From: Planctomycetes bacterium MalM25
GTDB lineage: Bacteria; Planctomycetota; Planctomycetia; Pirellulales; Lacipirellulaceae
Direction of reading: 5' to 3'
NCBI GenBank assembly: GCA_007745835.1
Contig: CP036424.1
Span: forward strand, 3,335,968-3,399,967
Length of the DNA: 64,000 nucleotides
Shown here piece after piece: positions 1-64,000 of the stretch. Both the position numbers and the translations under genes were made by a program. Within the stretch, counting starts at the first letter, position 1; every line of letters begins with the position of its first letter. The notes beneath the pieces are model-generated. The model was given only the letters and a program-made list of their open reading frames with translations, was not told where the DNA came from and made no database searches.

Positions 1-3058
<3,058 letters not shown>

Positions 3059-3066
3059 CCTACGCG

Positions 3067-3099
3067 GCGGCGGACGATAGCGTTGCTATCGTCCGCCGC
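3067..3099 (+). terminator. Hairpin terminator after mdh
   Basis: A perfect 15-base stem (GCGGCGGACGATAGC at 3067-3081, its complement at 3085-3099) encloses a 3-base loop. It begins 8 bases after the mdh stop. No U-tract follows, so it may act as an intrinsic terminator only weakly or protect the mRNA 3' end. Confidence 0.7.
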
Positions 3100-3261
3100 C
3101 TCACGTTGACGGGCGTTAAGCGGCTCGCTTAGATTCCCGCCTTACGTTTTGTGTCGCCCCGTACGGATCGTTGTCCGTTCGACGCTCGTCACTCTCGCTC
3201 GCCGGTCGCACGCCACGTGCGACTCTTTGCCCGCCCCGCCGCTCTGGAGCCAAGCCCGCCG

Positions 3262-4032
3262 ATGCAACGCGTGACGTCCGTCCCGTCGCTCCCTTCTTCG
3301 CTGAAGGTTCAGCTCAAGCCGCTTGTCCCAACCAGCACCGTGCCCCACTCGGCCGCACGCCGCAACGTCCCCGCCGAGTGGTCGTGGACCGAGAGCCCCG
3401 ACGCTCCCGCGACGCGTCCCGAGTGCGCCACCTTCACTCCGAAAGGTTTCGAGCCGGGCTACCGCTACCCGCTGATGGTTTGGCTGCACGGCGGGGGAGC
3501 CGACGAGCAGTCGCTGCCCGACGTGATGCGCCACGTCAGCACGCGGAACTACGTGGCCGTCGCGCCGCGTGGCGTTGACCAAACCGAAGCCGGCTACACC
3601 TGGGGCGAGAGCCTCGAGTCGATCGACTCCGCCGAGGACGCCGTCTTCGAGGCGATTGAATCCGCGAACGTTCGCTTCAGCCTGCACCCGGAGCGCGTCC
3701 TGCTGGCCGGCGCGGGAGCCGGCGGAACGATGGCGATGCGTATCGCTTTGCGTCACCCCAACCACTTTGGAGGAGCCGCAACGATCGACGGCCCCCTGCC
3801 CACCAACCACCAACCGCTCGCCCGCCTGAACGATCTGCGTGGTTTGCCGCTACTGCTCTCAGCAAGCAAAGAGAGCACCGCCTACGGTGAGTCGCGAGTC
3901 TGCCAGGACCTCGCTCTACTGCACTCGGGCGGCTGCCGAGTCGCTATCCGTCAGTACCCGGGCGACGACGACCTGACGACCACCATGCTAGCGGACCTCA
4001 ACCGCTGGGCGATGGAGATCGTCTGCGGTTGA
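3262..4032 (+). CDS. Alpha/beta-hydrolase-fold protein lacking the catalytic triad
   Basis: The 256-residue product resembles the phospholipase/carboxylesterase (YpfH/PHB-depolymerase-like) family. It has the oxyanion strand YPLMVWLHGGGADEQS (about 70-84), the VAVAPRG strand (about 98-104), and the nucleophile-elbow region ERVLLAGAGAGGTMAMRIAL. Family members have G-x-S-x-G-G at the elbow; here residues 150-155 are GAGAGG, so Ser is replaced by Gly152. The acid position, usually HGxxD, reads SASKES (200-205). The usual YPGGGH histidine region reads YPGDDDL (232-238). By eye the whole triad is gone, so catalysis is unlikely and a binding or structural role is the better guess. The ATG at 3262 is preferred over an earlier in-frame start at 3151 because homology begins after it. 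It lies between mdh and the membrane TPR gene. Confidence 0.75.
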   Translation: MQRVTSVPSLPSSLKVQLKPLVPTSTVPHSAARRNVPAEWSWTESPDAPATRPECATFTPKGFEPGYRYPLMVWLHGGGADEQSLPDVMRHVSTRNYVAVAPRGVDQTEAGYTWGESLESIDSAEDAVFEAIESANVRFSLHPERVLLAGAGAGGTMAMRIALRHPNHFGGAATIDGPLPTNHQPLARLNDLRGLPLLLSASKESTAYGESRVCQDLALLHSGGCRVAIRQYPGDDDLTTTMLADLNRWAMEIVCG

Positions 4033-4138
4033 TCGAGCGCTTCGATTGACAGCCGCGTCGCGCCGCCTGTAAAAGCCTCCCCGCGTTACGCCCCGGCGCA
4101 TGCTGCGCGCCGGCCGAAGGCAACGGGGAGAGCCCGCG

Positions 4139-6565
4139 ATGGCCGAGCTGGAAGACGACGAACCACAATCCGATGCGCCCTCGGGCGGTCTGCTGGGCAA
4201 ACTGCGCAGCTGGGCCGAGGGGGGGAAGAATCGGAACCTCATCGTGGGCGTGGCCTTCGGTTTGGTGACCATCGGCATGGTCGCCATGTGGATGACCGCC
4301 GCGGAGATCGCCGCCGGCCCCGAAGAGCCCGCCGTCGTACGGGCCCTCAAGGCGCTCGACGCCGGCGAGGACGAGGAGGCGCGTTCGATCATCGCCGAGC
4401 TGCAAGACGCGGAGACCCTGACCGCCGAGGACTACGGCGGAGGGCTCTACGTCCTCGGCGCCCTCAAGGTCAACGACGCCGAACGGCAATGGTCCCCCGA
4501 TCGGAGCCGGACCGATTATTTCGTCGCATCGAAGTACCTCGAAGAGGCCAAGGCGATCGGCTTCCCGGAGGGTCGCGAAGCGGACGGGCTCTATCTGCTG
4601 GGCAAGTCGCTCATCGAGAGCCGTCAACTGAAAGAAGGCATCACAAACCTACGGCGAGCAATCGCGGCGGGCGCCCACGGTGAGGCGCGGGCGCACCTGC
4701 TGCTCGCAGAGGCCTTCTTCTTCGCCCCGGAGCCCAACTTCGAGAGCACGATCCGAGAGATCGACCTCGCGATCGCCGACCCGGAGATCGGGCCCGGAGA
4801 ACGCTCGGAAGCCCTGCTGCTGCGGGCCGAAGCGTTGGCGTCGCTCGACCGCGGAGAAGAAGCCCTCAAGATCGCCCAAGAGGCCGGAGGGGCGTCCGAC
4901 CCGGCCCGTCGAGCCTTGGTCGAGGGCAAGGCCTTGGTCGCTCAGCTCGAGTCGACCGCCGGGAGCGCCGCCGGAACCCTCGCCCAGCAGGCCACCGAAG
5001 CGATCGATCGGGCACGTCGGGCCGATAAGCTCGCCACCTCCATCACGCGTGAGGGGGACTACCTCAAAGCACGGGTTGCTCAGCTCACGGGGCAGACGGA
5101 CGAGGCCCTGCTGGCGTTCGATAACCTCCGGCGAGGCTACGGCGCTTCGCCCGCGGGCATCGCCGCCGCCCTGGCCGAAGCGGAGATTTACCAGAGTGAG
5201 GGCAAGGACGAGGACGCCCTGATCGCTTTCAGGCGGGTCTTCGACGCCATCGGTGACCCCGCGACCTACCGCAGCTCGATCGTGCCCCTCAACGCCTTGA
5301 AGCTGCGGGTTAAGGCGGCGCACAAAGAGTTCATCTCCGAGGGAAACCACGGAGCCGCGTTGGAGCTTTCCGATCGGGTTGGCCGTCTGCTCGGCATCAC
5401 CGAGAAACTTGAGATGCGTGCCGAAACGCTCCGCCGCTGGGGCGAGGCAGAGATCGCCCGCGGCGAGCACGAGGGGCGTGAGGGCTTGTCGCGGATCCAC
5501 GCCGGACGCCAACGCCTCCGCCGGGCCGGGATCGCGTACGAACGCCTCGCAGAGGCCCGGTACGCAACCCGTCAATTCACGGACGATCTGTGGACCGCCG
5601 CCGAAGCCCTCCAAGCGGGGCAAGCGTACGGCGAGGCGATCCGCGTCCTGCAACGCTACTTGCGGAACGAGCCCGTGCAGCGCAACGCGCTGGCCTTGCT
5701 GCGACTGGGTGAGGCTCACCTGGCACGGGCCCAGATCGGCCCCGCCATCGACAACTTCGAGGAATGCCTGGAATTCCACGCGAACGACGCTTCCTCCTTC
5801 CAAGCGAGGCTCGAATGCGCGAAGGCGTACGGCGCTAAAGGCGATTACGAGAAGGCCGAAGAACTCCTTCGGCACAACCTGACCCGCACCGCCCTAACGC
5901 CGCGTAGCCCCGAGTGGCGCGACTCGAAGTTCGAACTCGGCCGCCTGCTCACCGAAGCGGGTCGGCACGAAGAGGCGATCTACGAACTCGAGGAGGCGGT
6001 CGGCCGCTACCGCGACGCACCGCAAACCCGCGACGACCCCAAGGTCCGACACGAGGTGCTCACCTCCGAGTACTTGGTCGCGATGGCCCATCGCGAAGCG
6101 GCCGCCGAGCCGCTGGGACGCTTGAAGGAGGCCAACACCGTCAACGAGCGGGAGACCGCCCGCGAACAGGCCAACGAGCATCTTCAGGCGGCTCTGAAGA
6201 TGTACAAGAGCGTTCAGACGCAGATCACACTCGCCAACTCGGGCGACGAGCGCGATCGGGTCACGCTCCGAAATTGCTTCATGCTAGCGGGCGACGTCCT
6301 CTTCGAGCTGGGGCGGTACGAGGAAGCACGACAATCGTTCTCCAACATCTCGACGCTCTACCAGAACGAGCCTTACATGCTCGAGGCGCTCGTGCAGATC
6401 TATCACTGCTGGCGCCGCCAGGGCGACCAGCCCAAGGCGCGCGGCGTGATCCAACAGGCGCAGCAGCTCTTAGCGCGATTGCCCTCGGATGCGGATTTTG
6501 CTACTTCGACCAACCTGAGCCGCACAGAGTGGGGGCGTTTGCTCACTCGGCTCTCTGATTTCTGA
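4139..6565 (+). CDS. Membrane-anchored tetratricopeptide-repeat protein at the head of the flagellar run
   Basis: This 808-residue protein has an acidic N-terminus, one membrane segment at about residues 34-52 (LIVGVAFGLVTIGMVAMWM), and then helical TPR-like repeats to the C-terminus. Examples of repeat units are HLLLAEAFFFAPEPNFESTI, LLRLGEAHLARAQIGPAIDN and RLECAKAYGAKGDYEKAEEL. The topology suggests a short cytoplasmic tail and a long periplasmic scaffold. The start at 4139 has GGGGAG at 4125-4130, eight bases ahead. Only 27 bases separate its stop from the flgN-like gene, so it probably belongs to the flagellar transcription unit. No enzymatic motif is visible. A role in assembling or holding the motor is inferred from position only. 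Confidence 0.8.
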   Translation: MAELEDDEPQSDAPSGGLLGKLRSWAEGGKNRNLIVGVAFGLVTIGMVAMWMTAAEIAAGPEEPAVVRALKALDAGEDEEARSIIAELQDAETLTAEDYGGGLYVLGALKVNDAERQWSPDRSRTDYFVASKYLEEAKAIGFPEGREADGLYLLGKSLIESRQLKEGITNLRRAIAAGAHGEARAHLLLAEAFFFAPEPNFESTIREIDLAIADPEIGPGERSEALLLRAEALASLDRGEEALKIAQEAGGASDPARRALVEGKALVAQLESTAGSAAGTLAQQATEAIDRARRADKLATSITREGDYLKARVAQLTGQTDEALLAFDNLRRGYGASPAGIAAALAEAEIYQSEGKDEDALIAFRRVFDAIGDPATYRSSIVPLNALKLRVKAAHKEFISEGNHGAALELSDRVGRLLGITEKLEMRAETLRRWGEAEIARGEHEGREGLSRIHAGRQRLRRAGIAYERLAEARYATRQFTDDLWTAAEALQAGQAYGEAIRVLQRYLRNEPVQRNALALLRLGEAHLARAQIGPAIDNFEECLEFHANDASSFQARLECAKAYGAKGDYEKAEELLRHNLTRTALTPRSPEWRDSKFELGRLLTEAGRHEEAIYELEEAVGRYRDAPQTRDDPKVRHEVLTSEYLVAMAHREAAAEPLGRLKEANTVNERETAREQANEHLQAALKMYKSVQTQITLANSGDERDRVTLRNCFMLAGDVLFELGRYEEARQSFSNISTLYQNEPYMLEALVQIYHCWRRQGDQPKARGVIQQAQQLLARLPSDADFATSTNLSRTEWGRLLTRLSDF

Positions 6566-6592
6566 TCCCAATCCCTCGACCGACCGTCACGG

Positions 6593-7102
6593 ATGACGCC
6601 GACCGAGTCCAACTCGCCGACCGAGGCGCTCGCGCGCCTTGTTAGCCAAAAACGCCGGCTGCTGGAGCAGCTCGCCGCGCTCGCTCGTCGTCAGGGCGAG
6701 CTGATCGCCGAGGGAGAGATCGCCTCGCTCATGCAACTGCTGGGCGGCAAACAGCAGCTCATCGCGGGGCTGCGCGTCGTCGAGCAGGGCCTCGACGCCT
6801 TCCGGCACGAGGACCCCGAGTCACGAGCCTGGCCGACGTCGGCCGCCCGTGCCGCCTGTCAGGCGGACGCGGAGGCGTGCAACCGGCTGCTCGCTGAAAC
6901 GCTCGCCACCGAACAGCAGCACGAAGAGCTGATGACCCAGCGCCGCGACGCGATCGGCAAGCAGCTCATCCAGACACAGTCCGCCCACGCCGCCTCGACC
7001 GCTTACAAGCCGCACCTCCGTGCGCCTCGGCCCGCCTCGGCGCCGATCGCCACGAGCGGCGCCCCGTTGAGCGACACGCTCGACCTCACGACCCAAGACT
7101 GA
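6593..7102 (+). CDS. flgN: FlgN-like flagellar export chaperone
   Basis: A 169-residue, mostly helical protein. Its N-terminal stretch SQKRRLLEQLAALARRQ and the following KQQLIAGLRVVEQGLDAF fit the FlgN/FliT-type helical bundle that holds hook-associated proteins FlgK and FlgL until export. The C-terminal 40 residues are Pro/Ala-rich and look disordered. Sequence similarity is weak, as is usual for this family, so the call leans on length, helicity and position just before flagellar regulators. It is followed 23 bases later by the histidine kinase gene. Confidence 0.6.
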   Translation: MTPTESNSPTEALARLVSQKRRLLEQLAALARRQGELIAEGEIASLMQLLGGKQQLIAGLRVVEQGLDAFRHEDPESRAWPTSAARAACQADAEACNRLLAETLATEQQHEELMTQRRDAIGKQLIQTQSAHAASTAYKPHLRAPRPASAPIATSGAPLSDTLDLTTQD

Positions 7103-7125
7103 TCAAGACAGGAACGTCAGCCGCC

Positions 7126-8049
7126 ATGCCGCAGCCACCGGAAAGCGAGTCGCCCGACACGCCGCCCCCCGCGGTCGGCTTGTCGCTGTTCCGCGGTGAC
7201 GACCCCGTCGAGACCGCGCCCGACACGCCCGCGCTAACGCCGGAGCTCTCCGAGCTGCTGGACGCGTGGCAATCGGCGACCGCTCGGCTCGAGAAGACCC
7301 ACGCCCAGCTCCGAGACGAGGTCTCCCGGCTCTCGACCGAGCTGGAGATCAAGAACCGAGAGCTGGCTCGCAAGAACCGGCTGGCCGACCTCGGCGAGAT
7401 GGCGTCGCACGTCGCTCACGAAGTCCGCAATAGCCTGACCCCGATCACCCTGTACCTCAGCCTCCTGCGACGCAGCCTGACCGGCGACGCTCAAGGACTC
7501 GAGGTGCTCGGCAAAGCCGAAGCCGGTTTCACCGCCCTGGAGGCCACCGTGAACGATCTGCTCGCATTCAGCGCCCACCGCCAGCCGCACGCTTCCAATT
7601 TCCTCGTTGCGGAACTGATCAACGAGGTGACCGGCGCACTCGCGCCGCAGCTCGAAGCGCAAGCGGTCGAAGTCGATCTCGACGTCCCGCCCCAGGCGTT
7701 GCTGTGGGCCGACCGCGAGATGGTCCGCCGAGCCGTGCTGAACCTGGTGCTCAACGCGCTGGACGTGATGCCCCAGGGTGGCGAACTGGTCGTCACCGGA
7801 TACGAGGGCGTCGAAGCGTTCGAGCTGGAGATCGCCGACAGCGGCCCCGGACTCACCGACGAACAACAGGCACGCCTCTTCGAGCCCTTCTTCAGCACGA
7901 AGGAGACGGGCACCGGACTCGGACTCTCGGTCGTCGCGCATGTGGCCGAAGCCCACGGCGGCTCGATCGAGGGCCAGAACTGCCCCGAAGGTGGCGCCGC
8001 GTTCACTCTCTCCCTGCCCCGCAACACCGCCAACCGAGCGGCCGCATGA
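7126..8049 (+). CDS. flrB: Soluble sensor histidine kinase of the FlrB/FleS/NtrB type
   Basis: A 307-residue cytoplasmic kinase without membrane segments. A coiled coil (about 50-88) leads into HisKA with the phosphoacceptor His98 in SHVAHEVRN. HATPase_c follows: N-box LNLVLNALD with Asn206/Asn210, G1 box DSGPG (238-242), F box FEPFF (252-256) and G2 box GTGLGL (262-267). There is no recognisable PAS domain, so the sensed signal may be a state of the basal body, as inferred for FlrB and FleS. The stop overlaps the start of the next gene by 4 bases (ATGA), which ties it to that sigma-54 activator as a cognate pair. The gene symbol is by functional analogy. Confidence 0.88.
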   Translation: MPQPPESESPDTPPPAVGLSLFRGDDPVETAPDTPALTPELSELLDAWQSATARLEKTHAQLRDEVSRLSTELEIKNRELARKNRLADLGEMASHVAHEVRNSLTPITLYLSLLRRSLTGDAQGLEVLGKAEAGFTALEATVNDLLAFSAHRQPHASNFLVAELINEVTGALAPQLEAQAVEVDLDVPPQALLWADREMVRRAVLNLVLNALDVMPQGGELVVTGYEGVEAFELEIADSGPGLTDEQQARLFEPFFSTKETGTGLGLSVVAHVAEAHGGSIEGQNCPEGGAAFTLSLPRNTANRAAA

Positions 8050-9473
8050 CCCCGAATCGCGCGGACAACCCGACAGCGAACGGACGCGTCCTCGTGGTTG
8101 ATGACCACGCGACGGCGCGCGAGTCGGTCGCCGACGTGCTGCGCCACGTCGGCCACGAAGCGACCGCCTGCTCGTCCGGCGCCGAGGCGCTCGTCGCCCT
8201 GCGTGACGGGGCGTTCGACGTCGTTGTGACCGATCTGCAGATGCCCGGCATGAGCGGGCTGGAGCTGATCCGCGAGATCGAACGCCGGCGGTTTGGCGTG
8301 CAGGTGCTCATGGTCACGGCGCACGCGAGCGTCGAGACCGCGGTCGAAGCGATGCGGCACGGCGCGTTCGATTACCTCGAGAAGCCGTACGACGTCGATC
8401 GCCTGGAAGCCTCGGTCGCCCGGGCTTTGCAACGCAAGAGCCTGCAGACATCCGAGTCAGTCGCCAAAGAATCCGGTTCGTCCTCAGCGCCGGTGATGAT
8501 CGGGTCGAGCGCCGCGATGCAATCGCTCCGTGAGCGGATCGCCCGGGTCGCCGCGACCGACGAGACCGTCCTCATTCAGGGTGAGTCGGGCGTCGGGAAG
8601 GAGTTGATCGCCCAAACGCTCCACGCGCTGAGCGGCCGCCAAGCGGGCCCGATGGTGAGCCTCAACTGCCCGGTCCTTTCAGAGCAGCTCACCGAGAGCG
8701 AGCTGTTCGGCCACACGCGCGGCGCGTTCACCGGCGCCGACGCCGATCGGACGGGTCGTTTCGAGCTGGCCGACGGCGGCTCGCTGCTGCTCGACGAGGT
8801 GACCGAGATCAACCTCGGCCTGCAGGCCAAGCTGCTGCGGGTGCTCCAAGAGAAGACTTTCGAGCGCGTCGGCTCGAGCGAGTCTCAGAACGTCAACGTC
8901 CGCGTGCTGGCGACCACCAACCGCGATCTCAACGAGGAGGTCTCGGCGGGTCGGTTCCGCGAGGATCTGTACTACCGTCTGGCGGTCGTGCCGCTGCAAG
9001 CTCCGCCGCTGCGCGAGCGGGGTGAGGACGTCCTCGAACTCGCCGAGCACTTCCTCACTCAAGCGAGCGAGCGCCTCAGCCGTGAACGCCTGACGCTCGA
9101 CGCCGGCACGCGGGACTTGTTCCTGTCGCACCGCTGGCCCGGCAACGTCCGCGAGTTGCACAACGTGGTGACCCGCGCCTGCGTGCTAGCGGACGGCCCA
9201 ACGGTGTCGGCCGACTTGGTGCGTCCTTGGCTGCTGCGCGACGACGTGGAGTCCGCCGCGTCGGGTATGACCGATGGGCACGCCACGCTGCCGATCGGCT
9301 CGAGCCTCGCTGAGGTCGAAAAACAGATGATCCTCGCCACCCTGGCCCGCTTCGAAGGCCACCGGCAGAAGACCGCGGAGGCCTTGGGCATCGGCGTCCG
9401 GACGCTCAGTGGCAAACTGCGTCAGTACGGCGTCGCCCCCGGAGAGAAAGACTTCACCTCGAGAGCCGCCTAA
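8046..9473 (+). CDS. flrC: Sigma-54-dependent response regulator (FlrC/FleR/NtrC type)
   Basis: A 475-residue activator with all three expected parts. The receiver domain has Asp19/Asp20, phosphoacceptor Asp63 in VVTDLQMPG and Lys113. The AAA+ domain has Walker A GESGVGKE (179-186), the sigma-54-contacting loop GAFTGA (226-231), Walker B LLLDE (247-251) and FREDLYYRL. A C-terminal Fis-type helix-turn-helix follows (ATLARFEGHRQKTAEALGIG). All catalytic residues are present, so it should hydrolyse ATP to open sigma-54 promoters when phosphorylated. The obvious target is the -24/-12 promoter 126 bases after its stop, ahead of flgB. The ATG at 8046 overlaps the kinase stop. Confidence 0.93.
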   Translation: MTPNRADNPTANGRVLVVDDHATARESVADVLRHVGHEATACSSGAEALVALRDGAFDVVVTDLQMPGMSGLELIREIERRRFGVQVLMVTAHASVETAVEAMRHGAFDYLEKPYDVDRLEASVARALQRKSLQTSESVAKESGSSSAPVMIGSSAAMQSLRERIARVAATDETVLIQGESGVGKELIAQTLHALSGRQAGPMVSLNCPVLSEQLTESELFGHTRGAFTGADADRTGRFELADGGSLLLDEVTEINLGLQAKLLRVLQEKTFERVGSSESQNVNVRVLATTNRDLNEEVSAGRFREDLYYRLAVVPLQAPPLRERGEDVLELAEHFLTQASERLSRERLTLDAGTRDLFLSHRWPGNVRELHNVVTRACVLADGPTVSADLVRPWLLRDDVESAASGMTDGHATLPIGSSLAEVEKQMILATLARFEGHRQKTAEALGIGVRTLSGKLRQYGVAPGEKDFTSRAA

Positions 9474-9598
9474 CCCACGACGCGAAGAGAACAGAAGACG
9501 GCGACATCTGCCGAGGCGTCGGCAGCATTCGCCGTGCGCTGCGCGATCCCAGACAACGCCAAACGCCTAAACCCCGTCCGCCACGCGAATCGTCCGCG

Positions 9599-9616
9599 TT
9601 GGCACGGGCGCTGCTA
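9599..9616 (+). promoter_or_regulatory. Sigma-54 (-24/-12) promoter of the flgB operon
   Basis: The sequence TTGGCACGGGCGCTGCTA matches the consensus TGGCAC-N5-TTGC closely. GG is at 9601-9602 and GC at 9613-9614, with the obligatory 10-base spacing between them. Transcription would start near 9626, about 28 bases before the flgB ATG. A sigma-54 activator gene ends immediately upstream. No activator binding site was recognised in the rest of the 180-base gap. Confidence 0.85.
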
Positions 9617-9653
9617 CGCCAAACGCTCGCCCCCTCGCCCGACCGGTTCCGCC

Positions 9654-10127
9654 ATGCTGACCGATCCCTTCGCCAACTCGACGCTGCCCGTGCTGGAGCA
9701 GGTGGTTCAGTTCGCGCAAGCACGGCACGGCGTTTTGGCGGGCAACCTTGCGAACCTTAACACTCCCGGCTACAAGTCCCGCGACCTTTCTCCGGCCGCG
9801 TTCGAGAAGAGCTTGAAAGCGGCGATCGAATCGACCCGCCAAACCCGCAGCCCGGGCGAGGCGATGGTGCTCGGTTCGGTTGACGAGGCGGGTCGCGGAC
9901 TGCTTACGTCCGAATCCAAAGTCGGGTTCGGCCGTTTCGACCCCGAGGCTTTGCAAGAAGTCAAAGAATCGATGAAGTCCCTCGTCTACCACGACGGACG
10001 CGACGTGAGCCTCGAATCCCAAGTCACCGAGATCTCCAAGAACCAAGGCCTGCACAACCTGGCGATCACGCTCATGACGGCCCAGTTCCGCCAGATGCGA
10101 TCCGCCATCAGCGAGACCGTCACCTAA
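9654..10127 (+). CDS. flgB: Flagellar basal-body rod protein FlgB
   Basis: FlgB is the proximal rod subunit exported through the flagellar secretion system. The 157-residue product has the rod-protein N-terminus with HGVLAGNLANLNTPGYKSRD, containing the conserved ANxxTPGY motif, and a C-terminal helix LAITLMTAQFRQMRSAI. It is slightly longer than the usual 130-140 residues. The ATG at 9654 is the first after the sigma-54 promoter and places the motif correctly. It leads the flgB-flgC-fliE-fliF order. Confidence 0.95.
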   Translation: MLTDPFANSTLPVLEQVVQFAQARHGVLAGNLANLNTPGYKSRDLSPAAFEKSLKAAIESTRQTRSPGEAMVLGSVDEAGRGLLTSESKVGFGRFDPEALQEVKESMKSLVYHDGRDVSLESQVTEISKNQGLHNLAITLMTAQFRQMRSAISETVT

Positions 10128-10166
10128 GCCCTTCCCCCCTTCACGCCTCACAGCACGAGAGCTCGG

Positions 10167-10577
10167 ATGTTCTCCAGCTACGACATCAGCACCAGCGGCC
10201 TGGTCGCGCAGCGGGCGCGGCTCGACGCGATCGCGTCGAACCTGGCCAACATGTCGACCACGCGCAACGAGCGGGGCGAGTTGGAGCCGTACCAGCCGCG
10301 CTACGTGACCTTCGCGACCGACGCGGAGAAGACGACCTCCGCCGGAGGCATCGGCGTGATGGTCGCGAGCGTCGAGACCTCAAACGAGGCGCCGACGCTG
10401 CGTCATCAGCCCGGCCACCCCGACGCCGACGCGGACGGCAACGTCCTGCTGCCGGCCATCGACATGACCACCGAGTTCGTCGACGCCCTCGAGGCGACCC
10501 GCGCGTACGAGGCGAACATCGGCGTCATGGAGATCACCAAGGACCTCGGCCGTCAAACGCTGCAGATCATCGTCTGA
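10167..10577 (+). CDS. flgC: Flagellar basal-body rod protein FlgC
   Basis: A proximal rod subunit of 136 residues, typical length. It begins MFSSYDISTSGLVAQRARLD and continues with the signature AIASNLANMSTTR. It ends in the conserved helix EFVDALEATRAYEANIGVME with TKDLGRQTLQIIV, the standard C-terminus of rod proteins. It follows flgB by 39 bases and precedes fliE by 38 bases, the classic order. Confidence 0.96.
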   Translation: MFSSYDISTSGLVAQRARLDAIASNLANMSTTRNERGELEPYQPRYVTFATDAEKTTSAGGIGVMVASVETSNEAPTLRHQPGHPDADADGNVLLPAIDMTTEFVDALEATRAYEANIGVMEITKDLGRQTLQIIV

Positions 10578-10615
10578 GCCCGCGAATCACGAGCCAGTAG
10601 CCAACCGCCGACGCC

Positions 10616-10942
10616 ATGAACGCGATCAACCCGCTATCGACCGGCTCGCAGCCGCCGCTCACCACGCAAGTCGTGGGCGGGGCGTCGCAGCCCAACCCGG
10701 CGGCCGGCGCCACGGAGGGGGGCGGCTCGTTCAAGGACCTGCTCGTCGACTCGATCAAGCACGTCAACGGCATGCAGCAGCAAGCCGACCAAGCGGTCGA
10801 AGCCCTCTTCACCGGCGGCGACGTCAACCCGGCCGAGGTGCTCACCGCCGTCCAGAAGGCCGACATGGCGTTCCGCCTCACGATGCAGGTGCGCAACAAG
10901 CTGATGGACGTTTACCACGAGATTCAAGAGGTGAGGATCTGA
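10616..10942 (+). CDS. fliE: Flagellar hook-basal body complex protein FliE
   Basis: FliE joins the MS ring to the rod. The 108-residue product has a Gly/Pro-rich N-terminus, then SFKDLLVDSIKHVNGMQQQA and the family end AVQKADMAFRLTMQVRNKLM with DVYHEIQEVRI. It sits between flgC and fliF as in most flagellar clusters. The coding sequence contains an 18-base stretch that recurs before flgE (see findings). Confidence 0.95.
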   Translation: MNAINPLSTGSQPPLTTQVVGGASQPNPAAGATEGGGSFKDLLVDSIKHVNGMQQQADQAVEALFTGGDVNPAEVLTAVQKADMAFRLTMQVRNKLMDVYHEIQEVRI

Positions 10943-10950
10943 TGAGCGAT

Positions 10951-11014
10951 CGGCTGTCAGCATTCGGCTTTCAGCTTCTCCGCTTATCTCTTTCCCTGAC
11001 AGCTGAAGGCTGAC
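10951..11014. repeat. Imperfect inverted repeat between fliE and fliF
   Basis: GGCTGTCAGCATTCGGCTTT starting near 10951 is partly mirrored by CTGACAGCTGAAGGCTGACC ending near 11014, with a pyrimidine-rich loop between. It fills most of the fliE-fliF gap. It looks like one more short palindromic repeat family, and it could fold in the polycistronic mRNA. Confidence 0.45.
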
Positions 11015-11022
11015 CGCGACCT

Positions 11023-12669
11023 ATGGACTTCCTGAACCCGATCATCGCCCAGGTCCGCGACCTGTTCGCCACGATGACGCCCGGCGCGCGCGTCACGGCG
11101 GGGCTGTTGCTGGCGGTGGTGGTGGTGAGCCTCGGCTTCCTGTTCCAGCAGGCCGCTTCGGGGCCGGACGAGTTCCTCTTCGGCGGCGACCCGATCGAGC
11201 GTGGCCGCCTGCCGCGCATCGAGGCCGCTCTCGGCATCGCCGGGATCAACTTCGACACCGAGGGCAACCGCATCCGAGTCGCCCGCTCCGATAAGAACGC
11301 CGCCTACGGCGCCATCGCTTCGGCGGACGAACTGCCGCCCGAGTTTCATAAGCTGATGGAAGACGCGATGAACGGGGGCGGCATGTTCGATTTCCGCGAC
11401 CTGAAGATGCAGCGTGTCAGGGTGGCTCGCGAAGCGCAGGCGTCGATGATCCTCAGTGAGTTCCCGTGGGTCGACACGGCCCGGGTCATGCACAACCAGA
11501 GCACCAAGCCGGGTCTCCGCGGCGGCCGCCACGCCACCGCCGCGGTGAGCATCACCCCGGCTGTTGGCGAAAGCCTTACGACCAAGCGGGTACGGACGGT
11601 CAAGGACTTCGTCTCCAAGGCGTGCGACGTGCCAATCGACCAAATCGCCGTCACCGGGCAGGGCGGAGACAGCGCCACCGAGTCGGGCGTCTCGCCGGAA
11701 GACTTCGAGCACCCCTTCTTCCGTCAGAAGGCGCTGGCCGAAGAGTGGCTCAAGGGAAAAATCCTCGCTCAGCTCAGTGAGTTCCCGGGGGTGAAGGTCG
11801 AGGTCACGGCCCACCTGGAGAACGTGAGCGAACGGACCACGGTGAGCATCCAGCCCGACTCGCAACCTGTGACGCTCAGCAAGGAAACGCTCAACGAAAC
11901 GAATGAACAATCGGCAGGGCGTCCGGGCGACCGGGTCGGCCAAGTCGCCAACGGTCCGAAGGGCATCGGCTCGGAAGAAACGGTCGCAGCTCGGGATCAG
12001 AGCAAGCAAACCACCGACAGGGCAAAACTGCACAGTGTTGTCGGCCAGACGCAGAAGACCGAGGTCTTCTCGGGGTATCCGCTGAAAGAAGCCGACGCGA
12101 GTGTCGCCATCCCGATGTCGTACGTCGAGGCGGTCTACCGGATCGAGAACCCCGACCCCGATGGCAACCCGCCGGAGCAGATCGACCCGGTACAGCTACA
12201 GCAGAAGCGAGAGGAGATCGCGAACAACGTTGAAGAGATCGTGCAGCCTCTCCTCCCCAAGTTGGCCCTCGGCCAGAACGAGTACGCCCAAGTGAACGTG
12301 CGGTTCTTCCGCGACCTGCCCGAAGACCCGCTGCCCCAGCCCTCGGTCGCCGCCGGCGCCCTCGCTTGGACCGGGCAGTACATGAACACGATCGCGATGA
12401 CGGGCCTGGCGATCTTCAGCTTGGTGATGCTCCGTTCGATGGTCGGCTCTGCGGGCAAAGAGGGATCGGTTGAGGGGCTCCCCTCGCTGCAACTCGACGG
12501 CGAGACCCTAGCCGAGGCCGCCACGGCCGACGACGAAGATCTGGCCCGCCCGAAGCTGAAGCTCAAGAAGCCCGACACCCTGAAGGACGACCTCGCCGAC
12601 ATGGTCGCCAGCGACCCGGACGCGGCGGCGGCCATTCTGAAGTCTTGGATCAACAACAACGCGGCGTGA
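11023..12669 (+). CDS. fliF: Flagellar MS-ring protein FliF
   Basis: FliF forms the membrane ring that carries the rotor and surrounds the export gate. The 548-residue product has an N-terminal membrane segment (VTAGLLLAVVVVSLGFLF, about 24-41). The ring-building motifs follow: FPWVDTARVMHN and TAAVSITPAVG. A second membrane segment lies near MNTIAMTGLAIFSLVMLRSM. The C-terminal FliG-binding tail KDDLADMVASDPDAAAAILK is close to the canonical sequence, which shows that rotor attachment is conserved even though the FliG here is divergent. It is followed by fliG after 32 bases. Confidence 0.96.
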   Translation: MDFLNPIIAQVRDLFATMTPGARVTAGLLLAVVVVSLGFLFQQAASGPDEFLFGGDPIERGRLPRIEAALGIAGINFDTEGNRIRVARSDKNAAYGAIASADELPPEFHKLMEDAMNGGGMFDFRDLKMQRVRVAREAQASMILSEFPWVDTARVMHNQSTKPGLRGGRHATAAVSITPAVGESLTTKRVRTVKDFVSKACDVPIDQIAVTGQGGDSATESGVSPEDFEHPFFRQKALAEEWLKGKILAQLSEFPGVKVEVTAHLENVSERTTVSIQPDSQPVTLSKETLNETNEQSAGRPGDRVGQVANGPKGIGSEETVAARDQSKQTTDRAKLHSVVGQTQKTEVFSGYPLKEADASVAIPMSYVEAVYRIENPDPDGNPPEQIDPVQLQQKREEIANNVEEIVQPLLPKLALGQNEYAQVNVRFFRDLPEDPLPQPSVAAGALAWTGQYMNTIAMTGLAIFSLVMLRSMVGSAGKEGSVEGLPSLQLDGETLAEAATADDEDLARPKLKLKKPDTLKDDLADMVASDPDAAAAILKSWINNNAA

Positions 12670-12701
12670 CGCACGCCCCTTGAACGCAGGAAGCCAACGG
12701 C

Positions 12702-13718
12702 ATGACGCCGGTCGCTGACAACTCGCTCCGCCAGGCCGCGGACTTCATCCGAGGCCTCGACGCCGACGCCGCCGAGGCGATGCTCTGTCGCTTGTCGACC
12801 GAGGAGGCGAGCGCCCTGCGCACCGCGATCTCGGCCGCGGCTGAACCCAGCGGGCCGACCGTCTCATCGGACGGCGCGGTGGAATTGCAGCTGGACAACG
12901 CTAGCGAAGCGTTCTCGGAGGACCCGCCTCCGGCTCCGACGCCCCCACAGGAGGCCCCGTTCAACGGGGTCGAGTGGCTCCGCTCTCTCCGCGACGCGGA
13001 CCCGACGGCGATCGCCACGTATCTCTCGCGTGAGCAGCCACGCGCGATCGCCATGGTGCTGGGCTACCTGACACCCGAGCTCTCTGCGGGTGTGCTGCAG
13101 AACCTGGCCGAGCACGAGCAGGCCCGAGTCGTCGCCCAACTGGCCGACCAACGCGACGCCGACCCGGACAGCCTCCACATCCTTGCCAGCGGCCTCGCCG
13201 AGTGGGTGAAGCAGCAGCAAGAAGAGACCGAGAGGCGTCACCATCGGGTGGCGACGATCCGCCAGATCCTGGCGGCGACGCCCCCGCAGCGCCGCCGGCG
13301 GTTACTCACTGAGCTGGCAGGCGCCGACCCTGCGGTCGCTGCCTCGTTGACCGACCTCATGCCGCGACAAGAGCCGATTGCCGAAGCGCCCCTGCCGCAG
13401 AAGCGCCCGCCCGCGGCGCCACCGCTGCCCATGGAAGAACTGTCCCGCCTCGACGGCCGTGCGCTGGCCGAAGCGATCGGCCGGCTCAACGCACGCACCG
13501 CGCTGCTCGCACTCGCCGCGGCGCCCGAAGGGGTGATCGAGCGTTTGGCGAACGGCTTGCCGCGCAAGGCGGCGACGGACCTGCGTTCACGCATCAACCG
13601 TGTGGGGCCGACAACGCTCGCCGAGATCGACCGCGCCCAAACGGCCCTCGCCCAAGCCGCCGGCCAGGTGGTGGCCCACCGCCAAACGGCCCGAGCCGCC
13701 CTCGCTGGAGGAGCCTAG
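12702..13718 (+). CDS. fliG: Flagellar motor switch protein FliG (divergent)
   Basis: FliG links FliF to the C ring and meets the stator to make torque. The 338-residue product keeps an N-terminal domain (LRQAADFIRGLDADAAEAML, 9-28), a Pro-rich linker (about 70-86), the middle domain with REQPRAIAMVLGYL (110-123, usually EHPQ), and a C-terminal domain (about 243-330). In that last domain the family's acidic pair of the torque helix (K-E/D-D-L) reads LRSRIN (294-299): Ser296 and Arg297 replace acidic residues. The usual Asp-Asp-Arg start of the domain reads LDGRAL. Torque contacts may therefore differ from E. coli. Position between fliF and fliH makes the assignment secure. Confidence 0.9.
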   Translation: MTPVADNSLRQAADFIRGLDADAAEAMLCRLSTEEASALRTAISAAAEPSGPTVSSDGAVELQLDNASEAFSEDPPPAPTPPQEAPFNGVEWLRSLRDADPTAIATYLSREQPRAIAMVLGYLTPELSAGVLQNLAEHEQARVVAQLADQRDADPDSLHILASGLAEWVKQQQEETERRHHRVATIRQILAATPPQRRRRLLTELAGADPAVAASLTDLMPRQEPIAEAPLPQKRPPAAPPLPMEELSRLDGRALAEAIGRLNARTALLALAAAPEGVIERLANGLPRKAATDLRSRINRVGPTTLAEIDRAQTALAQAAGQVVAHRQTARAALAGGA

Positions 13719-13721
13719 CCC

Positions 13722-14390
13722 ATGGCCACGATCCTGCGCAACCGCGGAGCCGCCACCGGAACGAGCGCCGAAAGCGTTCACCCGGCGACTTTCACGTTCA
13801 GCGACATGGGTTCGCAAGGGGACGACTACGTCCGTGGCGTGCGCGCCGAGGCGGCGAAGATCGTCCAGCAAGCCCAAGCCGAGGCCGAAGGCATCCGCGC
13901 CCGAGCCGAGGCCGAAGGCCGCGCCGCCGCGGAGCAGACCATCGCCAAGCTGTTGGACCAGCGGGTCGGAAAACAACTCGAGACTCTCCGCCCCGCGCTC
14001 AACGGCGTCGTCGCCGAGATCCAAGCTTCGCGTGGCGAGTGGCAGGAGTATTGGCGAAACAGCGCGGTCAGACTGGCGGTCGGCATCGCCGAGCGGATCG
14101 TGCGTCGCGAGCTCGAACAGAAGCCCGAGATCAGCCAAGAGTGGATCGCCGAGGCGCTACGATTGGCGGCCGGGTCGAGCGAGATCACGGTCCGCCTCTC
14201 GCCGCAAGACATGAATCACCTCCGTGGCCACGCGGAGAAGCTGTGCGAAGCGACTGCGGGCGTGGCCGACGCGAAGTTCGAGGCGGACGCCTCGATCACG
14301 CCGGGCGGCTGCGTTGTCTTGACGCGGCACGGCGTGGTGGACCAGCAAGTGGAATCCCAGCTCCAACGCCTGGCGGAGGAACTGGATTGA
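13722..14390 (+). CDS. fliH: Flagellar assembly protein FliH
   Basis: FliH is the stator-like regulator of the FliI export ATPase in the cytoplasm. The 222-residue product has a long charged coiled coil (KIVQQAQAEAEGIRARAEAE, about 45-65). A C-terminal domain related to V/F-type ATPase subunits E and delta follows (VGIAERIVRRELEQKPEISQ, then SITPGGCVVLTRHGVVDQQV). It starts 3 bases after the fliG stop and precedes fliI, the usual order. Confidence 0.93.
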   Translation: MATILRNRGAATGTSAESVHPATFTFSDMGSQGDDYVRGVRAEAAKIVQQAQAEAEGIRARAEAEGRAAAEQTIAKLLDQRVGKQLETLRPALNGVVAEIQASRGEWQEYWRNSAVRLAVGIAERIVRRELEQKPEISQEWIAEALRLAAGSSEITVRLSPQDMNHLRGHAEKLCEATAGVADAKFEADASITPGGCVVLTRHGVVDQQVESQLQRLAEELD

Positions 14391-14431
14391 ATCGGCGCGT
14401 CGCACGAGGCGACCCTCCGCACTAATCGATC

Positions 14432-15805
14432 ATGGACGAACTCGCAACGATCGCGCAATCGCAACCGGCCCGCTTGGTCGGTTCGGTGGTCGAGACGACT
14501 GGCCTGCTGGCCACGGTCGCCGACCTGCCTGCGCCGATCGGCTCGGTTGTCCGTCTGGGCGAAGCGCAGACGGGCGATCCCCATGGCGTCGAGGCGGAAG
14601 TCGTCGGCTTCCGCGGGCGGCTCACGATGGTCTCTCCGCTGGGCCCCCTGTCGGGCGTGCGGCGCGGCCAGCCCGTGCGGCTGCTGCGATCCGCGCGGCG
14701 GCTCCGTGTTGGCGACGGCCTGCTTGGGCGCGTGGTCAACGCTCAGGGGGAGCCGATCGACGGACGCCCCCGCCCCGCCCTGCCCCATCGGACGCCGATC
14801 GAGCGCCCCCCCACGCCGGCACTCGACCGCCCCCCGATCGACCAACCGCTTCCCACCGGCGTCCGAGCGATCGACACCATGCTGACTTGCGGGCGCGGTC
14901 AGCGGCTCGGCGTGTTTGCCGGCTCGGGGGTCGGCAAGAGCACGCTGCTCGGGATGATGACTCGCTACACGGCCGCTGACGTGATCGTCATCGGCTTGGT
15001 CGGCGAACGCGGACGCGAAGTGAACGAGTTCTTGCTGAACGATCTGGGGCCCGAGGGCCGACAGCGGAGCGTGGTGGTTGTCGCCACGAGCGACGAACCC
15101 GCTACGGTGCGACTGCGTGCGGCTTCCACGGCGACCGCCATCGCCGAGCACTTCCGCGACCAAGGCAAGGACGTTCTGCTGCTCGTCGATTCGCTGACAC
15201 GCACGGCGCTCGCCAGCCGCGAGCTGGGCCTGGCCGCGGGCGAACCTCCAACCACTCGGGGCTACCCCCCCTCGACCTTCGCGCTGCTGCCTCGGTTGGT
15301 TGAACGCGCCGGTCGCACGCGGACCGGCAGCATCACGGCTTTCTACTCGGTGCTCGTCGAAGGGGACGATCCGGACGACCCGGTCGCCGACACGCTACGC
15401 GGCCTGCTCGACGGCCACGTCTGGCTCGATCGCAAGCTGGCGGCGCGCGGACATTACCCATCGATCGACATCCCGCAGAGTGTGAGCCGCCTGGCCCCAC
15501 AGATCACTGAGAAGACTCAGCAGCAATCGGCCCAACTGGTGCGCCGACTGATGGCGGCGGTCGCTGAGAACGAGGACCTGATCTCCATCGGAGCTTACCG
15601 CCGGGGCGCCAACCCGGAGGTCGATGCCGCGATCGAGATGCGCGGAGACATCGACGCCCTGCTGCGTCAGTCCGTCCAAGAGTCGCCCCTGTACAACGAA
15701 GCGGTTGACCAGCTCATCGCGGTCGCTCGCAAGGCGGCGGACTTCCTCGCCCGACCTCGGACCGCCCAACAACCCACAGCCGCCCAGCCGGGCGCGAGCA
15801 ACTGA
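14432..15805 (+). CDS. fliI: Flagellum-specific export ATPase FliI
   Basis: FliI hydrolyses ATP to deliver substrates to the export gate. The 457-residue product has the F1-beta-like core: Walker A AGSGVGKST (163-171), Walker B VLLLVDSLTR (about 249-258), the RGYPPSTFALLPRLVERAG segment, and the SITAFYSVLVEGDD motif typical of type III secretion ATPases. All catalytic elements look intact and the length is normal. It sits between fliH and fliJ. Confidence 0.97.
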   Translation: MDELATIAQSQPARLVGSVVETTGLLATVADLPAPIGSVVRLGEAQTGDPHGVEAEVVGFRGRLTMVSPLGPLSGVRRGQPVRLLRSARRLRVGDGLLGRVVNAQGEPIDGRPRPALPHRTPIERPPTPALDRPPIDQPLPTGVRAIDTMLTCGRGQRLGVFAGSGVGKSTLLGMMTRYTAADVIVIGLVGERGREVNEFLLNDLGPEGRQRSVVVVATSDEPATVRLRAASTATAIAEHFRDQGKDVLLLVDSLTRTALASRELGLAAGEPPTTRGYPPSTFALLPRLVERAGRTRTGSITAFYSVLVEGDDPDDPVADTLRGLLDGHVWLDRKLAARGHYPSIDIPQSVSRLAPQITEKTQQQSAQLVRRLMAAVAENEDLISIGAYRRGANPEVDAAIEMRGDIDALLRQSVQESPLYNEAVDQLIAVARKAADFLARPRTAQQPTAAQPGASN

Positions 15806-15827
15806 CTCAGGAATCCGCGGCTGATCG

Positions 15828-16286
15828 ATGGCCAAGCCCTTCCGACTCCAGACCGTCGTCCGACTCCGCGAAGCGCGGCGTGACGCGGCGCGCGCCCAAC
15901 TCGCCGACGCCATCCGTGCGGCCGAGGTGCTCGGGTCACGCCAGCAAGAGCTGCGACAGAGGTTCGTCGAACTCAACGAGCAGCGGCGGGTCGCCTCGGA
16001 GACGGCCGACACCGCGTGGCTGCTCAATGCGGGCCGGTACGAGCTGGTCCTGCGGTCCGACCAACAGACGCTCCGCGACAACCGGGAAGCAGTCGAACGC
16101 GAGATCGAGCGACGTCGATCGGCCGTCGCGGCGGCGGAGCAAGAGGTCCGCGCTCTGGAGCAACTGCGGGAACGCTCGGAGCTAGCCGAGAGACGCGAGA
16201 AGCAGCGGCGTGAAGCGAAACGGCTCGATGAGTTCGCCTCGGTGCGCGCCTTCCACGACCACACCCCATCCACGCCCCTGACCTGA
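15828..16286 (+). CDS. fliJ: Flagellar export protein FliJ
   Basis: FliJ is the central-stalk-like coiled coil that connects the FliI ring to FlhA. The 152-residue product starts MAKPFRLQTVVRLREARRDA, a typical FliJ opening. It is a continuous charged coiled coil (SRQQELRQRFVELNEQRRVA, LRDNREAVEREIERRRSAVA). Length and position after fliI fit. Confidence 0.92.
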   Translation: MAKPFRLQTVVRLREARRDAARAQLADAIRAAEVLGSRQQELRQRFVELNEQRRVASETADTAWLLNAGRYELVLRSDQQTLRDNREAVEREIERRRSAVAAAEQEVRALEQLRERSELAERREKQRREAKRLDEFASVRAFHDHTPSTPLT

Positions 16287-16302
16287 TCGGAGAACACGAG
16301 CC

Positions 16303-16995
16303 ATGCGGTTCTTGATAGCGATGATCGGCTACGCGGCGGTGGCGACGGTGCTGTCGGCGTTGCTCGGGCTGGGCTACCTGTGGCAGACCGAGCGTCTCAC
16401 CGACGAGCGACTGTTCCGGATCGTTGCGCTGCTGCACGGCGTTGATCTGAACGAGTCGATCGAGGACGAGCAGCCGATGGAAACGATCCCCGACGAGGAG
16501 ATGTCGATCGTCGAGAAGGAACGCCTCGCCGAGATCAAGACCCGCAACCATGAAGCGCACCTCTTCTCGCTGCAACGCGGCCGCAACGAGTTTGAGCACT
16601 CGCTCTCACAGCTCGTCTCGGAACGCGATCGCTTCGACAGCATGGCGCGCGAACTCCAGAAGCGGCTCGAACAGGAGAGTGCGGAGACCGCCCACGAAGG
16701 CGTCAAGAACGTCGTCCGGGACCTGACCCTCGCCAAACCCGACCAGGGCAAGCAGATGCTCTTGCGGATGCTCAACCGCGGGGGGGGGGATCCGATCGAG
16801 AAGCAACGGGCACTCGACGACGTGATCCGACTGATCAACGCGATGCCGCGAGACACCTGGGAAGAGATCCAGAAACGCTTCGAGGGGCAAGTGGAGTTGG
16901 ATCAGCTCCACGTCATCCAGCTTGAACAACTCAACGGCGGCGCCAAGAAACGCGTCTACGACAAAGCGCTGCGCCAGCTCCGGAACCGCGGATAA
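16303..16995 (+). CDS. YlxF/MotE-like membrane coiled-coil protein between fliJ and fliK
   Basis: The 230-residue product has one N-terminal membrane segment (FLIAMIGYAAVATVLSALLG, 3-22) and a long coiled coil (about 75-130). A C-terminal region follows with KQMLLRMLNRGGGDPIEKQR and VIRLINAMPRDTWEEIQKRF, which resembles the small MgtE-N-like fold of YlxF and MotE. In Bacillus, ylxF occupies the same place between fliJ and fliK, and in alphaproteobacteria MotE is a periplasmic chaperone for a motor protein. By analogy this may stabilise a stator or rod component. The family link is by position, topology and the helical C-terminus, not strong identity. Confidence 0.6.
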   Translation: MRFLIAMIGYAAVATVLSALLGLGYLWQTERLTDERLFRIVALLHGVDLNESIEDEQPMETIPDEEMSIVEKERLAEIKTRNHEAHLFSLQRGRNEFEHSLSQLVSERDRFDSMARELQKRLEQESAETAHEGVKNVVRDLTLAKPDQGKQMLLRMLNRGGGDPIEKQRALDDVIRLINAMPRDTWEEIQKRFEGQVELDQLHVIQLEQLNGGAKKRVYDKALRQLRNRG

Positions 16996-17025
16996 ACGAA
17001 CCCGATCTCACTCGGCGGCAACGAC

Positions 17026-18405
17026 ATGAACACGCCTCTCAACCCGACGCCCTCGCTGTTGACGCTCACCGCGCCGACGGCCGAGCGCGCGCCCGACGAG
17101 CCCGCCGCCGGGGTTTTCGCCGAGCAACTCTCCGCCGTCACCGAGCCAGCCAGCGAACAGCGCGAGGAGCGTGACGAGGAAGCTCCAGAGCCCGAGGCTT
17201 CTCAGGACCCCAAGAAGTCCGATAGGGAGCCGCAAGCGGCAACCGACGACAGCGGCACGGAATCCTCGCCAGAGGTCGATACGCGCGAAGGCGAACTCGA
17301 ACAGGGCGAAGAGGGTTTGCTCGCGATTTCGCTCGCGAGCGAGACGATCGTCGCCGAGACGTCGCCCCATGCGGAGCTCCCCGAGCACGCCGCAACGACC
17401 GTCGATGTCGGTCTGCCCGCAGGGCCCGCCACGCCAATAGAAGTCTCCCCCGAATCGTCTGAACCGACTGAGGCGAACGCCCCCAGCCTCCCTGTCGATT
17501 TGGGCGACTCTCTGGGCGAACACGAGGGTGACTCAGGCGAAGCCAACGAGTCGCTCCCGGGGGCCGGTGTCGCCGAAGCCGGCCTGGAGGGCGAAGAGGC
17601 AACCGGCGCTCAGAGCCATGCCCATGCGAATCGGGTCCGAGAGGATGATCCCAGTTCAAAGAACTTGAAGGGCGCCGCTGGTACGGCGGACGCCCCCTCC
17701 GAGGCAACATCGCAAGCGGCCTCCAGCTCCACCATCCCCAAGGGGGACACGGGCGTCGAAGCGGAGATATCAACCAAGTCCGAACCGGCGACGCCTCCCC
17801 TCAGTGCCGGGGCGGAAGCTCCCGTGACGGATAACCCGTCTACGGCCGATTCCACTCAGACTCGCGAAGCGGTCGCGGCGCCGCACGCCGCGGATGCGAA
17901 CAACGAGCGCGCAACGGTCGAGCGATCGGCGCCCGGCGAAACGCGTCCCGAGGTCGATCCGGCTCGGTTTGTGACCCGGGTGAGCCGTGCGGTCGAAGCG
18001 GCGCACGAGCGAGGCGGGCCGATCGAGATCCGCCTCAGCCCGCCGGAACTCGGCTCGCTGCGAGTCCAGATCGAGATGAAGGAGGGGCTGCTCAGCGCCT
18101 CACTCGAGGCGGAGACCCCTGCGGCGAGGAACACCCTGCTCGACAATCTGCCCGCGCTCCGCGAGCGGCTCGAGCAGCAGCAGATCCGGCTTGAGAAATT
18201 CGACGTGGACGTCCGCGATGATTCGCAGCAACGCGGCGGCGGGGGCGCTCCCGAGGGAGAGACCCAACGCCGCCCCGACGACTCGCCCGAACGCCGCGAG
18301 CCGACGCCCGAGCATCGTACCGATCGGGAGAGCGCAACCACCGAGTCGGAGCGTTCCGTCGCCACGATCACGTTCGACGACGACGGGCTGAACCTCGTCG
18401 CTTAG
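17026..18405 (+). CDS. fliK: Flagellar hook-length control protein FliK
   Basis: FliK measures hook length and switches export specificity at FlhB. The 459-residue product has a long, acidic, low-complexity N-terminal ruler (about 1-305), rich in Glu, Ala, Ser and Pro. The conserved Flg_hook domain follows at about 310-392: GGPIEIRLSPPELGSLRVQI, then SLEAETPAARNTLLDNLPAL and LRERLEQQQIRLEKFDVDV. The extreme C-terminus is again charged and disordered. It is followed by a palindromic repeat and then flgD. Confidence 0.93.
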   Translation: MNTPLNPTPSLLTLTAPTAERAPDEPAAGVFAEQLSAVTEPASEQREERDEEAPEPEASQDPKKSDREPQAATDDSGTESSPEVDTREGELEQGEEGLLAISLASETIVAETSPHAELPEHAATTVDVGLPAGPATPIEVSPESSEPTEANAPSLPVDLGDSLGEHEGDSGEANESLPGAGVAEAGLEGEEATGAQSHAHANRVREDDPSSKNLKGAAGTADAPSEATSQAASSSTIPKGDTGVEAEISTKSEPATPPLSAGAEAPVTDNPSTADSTQTREAVAAPHAADANNERATVERSAPGETRPEVDPARFVTRVSRAVEAAHERGGPIEIRLSPPELGSLRVQIEMKEGLLSASLEAETPAARNTLLDNLPALRERLEQQQIRLEKFDVDVRDDSQQRGGGGAPEGETQRRPDDSPERREPTPEHRTDRESATTESERSVATITFDDDGLNLVA

Positions 18406-18412
18406 CAACTCA

Positions 18413-18441
18413 CTCCGGGCGCTGACGCTTGCGGCTCGCCG
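18413..18441 (+). repeat. Single arm of a REP-like palindromic repeat (fliK-flgD gap)
   Basis: The 29 bases beginning CTCCGGGCGCTGACGCTTGC recur exactly as the right arm of the palindrome near 50857-50884. Here only one arm is present, in the 72-base gap between fliK and flgD. Confidence 0.75.
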
Positions 18442-18477
18442 TCGAAACCAAACCACTCTCCGAACAACGCCTCGAAC

Positions 18478-19245
18478 ATGTCCCAGATCGCCAACACCAA
18501 CGCCGCGGCCCAGAACGCAACGGGGACGAACACGCTGGTCGGTAACTCGGTCGAGGACCTCGATCTCGACGTGTTCCTGGACCTCATGCTCACCGAGCTG
18601 CAGAACCAGGACCCGCTCAACCCGATGGAGAATGACGAGCTGCTCAACACGATCTCACAGATCCGCGAGATCAGCGCCAACGATAAGCTGAGCGACACGC
18701 TCAGCTCGGTGCTGTTGGGTCAGAACGTGGCGACGGCGACTTCGCTGATCGGGGCCGAGGTCGTCGGGCTCACCGACGCGGGTCAACGCGTTGTCGGCGC
18801 CGTCCGTCAGGTCGCGATCAACGACGGCGAGCCGCAGCTCGAACTGGCGGTCGAGACCGCCGCCGAAGCAGGTGACTCGCAAGGCAGCATCACCGAGGGC
18901 GAGTACACGTATGAGGTGGTCTGGGAGACCGAAGACGGCCTGTTCAGCGTGCAGGCGACGGCCAACACCGAGGAGTTCGGCGAGGATTTCAACGGCTCGA
19001 TCCGCCTGGAGAACCTCCCGGAACTCGCCGCGAGTGTTAAGCGGCAAGTCTACCGGACCGACGGATCGGGAGACCCACAACTTGTCGGCACGCTCCCTTT
19101 CGGCAACGCCACCAGCTTCACCGACCGGAAAGCCAACACCGAAATCGGGCCCCAAACGCTCACCGAGCAACGCAGTGTGCTGCGTTACGCGGACGCGATC
19201 ACGATCAGCCTGAACAACGTGAGCCAGGTGCAGACGCTCGACTAG
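18478..19245 (+). CDS. flgD: Flagellar hook-cap protein FlgD
   Basis: FlgD caps the growing hook and guides FlgE assembly. The 255-residue product has the conserved export and cap region VFLDLMLTELQNQDPLNPME (32-51), then LNTISQIREI and SSVLLGQNVATATSLIG. The C-terminal half holds a beta-rich domain at about 137-223: TEGEYTYEVVWETEDG, RLENLPEL, KRQVYRTDGSGDPQLVGTLP, TSFTDRKANTEI. The same module appears twice in the neighbouring FlgE. FlgD proteins normally carry a Tudor/fibronectin-like domain here, so the fold is expected, but the sharing with FlgE is unusual. Confidence 0.94.
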   Translation: MSQIANTNAAAQNATGTNTLVGNSVEDLDLDVFLDLMLTELQNQDPLNPMENDELLNTISQIREISANDKLSDTLSSVLLGQNVATATSLIGAEVVGLTDAGQRVVGAVRQVAINDGEPQLELAVETAAEAGDSQGSITEGEYTYEVVWETEDGLFSVQATANTEEFGEDFNGSIRLENLPELAASVKRQVYRTDGSGDPQLVGTLPFGNATSFTDRKANTEIGPQTLTEQRSVLRYADAITISLNNVSQVQTLD

Positions 19246-19341
19246 CACAGCGACCAATCCAAACAGCTACCAGGCGGCGCCACGGAGGGGGGCCTCGACG
19301 ACGCCGTACCACCGCCAACTTCATACTAGGGAGAGAGAGCC

Positions 19342-21819
19342 ATGGGTCTTCAATCCGCGATGACCACCGCCCTAACGGGCCTGCAAGCCGCCGAGACGTC
19401 GATCGACGTGATCGGCAACAACGTGGCGAACAGCAACACGGTCGGCTTCAAATCGTCCGAGGTCGTGTTCGCGACCCAGTTCTTGCAGACCCAGTCGATC
19501 GGCTCCGCGCCGAGCGACACCAACGGCGGCACCAACCCCCGGCAGATCGGCCTCGGCGTGAAGGTCGCGCAGATCACGCCTGACTTCGGCCAGGGGACGA
19601 TCGAGATCAGCTCGAACCCGCTCGACGTGGCGATCCAGGGGGACGGCTTCCTCGTCGTGCAAGGCGGGCAAGGTGAGCCCCTCTACACCCGCAACGGCCA
19701 GCTGAGCCTCAACTCATTAAACCAAATCGTCACCTCGACCGGCAACTTGCTGCTCGGTTACGGGGTCAACGACGACTATCAGCTGCAAACCGCCACCACG
19801 GCGCCTATCACGATCCCGCTGGGTGGTGAGCGGGTTGCGCAAGAGACTAGCGAGGCGATCTTCGAGGGGGTCCTCAACCCAACCGTCGAACCGGGCGATC
19901 TCGCGGCGGAAACCGCGTCGGAGATCATCACGGACGAAGCGGTCGAGCGGCCCGATGACGAGAACTTCGACTCGACGCAAGCCTCCATCCGTTCGGCCCC
20001 CTCGCCCGGGGTCGCGGGAACGACCGTTACCGGCGGAGCCACGGGGCTCTCCACCGGCGTGTACGACTACCGAATCACCTACGTCGACGCCAATGGCCAA
20101 GAGACCTCGGCGTCAACCGATTTTAGCGTCACGGTCACCGACCCGAACGAGCAGATCGATCTGAGCGGCCTGCCGACCGAATCGGGCGGCGTCGCGACGA
20201 CGTACCCCCAGAAGAACATCTACCGCACCGAGGCCGGAGGGGACACCTACTACCTCGTCAACTCCAGTCCGCTCGCCATCGCCGACACGACGTTCACGGA
20301 CACGCTCGACGACCTCACGCTCGCCTCGCAAGCAGAGCTCGACGGCAGCGCCATCGATAGCGGCTCGTACAGCTACTACGTCACCTACTACAACTCCGCG
20401 ACGGGCGACGAGACACGCGCGTCGGAGCCCCTCTCCGGCTACGCGATCAGCGACAACGACAGCTCGGTTCGCCTCGACTTTACCGAGCTTTCGGCTCCCG
20501 ACAATGATCAGTTCAACGAGGTGCGGATCTACCGCAACGCCCAAGGAGACACGTCGTCCTACTACCTGGTAGACACGGTCCCGGCACCGGGCAGCGGTGG
20601 CTTTGTCGGCAGCTATATCGACAAGACGCACAGCAACGACCTGGACTACAGCACCCAGCTCGATTTCGATGGGGCCGGGACCTCCAGAGCCTCCTCGGCG
20701 AGTTTGCTGGTCGATCTGATGGTGCGTGAGGGCGTCACCGGGCACACCAACATCTTCCAAGAAGGCACCCTCAGTTTCACGGGAGAGGTCGGCGGGTCGG
20801 ACACCTCCACACAAGAGCTCGATATCACCGCGACGACGACCGTGCAGGAGCTCATGGACTTCATGCACGACGCCTTGGGTTTGCAAACCCAGTCCAACGT
20901 GATCGGCGTTGATCTGCCAATCGGTGGCGGCAGCATCGGCATCGAGGACGGCGTCCTCTCGGTCACCAGCAACTACGGCGAAGAGAACGCGGTCACGATC
21001 CCTCTCACGGCGTTCCGCATCACGCCGGCCGGTGCGGTGGCGCCGGAGACGGTCACCGTCAGCTTCTCCGAAACCCAGGAAGCGAACGGCCCGGGCACAA
21101 CGACCGAGTTCTTGGTCTACGACACGCTCGGTTCGCCGCTCACGGTGCGTATGACAACCGTCCTGGAGGACGCCGATTCCAACAGCACCACGTATCGTTG
21201 GTACGCCACGAGCGGCGACAGCCAGCCGAACTCGCCCGACCTGTCCACCGTTGTGGGCAACGGCGTCATGATCTTCGACAGCCGCGGCGACCTGCTCAGT
21301 TCGCCTTCGGCGCGGATCAGCATCCAGCGTGAGCTGACAGCGAGTGAGTCGCCGCTGGAAATCACCCTCGACCTTGACCAGGTCAAATCGCTGGCGGTCA
21401 CCAACTCCAGTGGCGAGGCGATCAGCAGCCTCAACATGACCAGCCAAAACGGCTTCCCGCCGGGCGTGCTGACCGACTTCCTGATCACCGAAAGCGGCGT
21501 CATCCAGGGACAATTCTCCAACGGCACCCAACGGGACCTTGGGCAGTTGGTGATGGCCCGGTTCTCGAACAACCAAGGCCTCGCTCAGGTAGGGGACAGC
21601 CTCTTCGCCCGCAGCGTGAACTCGGGCGAAGCGCTGCTCGGCAACCCGGGAGAAGACGGCCTGGGCAGCATCACCGCCGGCGCCGTGGAGCTGTCCAACA
21701 CCGACATCGGGCAGGACCTCATCGAGATGATCCTCGCCCAGACCCAGTACCAGGCCGGATCGCGGGTGATCTCGGCCGCTCAGGAGCTGCTCGACGAATT
21801 GCTGGCCCTCCAGCGGTGA
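19342..21819 (+). CDS. flgE: Flagellar hook protein FlgE with two inserted fibronectin-like modules
   Basis: FlgE polymerises into the hook. The product has 825 residues, about twice the E. coli length. The N-terminus is canonical (LTGLQAAETSIDVIGNNVAN, TVGFKSS) and so are the D0/D1 strands (NPLDVAIQGDGFLVVQG, LYTRNGQLSLN). The C-terminal half has TEFLVYDTLGSPLTVRMTTV, VLTDFLITESGVIQGQFSNG and the terminal helix QDLIEMILAQTQYQAGSRVI. Inserted between them are two tandem modules, about 228-325 and 337-432. Each has G-x-Y-x-Y-x-(I/V)-T-Y, an acidic middle, and IYR-x-x-x-x-G-x-x-x-YYLV. They probably form extra surface domains on the hook. The start has a strong ribosome-binding site, GGGAGAGA, before the ATG at 19342. 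Confidence 0.95.
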   Translation: MGLQSAMTTALTGLQAAETSIDVIGNNVANSNTVGFKSSEVVFATQFLQTQSIGSAPSDTNGGTNPRQIGLGVKVAQITPDFGQGTIEISSNPLDVAIQGDGFLVVQGGQGEPLYTRNGQLSLNSLNQIVTSTGNLLLGYGVNDDYQLQTATTAPITIPLGGERVAQETSEAIFEGVLNPTVEPGDLAAETASEIITDEAVERPDDENFDSTQASIRSAPSPGVAGTTVTGGATGLSTGVYDYRITYVDANGQETSASTDFSVTVTDPNEQIDLSGLPTESGGVATTYPQKNIYRTEAGGDTYYLVNSSPLAIADTTFTDTLDDLTLASQAELDGSAIDSGSYSYYVTYYNSATGDETRASEPLSGYAISDNDSSVRLDFTELSAPDNDQFNEVRIYRNAQGDTSSYYLVDTVPAPGSGGFVGSYIDKTHSNDLDYSTQLDFDGAGTSRASSASLLVDLMVREGVTGHTNIFQEGTLSFTGEVGGSDTSTQELDITATTTVQELMDFMHDALGLQTQSNVIGVDLPIGGGSIGIEDGVLSVTSNYGEENAVTIPLTAFRITPAGAVAPETVTVSFSETQEANGPGTTTEFLVYDTLGSPLTVRMTTVLEDADSNSTTYRWYATSGDSQPNSPDLSTVVGNGVMIFDSRGDLLSSPSARISIQRELTASESPLEITLDLDQVKSLAVTNSSGEAISSLNMTSQNGFPPGVLTDFLITESGVIQGQFSNGTQRDLGQLVMARFSNNQGLAQVGDSLFARSVNSGEALLGNPGEDGLGSITAGAVELSNTDIGQDLIEMILAQTQYQAGSRVISAAQELLDELLALQR

Positions 21820-21907
21820 GCCCGACGGCGCACGCTGAGTGAGCTACGTTTCCGCGGGCGCGGGGTGCGCATCGCACGCCCGCTCGTCAGTTGTGAGGCC
21901 TGTAACG

Positions 21908-22120
21908 ATGATCCGACTCAATCGACTCGACGACGAGGCGTTCCTGCTCAACGCGGAACTCATCAAGTACGTCGAGTCGCGTCCGGACACCTTTATCACC
22001 CTCACGACCGGCGACCGGATCGTCGTCTCGCAATCGCCCGACGACGTGATGCGGCTGACGCTCGAGTACCACCAATCGAAGGGTTTGCTGCCCCCCGCGG
22101 CCAAGCCCACGCCCGCTTAA
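21908..22120 (+). CDS. flbD: FlbD family protein
   Basis: A 70-residue protein beginning MIRLNRLDDEAFLLNAELIK, with VESRPDTFITLTTGDRIVVS and SPDDVMRLTLEYH. This is the small FlbD/SwrD family found after flgE in many flagellar operons. In Bacillus the SwrD homologue raises motor torque, and its gene also precedes the stator genes, as here (motA begins 24 bases later). The start at 21908 is preferred to an upstream in-frame start because the conserved family begins exactly at MIRLN. Confidence 0.9.
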   Translation: MIRLNRLDDEAFLLNAELIKYVESRPDTFITLTTGDRIVVSQSPDDVMRLTLEYHQSKGLLPPAAKPTPA

Positions 22121-22144
22121 GACACTTCCCCTTCCGATACGACC

Positions 22145-22915
22145 ATGGACATCGCCACCATCGCCGGCGTCGTGATTTCGATCGCGCTGATCCTGGGGTC
22201 GATCGTGATCGGCGGCGGATCGATCATGGCGTTCATCGACTACCCGTCGCTGATGGTGGTCGTCGGCGGCGCCATCGCGGCGGCGCTGATCTCGTTCCCG
22301 CTGCCCAGTTTCTTGGGCGTGTTCGGGGTCGTGATGAAGACCATCTTCTGGAAGGTCGACACGACGGACAACCTAATCAAACAGATCGTCGGCCTCTCGG
22401 AAACCGCGAGAAAAGACGGCCTGCTCGCCCTGGAAGGTCAGGTCGGCGAGATCGATAACGAGTTCATCAAGCTGGGCATTCAGATGGCGATCGACGGCAC
22501 CCGCCCCGAGGTGATGGAGGACATCCTCCGCACCGAGTTGGACGCGGTCGCCACGCGTCACCGCGACGGCAAAGCGCTGATGGATTGCATGGGCCGCTTC
22601 GCCCCGGCGTTCGGGATGATCGGCACCTTGATGGGCTTGGTCATCATGCTCGGCGACATGAGCGACCCGTCGAAGATCGGCGCCGGTATGGCGGTCGCGT
22701 TGCTGACCACCATGTACGGGGCGATCGCGGCGAACGTCATCTTCCTGCCCTTCGCGGAGAAGCTCGGCTTCATCAGCAAGAAAGAGCTGCTGACGATGGA
22801 CATCGTCATCCGCGGCGTGATGGCGATCCAGTCCGGTGAGAACCCACGCGTGATCGAACAGAAGCTCAACACCTTCATCCCGCCCAAGCAACGGGCGAAG
22901 GACGAGGCGGCCTAG
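22145..22915 (+). CDS. motA: Flagellar motor stator protein MotA
   Basis: MotA forms the ring around MotB in the proton-driven stator. The 256-residue product has four membrane segments: two near the N-terminus (IAGVVISIALILGSIVIGGG; LMVVVGGAIAAALISFPLPS) and two after the cytoplasmic loop (APAFGMIGTLMGLVIMLGDM; MAVALLTTMYGAIAANVIFL). The motif FGMIGTLMGLV is characteristic. The cytoplasmic loop includes the charged stretch EDILRTELDAVATRHRDGKA that would face FliG. Confidence 0.95.
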   Translation: MDIATIAGVVISIALILGSIVIGGGSIMAFIDYPSLMVVVGGAIAAALISFPLPSFLGVFGVVMKTIFWKVDTTDNLIKQIVGLSETARKDGLLALEGQVGEIDNEFIKLGIQMAIDGTRPEVMEDILRTELDAVATRHRDGKALMDCMGRFAPAFGMIGTLMGLVIMLGDMSDPSKIGAGMAVALLTTMYGAIAANVIFLPFAEKLGFISKKELLTMDIVIRGVMAIQSGENPRVIEQKLNTFIPPKQRAKDEAA

Positions 22916-22985
22916 CACCCCGCCACCGACCACGGGTTCCGGCCCACTAACCACTCAACCACCCCCCATAACCACCGGCGAAACG

Positions 22986-23699
22986 ATGGAAGAAGAAGAG
23001 GGCGGTGGTGGGGATATCCCCGAGTGGGTCGTGACGTTCGGCGACATGATGTCGCTGCTGCTCACGTTCTTCATCATGCTGGTCTCGATGAGCGAGATCA
23101 AAGAAGAGAAGAAGTTCCAAGCGATGCTCGAGTCGATGCGCAAGCAATTCGGCCACGAGGCGTCGATGTCCGCGATGATCCCGGGCAACTCGACCCCGAC
23201 CAACTCCTCCATGGAATCGATCGCCAGCATGGGCCGCTCCAAGCGGAAAGACATCATGCGGGGCGGCAACAAGGTGAAGTCGGTCAGCGGCGAGGACAAC
23301 CTCGTGCGGACCATCCGCCCCGGCAAGGACACCACCGTCGGCGGAGTGATCTACTTCGAGGAGGATTCCGCCGAGCTGACCGAGGAGTCGAGGGCGCGGC
23401 TGAGAGAGATCGCTGACCAGGTGGCGGGCAAACCGCAGAAGATCGAGATCCGCGGGCACACCTCCTACAAGCCGGCGCCCGGCGAGAAGGACCACTGGCT
23501 GCTCGCCTACGAACGGTGCCGGGTCGCGATGGACTACCTGACCAAGCTGGAGATCAACCCCAAGCGGATCCGTCTCGGATCGGCCGGGGCTCACGAACCG
23601 CTGAACACCAAACTCGACGCCGCTTCGAGGCGTCTCAACGCTCGTGTCGAAGTCCTGATGTGGGACGAACCGGTGCAGAACGGCATCCCCACGGAGTGA
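22986..23699 (+). CDS. motB: Flagellar motor stator protein MotB with a variant peptidoglycan-binding motif
   Basis: The 237-residue product has the short cytoplasmic tail and single membrane segment PEWVVTFGDMMSLLLTFFIM, with Asp20 as the proton-carrying residue. A plug and linker follow, then an OmpA-like domain (about 120-228). In that domain the usual GHTD is GHTS: Ser160 stands where the family has the aspartate that, with an arginine in the LSxxRA motif, binds diaminopimelate. The partner motif reads LLAYERCRV. The downstream parts (RIRLGSAGAHEP, RRLNARVEVLMW) are normal. Anchoring may be altered; see findings. Confidence 0.93.
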   Translation: MEEEEGGGGDIPEWVVTFGDMMSLLLTFFIMLVSMSEIKEEKKFQAMLESMRKQFGHEASMSAMIPGNSTPTNSSMESIASMGRSKRKDIMRGGNKVKSVSGEDNLVRTIRPGKDTTVGGVIYFEEDSAELTEESRARLREIADQVAGKPQKIEIRGHTSYKPAPGEKDHWLLAYERCRVAMDYLTKLEINPKRIRLGSAGAHEPLNTKLDAASRRLNARVEVLMWDEPVQNGIPTE

Positions 23700-23706
23700 A
23701 TCCACC

Positions 23707-24258
23707 ATGTCCGAACCGAAAGAAAAAGAAGCCAAGAAGTCGTCCGGCCTGATGGGCCTGGTCAAGGCGGTCGTGATCATCTGCGTGCTGGTCGTCGTCG
23801 AGATGGTCGGGGCGACCATGATGATCCCCTCCGCCGAAGAGACCGAGCAGCTCGCCCGCGAGCTGGTGCTCGCGGCGAACGGGCAGGAGGCGATCGCGGC
23901 GGAGGACGCCGAGGAGGCGGCCTTCTCCCCGGACGACGAGACCTTCGAGGTCATCCTGATGTCGGACAGCGTCACCCGCTTCAATCCAGAGACCGACGCC
24001 ACGCTGAACGTGCAGTTCACCGTGTACGGCGTGGGGATCCAAGAAGAGCGTGACCTTTTCAACGAGCAGTTCGAGTCGAACAAGAGCCGCGTCCACGAGC
24101 AGATCAACCTCACCATACACGGCGCCAGCACGTCCGATCTGGCCAGCGCCAACCTGGGCTTGATCAAGCGACAGATACTTGAGAAGACGAACCGGACCCT
24201 CGGGCGGCCGCTGCTGCGCGAGGTCGGTTTCACGAAGGTGAACTTCATCGAACGCTAG
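23707..24258 (+). CDS. fliL: Flagellar basal body-associated protein FliL
   Basis: FliL is a single-pass membrane protein that rings the stator and supports torque. The 183-residue product has a short basic tail, a membrane segment (MGLVKAVVIICVLVVVEMVG, about 15-34), an acidic linker, and the periplasmic domain ending LEKTNRTLGRPLLREVGFTK with VNFIER. It lies between motB and fliN, where fliM would normally come next. Confidence 0.88.
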   Translation: MSEPKEKEAKKSSGLMGLVKAVVIICVLVVVEMVGATMMIPSAEETEQLARELVLAANGQEAIAAEDAEEAAFSPDDETFEVILMSDSVTRFNPETDATLNVQFTVYGVGIQEERDLFNEQFESNKSRVHEQINLTIHGASTSDLASANLGLIKRQILEKTNRTLGRPLLREVGFTKVNFIER

Positions 24259-24316
24259 CGTTCGACGCCGATCCCCACGCAAGGAAGCGTCGGCCCCCGA
24301 CACGGGCCGCAGTCTC

Positions 24317-24967
24317 ATGGCAGACGATCCGCAACTCGGCCAGGACGATATCGAAGCGCTGCTCGCCGCCACCGGCGGTGGCGGTGGCGCGCCCGAAGCC
24401 GATCCGGAACCCACGCCGGCGGGCGATGCGGGTGGCGAGTTCTCACTGGGGCAGGACGAAATCGAAGCCCTTATGTCTGGGGATGGCCCCCCAGCCGCCG
24501 CCTCGACGATGGCGGCGCCAGCGGCGCCGGCCGCCACCGCGGCAGCTCCCGCGGGCCAAGTCGGCACGGCGGGCTCCGCAGCGAACGATGTCGAGCTGCT
24601 GCTCAACCGGGCCCAGGAAGCGATCGCCTCGATCGACGAAACCGGCTCCGAAATGCCCGAGGGGGTCGAGACCTTCCACCTCGAAAGCTTCGGAGGCTCG
24701 CCCGCCAACACCGACTCGGCGACGCTCGAGCTGGTGCGCGACGTCCAACTCGATCTGAAGATCGAGCTCGGTCGCACGCGGATGCCGCTCGAGGACGTGC
24801 TGCGGCTACGTCGCGAAGCGGTCGTCACGCTCGACAAGCTGGCCGGAGACCCAGTCGATGTCTACGCGAACGGACGTCTGATCGCCCGCGGCGAGGTGCT
24901 CGTGCTGAACGACAACTTCTGCGTGCGTGTCACCGAGCTCATCGTTGGCGACGCGGCGGTCGCCTAA
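24317..24967 (+). CDS. fliN: Flagellar motor switch protein FliN with two FliM-like N-terminal motifs
   Basis: A 216-residue protein with a C-terminal SpoA domain (about 138-210: VRDVQLDLKIELGRTRMPLE, VLVLNDNFCVRVTELI) that builds the C ring. The N-terminal 130 residues are unusual. LGQDDIEALL at 7-16 and LGQDEIEALM at 44-53 both match the FliM N-terminal peptide (LSQDEIDALL) that binds phosphorylated CheY. They are separated by Gly/Ala/Pro-rich linker. No fliM lies beside it; the gap to fliL is only 58 bases. The protein may serve both as FliN and as the CheY receptor, comparable in principle to FliY. The SpoA call is secure; the CheY role is inference. Confidence 0.9.
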   Translation: MADDPQLGQDDIEALLAATGGGGGAPEADPEPTPAGDAGGEFSLGQDEIEALMSGDGPPAAASTMAAPAAPAATAAAPAGQVGTAGSAANDVELLLNRAQEAIASIDETGSEMPEGVETFHLESFGGSPANTDSATLELVRDVQLDLKIELGRTRMPLEDVLRLRREAVVTLDKLAGDPVDVYANGRLIARGEVLVLNDNFCVRVTELIVGDAAVA

Positions 24968-25062
24968 CACGCGCGGTTGCCCTAGCGTCCGCACGCGGTC
25001 GCTTCTATAAGCCGAGGACTCGCCCCTTTTTGGGCGGTTTGGCTCAAGGAAGCGCCGACCCG

Positions 25063-26013
25063 ATGCCGACACGCCGTCGATTGCCGACACTGCTAGCGTT
25101 GCTCCTCGCGGGCGCCGCTACCCCTGCGCAGAGCGCTTCCGACTCGGACGTGCCCACGCCCTCGGCGATCACGCGACACCGCGCCGGCGCCGTCTCCGCC
25201 GGTCCGGCGGGCCTGCCGCGGCGTAGCGACCCGATGGTCGAGCCCGTGCTGTTCCAGAGTGCTGGCGTTGAGAAACCGATCGAAGAACCGGCGGCACTCC
25301 CTCCGAGAGCCCGGTCTCAGGAGCCAGCCGCCCCGCCAGCTTCTCAGCCTGCTGAGCCGATCGTCTTCGACGCCGCGCCAGCGGCTCCGATTCCCCAACC
25401 ACAAACGGCTCCGGCTCCTTCCGCCAGGGCGCCCGCTAATCCTGTCCCCGCAGGCCGGGCGTTGGGCGATCGACGCCCCTCCACCAAACGTCAGCCGAGG
25501 GCTTCCCAGACCGCGAACCCGCTGACGACGCTCCTCGAGTGGCGCCCCTCGTCGCGCACCCTCACGGCGACGGGTGGCGGGGTCGCGATCACGGTCGGTC
25601 TTGTCCTCTCGTTCACCTGGCTGCTCCGCAGCATGATGCCCAAATCGGCACGCCCCCTGCCCCGCGACGTGGTCGAGGTGCTCGGGCGCGCGCCGCTGGG
25701 CGGCAAGCAGACGACGCAGCTCGTGCGTGTCGGCTCGAAGCTCGTGCTGGTCGCCATCACGCCCGACGGCGCCGAGACGCTCACCGAGATCACCGACGCC
25801 GACGAAGTCGCCCGCCTGGTCGCCGCGTGCGACGCGAAGCGGGGCGCCGGTTCGACGGCCGAGTTCGATCAGCTGCTCCAACAGATGTCGGACGAACGGT
25901 CCACACCCGGCTTTCTCGACCGCGCCGCGAACGACGAGGTCGAGGCTTCGTTCGACCCGCGCTCGCTCGCCGCCGCCTACGCCAACACCCCCGGGGGGCG
26001 TGGCGATGGTTGA
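25063..26013 (+). CDS. fliO: Flagellar biosynthesis protein FliO
   Basis: FliO helps assemble the FliP ring of the export gate. The 316-residue product has a signal-like N-terminus (LPTLLALLLAGAATPAQSAS), a long Pro/Ala-rich periplasmic stretch (about 30-160), and one membrane segment (GGVAITVGLVLSFTWLLRS, 172-190). The conserved cytoplasmic domain follows: VVEVLGRAPLGGKQTTQLVR, KLVLVAITPDGAETLTEI. It is longer than most FliO because of the Pro-rich stretch. The start at 25063 is the ATG directly before the signal-like region. The stop overlaps fliP by 8 bases. Confidence 0.88.
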   Translation: MPTRRRLPTLLALLLAGAATPAQSASDSDVPTPSAITRHRAGAVSAGPAGLPRRSDPMVEPVLFQSAGVEKPIEEPAALPPRARSQEPAAPPASQPAEPIVFDAAPAAPIPQPQTAPAPSARAPANPVPAGRALGDRRPSTKRQPRASQTANPLTTLLEWRPSSRTLTATGGGVAITVGLVLSFTWLLRSMMPKSARPLPRDVVEVLGRAPLGGKQTTQLVRVGSKLVLVAITPDGAETLTEITDADEVARLVAACDAKRGAGSTAEFDQLLQQMSDERSTPGFLDRAANDEVEASFDPRSLAAAYANTPGGRGDG

Positions 26014-26932
26014 ACGCCTTGGTTTGATTGTTTTCGCGTTGCTCGGCCTCGCCGCCCCCGTCGTCGCTCAGGCGCCGACTGGTGGTGACACGATCCAGAT
26101 CCTCCAGCTCCCGTCGCCCGGCGTGGGAACGCTGCCCGGCTCGGGCATCCGTTCCGATCGTGAAGGGGTGGCCGTCGAAGAGGAGCCCGGGCTAATCGAA
26201 CTGGCGAACCCAGCCGAATGGACCAAGCCGGACCGCTTGAGCTCGACCCTGCAGGTCATGCTCCTGCTGACCGTCATCAGCCTCGCCCCCGCGGTGCTGC
26301 TGATGACGACCTGCTTCGTGCGGGTGATCGTGGTGCTCGGGCTGTTGCGCCAGGCCCTCGGCACCCAGCAGGCGCCGCCTAGCCAGGTGCTCACGTCGAT
26401 TGCTTTGTTTGTCACGCTGCTGGTCATGACCCCGATCTGGACCAAGAGCTACGAGGAGGGGATCAAGCCGTACACCGAAGGGAGGCTCACCATCGAAGAG
26501 GCGTTCGACGCCTCGTCGAAGCCCCTGCGCAAGTTCATGTCAGACCAGATCGAGCTGACCGAGAACCACGACAGCGTCTTCCTCTTCTTGGAACGCTTGC
26601 CCGAAGCCATCGACCCGGAGACCGGCGAGGTTCACAAGAACTACTACTACACCGACCCGCCGGCCGACGGCCGCCTCGTGCCGCTGGCCGCCCTGCTGCC
26701 GGCGTACATGCTGAGCGAACTCAAGACCGCCTTCCTGATCGGCTTCCAGGTCTACCTGCCGTTCGTGATCCTCGACATCGTCGTGGCGAGCGTGACGATC
26801 TCCATGGGCATGCTCATGCTTCCGCCGGTGCTCGTGTCGCTCCCGTTCAAGCTGCTGCTCTTCGTGCTGCTCGACGGCTGGACGCTGGTCATCGGCATGC
26901 TGATCGAAAGCATCGCGTTACCCGGTTTGTGA
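26006..26932 (+). CDS. fliP: Flagellar export gate protein FliP
   Basis: FliP forms the core of the export channel. The 308-residue product has a cleavable signal peptide (LGLIVFALLGLAAPVVAQA), a 60-residue spacer, and then the FliP domain: VMLLLTVISLAPAVLLMTTC, FVRVIVVLGLLRQALGTQQA, PPSQVLTSIALFVTLLVMTP. The C-terminal part has LLPAYMLSELKTAFLIGFQV, YLPFVILDIVVASVTISMGM and PFKLLLFVLLDGWTLVIGML. These are the family signatures. The start overlaps the fliO stop, suggesting translational coupling. Confidence 0.96.
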   Translation: MVERLGLIVFALLGLAAPVVAQAPTGGDTIQILQLPSPGVGTLPGSGIRSDREGVAVEEEPGLIELANPAEWTKPDRLSSTLQVMLLLTVISLAPAVLLMTTCFVRVIVVLGLLRQALGTQQAPPSQVLTSIALFVTLLVMTPIWTKSYEEGIKPYTEGRLTIEEAFDASSKPLRKFMSDQIELTENHDSVFLFLERLPEAIDPETGEVHKNYYYTDPPADGRLVPLAALLPAYMLSELKTAFLIGFQVYLPFVILDIVVASVTISMGMLMLPPVLVSLPFKLLLFVLLDGWTLVIGMLIESIALPGL

Positions 26933-26987
26933 TCGACGCCAAGCCGGCCCGTCTGAATCCACTCTCCTACGGCACTTCCCACTTCGA

Positions 26988-27254
26988 ATGGACCCTCAAC
27001 TCGCCATCGACATCAGCCGCGACGCCCTGCGGATCACGACGATGATCGCCGCGCCGGTCCTCGTCTCGGGGGTGGTGGTCGGCCTGCTGATCGGTCTGAT
27101 TCAGGCGCTCACGCAGATCCAAGAACAGACGGTCGCCTTCGTCCCGAAGCTGGTCGCGATGGGCCTCGCCCTGGCGTTCTCGTTGCCGTGGATCCTCGGG
27201 CAGTTGATCGACTACTCAGAGAACCTGCTGCGGAATATCCCGAACACCCTCTGA
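26988..27254 (+). CDS. fliQ: Flagellar export gate protein FliQ
   Basis: An 88-residue protein with two membrane helices and the family pattern: ISRDALRITTMIAAPVLVSG, VVVGLLIGLIQALTQIQEQT, VAFVPKLVAMGLALAFSLPW. FliQ packs around FliP and FliR in the export gate. Normal length, in the normal P-Q-R order, but separated from fliR by a 228-base repeat-bearing gap. Confidence 0.96.
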   Translation: MDPQLAIDISRDALRITTMIAAPVLVSGVVVGLLIGLIQALTQIQEQTVAFVPKLVAMGLALAFSLPWILGQLIDYSENLLRNIPNTL

Positions 27255-27275
27255 GGAGATGAGGGGATGGTCGTT
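27253..27275 (+). repeat. Dispersed GAGGAGAT repeat, copy 1
   Basis: GAGGAGATGAGGGGATGG at 27253-27270, followed by TCGTT, matches a copy at 35985-36007 in 21 of 23 positions. Related shorter forms occur in the same fliQ-fliR gap: AGATAGGGGGATG near 27335, and reverse-complement forms near 27434 (TATCCCCCAATCTCCC) and 27464 (CATCCCCCATCTCC). The whole 228-base gap (27255-27482) holds nothing else recognisable. Confidence 0.6.
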
Positions 27276-27482
27276 TGCGGGGACGGAGCACGGGGCCGCT
27301 CACTACCGCCGAAGACTTCGTGAACTGATTTGAGAAGATAGGGGGATGCCGCTTCGGCTCGCCAGACGAGACGGCTGAGCGTGCCTACTTACAGAACCGC
27401 GGATGTACCGTGGACGATTGCCCCAGCCATCCGCTATCCCCCAATCTCCCTCGTAGCGAGAAGCCATCCCCCATCTCCTTTC

Positions 27483-28316
27483 ATGGCCGGCTTAGAAAAC
27501 CAACTGACCGAGCTCGGCGTGATGTTCACGCTGGTGCTCGCACGCGTCGGGGCGATGGTCGGCACGGCGCCCCTGCTGAGTGACGGCTCACTCCCTCGCC
27601 GCGTGAAGGCGCTGATCGCGGTCGCCATCGCGGCGGTCATCACGCCGATGGCGATGGCGCACAGCGGTGGTGAGTTGCCTAGCATCGACACGCTGCTCGT
27701 CCTCGGTGCGTTGGCGGGCAGCGAGATCATCATCGGACTCGCGTTGGGGCTCGGATTGACGATCGTCATCGCGGGCGTCCAGCTCACGGGCCAAGTCGTC
27801 GGCCAGATGAGCGGCATGGCGCTCGCTGAGGGTTCCGACCCCGTGTTCGGCGACACGGCGAGCGTGTTCGGGCAGGTCTACTACCTCGTGACGATGGCCG
27901 TGTTCGTCGCCGCGGGGGGGATGAATCACTTGGTCGGCGGGCTGCTCGACACGTTCCAGATCGCCCCGCCCGGCAGCGGTTACGCACTCGACGCCTTGAT
28001 CGAAGGCTTCATCGGCCTGCTGGGTCTCGGCTTCGAGATGGGCGTCCGCGCCGCGGCGCCGCTCATGCTGGCCCTCTTCGTGGCGACCCTGGTCCTCGGA
28101 CTGGTGAGCCGCACCCTGCCGCAGATCAACACGATGGTCGTTGGCTTCGGCATCAACGCGATGCTGCTGCTCGGCGTGATGTCCGCCTCGCTCGGCGCGG
28201 TCGCTTACGCGTACCAGGCGCCCCTCTCGTCGGTGATCGACTCGATCGTGCTGTCGATCGACGCCCCTCCGATTGAAGACTCCCTTCTCAACGTCACCCC
28301 GGCGACGGGGGGCTGA
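27483..28316 (+). CDS. fliR: Flagellar export gate protein FliR
   Basis: FliR completes the FliPQR channel. The 277-residue product has about six membrane segments and family motifs: VMFTLVLARVGAMVGTAPLL, SLPRRVKALIAVAIAAVITP, IIIGLALGLGLTIVIAGVQL, and LPQINTMVVGFGINAMLLLG near the end. The start at 27483 is preferred over an earlier in-frame ATG at 27381, which would add 34 residues without family character. It ends 3 bases before flhB. Confidence 0.95.
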   Translation: MAGLENQLTELGVMFTLVLARVGAMVGTAPLLSDGSLPRRVKALIAVAIAAVITPMAMAHSGGELPSIDTLLVLGALAGSEIIIGLALGLGLTIVIAGVQLTGQVVGQMSGMALAEGSDPVFGDTASVFGQVYYLVTMAVFVAAGGMNHLVGGLLDTFQIAPPGSGYALDALIEGFIGLLGLGFEMGVRAAAPLMLALFVATLVLGLVSRTLPQINTMVVGFGINAMLLLGVMSASLGAVAYAYQAPLSSVIDSIVLSIDAPPIEDSLLNVTPATGG

Positions 28317-28319
28317 CCG

Positions 28320-29405
28320 ATGGCGGACCAATCGGGCGAGAAGTCCTTCGACGCGACCCCGCACCGCCGGCAGCAGGCCCGCGAGAAGGGGCAGGTCCCC
28401 TACAGCCAAGACCTCGGCTCGGCCGTCCTGCTGATGGCCGGCACCGGGCTCCTCTGGATGTTCGGGGGCCAGGTCGCGAGCACGATCCGGCGCGTCGCGC
28501 AGCGGTTGCTCTCCGAGCCGGTCGACCTGGTGGCCGATCCCGCGACCACGTCGGCGATGCTGCTCGGCCTCGCGAGCGAAATCGGCATGGCGCTGGCGCC
28601 CTTCATCGGGCTGCTGTTGCTCTCGGCGCTCGCGGCGAGCATCGGCCAGGTTGGCTTCCTCTTCGTCCCCGACCGCCTCGCGCCCGACGTGAGCCGCATC
28701 AACCCGATCAAGGGCTTCGGCCGGCTGTTCTCCGCTCAGAGCGCGGCGAAGCTCGGTTTTGGTTTGTTCAAGGTGGCGGTCGTCGCCGTGGCGAGCGTGG
28801 CGGCCGTCATGGGACGCGTGCCGCTGGTCTTCGAGTCGGCCCGCCTCGGGTCGATGCAGCTCGCGGGCGTGCTGGTCGATACGGCGTTCGCGGCGGTCTT
28901 CGCGGCGGCGTTCGCGCTGCTGGTGCTCGCGCTGGGGGACCTGCTCTTCCAGCGCTGGAAGCACGAACAGGACCTCAAGATGACCGCTCAAGAGATGAAG
29001 GAGGAGATGAAGAACCTCCAGGGCGATCCCGAGGTCGCCGCCCGACGTCGGCAGGTGCAGCGGCAGATGGCCCAGGCGCGGATCGGCTCAGCCGTGCCGA
29101 AGGCGGACGTCATTGTCACCAACCCGACCGAGCTGGCGGTCGCCCTCCAGTACGACCCGGACACGATGGCTGCGCCGGTCGTGCTCGCGAAGGGCGCCGG
29201 CGTGCTCGCGCAGCGCATCCGGCGGCTGGCGCTCGAGTCGGGCGTGCCGATCGTCGAACGCAAACCGCTCGCCCGGCTGCTCTATAAAGAGGTCGACATC
29301 AACCACCCGGTCCCCGCCGACAGCTACGCCGCGGTCGCCGAGGTGCTGGCGTACGTCTACCAGCTCAAGGGCAAGAAGCCGCCCAAGCCGCCGCGAGCCG
29401 CCTAA
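28320..29405 (+). CDS. flhB: Flagellar export switch protein FlhB
   Basis: FlhB controls the switch of export specificity together with FliK. The 361-residue product has the N-terminal basic tail SGEKSFDATPHRRQQAREKG, four membrane segments, the linker KMTAQEMKEEMKNLQGDPEV and the autocleavage region. The cleavage motif reads NPTE (268-271) instead of the common NPTH, inside VIVTNPTELAVALQYDPDTM. Asn-Pro is retained, so cleavage is still plausible. The C-terminal fragment is complete (VPIVERKPLARLLYKEVDIN). It closes the flagellar run. Confidence 0.95.
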   Translation: MADQSGEKSFDATPHRRQQAREKGQVPYSQDLGSAVLLMAGTGLLWMFGGQVASTIRRVAQRLLSEPVDLVADPATTSAMLLGLASEIGMALAPFIGLLLLSALAASIGQVGFLFVPDRLAPDVSRINPIKGFGRLFSAQSAAKLGFGLFKVAVVAVASVAAVMGRVPLVFESARLGSMQLAGVLVDTAFAAVFAAAFALLVLALGDLLFQRWKHEQDLKMTAQEMKEEMKNLQGDPEVAARRRQVQRQMAQARIGSAVPKADVIVTNPTELAVALQYDPDTMAAPVVLAKGAGVLAQRIRRLALESGVPIVERKPLARLLYKEVDINHPVPADSYAAVAEVLAYVYQLKGKKPPKPPRAA

Positions 29406-29409
29406 GCAT

Positions 29410-29442
29410 CCCCCTCCCTTTCAGGTAGGGGCCAGGGGAGAG
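29410..29442 (+). repeat. Degenerate arm of the CCCTCCCC palindrome family after flhB
   Basis: CCCCCTCCCTTTCAGGTAGG followed by GGCCAGGGGAGAGGT resembles one arm of the larger inverted repeat at 36597-36683. It lies just after the flhB stop. The remaining gap to 29550 shows nothing recognisable. Confidence 0.4.
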
Positions 29443-29550
29443 GTGCAGAGAGCCCAGAGAAGCTCCCCAACAGGGCGCCAATCGTTCGCCCGGTGGGTTA
29501 CTCTGTCTCCTCCGTGACACCGTGATAAGCAAAAACTGAGCTGACAAAGC

Positions 29551-30303
29551 ATGAGCACCCCGTCGATCGCCCTGGTCCCGCTCAACCGCCGCGATTTGCC
29601 GAGCGCCGACACGGTCGCCGCCCTCTGCGGCAAGCTGTCGGAGGACACGCCCCAGGTGACGAGCCGGACCGACGCCGCCTTCACGCTCAGCTGGGACGAC
29701 GGCGCCACCGCGAACGTGACGCTGGTCGACCGGCCGATCCCGTGGGAACGGCTCGAGGGCCCCTGCGTGACCGCCTGGTACTGGCCCGACGCGGCCGACG
29801 CGCTCAAGCCGCACACCGACCACCTCTTCATCACGCTGATCGACGAGGGCCGCCAGCGGATCGACGTCGCCTTCCGACTCACCCACCTGACCGTGGCGGT
29901 CGCCTCGTCGTCGCCCGCGGCGGGGATCGTGTGGGGGGCGAGCGGCGCCGTGCACAAGCCGGCCGACTTCGCCACGCTCGCCGGCCAATCGAGCCTCAAC
30001 GACCTGCCGCTGCACCTCTGGATCGACTTCCGCGCCTACGAGGCGGACGGTGGCGGCTTCGGCCTCTTCACCACCGGCATGGAGGCGCTCGGCCGCCGCG
30101 AGCTGGAAGTCGTCAACTACACGGGCGACCCGCAGCACCTGGTCGGCGCCGTCTACAACATCGCGCACTACGTGCTGGAGAAAGACGCCATGCTCAAAGA
30201 CAGCGAGGTGATCGGCCTGCCCGACGAATCGCAGGTGACCATCCGCGAAGCCCAATCGTCGGTTGATCCTGAGCAGGAAGTCTTTCGGTTGGAGTTCGAG
30301 TAG
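29551..30303 (+). CDS. DUF4261-type protein of unknown function
   Basis: The 250-residue product is soluble, without signal peptide or membrane segment. Stretches such as VTSRTDAAFTLSWDDGATAN, HLFITLIDEGRQRIDVAFRL, IVWGASGAVHKPADFA, LPLHLWIDFRAYE, GLFTTGMEALGRRELEVVNY and VYNIAHYVLEKDAMLKDSEV fit the DUF4261 family as I know it. No catalytic motif is evident and function is unknown. It is a single gene, separated from flhB by 145 bases and facing the minus-strand gene at 30406. Confidence 0.7.
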   Translation: MSTPSIALVPLNRRDLPSADTVAALCGKLSEDTPQVTSRTDAAFTLSWDDGATANVTLVDRPIPWERLEGPCVTAWYWPDAADALKPHTDHLFITLIDEGRQRIDVAFRLTHLTVAVASSSPAAGIVWGASGAVHKPADFATLAGQSSLNDLPLHLWIDFRAYEADGGGFGLFTTGMEALGRRELEVVNYTGDPQHLVGAVYNIAHYVLEKDAMLKDSEVIGLPDESQVTIREAQSSVDPEQEVFRLEFE

Positions 30304-30328
30304 AAACCGCGGATGGCTGGGATGGGAG

Positions 30329-30370
30329 CCCACGAATCACGCGAATTGACGCGAATTGACGCGAATGATT
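30329..30370. repeat. CCCACGAATCACGCGAAT dispersed repeat, copy 1 (with an internal 10-base duplication)
   Basis: CCCACGAATCACGCGAAT followed by TGACGCGAAT twice and GATT. The reverse complement of the stretch at 48678-48710 gives the same element with only one internal unit. It lies in the convergent gap between the genes ending at 30303 and 30406. Confidence 0.75.
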
Positions 30371-30405
30371 CGAGCGGTGGGAACTAACGTCAACTTCGCA
30401 TCCAC

Positions 30406-30954
30406 CTACTCTTCCTTGTGAACTTGATTCTGCAAGAAGTTCAGCAAGCGATCCGCGGCCTCCTCTCGAATCGCATCCGCTTGGTTTGCTCGTGACCGAA
30501 TCGCGACGATGTCGTCGAGCGTCCCCGCTTCTCCATCGCTCCCTAGCGAGCGCACCGTGACCGAATCTTCTAGAATGCCGCGATCCACTTCTCGAACCAA
30601 CTCACGACCCCAGACATCTTTAGGGCATTCCTCATCAACCTCCAACAGCCTAGGGCGACCGTCCTCGTCCGTGTTGGCCCACAACCGATCTGCTTCCGTA
30701 GTCACGATCTGTTCAGTCTTCAAACGCTTTCTTTCATTCCGACCAACTAGCCACCCGCCTACCTGCCAAACCGTCACTACAAACACGATGAACCAAAGAA
30801 CAGGCGTTACTGCGTGGAAAAGATAGATTGGCCGTAGCCTAGAACCTCCGTCCTTTGGCCCTTCGATCAATCGGCTGAACATGCACCAAATGGCGCGAAG
30901 CAGTAACTCCAGTAGTGAAAAGAAGAAACTGAGAATCGCACCGATAGGATCCAT
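30406..30954 (-). CDS. Membrane protein with a GspG-like C-terminal tail, low GC
   Basis: The 182-residue product has a hydrophobic N-terminal helix (IGAILSFFFSLLELLLRAIW, 4-23) and a second membrane segment (YLFHAVTPVLWFIVFVVTVW, about 44-63). A soluble C-terminus follows with PKDVWGRELV and, further on, VRSLGSDGEAGTLDDIV. That last pattern (D-x-W-G, then SxGxDGxxGTxDDI) is the calcium-site region of type II secretion major pseudopilins (GspG). The protein lacks the pilin N-terminal helix, so it is not itself a pseudopilin. Base composition is about 53-55 percent GC on sampled lines, clearly below its neighbours, which suggests acquisition or relaxed selection. Function unknown. Confidence 0.65.
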   Translation of the reverse strand: MDPIGAILSFFFSLLELLLRAIWCMFSRLIEGPKDGGSRLRPIYLFHAVTPVLWFIVFVVTVWQVGGWLVGRNERKRLKTEQIVTTEADRLWANTDEDGRPRLLEVDEECPKDVWGRELVREVDRGILEDSVTVRSLGSDGEAGTLDDIVAIRSRANQADAIREEAADRLLNFLQNQVHKEE

Positions 30955-31030
30955 TGTTATCTCACTGCTTATCCTTCTGGCCAGATCGCTGCCTGCACCT
31001 ACACAGCTCGCTCGCGTCCATCCGTGGACC

Positions 31031-32047
31031 CTACTCCCCGCCGCGATAGACCTGCTGCCCCAGCACGTTCCGCCGGCCGGTGACAGCGCCGCCTGAGGGG
31101 TCGTCGGCGAGGACGGTCAGCATCATCTGGTACTTCGCGTCGCAGTCGTCGGCGTAGTGGACGATCAGGGCCTCGGGCGTCATCGGCGGCTTGGGGCTGC
31201 CCCACTCGGGCAGGCGTTGGTGGCTGACGATCACGTGCTCGACGCGCAGCAGCGTCTCCTGATCGAGCCCCTCGCCCGACTCGGCTTGCAAGGCGGCCGC
31301 TTCGCGGAGCATGTCGCGGCCTTGCAGGATGTGGCCGATCAGATTGCCCGACGCGGTGTACTCGGCCCCCGCGGGAGTGGTCCGCAGCTCGCGGAGCTTG
31401 CCAATGTCGTGCAGGATCGCCCCCGCGGTCGCCACGTCGACCCGCAGCGGGGGCTGCATGTCGGGGTACAGCTCGGCGTACTGCTTCGCGAGGTGGTGGG
31501 CGTTGCGGGCGACGTTCCGCACGTGCTCCAGGTAGCCGCCGACGAAGGCGTGGTGGTTCCGCTGGGCGGCGGGCCAGTGCAGCAGCTCCTCGCGATGCTC
31601 TTCGAGCATCCCGACGACGAGCGTCCGCAGCGGCCCCTCGTCGATCCCCTCCTCGGCGAGCGCGACGAGGTCGCCGAACATCTCCTCGCAATCGAACCGC
31701 GACGCGGGCTGGCACATCTGCGGCGAGAAGCCGTCCTCGGCGTCGGACTCCTCCACGGGGCGGAGGCGGCGGATGTCGAGCTGCGGGCCGTAGTTCGTTT
31801 CGCGGTAGAGGGCGCGGAGCTTGTAGAACTCGCCGACCTCCCACTCGTCGCGGCAGGCGTCGGCGAGCGGCGCGTCGCCCCAGATCGGGAACGAGCAGTC
31901 GCGGCCCGCGTCGCGGAACGTGACCTTGTAGTACGGCTTGCCGTCCTTGGTGAGCAGCGTCTCCTTCGCGGCGAGCAGCGCGAAGAAGTCGCCCTCCTCG
32001 CCGTTGGCGAGGTCGCTCATCGCGACGATCGTGGGTTCGCTCGACAA
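31031..32047 (-). CDS. OB-fold/HD-domain 3'-5' exoribonuclease, YhaM-like
   Basis: The 338-residue product has an N-terminal OB-fold nucleic-acid-binding domain (about 20-95: KETLLTKDGKPYYKVTFRDA, GRDCSFPIWGD). A C-terminal HD domain follows with HHAFVGGYLEHV (166-175) and the metal motif AILHDIGKL (210-218), then TASGNLIGHILQGRDML and the third ligand in HVIVSHQ. This order is that of YhaM/CBF1-type 3'-to-5' exoribonucleases, which trim single-stranded RNA. The metal-binding His and Asp residues are present. It follows the acyltransferase gene on the same strand with a 32-base gap. Confidence 0.85.
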   Translation of the reverse strand: MSSEPTIVAMSDLANGEEGDFFALLAAKETLLTKDGKPYYKVTFRDAGRDCSFPIWGDAPLADACRDEWEVGEFYKLRALYRETNYGPQLDIRRLRPVEESDAEDGFSPQMCQPASRFDCEEMFGDLVALAEEGIDEGPLRTLVVGMLEEHREELLHWPAAQRNHHAFVGGYLEHVRNVARNAHHLAKQYAELYPDMQPPLRVDVATAGAILHDIGKLRELRTTPAGAEYTASGNLIGHILQGRDMLREAAALQAESGEGLDQETLLRVEHVIVSHQRLPEWGSPKPPMTPEALIVHYADDCDAKYQMMLTVLADDPSGGAVTGRRNVLGQQVYRGGE

Positions 32048-32079
32048 CTTCTTCGCCTAACTAAGGGAACCAGTGGATT

Positions 32080-33315
32080 TCAAGAACCGAACAGTTTCTT
32101 TCGCCGCTCGGCGACCTGGGCGTCGAGCATCGCTTGGATCCGCTCGGCGACGAGCTTCATCGCCGGGTCGCCGTCCGCCTTGCGGTCGCGGGTGGCGCCG
32201 ACCTCGACCGGCTCGCCGATCTCGATGGTGCAGTGGAGCGGCCCGTGGTAACTCGAGCGATCTTGGTAGTCCTCGATCATCCGCTCGACTGTCTCGAGCA
32301 CGCGTTCGGGCAGGTCGTTCTCGCCGGTCAGGTAGCCCTTCGGGTAGTGGGCGATCTGCTGCACGTAGTAGCAGGCGGCCAGGTCGCGCCAGCGATCGTC
32401 GCGATCTTCGGGGGTGACCTTCTTCTCGATCAGGTCGGGGAGGATGACCGTGCGGATCCTCTTCACCCGCGAGACGACGTTCGCGTAGCCCGGGTCGTCG
32501 TCGCCATTGGCAAGGTCCCACTTCTTCTCGATGCGGCCCAGCACTTGGGCGATGAGCGACGTCGCACGCTCGTGCGGGTCGCCCTCGGCGGCGGCGCCGA
32601 GGTACTCGGCCTCCTTGAGCGTGAGCAGCGTCTCGCCGATCTTGCGCAGCCGGTGCTTCGTGCTCAGGTGGGTCTGCGGTTGCCAGCTGAAGCTCTTCTC
32701 GAGCTGCTCAATATCGGGCGCGATCGCCCGCTCCGCGTCGCCGTCGAAGGCGTAGCGGATCGCGATCGGGTGGATCACCACCGCGTTCTTCCCCTCTTTC
32801 TCTCGCCGCTTGGTCGCTTGCCTCGCGATGAAGCCGGGGCCGTCCATGAACTCCATGAGCTTGTCGCAGTGCCGCGACACGGCGCCCTCGGGGAAGATCA
32901 GCAGGGGGCGCTTGTTCTCCACCAGGATGTTGATCGCCTGGCTGACCGCCTGACGGTCGTTCCCCTCGCGGTACACGCTGAACGCGCCGATCCGGCGGAT
33001 CAGGAACCGCTGCAACGCGCCCTCCTTGAAGAGGTGCCAGCTCGCCATCGCGAACAGGTTGCGGCCCACGGCCGTGGTGAGCTCGCCCATGACCATCGGG
33101 TCGGCGAGGCGGGAGTGGTTGGCGGCCAGGACCACGCCCCGGTCCTCGGCGAACGACGCCTTCAGCCGCTCCACGCCGCGGACCTCGACCGACTCGACAC
33201 AGTATTCCTTCGCCAGGAAGCTGCGGAGCTTGAAGGTGCGTATCAGCCAACACCACCAATCCGAGTCGATCGGTGGGACGAACTCGTAGGGCTCTTCGCG
33301 GACAATCTCGATCAT
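32080..33315 (-). CDS. PlsC-type 1-acyl-glycerol-phosphate acyltransferase family protein
   Basis: The 411-residue product carries the acyltransferase HX4D motif as AANHSRLADP (His67, Asp72) and the second family motif as LIFPEGAVSRH (about 138-148), so it is probably active in acylating a lysophospholipid or related acceptor. It is longer than typical PlsC (about 240 residues). The C-terminal 180 residues are helical and charged, with no recognised domain. No clear membrane segment was seen, so it probably acts peripherally on the inner leaflet. It is transcribed upstream of the exoribonuclease gene and diverges from the recombinase gene. Confidence 0.82.
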   Translation of the reverse strand: MIEIVREEPYEFVPPIDSDWWCWLIRTFKLRSFLAKEYCVESVEVRGVERLKASFAEDRGVVLAANHSRLADPMVMGELTTAVGRNLFAMASWHLFKEGALQRFLIRRIGAFSVYREGNDRQAVSQAINILVENKRPLLIFPEGAVSRHCDKLMEFMDGPGFIARQATKRREKEGKNAVVIHPIAIRYAFDGDAERAIAPDIEQLEKSFSWQPQTHLSTKHRLRKIGETLLTLKEAEYLGAAAEGDPHERATSLIAQVLGRIEKKWDLANGDDDPGYANVVSRVKRIRTVILPDLIEKKVTPEDRDDRWRDLAACYYVQQIAHYPKGYLTGENDLPERVLETVERMIEDYQDRSSYHGPLHCTIEIGEPVEVGATRDRKADGDPAMKLVAERIQAMLDAQVAERRKKLFGS

Positions 33316-33485
33316 CGGCGTTCTGCGATCCTTGGAAAACTCGACCCAATCGGCGCCAGCATCCTACGAACCCGGGCGACGCAGCTAAAGGGCGACCCGA
33401 TTCTCTTGGCGAGAGGAGAGAGAGGGTGATGATGGTTTTGGGGCGGTTTTCCCATTGTTCCCGAGACTGGAGCCCGAAACGCCGG

Positions 33486-34430
33486 ATGCCGCGCAAAGAC
33501 CTGAGACGCCTGGTCAAGCCGAAACGCGAGGGGGCCGCTAAGGATACGGCCCGCTGGCGCGAGGCGTTCGCGCGTTACCTGGCCAACGAGCGGCAGCTCT
33601 CCGAGCACACGGTCGCCGCCTACGACCGCGACCTGGGCCACTTCGCTCAGTGGCTCGACGGCCGGCGGCTGGCGAACCTGACCGTCACCGACCTGGCGGG
33701 CTACCCGGCGTGGCTTTCCGACCGAGGGCTCGCGCCCACCAGCGTCGCGCGGCACGTCGTCTCGCTGCGCGTCTTCTTCCGCTACCTCCAGCTGGAGGGC
33801 GTGCTCAACGACAACCAAGCCGCTCTGCTCACGGCGCAGAAGCTGTGGCGACGCGTGCCGAAGGTCCTCTCGCCCGTCGAAGTCGATCGTCTGCTCACGG
33901 CGCCGGTCGCGGGCGAGCCGCTGTGGCGGCGCGACCGAGCGATCCTCGAGGTGCTGTACGCGACCGGGGCACGAGTGTCGGAGGTCGGCGGGCTCAAGCT
34001 CCGCGACGTGCGTCTCGGAGAGCGTCACTGCCTGGTCCACGGCAAGGGGGACAAGCAGCGGATGGTCCCGCTGGGCGCCAGCGCGGTCCGCATCGTCGAG
34101 GCGTACCTCGAGTGGGAACGCCCGAAGCTCGCCTCGCGCAAGGAGCCGCCCTCGGAGTACTTGTTCCTCTCACCGCGCGGCCGCCGATTGGCGCGCGAGC
34201 GCGTGTGGGAGCTGCTCAAGAAGCACGCCGGCGCGGCGGGGATCTCGAAGAAGATCAGCCCGCACTCGCTGCGGCACAGCTTCGCGACGCACCTGATCGC
34301 CGGCGGCGCCGACATCCGGCACGTGCAGGAGCTGCTGGGCCACGCCAGCATTGCGACGACGCAGCTCTATACGCACGTGGACGCGTCGCGGCTGAAGAAG
34401 GTCCACGCGGCGTTCCACCCGCGGGCTTAG
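33486..34430 (+). CDS. xerD: Tyrosine recombinase of the XerC/XerD family
   Basis: Resolves chromosome dimers at dif sites with a partner recombinase. The 314-residue product has the N-terminal SAM-like domain (WREAFARYLANERQLSEHTV) and a complete catalytic set: Arg163 (TGARVSEV), Lys187 (HGKGDKQRMVP), His260 and Arg263 (SPHSLRHSFATH), His286 (LLGHASIATTQ) and nucleophile Tyr295 (LYTHV). Length and lack of accessory domains point to a housekeeping Xer protein rather than a phage or integron integrase. XerC versus XerD cannot be settled here. The ATG at 33486 is preferred to two starts further upstream. Its stop overlaps that of the convergent PEP-CTERM gene by 4 bases. Confidence 0.88.
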   Translation: MPRKDLRRLVKPKREGAAKDTARWREAFARYLANERQLSEHTVAAYDRDLGHFAQWLDGRRLANLTVTDLAGYPAWLSDRGLAPTSVARHVVSLRVFFRYLQLEGVLNDNQAALLTAQKLWRRVPKVLSPVEVDRLLTAPVAGEPLWRRDRAILEVLYATGARVSEVGGLKLRDVRLGERHCLVHGKGDKQRMVPLGASAVRIVEAYLEWERPKLASRKEPPSEYLFLSPRGRRLARERVWELLKKHAGAAGISKKISPHSLRHSFATHLIAGGADIRHVQELLGHASIATTQLYTHVDASRLKKVHAAFHPRA

Positions 34431-35242
34431 CGCCGATTATGAACCACCAAGACGCCAAGAGCGCCAAGGCTCGCCAAGAGCGTGGTGGGCTCGGGGACTG
34501 ATAAGGGCGTGCCGCTCAGGACCTCGAAGTTGCTGAACGTCACGTCCGTTTGTCCTACGGTTAAGGCAGGAAACGGATTGGCCGCTTGGCTGCGAAGGAA
34601 GAAGGAGACCAAGAGCGGGTCTCCCTCCCATTGATCACCTATGCCGGTGAAGGTCTTTACTTCGGTGGGGGCCATCGCGCCGGGCGTCGTGCTCACACCA
34701 ACCACGACACTCGCGGTCGAGCTGATGTACTCGATGAAGAATCGCCCGGTCGATACGACCAGAGAGCCGCCCGCGTTGGGAGCCGTTGTGAATATCTCTA
34801 AGGGCTGATCAGCGTCGGCAATGCGAGCGGCACCAGAGAATAATACTGGAGCGCCGTTCAAGAGCGCTAGGCCGACCCCGGCCGAGTCCGCCCCGCCTGC
34901 GTCCTCACCGACGCCGAATCCGATTCCGGCGCCGCCGGTCACCGAGCGACTGCGGACCCAGAAATCGACCGCGACCTCGAAATCCGCTGCAGGATCGAAG
35001 TAGAACCCACTGGTCGAAGCGGCGACGTCCGCTCCGTCAACGCTGGCGTAGCCGATATCGGTCCCCGTGGGAACGTCGAGCACAGCGCGCAGTCTCGCTT
35101 CGCTGGCTATTAGACTAGGCGAGCTGAGGTTCGGGTGCGGCGGATCCTCGGTCAGCGTCCAAGTGGTCAGATCCTCGATCGTCGACGCCGCCACCGGCGT
35201 GACGGTCAGGGCGAACAAGCTCAGCGCAAGGAGATAACGCAT
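34427..35242 (-). CDS. PEP-CTERM sorted secreted protein
   Basis: The 271-residue product has a signal peptide (MRYLLALSLFALTVTPVAAS), a beta-rich extracellular domain similar in look to concanavalin/laminin-type lectin folds (DFEVAVDFWVRSRSVTGGAG, FIEYISSTASVVVGVST), and a C-terminal exosortase signal: VPEPTTLLASLGALGVLVV followed by the basic HNRR. Such proteins are exported, cleaved by an exosortase and released or anchored at the surface. The ATG at 35242 begins the signal peptide directly. No ligand can be named. Confidence 0.85.
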   Translation of the reverse strand: MRYLLALSLFALTVTPVAASTIEDLTTWTLTEDPPHPNLSSPSLIASEARLRAVLDVPTGTDIGYASVDGADVAASTSGFYFDPAADFEVAVDFWVRSRSVTGGAGIGFGVGEDAGGADSAGVGLALLNGAPVLFSGAARIADADQPLEIFTTAPNAGGSLVVSTGRFFIEYISSTASVVVGVSTTPGAMAPTEVKTFTGIGDQWEGDPLLVSFFLRSQAANPFPALTVGQTDVTFSNFEVLSGTPLSVPEPTTLLASLGALGVLVVHNRR

Positions 35243-35413
35243 GGTGCGGCTCGGTGCTGGGCGCATACAAAACCCCGCGACGACACGACCGGCCCGGCTA
35301 AGGGCTGAAGAGTCGATCAACGCGGGGTGCAGTAGCAACTCGTGAGTGGGGCGGAGGGTCCGCTGCTTGCCGCAGCATAACCGCTCGCCGGGGCCGGTCA
35401 AGCAAACCGGGGT

Positions 35414-35902
35414 CTACGGCTCCTCTTTCGGCGGGGTCAGCCGGATCTTCTCGATCAACGCGTGCCGCTGGCCGTTGTCGAGGTAACCGCTGAGGGCGGT
35501 GATCGCCCGCATCACGTAGTCGTACTTCAGATCGAAGTCGGCGTTGATCTCGACCTCTTGCTCCGACGCCGTGCCGGGACCGCCGGAGTCGTCGATCATG
35601 CCGCGGACGTGGCTGTGGAGCGTGGCGAAGCGGTCGTCCCCTTCGAAGACGCGCGAGTCGAGCTGCAGCTTCGTGAGCACGCCCTCCTCGTTGGAGGTCA
35701 TCCGCAGGTTCCACGTCGGCAACTCGCTGGGGGCCGCGGGCGCCTCGTTCGCGGGCAGCGGCATGCGGATGTTGAAGTCGCCCTCGGGGAGGACGATCTT
35801 GAACGTCATGATGAAGAAGACCAGCAGCTGGAACACGATGTCGATCATCGACGTCATGTCCAGGTCGATCGTGTCGCGGTGATCGGAGTGGCGGATCTTC
35901 AT
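35414..35902 (-). CDS. exbD: ExbD/TolR-type biopolymer transport subunit (second copy)
   Basis: A 162-residue protein with the ExbD plan: short tail, DMTSMIDIVFQLLVFFIMTF with the conserved proton-path Asp near residue 15-20, then a periplasmic domain ending MRAITALSGYLDNGQRHALI. It pairs with ExbB to use the proton gradient for envelope work. It is the more distal of two exbD genes at the end of the sigma-TPR-ExbB locus. A 194-base gap holding a short repeat separates it from the first copy. Confidence 0.88.
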   Translation of the reverse strand: MKIRHSDHRDTIDLDMTSMIDIVFQLLVFFIMTFKIVLPEGDFNIRMPLPANEAPAAPSELPTWNLRMTSNEEGVLTKLQLDSRVFEGDDRFATLHSHVRGMIDDSGGPGTASEQEVEINADFDLKYDYVMRAITALSGYLDNGQRHALIEKIRLTPPKEEP

Positions 35903-35984
35903 GGGAGATGGGGGGGATGGCGTGCCTTAGGCTCCAGCGCCCGAGTCGGGTTCAAGAACGCGGCTTGCTAAAGGATTTCCGTGT

Positions 35985-36007
35985 GAGGAGATAAGGGGAT
36001 GCTCGTT
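35985..36007 (+). repeat. Dispersed GAGGAGAT repeat, copy 2
   Basis: GAGGAGATAAGGGGATGC at 35985-36002, followed by TCGTT, matches the 27253-27275 copy in 21 of 23 positions. A related form (GGGAGATGGGGGGGATGG) lies at about 35904. Both are in the gap between the two exbD genes, which otherwise shows nothing. Confidence 0.6.
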
Positions 36008-36096
36008 CGATGCTGTGAGTGATCGTGCTAAAGCGACTGGTTGTGCGTGAACGTTTAGCAGTTCGGTCCGAATCAAAGCCGCCTGCCATCAACCAT

Positions 36097-36570
36097 CTAA
36101 TCCGGCCTCAGGGTCGACTTGTCGCTGGTTTTCCCCCGCAGGGCAAACTTCTCGAAGCCGGCGTCTTGGCACGCTTTGATGATCTCTTGGACGCGGCCGG
36201 TGCGGCTCTCCAGGTCGGCCCGGATGACCACCGTCGCCTGGGCGAGCTTGTTCTCACCGTCGTCGCTGGAGTACTCGCGGAGGAACGTCCCCTCCTGCCG
36301 GATCGCGGCGCGGAGGTCGTCGATCGTCATCTCCTGGCCGCTGAAGAGGATCGTCTCGTCGGCGGTCATCTGCACCGTGATCGGCTCGTCGTACGCCGTG
36401 TCGGGCGGCTTGGCGAGCTCGCTGGCGGGCAGGTTGACGCGCTGATCCTGCTCGACGTCCGAGAAGTTGATCAGCACCATGAAGAAGGCGATCAACTGGA
36501 ACGTCATGTCGATCATCGGGGTCATATCCCCCTCGACGATCTCCTGTTTTCGGCCTTTGGTGAGTCGCAT
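36097..36570 (-). CDS. exbD: ExbD/TolR-type biopolymer transport subunit (first copy)
   Basis: A 157-residue protein with a basic tail (MRLTKGRKQEIVEGD), the membrane segment DMTPMIDMTFQLIAFFMVLI with the conserved Asp, and a periplasmic domain (ADETILFSGQEMTIDDLRAA; IRADLESRTGRVQEIIKACQ). It differs clearly from the second copy, so the two are distinct subunits rather than a recent duplication. This one-ExbB, two-ExbD layout is like AglQRS in Myxococcus gliding motors. Confidence 0.9.
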   Translation of the reverse strand: MRLTKGRKQEIVEGDMTPMIDMTFQLIAFFMVLINFSDVEQDQRVNLPASELAKPPDTAYDEPITVQMTADETILFSGQEMTIDDLRAAIRQEGTFLREYSSDDGENKLAQATVVIRADLESRTGRVQEIIKACQDAGFEKFALRGKTSDKSTLRPD

Positions 36571-36596
36571 GGCGCCGCCGGTCTTCGATGCGTGAT

Positions 36597-36683
36597 TCCC
36601 TCCCCCTGAGGGGGAGGGTTAGGGTGGGGGTGAATCGGGTACCCGGGGCGCCCCCACCCCGCCCTCCCCCGCAAGGGGAAGGA
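36597..36683. repeat. Long imperfect inverted repeat between exbB and exbD
   Basis: The left arm begins TCCCTCCCCCTGAGGGGGAG and the right arm (reverse complement) begins TCCTTCCCCTTGCGGGGGAG. The arms pair imperfectly over about 43 bases each. It fills the gap between the exbB stop and the next gene's start, so the transcript would form a strong hairpin there. A degenerate single arm follows flhB at 29410. Confidence 0.75.
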
Positions 36684-36690
36684 GCCAACA

Positions 36691-37542
36691 CTACGCTTTC
36701 TTTTGGAACCGGCTCATCAATCCTTCGCTCACAATACCCACCTCCAACACGAGCCGCGCAACGCGGTTGCGCAGCAGGTTGTACGCCGCGATGGCGGGGA
36801 TCGCGATCGCCAGGCCGATCAGCGTCGTGAACAACGCGGTCGAGATGCCCGCCGCCAACTCGCTCGGCTTGGGCGTCGTGGGGCTGGTCGCGATCACGTT
36901 GAACGACGCGATCATGCCCTGTACCGTGCCGAGCAAGCCGACCATTGGGCTGATCGTTCCGATCAATGCCATGTAGCTGAGGCGGTGTTCCAGCTTCATG
37001 TTCTCTTCCTCGCCGACTTCCTGCATCGCCTCGATGGCGCGCGGGTAGTCGCCGCCAGAAGAGAGCTTGCCGAGGCCCGCGGCAAGGACCTGACCGAGGA
37101 ACGAATCGTCCCCCTTCGCCAGCTCGTAGGCCTCGCTGAACTGCTTGGCGTCGAGGTGGGCCTCGAACGCCTCGACCAGATCGGGCGGGGCGATGTTGGC
37201 GCGGGTCGCCTTCACGATGTTCATCACGATCAGCGAGACGAGCGTGAACGACATCGCCAGGAAGATCAGGCTGTAGCCCAGGCCAAGCGATTCGAACGCC
37301 CATCCGAGATAGCTCTTCCGTTCGATGGGGGCATCGACCGGGGCGGCCGCTGGAGCCGCGGCAGGAGCGGCCGCTGGCGGCGCCGCCGGCTCCGCGTCGA
37401 CCGCGGGGGCGTCTTGCGCCAGCACCACGCCCGGCGACATGACGGCCAAGGCCATCCAAGCCATCGCCAACGCCGCCACGCCGCTACGCCACACGCTGCT
37501 GGGTTGCATCGTCGCTCCGAGGGTATTCATCAAGAGTTTCAT
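36691..37542 (-). CDS. exbB: ExbB/TolQ/MotA-family proton channel protein
   Basis: The 283-residue product has a signal-like N-terminus (VAALAMAWMALAVMSPGVVL) and an Ala/Pro-rich stretch. Membrane segment GYSLIFLAMSFTLVSLIVMN follows, then a cytoplasmic loop, and the two conserved C-terminal helices: LSYMALIGTISPMVGLLGTV and GISTALFTTLIGLAIAIPAI. This is the ExbB channel core; a cleaved N-terminal extension with a signal peptide is common in ExbB proteins of this phylum. The start at 37542 (MKLLMN) is preferred over one 12 codons upstream. It is followed by two exbD genes. Confidence 0.92.
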   Translation of the reverse strand: MKLLMNTLGATMQPSSVWRSGVAALAMAWMALAVMSPGVVLAQDAPAVDAEPAAPPAAAPAAAPAAAPVDAPIERKSYLGWAFESLGLGYSLIFLAMSFTLVSLIVMNIVKATRANIAPPDLVEAFEAHLDAKQFSEAYELAKGDDSFLGQVLAAGLGKLSSGGDYPRAIEAMQEVGEEENMKLEHRLSYMALIGTISPMVGLLGTVQGMIASFNVIATSPTTPKPSELAAGISTALFTTLIGLAIAIPAIAAYNLLRNRVARLVLEVGIVSEGLMSRFQKKA

Positions 37543-37624
37543 ATCGGGTTCCGGTGATCGCCGTCGCGAGGTCTGCATTGAAGGCTGCCCGGTGGGGCGT
37601 TGTCTAGCTCATTCTTAATCGAGA

Positions 37625-38680
37625 TCAGCCGCCCGCCTCGCGTGCCGCGCGGGTCGCGGCGTACTGACGACGGAGCCGATCGGCCGCGTCGCGGGCGGCG
37701 TCCGGCTTGCCGGCCTCCTCCCACAGATCCGCCAGTCGGGCGAGCGCCTCCGCGTGGCTGGCTTGATCGCTGTCGAACAGCAAGTCGGTGTGCAGATAGG
37801 CGAACAGGGCGTCGGTCGGGCGATCGGCCGCGTCGTAGCAGCGACCCAGAGCGTTGTAGGCGGCGGCGTTTATGGCGACATCGTTCTCGTCGGCCCTCTC
37901 CAGCACCTCGCCGAGGATCGTGAGGGCGCCGTCGAGCTGCCCGCTCGCGGCGAGGGCCGTCGCCTTGGCGAGGCGGGCGTCGCGGCGCAGCGGCGTCAGC
38001 AGCGGGCTGTCGCCCTTCGCGTTGATGACCGCGTCGAAACGCTGGATCGCTTTCGCGTTGTCGCCCGCCGCCTGCGAAGCCTTGCCGGCGAGCAGGGCGG
38101 CCCGCAGCTTGATCGGCAGGCGGGGCGACTTCGCTGTGAGGGCGTACATCCTGATCGCACGGTCGTGCGCGCCAAGCGAAACGTACAGGTCGCCGATCGA
38201 CTCGACCGCTTCGTAGTAATGAAAGCTATCGCCATGGTTCTTCACGAACGAACTGAGCAGGCGCCCGGCGGTTTTCGCGTCGCTTTGCCCGGCGATGGCG
38301 AGCCGCGCCTGACAAAACGCGGTGTAGAACTTGATCTCTTGGCCGACCAGCCCGTCCCCCGCCGAGGCGGCCAGCGGGCGCAGAGCGTCGAGCGCCGTCT
38401 CGTAGCCGCCGCTCGCGACGTTCAGCCGGGCCTGGCCCAGTGTGGACGGTTCATCCTCGAAGAGGACCGCGCGGATCTGCTCAACCGGCACGACGGTCGG
38501 CTTCCCACGGCGTTCGAGTGTGACCGCATCGCGAGTGACCCTGGTCACCTCGCCCGTCTGCGACCTCCCCGACACGAGCCGAACCACGTCCGCCTGCGCC
38601 GTCGCGCACAGCAGCAGCGCGAGCGTGACGACGATCGGGCGTTGCTGGATCAAATGGGTCACGGTCGCTCCAGGATTCAA
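37625..38680 (-). CDS. Secreted TPR-like protein with an N-terminal SH3/Sm-like domain
   Basis: The 351-residue product has a signal peptide (VTLALLLCATAQA) and a small beta domain (DVVRLVSGRSQTGEVTRVTR, then LERRGKPTVVPVEQIRAVLF) of the kind often seen in planctomycete secreted proteins. Helical repeats follow, with TPR-like units (YYEAVESIGDLYVSLGAHDR, ALLAGKASQAAGDNAKAIQR, AYNALGRCYDAADRPTDALF). Its ATG overlaps the stop of the larger TPR gene by 4 bases, so the two are translationally coupled. It probably works in the periplasm with the ExbB/ExbD complex encoded next. Confidence 0.8.
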   Translation of the reverse strand: MNPGATVTHLIQQRPIVVTLALLLCATAQADVVRLVSGRSQTGEVTRVTRDAVTLERRGKPTVVPVEQIRAVLFEDEPSTLGQARLNVASGGYETALDALRPLAASAGDGLVGQEIKFYTAFCQARLAIAGQSDAKTAGRLLSSFVKNHGDSFHYYEAVESIGDLYVSLGAHDRAIRMYALTAKSPRLPIKLRAALLAGKASQAAGDNAKAIQRFDAVINAKGDSPLLTPLRRDARLAKATALAASGQLDGALTILGEVLERADENDVAINAAAYNALGRCYDAADRPTDALFAYLHTDLLFDSDQASHAEALARLADLWEEAGKPDAARDAADRLRRQYAATRAAREAGG

Positions 38681-41598
38681 CGCCCGGCGGCGCTGTTGAT
38701 CTTCTTCAGTAGTTGATCGTAGGCGCGTTTGCTGTCGGCCCCGCCCAGCGCGGGGTCCTGCCGCTGCATCGCACGGATCGTGGCGGTCGCCTTCTTGAGT
38801 TGCTCCGCTTTCTGAGCGCCGCCGGCGAGCAGGGCCGACTGGTAGCGGCTCTCCGCGACGCCACGCCAGGCGCGGAAATACGCTTCGCGTTGCTTCGGGT
38901 TGCCGGCGGCGAAGCGACCGGAGACCGCCGCCAGCTTGCTCCAGCCCCAGATCAGGTTCTTACCGTCGGCGCCCGGCCGCGTGCCGGCGATCGCCTCTTC
39001 CAGACGCGACGCGTCCTTCGACTCCTGGCCCCACTGCTGCAGCGTCTCCGCGGCGGTGCGCTGCACGTCGAGCAACACGGGGCCGCCGTCGAGCATCTCG
39101 ACGAGCGTGTCGACCGCTTCGGCGTACTCGCCCAATTCGCGTTGGCACTGCGCCAGCCGGAGGCGGGCCGCCAGCAGCGAGGTCTTGCTCGGGGCGAAGC
39201 CGGGCTGGCTCTCGGCTTGCCCGATGAGGCCGATGAGCGCTTCGCGACCCGCCGACACGCTATCGCTGGCCGCCTGCTCGTCGCCGAGCTTCTCTCCAAC
39301 CAGCAACCGCGTCTGAGCGATCCAGAGCCGGGTGTTCCAATCGCCGCTCTCCTCGACTGGCGCGAGCCGATCGAGCACGTCAGCGAGGGCCGGGGCGATC
39401 GATTCCGCTGCGGAAGCGGAGGCCCGATCGAGGTCGGCCTGCAACGCGACCGCCAAGCCGAGCCACGCCCGGTCGCCACCGGTTGTCTCGCTCGGGGCGT
39501 CGGCGATCACCTTCGCGAGGCGGTCGAGCGTGCCGCCGAAGTCTTTGCCGGCGAGGGCTTGGGCGCGGGCTTGGGTCTTCAACGCGGCCAGCGCGAAGAC
39601 CGGGTTGTTGGCGGGAGCCTCCCCTTCGCGGACCCTAGGGGCGGGTCCGCGGTCGGGGTTGTTGAGCAGCTTGAGCGCACCGGGCGCGTCGCCCTCCTCA
39701 AGCCGAGCCTCGGCTAGGTAGAGCGTCGCGGTCACCGCCAACGGAGAGTCGTCACCCGCTTGCGAAGCGGACTTGTAGGCTCTGTCGAGCCGCTTGAGCA
39801 ACTCGTTGCGTTGCGCGGCGTCGGACTTGCCGCGTTCCCAACGCGCCACCGAAAGTCGGAGCGCGAGGGCGGGGCGCTGCGCGTCGGGCACGCTTTCGAG
39901 CACCTGTTCAGCGGCGGCGAAGTCGCCGGTCCGCAGCGCCTCGCCGACCATCACCGCCGAGGCGGCCTGCGCCACCTCGCTGCCGGGCCACTGCTGAATG
40001 ACGTAAGCGGCGAACTCGCCGAGCTCCGCTTGGCCCCCTTCGCGCTGCTGCCGTTCGAGCGCCGCCAACGCGAGCCGGGCCGCCTCCTCGCCGGAGGGCG
40101 TGTCGGCGGCGGCGCGGGCGACCACGGCCGAACGCTTCGCGGCCTTCGCCGTGTCGCCACGGTCCCAATCGAGCCACGCGAGCTGATAGCGGGCGCGGGC
40201 CGCCTCGTCGGGATCGGTCCGCTTGTCGGCCAACCTCGTCGCGGCGGTCAGCGCTTCGTACGCGGCGTCGCGGTTCGTGGCACGCTGCCCCTGGAGACGC
40301 TTCGCCTCCTCGCCGGTCGCGCCCTTGAGCGCCACATCGACGGCGAGCATCGCCTCGATCGCTTCGCCGCCCGCTTGGAAGGCTTCATCAAAATCCTTTG
40401 GCGGCTTCGACTCGATCCCCATCGACGCGGTCACCTCGGCCCACTGCTGGCGGGCCTCGGCTTGCACCTCGCTTGGGATCTTCGACGAGTCTCCCAACCA
40501 GTCGCGGGCCTGCTTGAGAAGGCGTCGCTTGTCGGCGCCGTTCGCGTCCTCGGCTCGCATGAGCGAAGCGAGCGCCACGTGGTACTGGAGCGTCGCCGCC
40601 TCGGGGCCGTCGTCTTCGCGGCCCGAAAGGTTCTCGAGCCAAGCGACCGGTTTATCGAGCGCCTCGTCGAGCTTGCCCGTATCACGCAATAGCGCGGCCC
40701 GTTCGGCGTGGGCGAGGGTGACGATGCGCCGCAGGTCAGGGTCCGGGGCGGGTTGGGCCGTGAGGTCCTCGAGCGCGGCGAACGCGAGCTGCTTGTTCCC
40801 GAGCAAACGGTAGCAACGCCCTTCGTACAAGTGAGCGTAAAGACCAACGCCCCACTTCGAGTACTTCTCGTACAGCTCACCGAGCTGTTTGGCGGCGTCG
40901 GTGTTGAGCTTCTTGCGATTGTCCGACTCGGCGGGGTGGGTCTCCGCCAACTCGTGCAGCAGCCGCGCTCGCAGCAAGCGAACGAAGCCGAGCCGCACGC
41001 CCAGGGTCTGACGACGTTCCCCCTTGGGGCTGTCGGGGTTCACCCCTTTGAGGGTCTCGCGCTCGGCGACGATCCGCTCCTCGGCTTCGCCCAGACGCTC
41101 CCGCGCCCCTTGCAGGAGTGTGCGAGCCGACTCCAACGACTGCTTCTTGGACTGGCCGTCGGCCGCCCGCTTCGCGGCGAGCGCCTCGCGGCGGCCCTGG
41201 TCGGCCATCGCCGATCCGAGGCGATCGACCGCTTCGGTCAACAAGCGCCCCGCGGCGGGGCTTGAGCTGGTTGATTCGCGAAGCTCGGGCAGGATCGCCC
41301 GCAGCGCTTCGATCCTCCCCTGCGGGGTTCGCTCGTTGGCCTCGATCTGTGCCAACAACGTCGCCAAGCGTTCCAGCGGGAGGCGCTTCTTGAACTCGTC
41401 GGAGACGAGCGGGTTGTCCTTCGCGCGGTCGAGGTAATCGAGGACCAGATCCGCGTGGCCCTCCTGGCGGAGGCGTTCGACGAAACGGGTCGCTGTGTCG
41501 GCCCGAGAGGAAAGGCCGGCGAGCCAGAACGCGCCGAGGCAAACGGCGATCGCCGGCGTGCGTAGGAGAGCGGCGCTGGCGAGGGAGGAAGAGATCAC
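38677..41598 (-). CDS. Large periplasmic TPR-repeat protein
   Basis: The 973-residue product has a signal peptide (LRTPAIAVCLGAFWLAGLSS, ending near RADTA) and is helical repeats throughout. TPR-like units include LYAHLYEGRCYRLLGNKQLA, ALKTQARAQALAGKDFGGTL and LRLAQCQRELGEYAEAVDTL. No enzymatic domain is visible. It is coupled by a 4-base overlap to the smaller TPR gene and lies between the ECF sigma gene and exbB. A scaffold or load-bearing role in an ExbB/ExbD-driven envelope machine is inferred from context. Confidence 0.82.
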   Translation of the reverse strand: MISSSLASAALLRTPAIAVCLGAFWLAGLSSRADTATRFVERLRQEGHADLVLDYLDRAKDNPLVSDEFKKRLPLERLATLLAQIEANERTPQGRIEALRAILPELRESTSSSPAAGRLLTEAVDRLGSAMADQGRREALAAKRAADGQSKKQSLESARTLLQGARERLGEAEERIVAERETLKGVNPDSPKGERRQTLGVRLGFVRLLRARLLHELAETHPAESDNRKKLNTDAAKQLGELYEKYSKWGVGLYAHLYEGRCYRLLGNKQLAFAALEDLTAQPAPDPDLRRIVTLAHAERAALLRDTGKLDEALDKPVAWLENLSGREDDGPEAATLQYHVALASLMRAEDANGADKRRLLKQARDWLGDSSKIPSEVQAEARQQWAEVTASMGIESKPPKDFDEAFQAGGEAIEAMLAVDVALKGATGEEAKRLQGQRATNRDAAYEALTAATRLADKRTDPDEAARARYQLAWLDWDRGDTAKAAKRSAVVARAAADTPSGEEAARLALAALERQQREGGQAELGEFAAYVIQQWPGSEVAQAASAVMVGEALRTGDFAAAEQVLESVPDAQRPALALRLSVARWERGKSDAAQRNELLKRLDRAYKSASQAGDDSPLAVTATLYLAEARLEEGDAPGALKLLNNPDRGPAPRVREGEAPANNPVFALAALKTQARAQALAGKDFGGTLDRLAKVIADAPSETTGGDRAWLGLAVALQADLDRASASAAESIAPALADVLDRLAPVEESGDWNTRLWIAQTRLLVGEKLGDEQAASDSVSAGREALIGLIGQAESQPGFAPSKTSLLAARLRLAQCQRELGEYAEAVDTLVEMLDGGPVLLDVQRTAAETLQQWGQESKDASRLEEAIAGTRPGADGKNLIWGWSKLAAVSGRFAAGNPKQREAYFRAWRGVAESRYQSALLAGGAQKAEQLKKATATIRAMQRQDPALGGADSKRAYDQLLKKINSAAGR

Positions 41599-41759
41599 GC
41601 CACCATTGTGCGCTCAGCTCGGGAAGCGGGCCACCGTCTGAGGGGGCGTCTTGGGCGGTCACGACGGGTCGGAGCCTGCGGAACTTGACCAGCCGACACA
41701 AACCGCCCAACCACGCGCCGAACAGGCATCCAGGCCTCATCCGGTGCGGCGCGGAGCCG

Positions 41760-42005
41760 TCAGAGATCGTTCACCATGCCACGGAGCCGAGACAAGAAGC
41801 CCTCGGGGAGGGGCACGTCGCGGAGCGACTCCTCGGGCGCCTCGGCGCTGGCCGGCCGGGGCTCGGGCGCGTCGTACTCGCCGCGCTGCGGGACGTTGCC
41901 CGACGGCGTGGACTGCGGCGCGGAGCCCGGGGTGAAGGGCGAGGCGGCGTCGTCCAACAGACCGCTGTCGGACGGACTCGATGAGTAGAAAGGGTCGTAG
42001 GCCAT
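41760..42005 (-). CDS. Small hypothetical protein downstream of the ECF sigma gene
   Basis: The 81-residue product MAYDPFYSSSPSDSGLLDDA... is Pro/Ser/Glu-rich and probably disordered. It ends in a short amphipathic segment, LPEGFLSRLRGMVNDL. That ending resembles a tail seen in some planctomycete anti-sigma or sigma-linked proteins, but there is no zinc-binding HxxxCxxC motif and no membrane segment, so a standard ZAS anti-sigma factor is excluded. Codon use looks normal. Its place right after the sigma gene is the main support for a real gene. Confidence 0.55.
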   Translation of the reverse strand: MAYDPFYSSSPSDSGLLDDAASPFTPGSAPQSTPSGNVPQRGEYDAPEPRPASAEAPEESLRDVPLPEGFLSRLRGMVNDL

Positions 42006-42172
42006 AATGGCGCTCGGCTAACAGGCAAAGGGTTTCGGCCATCTCCAACGGCCGGGTGTCGCGTTCATCGCACGCCACAACGTGCGGATCGGGCGACGGT
42101 TTCGAGTGAGGCGTCTCTTGAGTTGGTTCGCAGTAGGTTCGTCGGTTTATCGTGCGGTTTGTCGTGTTGGGT

Positions 42173-42700
42173 TCAGCGGCCGGCGGCGGCGCTCGCTTCG
42201 GCTTGCTCGATCGCCAGCAGCTCTTCGCGGAGGCGTTTCCGCCCACGGCTGACGCGTGACAGGATGGTGCCCAGCGGCGTGTCGAGCGCGTCGGCGGTCT
42301 CTTGGTGCGTTAGTTCGCCCACGATGACCATGAGCAAAGCCTCGCGCATCTCGTCCGGCAGCCGGGCGAGGGCGGCCTGCATCTGGTCGGTGTAGCCGAG
42401 CTGCAGCGGGTCTTCGTCTTCGATCGAGTAGTCGAGCACCTGATCGCCCGAGACGGCCGGCAGCGTCCGGCCCACCCGCCGCCAACGGTCGGCCGACCGG
42501 CGGCGGAGGATCGAGGCGAGCCACGCCCGCTCGCCCCGTTGCGAGTCGAAACGGTCGCGGCTGGTCCAGGCGCTGCGGAAGGTCTCTTGGACGATCTCCT
42601 CGGCGTCGTGCGCATCGCCCAGGAGCCGGTACGCCAGCCGGTAGAGGGCGGGCCCGTGCTCATCGACGAGCGACTGGAAATCGGTTCGGTTTAAAGCCAT
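42173..42700 (-). CDS. ECF-family RNA polymerase sigma factor
   Basis: A 175-residue sigma factor with region 2 (LYRLAYRLLGDAHDAEEIVQ, ETFRSAWTSRDRF, ERAWLASILRRRSADRWRR) and region 4 (ALARLPDEMREALLMVIVGE, LTHQETADALDTPLGTILSR, VSRGRKRLREEL). Both core-binding and -35-recognition helices are intact. It heads a minus-strand series of a small protein, two TPR proteins, ExbB and two ExbD, which it may control. No classical anti-sigma factor lies beside it. The 286-base gap upstream (42701-42986), shared with the divergent gene, has an AT-richer patch near 42930-42950 that could hold promoters, but none is clear. Confidence 0.9.
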   Translation of the reverse strand: MALNRTDFQSLVDEHGPALYRLAYRLLGDAHDAEEIVQETFRSAWTSRDRFDSQRGERAWLASILRRRSADRWRRVGRTLPAVSGDQVLDYSIEDEDPLQLGYTDQMQAALARLPDEMREALLMVIVGELTHQETADALDTPLGTILSRVSRGRKRLREELLAIEQAEASAAAGR

Positions 42701-42986
42701 CCGTCTATCGGCTGTATCGGCTCAAGCCCCGGTGTGATTCGCCGGTTCTTGGGATCCGGGTTGGGACTCCGTCGCGGCGAGAGGGCGTTCATTCCCCCTC
42801 AACCTCGTTGGGTTCTAAGTGACATTTCGTCTCGGCGACGACCCGCTATTGCCTTTCGAGCCCGCTTTGTCCCGCTGTCTCAGGGGAATCCGGCCGGGGA
42901 CAAGCGCTCGGGGCGCCGCGTAAGTCCTTTTGTAGTATCCTATTAGGAACCCTCCGATCCCCCTAACATTTTGTCGCCAGCGTCGC

Positions 42987-44603
42987 ATGCGGTTCGGAAA
43001 GCCCGCCAAAAGCCGCTCGACCGACCGCCCGGCCGCCTGGGGACGCCGCGGCCCCAGCCTGCGGCTCGCCGCCCTGCTGGCCGGGCTGCTGCTGGTGCTG
43101 GCCGCTCAGGCCCGCCTCGGCCAGCCCGAAACGCACCGCGCCCTTGGCCGCGTGCTCGGCGAAGAGACCGCCGCGACCGTGGCCCCCCCGTCCGATCAAC
43201 CCGCGCTCGTGCCCGCTGGGCGGCTCGGGTCGGTCACCGACAACACCCCGTTCCGCGATCAGGAGCAAGACGCCTGGTTCGAGGTGATCGCCGCCCTGCA
43301 AGCGACCGAGCCCGAGACGCTCGCCGCTCAATCGCTCGGCGCCGTCGGCTACGCCGCGTTCAGCTCGCAACCCGAGGCGTACCGCGGGCGCGTCGTCGGC
43401 GTCGCCGGCACGGTCCGCCGAGTCGAAGCGGTCACGCCGGCGGAGAACGAACTGGGAGTCGAGCAGCTGTGGCGCGTAACACTCGAACCGCGCGGCGGTG
43501 AGGTCTGGCCGATCACGGTCTACACGCTCGAGGCGCCACGCGACGCGACCGAGCCGTACGACGCCTCGGCGGTGGGCGTCTTCTTCAAGAAGCTCTCCTA
43601 CCGCTGGGCGGAGGGCGTCGGCGTCACGCCGGTGATCCTCGCACGGCGCCTGGAGGTCACGCTTGATCCGCCGTCCGTGACAAAGGCGGCGCCGGCGTTG
43701 GCTGCCAACGAGCCCGAAGCCGACTTCGACACGCCGGAGAGCGGCTCCCTGGGACGCGCCCTGCTGAGCGACCTCGGCTTCGACCTCACGACGTTCGACG
43801 ACGTGACCGATCGCCAGCCGCTCGCCTCGCGCGACGGTCCCGCCTTCTACGGGATGCTGGGCGTCGTGGCGAAGACGCCGCCGGCGCAGCTCGTGCGTCT
43901 GGCGCGCGTCGGGTTGGACGATTACGCCGCCCGCCGACTCAAGGACAACGCCGGCGCCACGCGCCGCGAGCTGCTCACCGCGCGGGCGATCGAGAAGGAG
44001 CGCCGGCGCAAAAACTACTCGGTCATCCCGCTGTTCGACGACGGCGCCAACGAACGGGGCGAGCTGATCACGCTCGACGCGATCGTCCGCCGCGCCGTGC
44101 GCGTCGACGCCAGCCGGAGCGACCTCGCCAAAGAGAACGGCGTCGATCATTACTACGAGCTCGAGGCGTTCACCGAGGACTCGCAAAACTTGCCGCTCGT
44201 ATTCGTCGTCCGTGACCTGCCCGCCGGTTTCCCCGTAGGGGACCAGGTCCGGCAGCCTGCGCGGCTGGCCGGCTTCTTCTTCAAGCAGTGGGCGTACCGG
44301 ACCCGCAAACGAGCCGACGACGCCCCCGGCGTCGACCGCCGGCAGTTCGCCCCGCTGCTGATCGGCCGTTCGCCGATCCCCTTGGCCGCGCCCGATCCCG
44401 CGTCCCGGCGGCCCGGGCTGACCATCGGCCTGCTGGCGACCCTCGGTCTGGCGGGCGTGGCGGCGGCGTTGTGGCGACTCGGCCGCCGCGACCGCCGGTA
44501 CGAAGCGACCACGCTCTCCCGCTACCGAGCGAGCACCACGAACGACGAGCTCGACTTCGACCGGCTCGACGATCTGGCCACCGCCGAGCGCCCCGCGCCC
44601 TAG
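42987..44603 (+). CDS. Membrane protein with two related OB-like segments, function unknown
   Basis: The 538-residue product has an N-terminal membrane anchor (LRLAALLAGLLLVLAAQARL) and a C-terminal membrane segment (GLTIGLLATLGLAGVAAALW). A large region lies between them, probably periplasmic. Two parts of it resemble each other. Around residues 130-230 there are EQLWRVTLEPRGGEVWPITV and VGVFFKKLSYRW. Around residues 370-465 there are DHYYELEAFTEDSQNLPLVF and AGFFFKQWAYRT. The pattern (acidic strand, then GxFFFK-x-x-x-YR) suggests a duplicated beta-barrel domain. No family was recognised. It diverges from the sigma gene. Confidence 0.7.
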   Translation: MRFGKPAKSRSTDRPAAWGRRGPSLRLAALLAGLLLVLAAQARLGQPETHRALGRVLGEETAATVAPPSDQPALVPAGRLGSVTDNTPFRDQEQDAWFEVIAALQATEPETLAAQSLGAVGYAAFSSQPEAYRGRVVGVAGTVRRVEAVTPAENELGVEQLWRVTLEPRGGEVWPITVYTLEAPRDATEPYDASAVGVFFKKLSYRWAEGVGVTPVILARRLEVTLDPPSVTKAAPALAANEPEADFDTPESGSLGRALLSDLGFDLTTFDDVTDRQPLASRDGPAFYGMLGVVAKTPPAQLVRLARVGLDDYAARRLKDNAGATRRELLTARAIEKERRRKNYSVIPLFDDGANERGELITLDAIVRRAVRVDASRSDLAKENGVDHYYELEAFTEDSQNLPLVFVVRDLPAGFPVGDQVRQPARLAGFFFKQWAYRTRKRADDAPGVDRRQFAPLLIGRSPIPLAAPDPASRRPGLTIGLLATLGLAGVAAALWRLGRRDRRYEATTLSRYRASTTNDELDFDRLDDLATAERPAP

Positions 44604-44667
44604 CACGCACTCCCCCGGTCGCCGATGATCGACCGCTCTCCGCCCCGCCCTGCCCCCCGATCCCTCC

Positions 44668-45828
44668 ATGCCCGACGACGCCCCACCGAAGAAGAAGCAG
44701 GGCTACGGCGCCGACCCGACGCATCACTACGGCTGGGTCACGCCCCGCTTCTGGCACGGCATGCTGCCGCTGGCGTTCTGGAAGTTCGTGATCAGCCGGG
44801 GCTGCCGTGTGAACTTCCGCGGCGCGCTGACGTGCGTCTCGATCACGCTGATCGGCCTGTTCCACCTCTTCGCGAAGGGGATCAACTGGCTCGTTTTCGG
44901 CCGCAAGCTCCGCCTCGCTCGGCCGACGTCGCCGCCGCTCTTCGTGCTGGGGCACTGGCGGAGCGGCACGACGTTGCTGCACGAGCTGCTGATCCGCGAC
45001 CCGCGGCACGTCTACCCGACGACCTTTGAGTGCTTCGCGCCGCACCACTTCCTGGTGACCGAGTCGTGGCTCACGCCCCTCATCGGCTGGCTGCTGCCGA
45101 AGAAGCGGCCGATGGACAACGTCGCCACGGGCTGGGAACGCCCGCAAGAGGACGAGTTCGCTCTCTGCAGCCTCGGCCTGCCGACGCCCTACCGCAGCTG
45201 GGCCTTCCCCGATCAGGGGCCCGTCAATCAAGAGTGGCTCACGCTCGATGAGGTCTCCGAGAAAGACCGCACGCGCTGGGGCGAGGCGCTCCGCCGGTTT
45301 GTCTCGTCGCTGTCGTTCAAACGGCACGGCCGCGTGATCCTCAAGTCGCCGCCGCACACCGCGCGGATCAAGACGCTGCTCGAGGTCTTCCCCGACGCGC
45401 GGTTCGTTCACATCAGCCGCGACCCGCTGAAGCTCTTCCCCTCGACCGTCCGGCTCTGGAAATCGCTCGCCGACGTGCAGAGCCTGCAGGGCTACCGCGA
45501 CGAGTACCCCTGGATCGAAGAAGAAGTCTTCTCAAACCTCACCCGCATGTACGAGGCGTACGACCGCGACCGGCCGCTGATCCCCGAGGGCCGGCTGGTC
45601 GAGGTGAGCTACGAGGATTTGGTCGCCGACCCCAAGGCGACGCTCCGCTCGGTCTACGAAGACCTCGGCCTGGGCGACTTCGCCAACGCCGAACCGGGCG
45701 TCGACGCCTACCTCGCCGAGGAGAAGGGCTACAAGACCAACCGCTTCGAGCTGCCCGAGGAAGTGAAGACAAAGATTGCAGAGCGTTGGGGCGGTTACGC
45801 GGAGCGGTGGGGGTACGAGTTGGCCTGA
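44668..45828 (+). CDS. Sulfotransferase family protein (PAPS-dependent)
   Basis: The 386-residue product has the 5'-phosphosulfate-binding loop LFVLGHWRSGTTLLHELLI (GHWRSGTT at 95-102) and the 3'-phosphate-binding motif RFVHISRDPLKLFPS (near 247), so binding of PAPS is expected. A hydrophobic stretch near the N-terminus (LTCVSITLIGLFHLFAKGI, about 54-72) suggests membrane association. Planctomycetes have many such enzymes; the acceptor (glycan, lipid or protein) cannot be read from sequence. It precedes the toxin-antitoxin pair by 28 bases. Confidence 0.87.
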   Translation: MPDDAPPKKKQGYGADPTHHYGWVTPRFWHGMLPLAFWKFVISRGCRVNFRGALTCVSITLIGLFHLFAKGINWLVFGRKLRLARPTSPPLFVLGHWRSGTTLLHELLIRDPRHVYPTTFECFAPHHFLVTESWLTPLIGWLLPKKRPMDNVATGWERPQEDEFALCSLGLPTPYRSWAFPDQGPVNQEWLTLDEVSEKDRTRWGEALRRFVSSLSFKRHGRVILKSPPHTARIKTLLEVFPDARFVHISRDPLKLFPSTVRLWKSLADVQSLQGYRDEYPWIEEEVFSNLTRMYEAYDRDRPLIPEGRLVEVSYEDLVADPKATLRSVYEDLGLGDFANAEPGVDAYLAEEKGYKTNRFELPEEVKTKIAERWGGYAERWGYELA

Positions 45829-45850
45829 GCCGGTCCCTGGGTGCTATAAT
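45821..45850 (+). promoter_or_regulatory. Promoter of the toxin-antitoxin module, with a -10 almost touching the start codon
   Basis: A perfect TATAAT lies at 45845-45850. TGGCCT at 45821-45826, or TTGGCC one base earlier, is a weak -35 at 18-19 bases. The antitoxin ATG is at 45857, only 6 bases after the -10. Transcription would therefore start at or beside the ATG, giving a leaderless message. Confidence 0.55.
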
Positions 45851-45856
45851 TGGAGC

Positions 45857-46075
45857 ATGACCAAAACCCTCGAAGCAGCGATCGAACGCCTCCGAGAACT
45901 CCCCGAGGAGCAGCAGGAGTCGCTAGCGCGAATCCTGCTAGAAGAGATCGAAGCCCACGACGAATGGGACGCTTCGACAGGGGCGAACCCACAACGCGTC
46001 GCCGAGATCTCCACCGAGGTGCGTGCTGCCTACCATCGCGGCGAATGCGAACCGCTTGATCCGGACAAGCTATGA
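45857..46075 (+). CDS. Antitoxin-like protein (addiction-module component family)
   Basis: A 72-residue acidic protein: MTKTLEAAIERLRELPEEQQ, then LARILLEEIEAHDEWDAST and EVRAAYHRGECEPL. This is the look of short antitoxins paired with RelE/ParE toxins: an N-terminal helix pair and a C-terminal arm that would wrap the toxin. Its stop overlaps the toxin's ATG (ATGA). No classical DNA-binding domain is clear. The TATAAT right before it suggests leaderless translation. Confidence 0.7.
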   Translation: MTKTLEAAIERLRELPEEQQESLARILLEEIEAHDEWDASTGANPQRVAEISTEVRAAYHRGECEPLDPDKL

Positions 46076-46344
46076 GGTCGCTGGTTACGCCCTCTTTTCG
46101 CCGACAGTATGCTTCGCTTCCGAGACGCATACGCGAACGCGCTAGGCGATCCTACAAGCGTTTCGCCCAAGACCCGTTCGACCCGGCACTGAGTTTCAAA
46201 CGGCTCAACACGAGAGAAGCGTGGTGGTCTGTACGTGTCCCGGGAGGCTACCGAGCGGTCGGTCTTCGTGAAGAGGATCAGATGATCTTGTGGTTCTTCA
46301 TCGGCACCCACGCCGAATACGATCGACTGCTTGCTGGCAAGTGA
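46072..46344 (+). CDS. RelE/ParE-family toxin
   Basis: A 90-residue basic protein with the RelE/ParE fold pattern: TPSFRRQYASLPRRIRERAR, LSFKRLNTREAWWSVRVPGG, YRAVGLREEDQMILWFFIG, THAEYDRLL. The strand VRVPGGYRAVG carries the Arg expected in RelE-type ribonucleases or ParE-type gyrase poisons; which of the two cannot be decided. It overlaps both neighbours: ATGA with the antitoxin upstream and GTGA with pxpBC downstream. Confidence 0.75.
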   Translation: MRSLVTPSFRRQYASLPRRIRERARRSYKRFAQDPFDPALSFKRLNTREAWWSVRVPGGYRAVGLREEDQMILWFFIGTHAEYDRLLAGK

Positions 46345-47897
46345 GCCTCTCGGTGCGATTTCAATCATATGGCGACTCGACGCTCGTTGTCGAACAAACG
46401 CAGATCGTTGGTTCCCGGCCAACCGGCGTGACGGACATTGTCCCCGCGTTCGGCTCCTGCGCTGTTCACTTCGACCCGACGCTCACGTCCCTTGTAGCGG
46501 TCGCAACGTGGCTCGATTCCATCTCCTCGGATTCTCTAGCGCGTGGCGATACCAAGCTCGCCGAGCTGTCAATCGCCTACGGCGGTGAGTTCGGTCCCGA
46601 CTTAGAATCCATCGCTTCCCGCGCCGGGCTTGCGGCCGATGAGGTCATCCGGCGCCACGCGGCGGCGGAGTACCGGGTGGGGGCGATCGGCTTCCAGCCG
46701 GGGTTCCCGTACCTCGAAGGCCTGCCGGCCGAACTGCACACGCCCCGGCAGGCGACGCCGCGGACGCGTGTCGCCGCGGGCTCGGTTGGGATCGGCGGTC
46801 CGTACACGGGGGTCTACCCGAGCGAGTCGCCCGGCGGGTGGAACCTGATCGGCCGCACGCCGCTCACGCTGTTCGATCCGCTGCGCGCCGAGCCATCGCT
46901 GCTGCGCACCGGCGACCGCGTCCGGTTTCGGCCGATCGACGCCGAGGAGTTCGCAAGGCTCGCCGCCGAGAGCGCTCCGACACCGCCACCCGTCACGGTT
47001 CCGCCAGAGCGACCGCTCTTTCGCGTTATCAGCCCCGGCGTGCAAACGACCGTGCAGGGGCTCGGGCGATTCGGCCAACAGCACCTGGGCGTCGGGCCGG
47101 GCGGGGCGATGGACACGCGGTCGCTGCGGCTGGCGAACCTGCTGGTCGGCAACGACCAAGCCGCGCCAGCGATCGAGGCGACGCTCGTCGGCCCGGTGCT
47201 CGAGTGCCTCGAGGCGGTCACCGTCGGCGTCGCCGGCGCCCTGCCTTCTGCGAGGCGGCTCCGTTTCAACGAGGGCCAGCAGATCGATCTCCGCCAGCTC
47301 ACCGGGGGCGCTAGGGCCTACCTCGCGCTGCCCGGCGGAGTCACGGGCGAGGTCGGTGAACCGTTGCGAGCAAATCGAACGATCGGCTCGCTGGCCCCCT
47401 CACAAGTCGACCTACGGAACCGCGAGCCGCTTGGTAAGGCTACGCTCGGCTCGGTCGCGTGGCCGCTGCCCGCCGGCGAAGTGACGCTGCGGGTGCTGCC
47501 CGGCCCGGACGCGCCGCGTTTCTCGGAGGAAGCTCTCGATCGCCTCCGCCAAACCGAGTGGACTATCACGCCCCAATCGAACCGCATGGGACTCCGCTGC
47601 GACGGGCCGCCGCTTGACGCGCCCGCCGACGACGACGCGCCGTCGCAGCCCGTCGTCACCGGCGCCGTGCAGGTCCCGCCCGACGGCCAGCCGATCGTCC
47701 TCGCCGCCGATCGCCAGACGCTCGGCGGCTATCCGGTGATCGGCGTGGTCGCGTCGGTCGATTGGCCCCGCCTCGGCCAGCTGCGCCCGGACGACACGTT
47801 CCGGTTCGAGCCGATCGATCTGCCAACCGCGCAGCGTCTCCGTCGCCAAGCCGAACGCGAGATCGCGATCGCAGCGGTGGGCCTTCGGCTATCCTGA
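46341..47897 (+). CDS. pxpBC: 5-oxoprolinase subunits B and C fused (KipI-KipA type)
   Basis: PxpA, PxpB and PxpC together hydrolyse 5-oxoproline to glutamate with ATP. This 518-residue product joins PxpB (about 1-215: AAEYRVGAIGFQPGFPYLEG, TPRTRVAAGSVGIGGPYTGV, YPSESPGGWNLIGRTPLTLF) to PxpC (about 230-518: VISPGVQTTVQGLGRFGQQH, VGPGGAMDTRSLRLANLLVG, TITPQSNRMGLRC, then the VPPDGQPIVLAADRQTLGGY segment). The start is taken as GTG at 46341, which overlaps the toxin stop as GTGA; GTG at 46353 is an alternative. A fused B-C gene is known in other bacteria. It is followed by pxpA after 5 bases. Confidence 0.9.
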   Translation: MSLSVRFQSYGDSTLVVEQTQIVGSRPTGVTDIVPAFGSCAVHFDPTLTSLVAVATWLDSISSDSLARGDTKLAELSIAYGGEFGPDLESIASRAGLAADEVIRRHAAAEYRVGAIGFQPGFPYLEGLPAELHTPRQATPRTRVAAGSVGIGGPYTGVYPSESPGGWNLIGRTPLTLFDPLRAEPSLLRTGDRVRFRPIDAEEFARLAAESAPTPPPVTVPPERPLFRVISPGVQTTVQGLGRFGQQHLGVGPGGAMDTRSLRLANLLVGNDQAAPAIEATLVGPVLECLEAVTVGVAGALPSARRLRFNEGQQIDLRQLTGGARAYLALPGGVTGEVGEPLRANRTIGSLAPSQVDLRNREPLGKATLGSVAWPLPAGEVTLRVLPGPDAPRFSEEALDRLRQTEWTITPQSNRMGLRCDGPPLDAPADDDAPSQPVVTGAVQVPPDGQPIVLAADRQTLGGYPVIGVVASVDWPRLGQLRPDDTFRFEPIDLPTAQRLRRQAEREIAIAAVGLRLS

Positions 47898-47902
47898 CCG
47901 CC

Positions 47903-48649
47903 ATGAGAACGATCGACCTCAACGCCGACGTGGGAGAGGGCTCGCCGCACGACGCCGAGCTGATCCCGTTGCTGACCTCCGCGAACATCGCCTGCGGCGG
48001 CCACGCGGGGGATGAGCGAGCGATGGAGGCCGCCGCGCGCGTGGCGATCGAACACGGCGTGGTGATCGGCGCGCACCCGGGCCACGAGGACCGCGAGCAC
48101 TTCGGCCGCCGCGAGCTGCCGATCACGCCCGACGAGCTGCTCGCGCTGCTCAACCGCCAGGTGAGCCGCCTGCACGCGATCGTCCGCGGCCTCGGCGGAG
48201 AGGTGCGGTACCTCAAGCTCCACGGCGCGCTGTACCACCAAGCGGGGCGCGACGCGGCGCTTGCCGAGGCGGCCGTCCGTTTCGTCCACGAGTTCCACGT
48301 GCCACTGGCGCTATTGGGGCGTACGCACAGCTCGCTCGACGCGGCCGCCAATCGGGGGGAGGTCCCCTTCGGCTGCGAAGCCTTCCCGGACCGAGCCTAC
48401 ACCCCCGACGGGCTCCTCGTGCCGCGGCGAGAAAGCGGCGCCCTCCTTACCGACGAGGAAGAGATCGCTGCCCAAGCGCTACGGTTCGTTCAGGACGGCG
48501 TCCCAAGCCAGAGTCAGCGAATGGGGGTCTACGCCGATGCGGAGAGCCTCTGTCTTCACGGCGATTCTCCAGGCGCCCTCGCCGGCGCTCAAGCGATACG
48601 GCGTGTTCTGAACCAGCATAAGATCGGTCTGGGGCCCTTCGCTGGCTGA
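47903..48649 (+). CDS. pxpA: 5-oxoprolinase subunit A (LamB/YcsF family)
   Basis: The 248-residue product begins MRTIDLNADVGEGSPHDAEL and continues TSANIACGGHAGDERAME and VVIGAHPGHEDREHFGRREL, the LamB/YcsF signatures. LKLHGALYHQA and GCEAFPDRAYTPDGLLVPR complete the family pattern. It works with the PxpBC fusion encoded just upstream to return 5-oxoproline, a spontaneous glutamine/glutamate breakdown product, to glutamate. The start at 47903 gives the canonical N-terminus. Confidence 0.95.
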   Translation: MRTIDLNADVGEGSPHDAELIPLLTSANIACGGHAGDERAMEAAARVAIEHGVVIGAHPGHEDREHFGRRELPITPDELLALLNRQVSRLHAIVRGLGGEVRYLKLHGALYHQAGRDAALAEAAVRFVHEFHVPLALLGRTHSSLDAAANRGEVPFGCEAFPDRAYTPDGLLVPRRESGALLTDEEEIAAQALRFVQDGVPSQSQRMGVYADAESLCLHGDSPGALAGAQAIRRVLNQHKIGLGPFAG

Positions 48650-48677
48650 TCAAAGGCCCGCGAATAGCTCAACAGCT

Positions 48678-48710
48678 AAATCATTCGCGCTGATTCGCGT
48701 GATTCGTGGG
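48678..48710. repeat. CCCACGAATCACGCGAAT dispersed repeat, copy 2
   Basis: Read on the minus strand the element begins CCCACGAATCACGCGAATCA and continues GCGCGAATGATTT. It matches the 30329-30370 copy without that copy's extra internal 10 bases. It lies in the convergent gap between pxpA and prmC. Confidence 0.75.
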
Positions 48711-48715
48711 CAAAC

Positions 48716-49591
48716 TCAAACCCGCCGAGCGTGAACCACCCGCTCCCGCCCCGCGAGGTCCTTGAGCGTCGCCACGAACTCCAGGCCCGCCGCTTCGCGC
48801 ACGAGGCCCTCGACGCGCGGCGCGATCGAGGGGCCGATCTCGATCAGCAGCTGGCCCCCCTCGTTGAGCCGGGCGAGCGCCTCGGCGAGGAGACGCTCGA
48901 TCACGTCGGTCCCTTCGGGGCCGCCGTCGAGCGCCAGGTGGGGCTCGTGGTCGCGGACGGTCGCGTCGAGGTCGATCAGTTCGTTCGTCGTCACGTAGGG
49001 CGGGTTGCTCACGATCAGGTCGAACGTCCGCGTCTCCTTGAGCCGGGCAAACAGGTCGCTCTCGGTCGCGTAGACGCGATCGTTCACGCCGTGCTTCTCC
49101 GCGTTCTTGTTCGCGAGGGCGACCGCCTGCGGGCTGATATCGATCGCGATGACCTTCACGCCGGGCGCCTGGCTCGCCAGCGCGACGGCGACCGCGCCGG
49201 CCCCCGTGCCGACGTCGGCGATCATCGGTTCGTCGACGCCGCCCTCCTTCAGGAGGTCGAGCGCCGTGACGACCAGCAGCTCGGTGTCGGGGCGCGGGAT
49301 GAGCACGCCCTCCTCGACGTCGAACTCGAGCGAGTAGAACTCCTTGCGCCCCACCAAGTAAGCGACCGGCGAGCCGTCGCCCCGCTTCTTCACGAGCGCC
49401 TTGAACGCGTCGCGAACCGCCGTGGGGGGTACCTCCTCGAATCGCGTGTACAGCTCGATCCGCTTGCACCCCATCGCCTCGGCGAGGAGGACCTCGGCGT
49501 CGAGGCGGGGCGAATCGACCTCGCGCGACTTGAAGAAGTCGGTCGTCCAGTCGAGCAGCCGCAGAACCGACCAGGGCGGGTCTTTAGACAT
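48716..49591 (-). CDS. prmC: Release factor glutamine methyltransferase PrmC
   Basis: PrmC methylates the Gln of the GGQ motif in release factors. The 291-residue product has a helical N-terminal domain (VDSPRLDAEVLLAEAMGCKR) and an AdoMet-binding domain: LIPRPDTELLV, IADVGTGAGAVAVALASQ, VIAIDISPQAVALANKNAE. The catalytic NPPY follows in LIVSNPPYVT. The start at 49591 (MSKDPPW) is preferred because the frame upstream runs into the palindromic repeat. It follows prfA, the gene for its substrate, with only the repeat between them. Confidence 0.93.
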   Translation of the reverse strand: MSKDPPWSVLRLLDWTTDFFKSREVDSPRLDAEVLLAEAMGCKRIELYTRFEEVPPTAVRDAFKALVKKRGDGSPVAYLVGRKEFYSLEFDVEEGVLIPRPDTELLVVTALDLLKEGGVDEPMIADVGTGAGAVAVALASQAPGVKVIAIDISPQAVALANKNAEKHGVNDRVYATESDLFARLKETRTFDLIVSNPPYVTTNELIDLDATVRDHEPHLALDGGPEGTDVIERLLAEALARLNEGGQLLIEIGPSIAPRVEGLVREAAGLEFVATLKDLAGRERVVHARRV

Positions 49592-49629
49592 AGGACCCTC
49601 GCACAGGAAGATCCGCCGCAGAACCAATT

Positions 49630-49712
49630 GGGAATGCGGAATGGGGAATGGGGAACGAAGCGCAAGCGATGCTTGAGCTCCTGCTATTCCGTATTCCCCA
49701 TTCCGCATTCCC
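49630..49712. repeat. Perfect 20-base inverted repeat between prfA and prmC
   Basis: GGGAATGCGGAATGGGGAAT at 49630-49649 is exactly complementary to 49693-49712, with a 43-base loop. It fills the gap between two co-directional genes that normally form one operon, and it would make a long hairpin in the prfA-prmC message. Confidence 0.8.
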
Positions 49713-49714
49713 CA

Positions 49715-50788
49715 TTAGTCGAGTCCTCCCATCGCGTCCCGCACCGCCTGGCGGTCGTGGTCGATGAGCGCGTCGGTGACCATCTGGAGGTCGCCGGCGA
49801 TGATCTGGTCGAGCTTGTAGATCGTCAGGCCGATGCGGTGATCGGTCAGGCGGTTCTCGGGGAAGTTGTACGTGCGGATCCGCTGGCTCCGGTCGCCCGA
49901 CCCGACGAGGCCCTTCCGCTCCTCGGAGCGTTTGGCCATCTCCTGCTGCTGCAGTTGGTCGTAGACGCGTGACTTCAAGACCCGGAGCGCCTTCGCGAGG
50001 TTCTTGTGCTGCGACTTCTCATCCTGGCACTGCACGACGATCTTGGTCTCGTAGTGCGTCAGACGGATGGCCGATTCGGTCTTGTTCACGTGCTGGCCGC
50101 CGGGACCCGACGCGTTGAACTTGTCGATGCGGTAGTCGTCAGGCGTGAGCTCGACCTCCACGTCCTCCGGCTCGGGCATCACCGCGACCGTGGCGGCCGA
50201 CGTGTGGATGCGGCCCTGGGTCTCGGTCTTCGGGACGCGCTGCACGCGGTGCCCGCCCGATTCGTACTGCAGCTCGCGGTAAACACCGTCTCCTTCGAGG
50301 GCGAGCGAGATCTCTTTGAACCCGCCCAGCTCGGTCGGGCTGGCGTCGAGGATCTCGAACTTCCACTTCTTCGTCTCGCCGTGCCGCTTGTACATCTCGT
50401 ACAGGTCACGGGCGAAGAGGGCGGCCTCGTCGCCGCCGGTGCCGGCGCGGATCTCCATGAGGCACCGCGTCCGGTTGGCGTCCTCGCCACCGAGGGTCAT
50501 CGTGAGCAGCTCGTCCCACAGCGCCTCGCGGCCATCGATGAGCTCGGGCAGCTCCGCCTCGGCGAGCTCGCGGAGGTCGGCGTCGTCGCCGGCGACCATC
50601 TCGCGGGCTTCGTCGATCTGCTTGCAAAGGTCCTTGAAGCCGCGGTACTTGCCCGCGAGCTTCGCGAGCGAGCCGTGCTCGCGCGCCGTGTTCGCCAACC
50701 GAGACGAGTCGGAGAGCACTTCCTGATCGACCAGGTCACGCTCGAGCTGCTCGAAGCGGGCGAGCTTGTTTTCGAGCAGGTCACGCAT
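49715..50788 (-). CDS. prfA: Peptide chain release factor 1
   Basis: RF1 ends translation at UAA and UAG. The 357-residue product has the catalytic GGQ motif in [20 protein letters not shown] and the codon-recognition loop [19 protein letters not shown], in which P-K-T corresponds to the P-x-T of RF1, not the SPF of RF2. The N-terminal helical domain ([20 protein letters not shown]) and the C-terminal [20 protein letters not shown] are complete. It sits upstream of prmC on the same strand. Confidence 0.96.
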
Positions 50789-50812
50789 GCGAAGATCGGA
50801 AGCAAAGAAAAA

Positions 50813-50884
50813 CGGCGAGCCGCAAGCGTCGGCGCCCGGAGCGGCACGCGCTAGACTCCGGGCGCTGACGCTTGCGGCTCGCCG
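50813..50884. repeat. REP-like palindrome between rpmE and prfA
   Basis: The left arm CGGCGAGCCGCAAGCGTCGG... (50813-50840) pairs with the right arm ending GCTTGCGGCTCGCCG (50857-50884) in 27 of 28 positions, around a 16-base loop. The right arm is identical to the single arm at 18413-18441. It may terminate or stabilise rpmE transcripts. Confidence 0.85.
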
Positions 50885-50905
50885 ATAAAGATCGACGTCG
50901 CGTCG

Positions 50906-51133
50906 TTACTTCTTCTTTTTGAGGCTCGCGTAGCCGGCCGACGAGAACTTCTTCTTGAACTTGTCGATGCGACCTGCGGTGTCCACGAACTTGAGCTTGC
51001 CCGTGTAGAACGGGTGGCACGAGTTGCAGATGTCGATCTTCAGCTCGGGACGCGTGCTGCGCGTCGTGAAGGAGTTGCCACAACCGCAGGTGACCTGGGT
51101 TTCGTGGTACTCGGGGTGGATTTCGGCCTGCAT
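50906..51133 (-). CDS. rpmE: 50S ribosomal protein L31
   Basis: The 75-residue product [20 protein letters not shown] continues ...[20 protein letters not shown] and ends in a Lys tail. The zinc ligands Cys17, Cys19, Cys37 and Cys40 are all present, so this is the zinc-containing (C+) form. The ATG at 51133 gives the canonical N-terminus. The gene lies upstream of prfA on the same strand, a common neighbourhood. Confidence 0.95.
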
Positions 51134-51231
51134 CGGGGAGTCCTCGGGTGAGTCGGCCTGGGTTGTGCAGGCCCTGTGCGGGGGGCGGTGAACCGCCAAG
51201 CCCCGCAATATAGGGGCTCGGGGGCCGTGGC

Positions 51232-52215
51232 TCAAGCCTCGCCATCCCCTGTTTCCGACGTTTGACGGGGGCTCGATTCGGGCGGGACCCGTAGCCGATC
51301 GACCAGCACCGTGTCGATCAGCAGCTGGAGGGCGTGGTAGACAATCATCGGCAGGATCGCCAGCGATCCGTACTCCATCGCGACACTCAGGCCCACCGCG
51401 AGGGTCTTCTGGCTGCCCGCCACGGCCGACGCCAGGGCCTCCGGTCGGGGGACGCCCGCCCCGCGGGAGGCGGACCAGGCGATCGCGAACAGAGCCGTGT
51501 GGACCGCTGCGGCCGCCACGATCAGCCCCCCCCACACCGTGGGCCCGAGCCGAGTCGCCGGATCGGTCAGCACCGCACCGGTCCGCACCGCGCCGATCAG
51601 CACCATGCCGAGCAAACCGAGCTGGGCGGCCAGGCTCAGACGCTTCCGGTGGCGATCGCTCCACGCCCGGAAACCGCTCGCCTTGCGGAGCATCTGCCCG
51701 AGCGCGATCGGCGCCACCACGATCAGCAGCAGCCGCGTGCCGAGCGCCACGGCGTCGATCTCGGCGCCTTGGCCCAGCAGCGTCCACGCCCAGGCGGGCA
51801 GGACGAGGAACGACAGGAGGTTCGTCACGACCGTCACGCCGAGAGCGACCGCCTCGACGCCCCCGCCACGCCGGGTCCAAACGGCGGCCGAGGCGAGCGT
51901 GCAGGGGGAGAGGGCGGCGATCACCAGACCGAGCGCGAGCTCACTCGGCAAACCGCGTCCGGCGAGCCAGGCGAGCGGGCCGGCCAGTCCGGCGTTCACG
52001 CCGACGCCGATCGCCACCGCCAGCGCGGCGGTCCGGCTATTGAGGCTCCGCTTCAAGTCGAGCGGCGCCGACATGGCGAGCATGATCGCGAAGACCAACG
52101 CGTCCTTCGGGATCGACGCGGTGAAAGCCGCGAGCGTCGCGTGAGCCGCCGAACCGACGACCAGCACGCCTGCCAACGCGAGCAGGAACCACTGCCGACC
52201 GACTGCGGCGATCAC
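51232..52215 (-). CDS. Bile acid:sodium symporter (BASS)-like transporter
   Basis: The 327-residue product has about nine to ten membrane segments. Examples are [56 protein letters not shown] and [18 protein letters not shown]. The segment [20 protein letters not shown] carries the SQKT-like crossover motif seen in the YfeH/SLC10A7 branch of the BASS superfamily. Substrate unknown. The start is taken as GTG at 52215, which overlaps the upstream stop as GTGA; homology begins there although the frame is open further upstream. Confidence 0.8.
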
Positions 52216-54305
52216 TCGGAGCTCGCTTCGGTCGTCTCGGGCGTGTCCGGCGCCTCGGTCGACTCGTCGGGGCGTTCCCCCCACTCGTTGGCCAGCAGCT
52301 TGGCGCCGTGGGCCATGGGGCCCTCGATCCGCCCGAGCAACTCGATCGCCTTCGGCGTATCGCCGAGTTGCTCGTAAGCGCGAGCGCGGTTGTAGAGGAC
52401 CATCGGTCGGAAGGGCTCCAATTCGGCGCCTTCGAGCGCTCGGTTCTCGATCCAATCCTTCGACACGCGGTAGGACCCCCGTTCGTAGGTGAGCGTCGCC
52501 AAGCCGATCGTGGCGAGAGCCTTCGCCTGCCTGTAGATGCTCTGCTTGGAGTCCGGCTCGCGTTGGATCCGCTCATCCTTCGGCCGCACCCGCCGGTTCA
52601 TGTAGCCCTTCATCGCGTTCCGATGGTCGTCGATGGCGTCGTCCATCACGGTCCGCTCCTCGTCCGGGTCGCCCTTCAATCCGCGGAAGTGGAGGCAACG
52701 GGCCCGCCACAGGTGCGGCCGCCAGGCGAAAGGGAGGAAGTCGCGGACCGCCCGGTTGCGTTGCGAACGCTTCGCCGTGAGTTTATCGAGCAGGGTCTGG
52801 AAGGGTCCCGGCCACAAGCCCACCTCCGCTTCGCCAGCGGCCGGAGCGATCTGCTTGGCGAGGGCTTCGGGATCCACGGCGAGGACGAACGCCTCGTCGG
52901 CGGCGAGCCCCTTCGTGAGCGCGGCCGCCCGGCGGGTGAGCGCCAGGGGCGAGGCGACCAAGTCGATCCGCGCTTCGGCCAGGGATTCGCTGCGGACCGG
53001 GTAAGGCTGCTCGGGCAGGTCGAGCCGACGAAGCACGGCGTCGTCCGCCCGGGCCTCCGCGAGCGTGGCGACCTGGCCCGGCTCGGCGCCCGGAATCGGC
53101 AGGCCGAGGGCGGGGTCGAACAGCCGCAGCGCGTCGTCATCGACGACTCCGACGAGCGTCCGCTCTCCCCCTTCGACCGGGACCGTGACGACCGCCACGG
53201 GGACCTTCTGCTGCTCGCAAAGCCCGGCGAAGACCCAGGCGCGTCCCTTCGCGGTGGCGCGACCTTGCAGCATCAGTTCCCAGGGCCAGCGTGGCGGGGC
53301 GTCCTCCGGGCCGATCAGTTGCAGGTTGCGCACCGTCCAATCGAACAGCGACTCGGCGACCGACAACGGCGCCGTGTCGGCGCCACGGGCCCAGCGGGCC
53401 ACGTCCCGGCGCCAGAGCGCGCCCTCGATCTGCCGCACCTCGTAGGGACGGAAGAAACCGGTCGCTAAATCGGCCGCGGCCAGGTAGGGCAGAAGCTTCT
53501 CCGCCTCGGCAAGCGACTCGGGGAGCGTGCCCAGCAGCGCGGGCCGCGGCGTCTCTTTCCCCTCCGCCTTCTTGCCCGCAAACCGCGTTTGACGCAGCCA
53601 CTGATTCAGCCGCTCGGTGAGCTGGCCGATCGCCGCCTCGTCGGGACTCGGGTGCCAGGCGAGGGGCGGCTCGCGTCGGGTGGCGTAGGCGCCCCACTGG
53701 CGTTGGATCTCCTCCATCCGATCGTCGGCGATCCGCCAAACCTCGATCTTGCGAGGAACGGTGTACTCTCCAAACGCTTGCTCAACGAGCAACTCGTTGT
53801 CGCTGAGAACCTGAGCCACGGTCATGTCCCAGGCGTCGAAGGTCTCGATGAAGACATCCTCTCCCGCCTCCAGGCGATCGCGCATCTCGCGGTCGGCTTC
53901 CCCGTAGAACTTTAAGATGTCGCCCGGCTTCACGAGAGAACGGAAGGTGGCGTTCTCCCGCAGGACCCGGATCCGGTTCGCCGGGCCCCCTTCGGGGACC
54001 CCGTTCTGGCGCAAGAGCACCGCCTCGATGTCTTCGCCATCCTTGCTGCGGCGGGCGTCGAGCACCACGACCGGCGGGCTCAGCTCGAGCTGCGCCCAGT
54101 CGGGCACGCTCCGCAGTTGGGAGCGGATCGAGTTGAAGAGGGCCGATTGCTGCCCCCCGCTGCGGGCGGCGCTGCGGCGTTTGGTGGGGCGGGCCTTCGG
54201 CTCGGGGCAACCGAGCGTACACGCCAAGAAACCGGCGGCGAGCAAGGAACAGGCGAGTCGGCGCGTCGCGGGCGTCATGCGGATCAGCGGGCTTATCGAA
54301 CTCAT
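52212..54305 (-). CDS. Lipoprotein with transglutaminase-like core and C-terminal TPR-like helices
   Basis: The 697-residue product has a lipoprotein-type signal (RLACSLLAAGFLACTLGCPE, cysteine at about residue 33). A mid region follows with SVAESLFDWTVRNLQLIGPE and GRAWVFAGLCEQQKVPVAVV, then LVGVVDDDALRLFDPALGLP. This is the layout of bacterial transglutaminase-like (Cys-His-Asp) proteins: helix, Cys in AGLC, then a strand where His is usual and Asp in LFDP. The His appears replaced by GVVDDD, so activity is doubtful. The C-terminus has a TPR-like unit (RPMVLYNRARAYEQLGDTPK) and an acidic tail. It is coupled to the BASS-like gene. Confidence 0.7.
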   Translation of the reverse strand: MSSISPLIRMTPATRRLACSLLAAGFLACTLGCPEPKARPTKRRSAARSGGQQSALFNSIRSQLRSVPDWAQLELSPPVVVLDARRSKDGEDIEAVLLRQNGVPEGGPANRIRVLRENATFRSLVKPGDILKFYGEADREMRDRLEAGEDVFIETFDAWDMTVAQVLSDNELLVEQAFGEYTVPRKIEVWRIADDRMEEIQRQWGAYATRREPPLAWHPSPDEAAIGQLTERLNQWLRQTRFAGKKAEGKETPRPALLGTLPESLAEAEKLLPYLAAADLATGFFRPYEVRQIEGALWRRDVARWARGADTAPLSVAESLFDWTVRNLQLIGPEDAPPRWPWELMLQGRATAKGRAWVFAGLCEQQKVPVAVVTVPVEGGERTLVGVVDDDALRLFDPALGLPIPGAEPGQVATLAEARADDAVLRRLDLPEQPYPVRSESLAEARIDLVASPLALTRRAAALTKGLAADEAFVLAVDPEALAKQIAPAAGEAEVGLWPGPFQTLLDKLTAKRSQRNRAVRDFLPFAWRPHLWRARCLHFRGLKGDPDEERTVMDDAIDDHRNAMKGYMNRRVRPKDERIQREPDSKQSIYRQAKALATIGLATLTYERGSYRVSKDWIENRALEGAELEPFRPMVLYNRARAYEQLGDTPKAIELLGRIEGPMAHGAKLLANEWGERPDESTEAPDTPETTEASSE

Positions 54306-54332
54306 GGAGCGGAACGGCGGGGCGTGAGCCCT

Positions 54333-55178
54333 CTATCCTACTCCGATCGCCCGTCGGATCGCGAGGAGCCGTTCCAAGAGGACCGGCAACCGATCGAGCG
54401 GGACCATGTTCGGCCCGTCGCTCGGGGATTGGTCGGGATCGGGGTGCGTCTCGCAAAAAACCGCGTTGGCGCCGACCGCCACCGCCGCGCCGGCGAGGGG
54501 CTCGACCATCTCGCGGCGTCCGCCGGTCGCCCCGCCGAGGCCTCCCGGCTCCTGGACACTGTGGGTCGCGTCGTAGACGACCGGCACGCCGAGCGACTGC
54601 ATCTCGGGGATCGAGCGGAAGTCGTTCACCAGCCGGCCGTAGCCGAAGAACGTGCCCCGCTCGCACAGCAGCACGTCGCGGCAGCCGCTGGCGACCAGCT
54701 TGCCCACGACGTGGCGCATATCGCCCGGGGCCATGAACTGACCCTTCTTCACATTGACCGGCTTGCCGGTCTTTGCCGACGCGACCAGCAGGTCGGTCTG
54801 TCGGGCGAGGAACGCCGGCACCTGTAGCAGGTCGCACGCTTGGCCGACGGCCGCCGCCTGGTGCGCTTCGTGCAGATCGGTCGTGACCGGCAGGCCGGTC
54901 GCTTCGCGAACCCGCTGGAGAATGCGGAGCCCCTCCTCGAGGCCGGGGCCACGGTAGGCGTCGATGCTGGTGCGATTCGCCTTATCGAACGACGCCTTGA
55001 ACACCATCGCCACGCCGAGCCGTTCGGCGGTCGCGCCCAGCTGCTCGGCGATCTGGAGGCAGAGCTCCTCGGTCTCGATAACGCACGGCCCGGCGATGAC
55101 CAGCAGCCCCTCGCCGGGGCCACAGCGGTGCGGGCCGATCGAGACGACCTGGTTGGGTGATTCGGCTGGCGTGCTCAT
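54333..55178 (-). CDS. kdsA: 3-deoxy-8-phosphooctulonate synthase (Kdo-8-P synthase)
   Basis: Condenses PEP with arabinose 5-phosphate in Kdo synthesis for LPS. The 281-residue product shows [40 protein letters not shown], the [20 protein letters not shown] region, [54 protein letters not shown] and [20 protein letters not shown]. All are KdsA signatures, and ANRTS with the downstream KKGQF excludes a DAHP synthase. Presence of the gene implies an outer membrane with Kdo. The 420-base gap upstream (55179-55598) should hold its promoter; nothing in it could be recognised with confidence. Confidence 0.95.
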
Positions 55179-55598
55179 GCGTCCTCCCTGACTGACTCAA
55201 CCACCACGGCGGCGATCTGCCCCAGTTGGTAAGGCGCCCGCGGCCGTCAAGCAATGGCGGCGTGTCTCAGATTGATACGCCGAGCCGTCCAGCAGATCGG
55301 TTCGGACTCGATCGCAGCGCCCCGCCGCAATCGATCGTATCAAGACGCGACGCGCGACACTCCGCTCTCCACCGCCGTCCCAAGACGAGACAACCGACCG
55401 TCGCCGTAAACCTCTTGGGTAGAAGCACTTGCCCCGATCTCAAATCAAGACGCCCGATCCACGCCGAGCGGCACGGGGCGTGCTTCTAGAGAGAGTTGGC
55501 CCGCGTGGCCTCGGATGATTTTTGCTGCGACGGCTTGTTTGCCCCTGGCCGCCGCAGTAGCCGGCAAGTGTTGTCGGCTCGCCGAGGTCGCGCTTTTT

Positions 55599-56609
55599 TT
55601 ATGCGCGAAACGAACGTCGGAGCGGCGATGCGACCACGCCGAGCATCACCACCAGGAGCGAGGCGGTCGGCTCGGGCACGGCGAACGCGGCCGAGGAGGC
55701 CACGGCCCCATAGTTGTTCTGCCAGATCGTCAGATCGGCGCCATTGACGACGCCGTCGCCGTTGCCGTCGGCCTCCGCGAGGGTGGTCGAGCCGTTCGAG
55801 TCACGCCAGACCGTGTAGTCCGCCGCATCGACCACGCCATCGAAGTTGTAATCGCCATCCGGCAACGCCAACTGGAACACGTCATCCAGCTGCACCACGT
55901 CGGTCGGCAAGACATTGAACGGCTGATTGTTGTTGGCGGCGTCGATCAGCGCTTGCACCGTCGCCTGATCCTTCATCGGCAGCTCCCGCAGGAGCCCACC
56001 GTCCAAGTTGATGACCGGCAGGGCGCCGATCAGGTCAAGCGTGGTCAACCCATCCCCCAGAATGCGTCCGAACGCGGCGAAGCCGCCGGTGCCCGGATCG
56101 TTCGGGTCGTCGAGGACCGAGTTGTCTCCAAGGCTGAAGAACCACTGAGAGGTTGCGGTGTTCGGGCCCGACTTGGCGTAGGCGATGGTGCCCCGGGTGT
56201 TGGAGATCCCGGCGACTCCGTTTCCGGGCTCGTCGTCGATCGGGGCGAACGTGGCAACCGGGTCGATGTCAATGAAGAGCTGTCCGTTGTTGTTCCCGAC
56301 CAAGCCGGTCGACGGCACCGAGAAGCCCCCGCCTTGCACAACATCGACGCCGCTCGTTCCGAAAGTCGCACGCCGATGCACGAAGGTGTCGTCCCAACGA
56401 TCGGCGTTGACGTAGTCCAGGAAGTTATCGGTCGATCGCGGCATCGCCGTGTGGAAGAGCCGCACGTCTACCGGCGCGAGCGCCTGGCCATCGATGCTGA
56501 ACTGGTAGCGGACGATCGTCGCTTCGCACCGCGTGCCGACGGCGGCCAGCAGGGCCAGTCCTAGCAGGAGGGTGCGCAAAGCGAACCGGTGGGCAGCGTC
56601 TTGGAGCAT
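55599..56609 (-). CDS. Secreted cyclophilin-type isomerase with dockerin-like repeats and PEP-CTERM signal
   Basis: The 336-residue product has a signal peptide ([20 protein letters not shown]) and a cyclophilin-like domain (about 32-225: [80 protein letters not shown]). Two calcium-binding dockerin-type repeats follow: [19 protein letters not shown] and [20 protein letters not shown]. The C-terminal exosortase signal is [20 protein letters not shown] plus a basic tail. It should help proline isomerisation outside the cell or at its surface. The ATG at 56609 begins just before the signal peptide. Confidence 0.88.
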
Positions 56610-56838
56610 ATTCTCGGTTCCGATATCAGAGGGCCACGAAGGGGCTTCGCGGCGGAACCACCAGTTTATTCCGGTCGCCCGACCCCGTCGATCTTCTGGC
56701 GGGGCCGGGGCCCCGCTGGCGCAACAACCGGACCATCGGTTAAACTCCGCACTTCCCGAGGCCCCACGGGGCGAAAACGTCCCGATTCCAGGCGCCGAGG
56801 GGCAGCACAACCCGACTCCAACCCCCTTCTCGACAGCC

Positions 56839-58152
56839 ATGACCGCGTTCCCGGAAGTCACCTCCCCGATCGCCTACGAAGGCCCGGAAAGCCGCAATCC
56901 GCTCGCCTTCAAGCACTACGACGCCGACGCGCTGGTCGAGGGCAAGTCGATGCGGGACCACCTCCGGTTCAGCGTCGTCTACTGGCACACCTTCCGGGGC
57001 ACGGGCGCCGACCCATTCGGCCCCGGCGCGGCGGTGCGGCCCTGGGAAGACGGGACCGATTCGGTCGAGAACGCCCAGAACCGCGCCCGCGTGGCGTTCG
57101 AGTTCTTCACGAAGCTCGGCGCGCCGTTCTACGCGTTCCACGACCGCGACGTCGCGCCCGAGGGGGCCTCGCTCAGCGAGTCGAACGCCAACTTCGACGC
57201 CGTCGCCAAGGTGCTCAAGGAAGAGCAAGACCGCACCGGCGTGAAGCTGCTGTGGGGCACGGCGAACGCCTTCAGCAACCCGCGCTACATGCACGGCGCC
57301 GCCACGAGCTGCAACGCCGAGGTCTTCGCCTACGCCGCCGCGCAGGTGAAGAAGGCGCTCGAAGTGACCCACGAACTGGACGGCGAGGGGTACGTCTTCT
57401 GGGGCGGCCGCGAGGGCTACCAGTGCCTCTGGAACACCGACATGCAGCGTGAGCAGGAACACCTGGCCCGCTTCCTACACCTGGCCGTCGACCACGCCAA
57501 GAAGATCGGTTTCAACAAGCCGTTCTACATCGAGCCGAAGCCGAAGGAGCCGACCAAGCACCAGTACGACTCGGACGCGGCGGCTTGCCTCAACTTCCTG
57601 CGTCAGTTCGATCTGCTGGAGCACTTCCAGCTCAACCTGGAAACGAACCACGCCACCCTCGCGGGGCACACGATGCACCACGAGATGGAAGTCGCCGGCG
57701 CCGCCGGGGCACTCGGGTCGATGGACGCCAACACGGGCGACCTCTTGCTCGGCTGGGACACCGACCAGTTCGCCACGGACATCTACCTCACCACGCAGTG
57801 CATGCACGCCGCGCTCAAGTACGGCGGCTTCACCACCGGCGGCGTGAACTTCGACGCGAAGGTCCGCCGCGAGAGCTTCGAGCCGATCGACCTGTTCTAC
57901 GCGCACATCGGCTCGATGGACGCCTTCGCCCGCGGCCTAAAGATCGCCGCCGCGATGCGGGCGGACGGGCGCGTCGACTCGATGGTCAAGGAGCGCTACG
58001 CGAGCTGGGACGCGGGCCTCGGCGCCGAAATCGAGGCGGGCAAGCACAGCTTCGAATCGCTCGAGAAGATCATGCTCGATAAGGGCGAAGCCTCCCCCAA
58101 CACCAGCGGCCGGCAGGAGCTGTTCGAGAACGTGATCAACGAGTACCTGTGA
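56839..58152 (+). CDS. xylA: Xylose isomerase
   Basis: Converts xylose to xylulose (and glucose to fructose) with two divalent metals. The 437-residue product is the class II length and shows [34 protein letters not shown] (catalytic His and Asp), [54 protein letters not shown] (metal Glu and Lys), [19 protein letters not shown] and [20 protein letters not shown]. All are family signatures. No xylulokinase or xylR is next to it. The gap upstream (56610-56838) is shared with the divergent cyclophilin gene; a GC palindrome lies near 56699-56716. Confidence 0.97.
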
Positions 58153-58188
58153 GGCTCGAGGCGGTAGGCCTCAAGCTCATAGAACGAT

Positions 58189-58221
58189 AAAGGCCCGCGA
58201 CGCAGCGCGTCGCGGGCCTTT
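58189..58221 (+). terminator. Intrinsic terminator after xylA
   Basis: A perfect 15-base stem (AAAGGCCCGCGACGC at 58189-58203, its complement at 58207-58221 ending CCTTT) with a 3-base loop, 36 bases after the xylA stop. The A-run and T-run at the stem ends suit termination on both strands, so it may also serve the convergent gene ending at 58253. Confidence 0.85.
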
Positions 58222-58252
58222 GTCCGTTTATGCCCTAAGAGAAGGGTGGGCT

Positions 58253-58861
58253 TCATCGCGTACCGAATGTGGTGAGCAGCGGCTTCAAGATCGACCGACT
58301 CGCCTCTTTGGTCTCCGATGGATTGGTAGATCGCACCTTGAATAACGTGTTATCACGGGTCCATATGTAGATTTCCGAATCGAGAGCCATTCCGTCAACC
58401 ATCAGCTTATACTTCGCCCAGAGAGCTTGCTGTTGGGAATCACCGAGTTGAACGACTTCGGTCTTAAGATGCTTGGCGTCTTGCCAATGCCCCAGCTGCA
58501 CGACTTGCTTGATCCCTTGCTTGGCGTAGCGCATCTCATCCCGGACCGGCGCCGAGCCGACATCTTCAGGGATTGAGACCAAACCACGGGTATACTGATA
58601 GAACGTGACTACCAGCCCCGATTCGTGCTGGTACGCGACGGTAAATCCGTGGTCAGCCGCTGGAAGAGGTTGAGTTTGCCTCTTCACCCACCCTGCGGGC
58701 AACGTTGGTGACAACAACGGATTCGGCGCTTCGGCTATATCACTGATTAGCGGTTGTTGCTCAGAAGCAGACGCCTCCGGCGGATCCGCCAAAGAAGTTC
58801 CGCAAACGCTGCTGCAGAGCAAGGAAGCCAACGCAATCGTTACTCTGGACATGCGAGGCAT
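58253..58861 (-). CDS. Low-GC secreted protein of unknown function
   Basis: The 202-residue product has a signal peptide (VTIALASLLCSSVCGTSLAD) and one globular domain: HGFTVAYQHESGLVVTFYQY, EVVQLGDSQQQALWAKYKLM, IYIWTRDNTLFKVRSTNPSE. No family was recognised. The start at 58861 has AGGAAGGTG six bases upstream. Sampled lines are as low as about 42 percent GC, far from the roughly 66 percent around it, which suggests horizontal acquisition. It is flanked by the xylA terminator and a small hypothetical gene. Confidence 0.7.
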   Translation of the reverse strand: MPRMSRVTIALASLLCSSVCGTSLADPPEASASEQQPLISDIAEAPNPLLSPTLPAGWVKRQTQPLPAADHGFTVAYQHESGLVVTFYQYTRGLVSIPEDVGSAPVRDEMRYAKQGIKQVVQLGHWQDAKHLKTEVVQLGDSQQQALWAKYKLMVDGMALDSEIYIWTRDNTLFKVRSTNPSETKEASRSILKPLLTTFGTR

Positions 58862-58939
58862 GGCAACACCTTCCTGAGGAAATGGTTCTCACCGACGTAA
58901 GGCCCTCGGTCGTAGTAGAAGCCCTCTTGCCTGGACAGC

Positions 58940-59248
58940 CTAGCGCGAAGACGATGGCGCACTCTCAGGCTCTACGATCTCAAGCCGCACCGACTCAAGC
59001 ACCGCCCCATTGTCGGTGCCGAGTTCCAGGACGTTCGCCGGCCGCAGCCGCTCCGTGATGTCAAACCGGGGCGGGCCGCAGTGGAAGACGTTGTCGATCG
59101 CTTCGCCGTTGAGCACGGCGTCGTTCGCCGGGCCGTCCCAGGCGATCCAGACGCGCGTCCCCGCGTCGAGACCGGTCGGCCGGTTGAAGCGGCGCGTGCC
59201 GCGTCCCTCAGCGGTCTCCCAAGCGGCGCGGAGGCGGATCGTGTGCAT
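58940..59248 (-). CDS. Small jelly-roll-like (GH2 sugar-binding-like) hypothetical protein
   Basis: The 102-residue product MHTIRLRAAWETAEGRGTRR continues RVWIAWDGPANDAVLNGEAI, FDITERLRPANVLELG and VLESVRLEIVEPE. The order of strands (rigid WDG, NGE, then FDITxxLRPxNxLEL) is that of the N-terminal jelly-roll of glycoside hydrolase family 2 proteins, here standing alone without a catalytic domain. It may be a carbohydrate-binding or leftover domain. The start at 59248 avoids the repeat just upstream. Confidence 0.6.
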   Translation of the reverse strand: MHTIRLRAAWETAEGRGTRRFNRPTGLDAGTRVWIAWDGPANDAVLNGEAIDNVFHCGPPRFDITERLRPANVLELGTDNGAVLESVRLEIVEPESAPSSSR

Positions 59249-59250
59249 TG

Positions 59251-59333
59251 GGAGAGATGGTAGAGGGCAGATGGTAGGACTCGCAGCAAACCTATCATCT
59301 GTCATCTGCCCGCTGCCATCTACTCTGGCACGA
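59251..59333. repeat. Imperfect inverted repeat overlapping the 3' end of the PilW-like gene
   Basis: AGAGATGGTAGAGGGCAGAT on the left is mirrored by ATCTGCCCGCTGCCATCTAC on the right. The element spans the gap between 59248 and 59320, and its right arm runs into the last codons of the upstream gene on the minus strand. Confidence 0.6.
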
Positions 59334-61632
59334 ACGACTCGCGGAGGTTCACTTCGCGGATCTGGCGGCTGTCACGCTCGTAGGCGCGGAGCGTGACCTG
59401 CATGCCGCGGAGGGCCGAATCGTACGGCGGGCGGGTCTCGCGTTCGGCGAGGTCATCCGGGCCGTAGCGGGTGTCGAGGGTTTCCACGACGCCGTCGTTG
59501 TTGTCATCGTACCCGCTCGGGTCGTCCAAGCCGTTCACGCCCTCATCGGCTCGGGAGACGCCGTTCGACGCCCCATCCGTGAGCAGCAAGCCGTCGGTGT
59601 CGTCGCGGTCTTGGTTGACACCGTCCGACTCGTAGTGCGAACTCCAGGTGTCGTAGGCCGCGAAGGCGGTCGTGAGCGGGCTGGCCGGGTCCGAAGGCAA
59701 GTAGATCAGGCCGTTGGTTTCGAACCGCGGATCAACCGAGGCATTCGGCGAGGTCTGCGGCGCCGCCGTGATGGCGATCCCCGCGAACCGATAGGCCGCC
59801 GGGAGCTGGCCCGTGTTGTTCACAAAGCGACGGGCGGCGTAGCCGAGATCGACGTAGGCGCCCTGTCGCTCGAAGAGATACGGGTAGTTCGTGTTCAGAG
59901 TGGGGTCGCCCAGCAGATTGTTGGCGTCGCTCAGATCGTGCAGATAGGCCGTGCCCCACGCCGGGTCGCCCGGGTCGAGGATCTGATCCCGGTCGTCTTG
60001 CGGGGAGAGCGTGGTACCGGGGTCGGGGCCATCGACCAGCACGCTGTAGAGCGGGGCGCCCGGGTCGTAGACACGCAAGTCGAAGGCCAACGCCTCGGTC
60101 ATCATGATGTCATCGCCACGGCGTGCCCCACCCAAAGGGGCCATGCCGCGCGTGACGTGGACAACGTGGCCGTCCTCGTCCAGGATCGCGCGAGCCGTGG
60201 CGGGCGCGTTCGTTGGGCTTACAAGACGCACCAACGGTCGTGACGCATACCTTCGATCTTCGGACAGGATCTCATCATCGGTGGGTTGATACCCGACAAT
60301 CTGATTGCTGACAACAATGGCGCCGAATTCGGCGGACTCACTCGGTTCACCGAGATCGCGATCCGAACGAAAATCGATCGCTGCGGTATTGCCTAATCCA
60401 GCCGAAGCCACAGCGAAGGGAAAGTAGCGATCCCTGGCGGGCGTGTTTCCGTTGCCTGCGGGAGGGATCAGAGTCGTCGGAGCAAAGACGTAGCCGTGGT
60501 GCTCGTAGCGGTTTTCTCGTCTCGTCAGATCCCCCAACGAGTTCGCCCGCAGAACCCATCGACCGTTATCCGTTCCGGGCAGTTTCGCATCCCACTCGAC
60601 ACGCACCGAGAGATCGTAGCGGTCTTGGAAAGCGATAAGCCCCGCGAGTGCGACAGAAACATCGGTCCTGTCGATCGACGCCGGTAACACCCGCACCACG
60701 CCGGGCCCGGCGGGAACTCCATTCGCGCCAACACCGCCCGCCGTCACGCGGATCCCGTAGTCGAGCTCCGGCAGGATCAGCAACGCCCGGCGGTGGATCG
60801 TGCGGAAGCCCGGCTCGCCGAAAGCGAAGGTGCGTTGCGGATCGACCGGGTTCTCCACGGCGAACCAAACGACCTCCGCCAGCGGCGACTCGACACTCTC
60901 GAAGTTGGGGGAACTCGTGTTATTCGCGTCGGTTCGCCAAGCCTGGATCGTGCCGCCCGGCGTCGCGGGCGTGACGCCCGAGCGGGGAGGGATGCGACCC
61001 ACAAACGGCTGCTTCTCGTTCCGCACGGTCAGCATCAGGATGTCGTCGGCGTCGCCGAGACCGCGGCCGTCGGTCCGGATCTCCTCGGGCAGCGGGGCGT
61101 TGGAACCGATCGCTCGCCCGCGGCCCTCGAGATCGTCCAGCGGATCGATCTCCAGGTTGCTGCCCGGCAACGTGGAGATCGCCAGGTCGAGGCGGGGCGG
61201 GTCGCTGGGGTTCGCGGGGTTGGCCCCGATCGGTTCCGGCAGGCCGTCATCATCCACGTCCCATAACCAAGGTGTCGGGTAGTAGTCGTTCTGCGGGCCC
61301 TCGATGATCTCCAGGTAGCCGTGGTTCGACTCGGCACGCTGCCACGGGATCGCCGGACAGGTCGCGCCGGCCAGGTCGCGGGCGAGGGTCTCGCGGACGT
61401 TGCGGAGGGCCGACGACATCTCGATGGTCGCCCGCCGCCGGGTGACGCTGCTCGAAATATTGGCGAAGACGGTCACCACCGCCCCCATGATCAGCAACGT
61501 GATCGCCATCGCGACGAGCATCTCGACCAGCGTCAGGCCGCCGCGCGCAGCGGGGATCTTCAGACCGTGGGCCTGACGGCGAGCGGTCAACGCGCGCAAG
61601 CAGAGCGGTCGCAGTGGGATGCGTCGAGTCAC
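59320..61632 (-). CDS. Large PilW-like protein with a prepilin-type N-terminus
   Basis: The product is about 770 residues. It has a type IV prepilin/pseudopilin leader ARGGLTLVEMLVAMAITLLI (cleavage after Gly-Gly; the leader before it is long and basic), then ISSSVTRRRATIEMSSALRN as in PilW/GspJ-like proteins. The remainder is a large soluble region rich in Asp, Asn and Pro (DDGLPEPIGANPANPSDPPR, DDNNDGVVETLD), much longer than normal PilW (about 300). Both candidate starts are GTG; 61632 is preferred because AGGAA lies 9 bases upstream, with 61704 as alternative. It may be a minor pseudopilin of a planctomycete-type secretion system. Confidence 0.75.
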   Translation of the reverse strand: MTRRIPLRPLCLRALTARRQAHGLKIPAARGGLTLVEMLVAMAITLLIMGAVVTVFANISSSVTRRRATIEMSSALRNVRETLARDLAGATCPAIPWQRAESNHGYLEIIEGPQNDYYPTPWLWDVDDDGLPEPIGANPANPSDPPRLDLAISTLPGSNLEIDPLDDLEGRGRAIGSNAPLPEEIRTDGRGLGDADDILMLTVRNEKQPFVGRIPPRSGVTPATPGGTIQAWRTDANNTSSPNFESVESPLAEVVWFAVENPVDPQRTFAFGEPGFRTIHRRALLILPELDYGIRVTAGGVGANGVPAGPGVVRVLPASIDRTDVSVALAGLIAFQDRYDLSVRVEWDAKLPGTDNGRWVLRANSLGDLTRRENRYEHHGYVFAPTTLIPPAGNGNTPARDRYFPFAVASAGLGNTAAIDFRSDRDLGEPSESAEFGAIVVSNQIVGYQPTDDEILSEDRRYASRPLVRLVSPTNAPATARAILDEDGHVVHVTRGMAPLGGARRGDDIMMTEALAFDLRVYDPGAPLYSVLVDGPDPGTTLSPQDDRDQILDPGDPAWGTAYLHDLSDANNLLGDPTLNTNYPYLFERQGAYVDLGYAARRFVNNTGQLPAAYRFAGIAITAAPQTSPNASVDPRFETNGLIYLPSDPASPLTTAFAAYDTWSSHYESDGVNQDRDDTDGLLLTDGASNGVSRADEGVNGLDDPSGYDDNNDGVVETLDTRYGPDDLAERETRPPYDSALRGMQVTLRAYERDSRQIREVNLRESFVPE

Positions 61633-61719
61633 TTGGTGAGATTCCTGCCTGGCCGGACTGTTGGCCCCTGAAGAAAGATGAGCCCGGTCTATCAATTCCA
61701 ACACGCCGTAACACTTTGG

Positions 61720-62340
61720 TCAAGAAAGAGTTACGACCTCGTCCAGCAGGGGCTCAATCACCGCATGGGCGAGGCGGGCGATCCGCTCGGCGACGGCCGC
61801 CGTCGGGTGCAGCCCGTCCGGGAAGGCCTCCTGGTCGCCCGCCAAGGGGGTGAGGAAATCGACCGCCGGGACGCCCCATTCGGCCGCCACGCGGCGGATC
61901 GCCGGCCTGACCACGCTTGCGAGGGCGTGGAAATCGATCTCCGCAACGGGCGGGAAGACGGGGGGCGGGTCGGCGACCAGCACTTTCGCCCCCAGGCCGC
62001 GGTAATGGCCGATGAGGTCCTTAAGGTCCGTTTCGAGCCTCGCCCGGGCGGCCTCGTTGGCGAACTGGGCGTCGTTCGTGCCCAGCATGATCAGCGTGAT
62101 CTGCGGACGGAAACGCTCCGCCGAGAGGAAGCTGGGCGTTTCCCAATAAGGCTCGTTCGACCCGCGCGAGATGGTCGCCCCGCTGTAGCCGAAGTTCCGC
62201 ACTTGGCAGACCCCCTCCCCCGCCGAGCCGTCGAGCAGCCGCTGCAGCACGGCCGGATAGCACTCCTGACGGCGGTTCGGCAGGCCACGCCCGAAGGTGA
62301 TGCTCGCGCCAACACAAGCAATGCGGATCGGTTCTGACAC
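61720..62340 (-). CDS. SGNH/GDSL-family hydrolase
   Basis: The 206-residue product has the block I motif IACVGASITFGRG (nucleophile Ser), block III LIMLGTNDAQF and block V PDGLHPTAAVAERIA with the catalytic Asp-x-x-His. All SGNH blocks are present, so it is probably an active esterase or acetylhydrolase, e.g. on acetylated glycans. No signal peptide is seen, so it is predicted cytoplasmic. It lies upstream of the PilW-like gene on the same strand and diverges from the DUF1559 gene. Confidence 0.88.
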   Translation of the reverse strand: MSEPIRIACVGASITFGRGLPNRRQECYPAVLQRLLDGSAGEGVCQVRNFGYSGATISRGSNEPYWETPSFLSAERFRPQITLIMLGTNDAQFANEAARARLETDLKDLIGHYRGLGAKVLVADPPPVFPPVAEIDFHALASVVRPAIRRVAAEWGVPAVDFLTPLAGDQEAFPDGLHPTAAVAERIARLAHAVIEPLLDEVVTLS

Positions 62341-62415
62341 GGGTTCTTGCTCGGTTTCCTGGGGGGCATCGGGGCCGGCGATTGTAGTCGAGGCGAAAAA
62401 AACGGGCGTGGGTGC

Positions 62416-62443
62416 TTGCCACAGTTGTCACCTCGGCTACAAT
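62416..62443 (+). promoter_or_regulatory. Sigma-70-type promoter of the DUF1559 gene
   Basis: TTGCCA at 62416-62421 and TACAAT at 62438-62443 are 16 bases apart, and each matches five of six consensus positions. Transcription would start near 62450, about 20 bases before the ATG at 62469. Confidence 0.55.
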
Positions 62444-62468
62444 TTGGCCAGTTTAGCACAGGTTACAA

Positions 62469-63548
62469 ATGGTCACTCTCATGCCCCAATCGCAAGTCCG
62501 CCGCCCCTCCCGCGCCGCCTTCACCCTCGTGGAGTTGCTGGTCGTGATCGCCATCATCGGCGTGCTAGTCGCCTTGCTGCTGCCCGCAGTGCAGTCCGCC
62601 CGCGAGTCGGCCCGGCGGTCGCAGTGCACCAACAACCTGCGCCAGCTCGTCCTGGCGATGCACAACTACGAGAGCGTCCGAGGCGTTCTGCCGCCGGGGT
62701 ACGCCTCCGCGAGCGAGTCGCCGGAACGCGACCCGAACACCTGGGACGCCCCTCCCGGCTGGGGCTGGGGCGCCAAGATCCTCGACTATCTGGAAGAGGG
62801 CTCGATCTCGGTTGCCCTACACCAGTCGGAGCCGATCTGGTTCGCCGACCACGCCGACCTCGTGGGGACGACGCTGCCCGCGTTCCTCTGCCCGAGCGTC
62901 TCGGGGCCACGCGAGCCGTTCGTCCTCCGCGACGAGTCCGGCTCCCCGGTCAACAAGGGGACCGGCGAGATCCTGCTGGGCCGCTCGCACTACGTCGCGA
63001 GCCACGGCCAAGAGTCGTGCTGGGGCGAGTGCGGCGCGACCGCGTCGGGGCCCGTATTCAGCAACATCTACACGAGCGAAACGGTCAACGTCACGCACGG
63101 CGGCGACGTGTCGAAGGTCGCCGACGGGCCGTTCTATCGCAACTCACGCACCCGGTTCGCCGACGTGACCGACGGGCTCTCCAAGTCGATCTTCCTGGGC
63201 GAGCACTCCTCGCGGCTCAGCGAGAAGACCTGGGTCGGCGTCGTCCCCGGCGCGTTCACCCACCCCGAGTTCGAGTCCCCCGAGAACGGCCCCGACGCCG
63301 CGGCCACCCTCGTGCTGGTGCACGGCGGCCCCTCCGGCGGTGAGCTCGACATCACGGGCGAGCCGATCATCCACCCGATCAACTTTCCCACCTACCACGT
63401 CGGCCAGATGTACGCCGAGCACCCCGGCGGGGGCAACGTGGCGATGGGCGACGCCTCGGTCCGGTTCGTCTCGGACAACGTCAGCCTGATCACGTGGGCC
63501 GAGTACAGCAGCATCAACGAAGGCGAGGTCCCCACCGATGAACTCTAA
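62469..63548 (+). CDS. DUF1559 prepilin-like protein
   Basis: The 359-residue product has the pseudopilin-type N-terminus AAFTLVELLVVIAIIGVLVA (cleavage before Phe, Glu at +5) and the DUF1559 start LLPAVQSARESARRSQCTNN with LRQLVLAMHNYES. It ends with the family's C-terminal pattern AEHPGGGNVAMGDASVRFVS plus DNVSLITWAEYSSINEGEV. These proteins are greatly expanded in Planctomycetes; they are thought to be major pseudopilin-like surface proteins, but no function is proven. Starts at 62469 and 62481 are both possible. The stop overlaps the next gene by 11 bases. Confidence 0.92.
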   Translation: MVTLMPQSQVRRPSRAAFTLVELLVVIAIIGVLVALLLPAVQSARESARRSQCTNNLRQLVLAMHNYESVRGVLPPGYASASESPERDPNTWDAPPGWGWGAKILDYLEEGSISVALHQSEPIWFADHADLVGTTLPAFLCPSVSGPREPFVLRDESGSPVNKGTGEILLGRSHYVASHGQESCWGECGATASGPVFSNIYTSETVNVTHGGDVSKVADGPFYRNSRTRFADVTDGLSKSIFLGEHSSRLSEKTWVGVVPGAFTHPEFESPENGPDAAATLVLVHGGPSGGELDITGEPIIHPINFPTYHVGQMYAEHPGGGNVAMGDASVRFVSDNVSLITWAEYSSINEGEVPTDEL

Positions 63549-63852
63549 GCCCCAACGGCTCCTCCTGGCGTTCGGCCTCGCCGCGTTGATGACGGTCGCC
63601 GGCTGCGGCTACGGACCAGTGAGCCCCACCGCTTACGAGTACTCCAAGGCGCTCTACTCGCTGAGCAACCGCCAAGCGGCCGATCGGATCGACAGTGTGC
63701 AAGCGCAGATCGATCAGTCCCAAGAAGCGGGCGAACTCCCGCCACACGAGGCGGACTGGCTCCGCGACATCTGCGACGACTGCCGCGCCGCCCGCTGGGA
63801 ACAGGCCCAAGCCGCCGCCCGTCGGATGATGCAGGATCAGGTGCGGTCGTGA
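63538..63852 (+). CDS. Small lipoprotein encoded with the DUF1559 gene
   Basis: The 104-residue product has a lipoprotein signal (LLLAFGLAALMTVAGCGYGP; lipobox VAGC) and a helical remainder (AYEYSKALYSLSNRQAADRI, VQAQIDQSQEAGELPPHEAD). It overlaps the DUF1559 gene by 11 bases, so the two are co-translated. Small helical lipoproteins after DUF1559 genes are common in this phylum; function unknown. Confidence 0.75.
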   Translation: MNSKPQRLLLAFGLAALMTVAGCGYGPVSPTAYEYSKALYSLSNRQAADRIDSVQAQIDQSQEAGELPPHEADWLRDICDDCRAARWEQAQAAARRMMQDQVRS

Positions 63853-63865
63853 GCCGCGGGTCGGG

Positions 63866-64000
63866 CTACTCAATCCAGTTGGTGAAGTCGACCTTCCCCT
63901 TCACCAGGCTGTAGTACCCGGCGACGATCTTCACGCCGCGGGCCTTGCTGATGATGGGCGAACGCGTTCGGAGTTCCTTGGCGTTCAGCTTGGTGTTCTC
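63866..64000 (-). CDS. C-terminus of a carbonic-anhydrase-like protein (partial)
   Basis: Only 44 codons and the stop are inside the window; the gene enters from the right edge. The visible protein reads ...KLNAKELRTRSPIISKARGV then KIVAGYYSLVKGKVDFTNWI-E. The pattern L-R-x-R-SP-I-I-x-x-x-x-x-x-G-V-K-I-V-x-x-Y-Y-x-L-x-x-G-K-V matches the C-terminal end of beta-class carbonic anhydrases. The zinc-binding part is outside, so activity cannot be judged. Confidence 0.65.
   Translation of the reverse strand, partial: ENTKLNAKELRTRSPIISKARGVKIVAGYYSLVKGKVDFTNWIE

Follow-up and report, generated by a model that had tools for sequence, protein, structure and literature searches.

The fliN gene and its N-terminal tail

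The DNA analysed here (the window) is a stretch of 64,000 nucleotides from Planctomycetes bacterium MalM25, C1:3335968-3399967, and it includes a flagellar cluster in which a gene for FliN with an extended N-terminal tail stands between a gene in the fliL position and fliO (Table 1). The assignment to FliN is given by TIGR02480 (fliN, 98 bits, above the cut-off of 84.05). At E 0.001 the sole Pfam domain of the protein is PF01052, and neither the FliM-middle domain PF02154 nor a CheC-like domain is matched in it at that threshold. Within residues 1-138, stretches rich in Ala, Pro and Gly separate the copies of a FliM-type peptide. A sequence-only reading of this DNA had placed LGQDDIEALL and LGQDEIEALM on a SpoA-domain FliN, and we find positions, identity and domain as it gave them; of its further statement that fliN directly follows fliL, the gene order stands, and the name fliL is one of position, the upstream gene having no Pfam match at E 0.001. 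The cluster also holds, at window positions 7704-9473, an NtrC-type sigma-54 activator with receiver, AAA and Fis domains, which is likely a flagellar regulator.

Table 1. Features of the fliN locus, in window coordinates
Feature	Position	Strand	Basis
Upstream gene, fliL position	23707..24258	+	Named by position only
fliN, 216 aa, extended N-terminal tail	24317..24967	+	ORF; PF01052 and TIGR02480 matches
FliM-type peptide copy 1, LGQDDIEALL, residues 7-16	24335..24364	+	17.9 bits against FliM-peptide profile
FliM-type peptide copy 2, LGQDEIEALM, residues 44-53	24446..24475	+	19.1 bits against FliM-peptide profile
Degenerate copy 3, SAANDVELLL, residues 88-97, merging into conserved segment (to residue 107)	24578..24637	+	Profile score, alignment
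SpoA (FliMN_C) domain, residues 139-209	24731..24943	+	PF01052, E 3.2e-23
fliO, downstream of fliN	25030..26013	+	PF04347, E 3e-11

The copies were scored against a profile of 10 positions, built from 44 FliM peptides (25 distinct) out of 48 planctomycete FliM. None of 1000 composition-preserving shuffles of the FliN tail matches the best or the second-best motif score. Copy 3, which the sequence-only reading had not listed, scores 2.8 bits in this FliN and 19.0 bits in a relative (G357), where it reads VSQSDVEALL; it is a full-scoring copy in some relatives and otherwise possibly corresponds to FliN helix 1. The segment into which it merges is itself conserved: in an alignment of 40 FliN including this one, D91 is invariant and L95, L96, A99 and A102 are near-invariant within residues 91-107.

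Within the genus, pN/pS computed over four genomes is 0.17 for the motifs together (0.24 for copy 1 and 0.11 for copy 2), 0.61 and 0.69 for the linkers, 0.06 for the SpoA domain and 0.22 for residues 91-107, and in the same four genomes the linkers also vary by gain and loss of residues. The motifs are under purifying selection and the linkers are drifting. A chance origin of the motifs is thus rejected on the strength of the shuffles, the conservation and the selection together. Named matches in public genomes come from Botrimarina hoheduenensis (68% identity) and B. colliarenosi (67%), with Blastopirellula marina also among the matches. A contig titled Candidatus Nealsonbacteria encodes a Pirellulales-like FliN at 51% identity and is probably misplaced in that assembly.

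The peptide array across Planctomycetota

A census of the order Pirellulales was made by reading 147 FliN, taken from the stronger of the matches listed, where 185 of the 296 order genomes searched have a FliN match. At a motif threshold of 9 bits, which was set after the first profile scores were known, 78 of the 147 carry at least two motifs, a share that is probably overstated because weaker, unlisted and a few listed matches were left out. The full distribution is 41 FliN with no motif, 28 with one, 50 with two, 23 with three and 5 with four; seven FliN truncated at the end of a contig, none of which has more than one motif, are counted in the 147 and dropped when the total is 140. Of the 17 families sampled, 12 include a FliN that carries two motifs or more. 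A lack of conservation of the motifs in related FliN, which the earlier reading had named as one of two findings that would refute it, is not what the census gives, since they are repeated in many of these proteins. The FliN tail in Pirellulales is a fast-changing one that holds from zero to four peptides.

Across the 78 FliN with at least two motifs, the distance between copy starts has a median of 37 residues and a range of 23 to 107, and the 189 copies share a common pattern: position 3 is Q in 97%, position 5 is E or D in 97%, position 7 is E in 88%, position 9 is L in 96% and position 10 is L in 82%, with I, L or V at position 6 and variable residues at positions 2, 4 and 8. The likeness of these copies to the FliM peptide is partly by construction, because a profile derived from FliM picked them. 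Beyond the order, a match is present in 146 genomes, and 43 of their FliN were read. Of the 13 from another order of the same class, three have one peptide, five have two and five have none; of the 30 from outside the class, six have one, three have two and 21 have none. Some FliN of other Planctomycetota thus carry one or two peptides, as against up to four in Pirellulales. Four genomes of the same class (G024, G105, G194 and G291) encode a FliN-like SpoA protein and give no FliM match; these are possibly non-flagellar SpoA proteins.

FliM is encoded away from the flagellar cluster

The genome's single match to PF02154 (E 1.5e-64) lies at C1:4628800-4629372 on the 4.72 Mb contig, outside the flagellar cluster and about 1.2 Mb past the end of the window by contig coordinate. 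The FliM encoded there scores 291.6 bits against TIGR01397 (cut-off 219.6), and its N terminus reads MSDDVLNQSEIESLLGG, with LNQSEIESLL as its own peptide. The gene stands alone beside a proA-like gene, as judged by eye from the translation.

The sequence-only reading was therefore right that there is no fliM in the window, and the absence of the gene from both cluster and window is what favours the proposal it drew from this, namely that FliN replaces FliM in a FliM-free switch. That proposal of a C ring working without FliM is overturned, on the other hand, by the genome-wide search for the FliM middle domain, which returned one full fliM with a peptide of its own, the other of the two findings that the reading had itself named as refuting it. 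Across the order, FliM is detected in 99 of the 102 FliN-bearing genomes searched (71 of 72 including this one, and 28 of 30), a count in which some matches are partial or weak, G304 being a fragment below the cut-off and G487 and G399 covering only part of the profile; the three genomes with no FliM match are G431 (87% complete), G458 (85%) and G441 (96%). We thus reject FliN as a substitute for FliM: for this genome the reading is refuted, and we give it practically no credence. What is seen looks like the addition of docking sites with the usual copy retained on FliM, rather than a replacement.

In four genomes of family f2 (G414, G513, G561 and G525), all with a motif-free FliN, the FliM peptide has R where Q is otherwise conserved (LSR or LNR).

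Co-occurrence with CheA and CheY

The genome has a CheA at C1:3489512 (PF02895), in a block whose translations, judged by eye, comprise CheA, CheW, MCP, CheB and CheR. A lone receiver of 120 aa at C1:1084201-1084560 is the best candidate for CheY; it matches solved CheY structures from Vibrio at 4e-30 and from enterobacteria at about 1e-27. Several relatives have a CheA and the CheY orthologue on one contig, no more than about 6 kb from each other (e.g. G205 C69, G307 C9 and G331 C52).

The search for CheA (PF02895) was positive in two sets of order genomes, with 52 of 72 in one and 54 of 75 in the other. At least two FliN motifs are present in 69 of the 106 genomes with CheA, compared with nine of the 41 without (Fisher 2.8e-6), and four of these nine carry a close CheY. 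CheA is also present in 21 of the 41 genomes with a motif-free FliN and in 16 of the 28 with a one-motif FliN; the array is dispensable for chemotaxis.

For CheY, the set was of 75 genomes, namely every one of the 41 without CheA together with 34 hand-picked genomes that have it, divided post hoc by E-value to this genome's CheY into close (below 1e-50), mid (1e-30 to 1e-50) and weaker. At least two motifs occur in 25 of 25 close, four of 15 mid and five of 35 weaker genomes, so that the close class compares with the others as 25 of 25 with nine of 50 (Fisher 1e-12), in a class that partly measures relatedness, since membership is set by similarity to the CheY of this genome. Within families the close class again differs from the rest (Fisher 0.007 in f1, 1e-4 in f2, 0.036 in f3 and 0.0015 in the other families pooled). 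Five of the 35 genomes in which no CheY orthologue was found still have two or more FliN motifs.

Correction for relatedness was made with a FliM tree of 70 of the 75 genomes, which has several long branches and of which the supported branches were used. On average, independent pairs on this tree go the same way in 3.9 and the other way in 0.0 of 6 for close CheY (median p 0.125), in 4.9 and 0.0 of 9 for any CheY (median p 0.0625) and in 4.5 and 0.0 of 8 for CheA (median p 0.0625). On the short FliN tree, whose 98 columns are too few to resolve it, the corresponding averages are 1.7 and 0.0 of 3 for close CheY, 2.0 and 0.0 of 3 for any CheY and 1.6 and 0.6 of 6 for CheA. After tree correction the link between motifs and CheY runs in one direction but misses 0.05 on supported branches, so that phylogeny alone may account for it; the link is suggestive.

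These tests bear on the possibility that the tail is an ancestral feature gained and lost with clades and without present function, its link with CheY reflecting shared ancestry. Values above 0.05 on supported branches speak for such hitch-hiking, and family f2 presents a block of motif-free FliN (26 of 44) of which most, 17 of the 26, come from genomes with CheA. Selection within the genus, however, distinguishes the motifs from the linkers, and the state of having two or more motifs changes at least 15 times along the FliM tree with, on average, no pair running against CheY; we thus regard an idle tail as very improbable.

The picture outside the order is mixed, in counts that leave out G137, a genome searched for CheY alone. 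In the other order of the class, all eight FliN with a motif accompany a CheY match of 1e-36 to 1e-41, and for the five motif-free FliN the best CheY match is no better than 1e-17, in genomes where the FliM match is absent (4) or weak (1) and the SpoA proteins may be non-flagellar. Outside the class, the counts cover 19 genomes searched for CheY. Where the CheY match is 1e-28 to 1e-33 (12 genomes), FliN is motif-free in nine and has one motif in three; where it is weaker (7 genomes), five are motif-free and two (G053 and G011) have two motifs.

The peptide of FliM behaves differently from the copies on FliN. At 9 bits or more it is kept in 23 of 23 close-CheY genomes, in 13 of 13 mid-CheY genomes and in 30 of 34 without a detected CheY orthologue, counted where FliM was read. 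It is thus the FliN copies, not FliM's own peptide, that track the presence of CheY. Either some of these genomes have a CheY that escaped detection, or there is a further role for the FliM peptide; its persistence there raises the question of what else it does and means that the peptide alone is no proof of CheY binding.

The same persistence favours a reading in which the copies on FliN are elements of assembly, copied from helix 1 of FliN itself or from a FliM-N-like segment and docking on SpoA clefts, on FliH or on a neighbouring FliN, their likeness to a CheY peptide being due to shared ancestry or to a second function. The merging of copy 3 with the conserved segment fits such a reading, as does the Salmonella C ring, in which, according to the excerpt of PMC11528121 available, the α1 helices of FliN swap into SpoA clefts and an N-terminal stretch of FliM binds FliN. 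Elements of assembly should not track CheY, yet every genome of the close class has at least two motifs; moreover, the copies retain the LxQxEIExLL pattern, and a substantial share of the FliN read (41 of 147) do without any. We consider a role in assembly unlikely, though it is to be taken seriously.

Comparison with known CheY-binding peptides

In well-studied motors the docking peptide is carried by FliM, and by FliY where that protein is present. The FliN copies resemble the EIDALL docking peptide of FliM in their ten-residue pattern, in their place near the N terminus and in the variable linker that follows. They differ from it in being two and in being borne by FliN; across the order, position 6 is mostly I in the FliN copies and V in FliM, and the first residue is freer. 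According to the accessible part of PMC9126983, CheY-P binds FliM and FliY at their EIDALL motif, and the process has two steps, the N-terminal site collecting CheY-P for use by the middle domain of FliM.

The nearest known architecture is that of FliY from Bacillus and Thermotoga, which likewise joins a FliN-type SpoA domain to an N-terminal FliM-type peptide (for Bacillus, as given in a partial text of PMC8809382). FliY has one peptide where this FliN has two, and it has between peptide and SpoA domain the CheC-like or FliM-middle domain that is missing here. The FliY model NF005995 reaches 97.2 bits against a cut-off of 218 and covers residues 105-209 only. An identity as FliY is thus rejected, the phosphatase domain being missing and the score below cut-off.

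It has also to be considered that the copies bind a receiver in order to serve as a sink or another output, such as a buffer of CheY-P, a hand-over to a phosphatase, or a site for some other CheY-like regulator by which the motor is braked or tuned. CheY-like regulators that act on a flagellar motor are on record as a class (PMC5677366, in the portion available), and the genome holds six further small single-receiver proteins beside the CheY candidate. The co-occurrence seen, on the other hand, is with canonical CheY, the receiver examined, and a FliN that gives neither a CheC nor a FliM-middle match is not itself a phosphatase of the FliY kind. We judge such an output distinctly improbable.

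In the open-licence literature searched we recognised no description of repeated FliM-type peptides on FliN, and since the search with peptide strings was uninformative this is weak evidence of novelty; on that literature, repeats of a FliM-type peptide in FliN, in company with CheY over much of an order, are new.

A putative multivalent docking tail

The explanation that we hold to be the probable one, on sequence grounds, is that this FliN is an ordinary SpoA subunit of the ring with two extra putative docking peptides for CheY-P on a flexible tail, working beside a normal FliM. The tails of FliN would catch CheY-P, raising its local concentration at the ring, and the CheY-P so caught would be supplied to FliM and FliG at their switching sites. 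The C ring of Salmonella has FliG, FliM and FliN at 1:1:3 in 34 protomers (PMC11528121, partial text). At one FliM to three FliN there would be seven docking peptides per protomer (1 + 3 x 2) in place of one, the six extra peptides from FliN following from the assumption that the ratio is as in Salmonella. We infer the binding of CheY-P by the FliN copies, the flexibility of the tail, the subunit ratio and any effect on switching; the co-occurrence with CheY raises the likelihood of CheY binding, and with it that of avidity. In E. coli, a pull-down cited in PMC7355467 (seen in excerpt) found a fusion of CheY with the FliM peptide to associate with FliN, and a delivery of CheY-P to FliN is therefore plausible. 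The same excerpt reports for Thermotoga FliY an affinity for activated CheY no higher than for inactive CheY.

A bolder version would have the main CheY-P receptor of Pirellulales moved to FliN, with tails of two to four peptides acting as a multivalent trap that grows or contracts in step with each species' CheY, and with a CheY-independent role left to the peptide of FliM. This wider scheme we regard as conceivable, if doubtful. How CheY-P binding gives rise to ultrasensitive switching is an old question. Pirellulales offer a natural series for it, with anything between none and four extra peptides in FliN, in which the number of docking sites could be compared with switching between species, or altered without touching FliM.

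A second SpoA protein in the genome

The genome encodes a further SpoA protein of 302 aa (PF01052, E 2e-17) at L032:7602-8510 on the minus strand, that is, at C1 about 562600-563510. It falls below the NCBIfam cut-offs for FliN and SctQ, and in it no FliM-type peptide was found. Close by, at L032:6410-7504, lies a cysteine-rich repeat protein made of CGCEPSCGC-like units.
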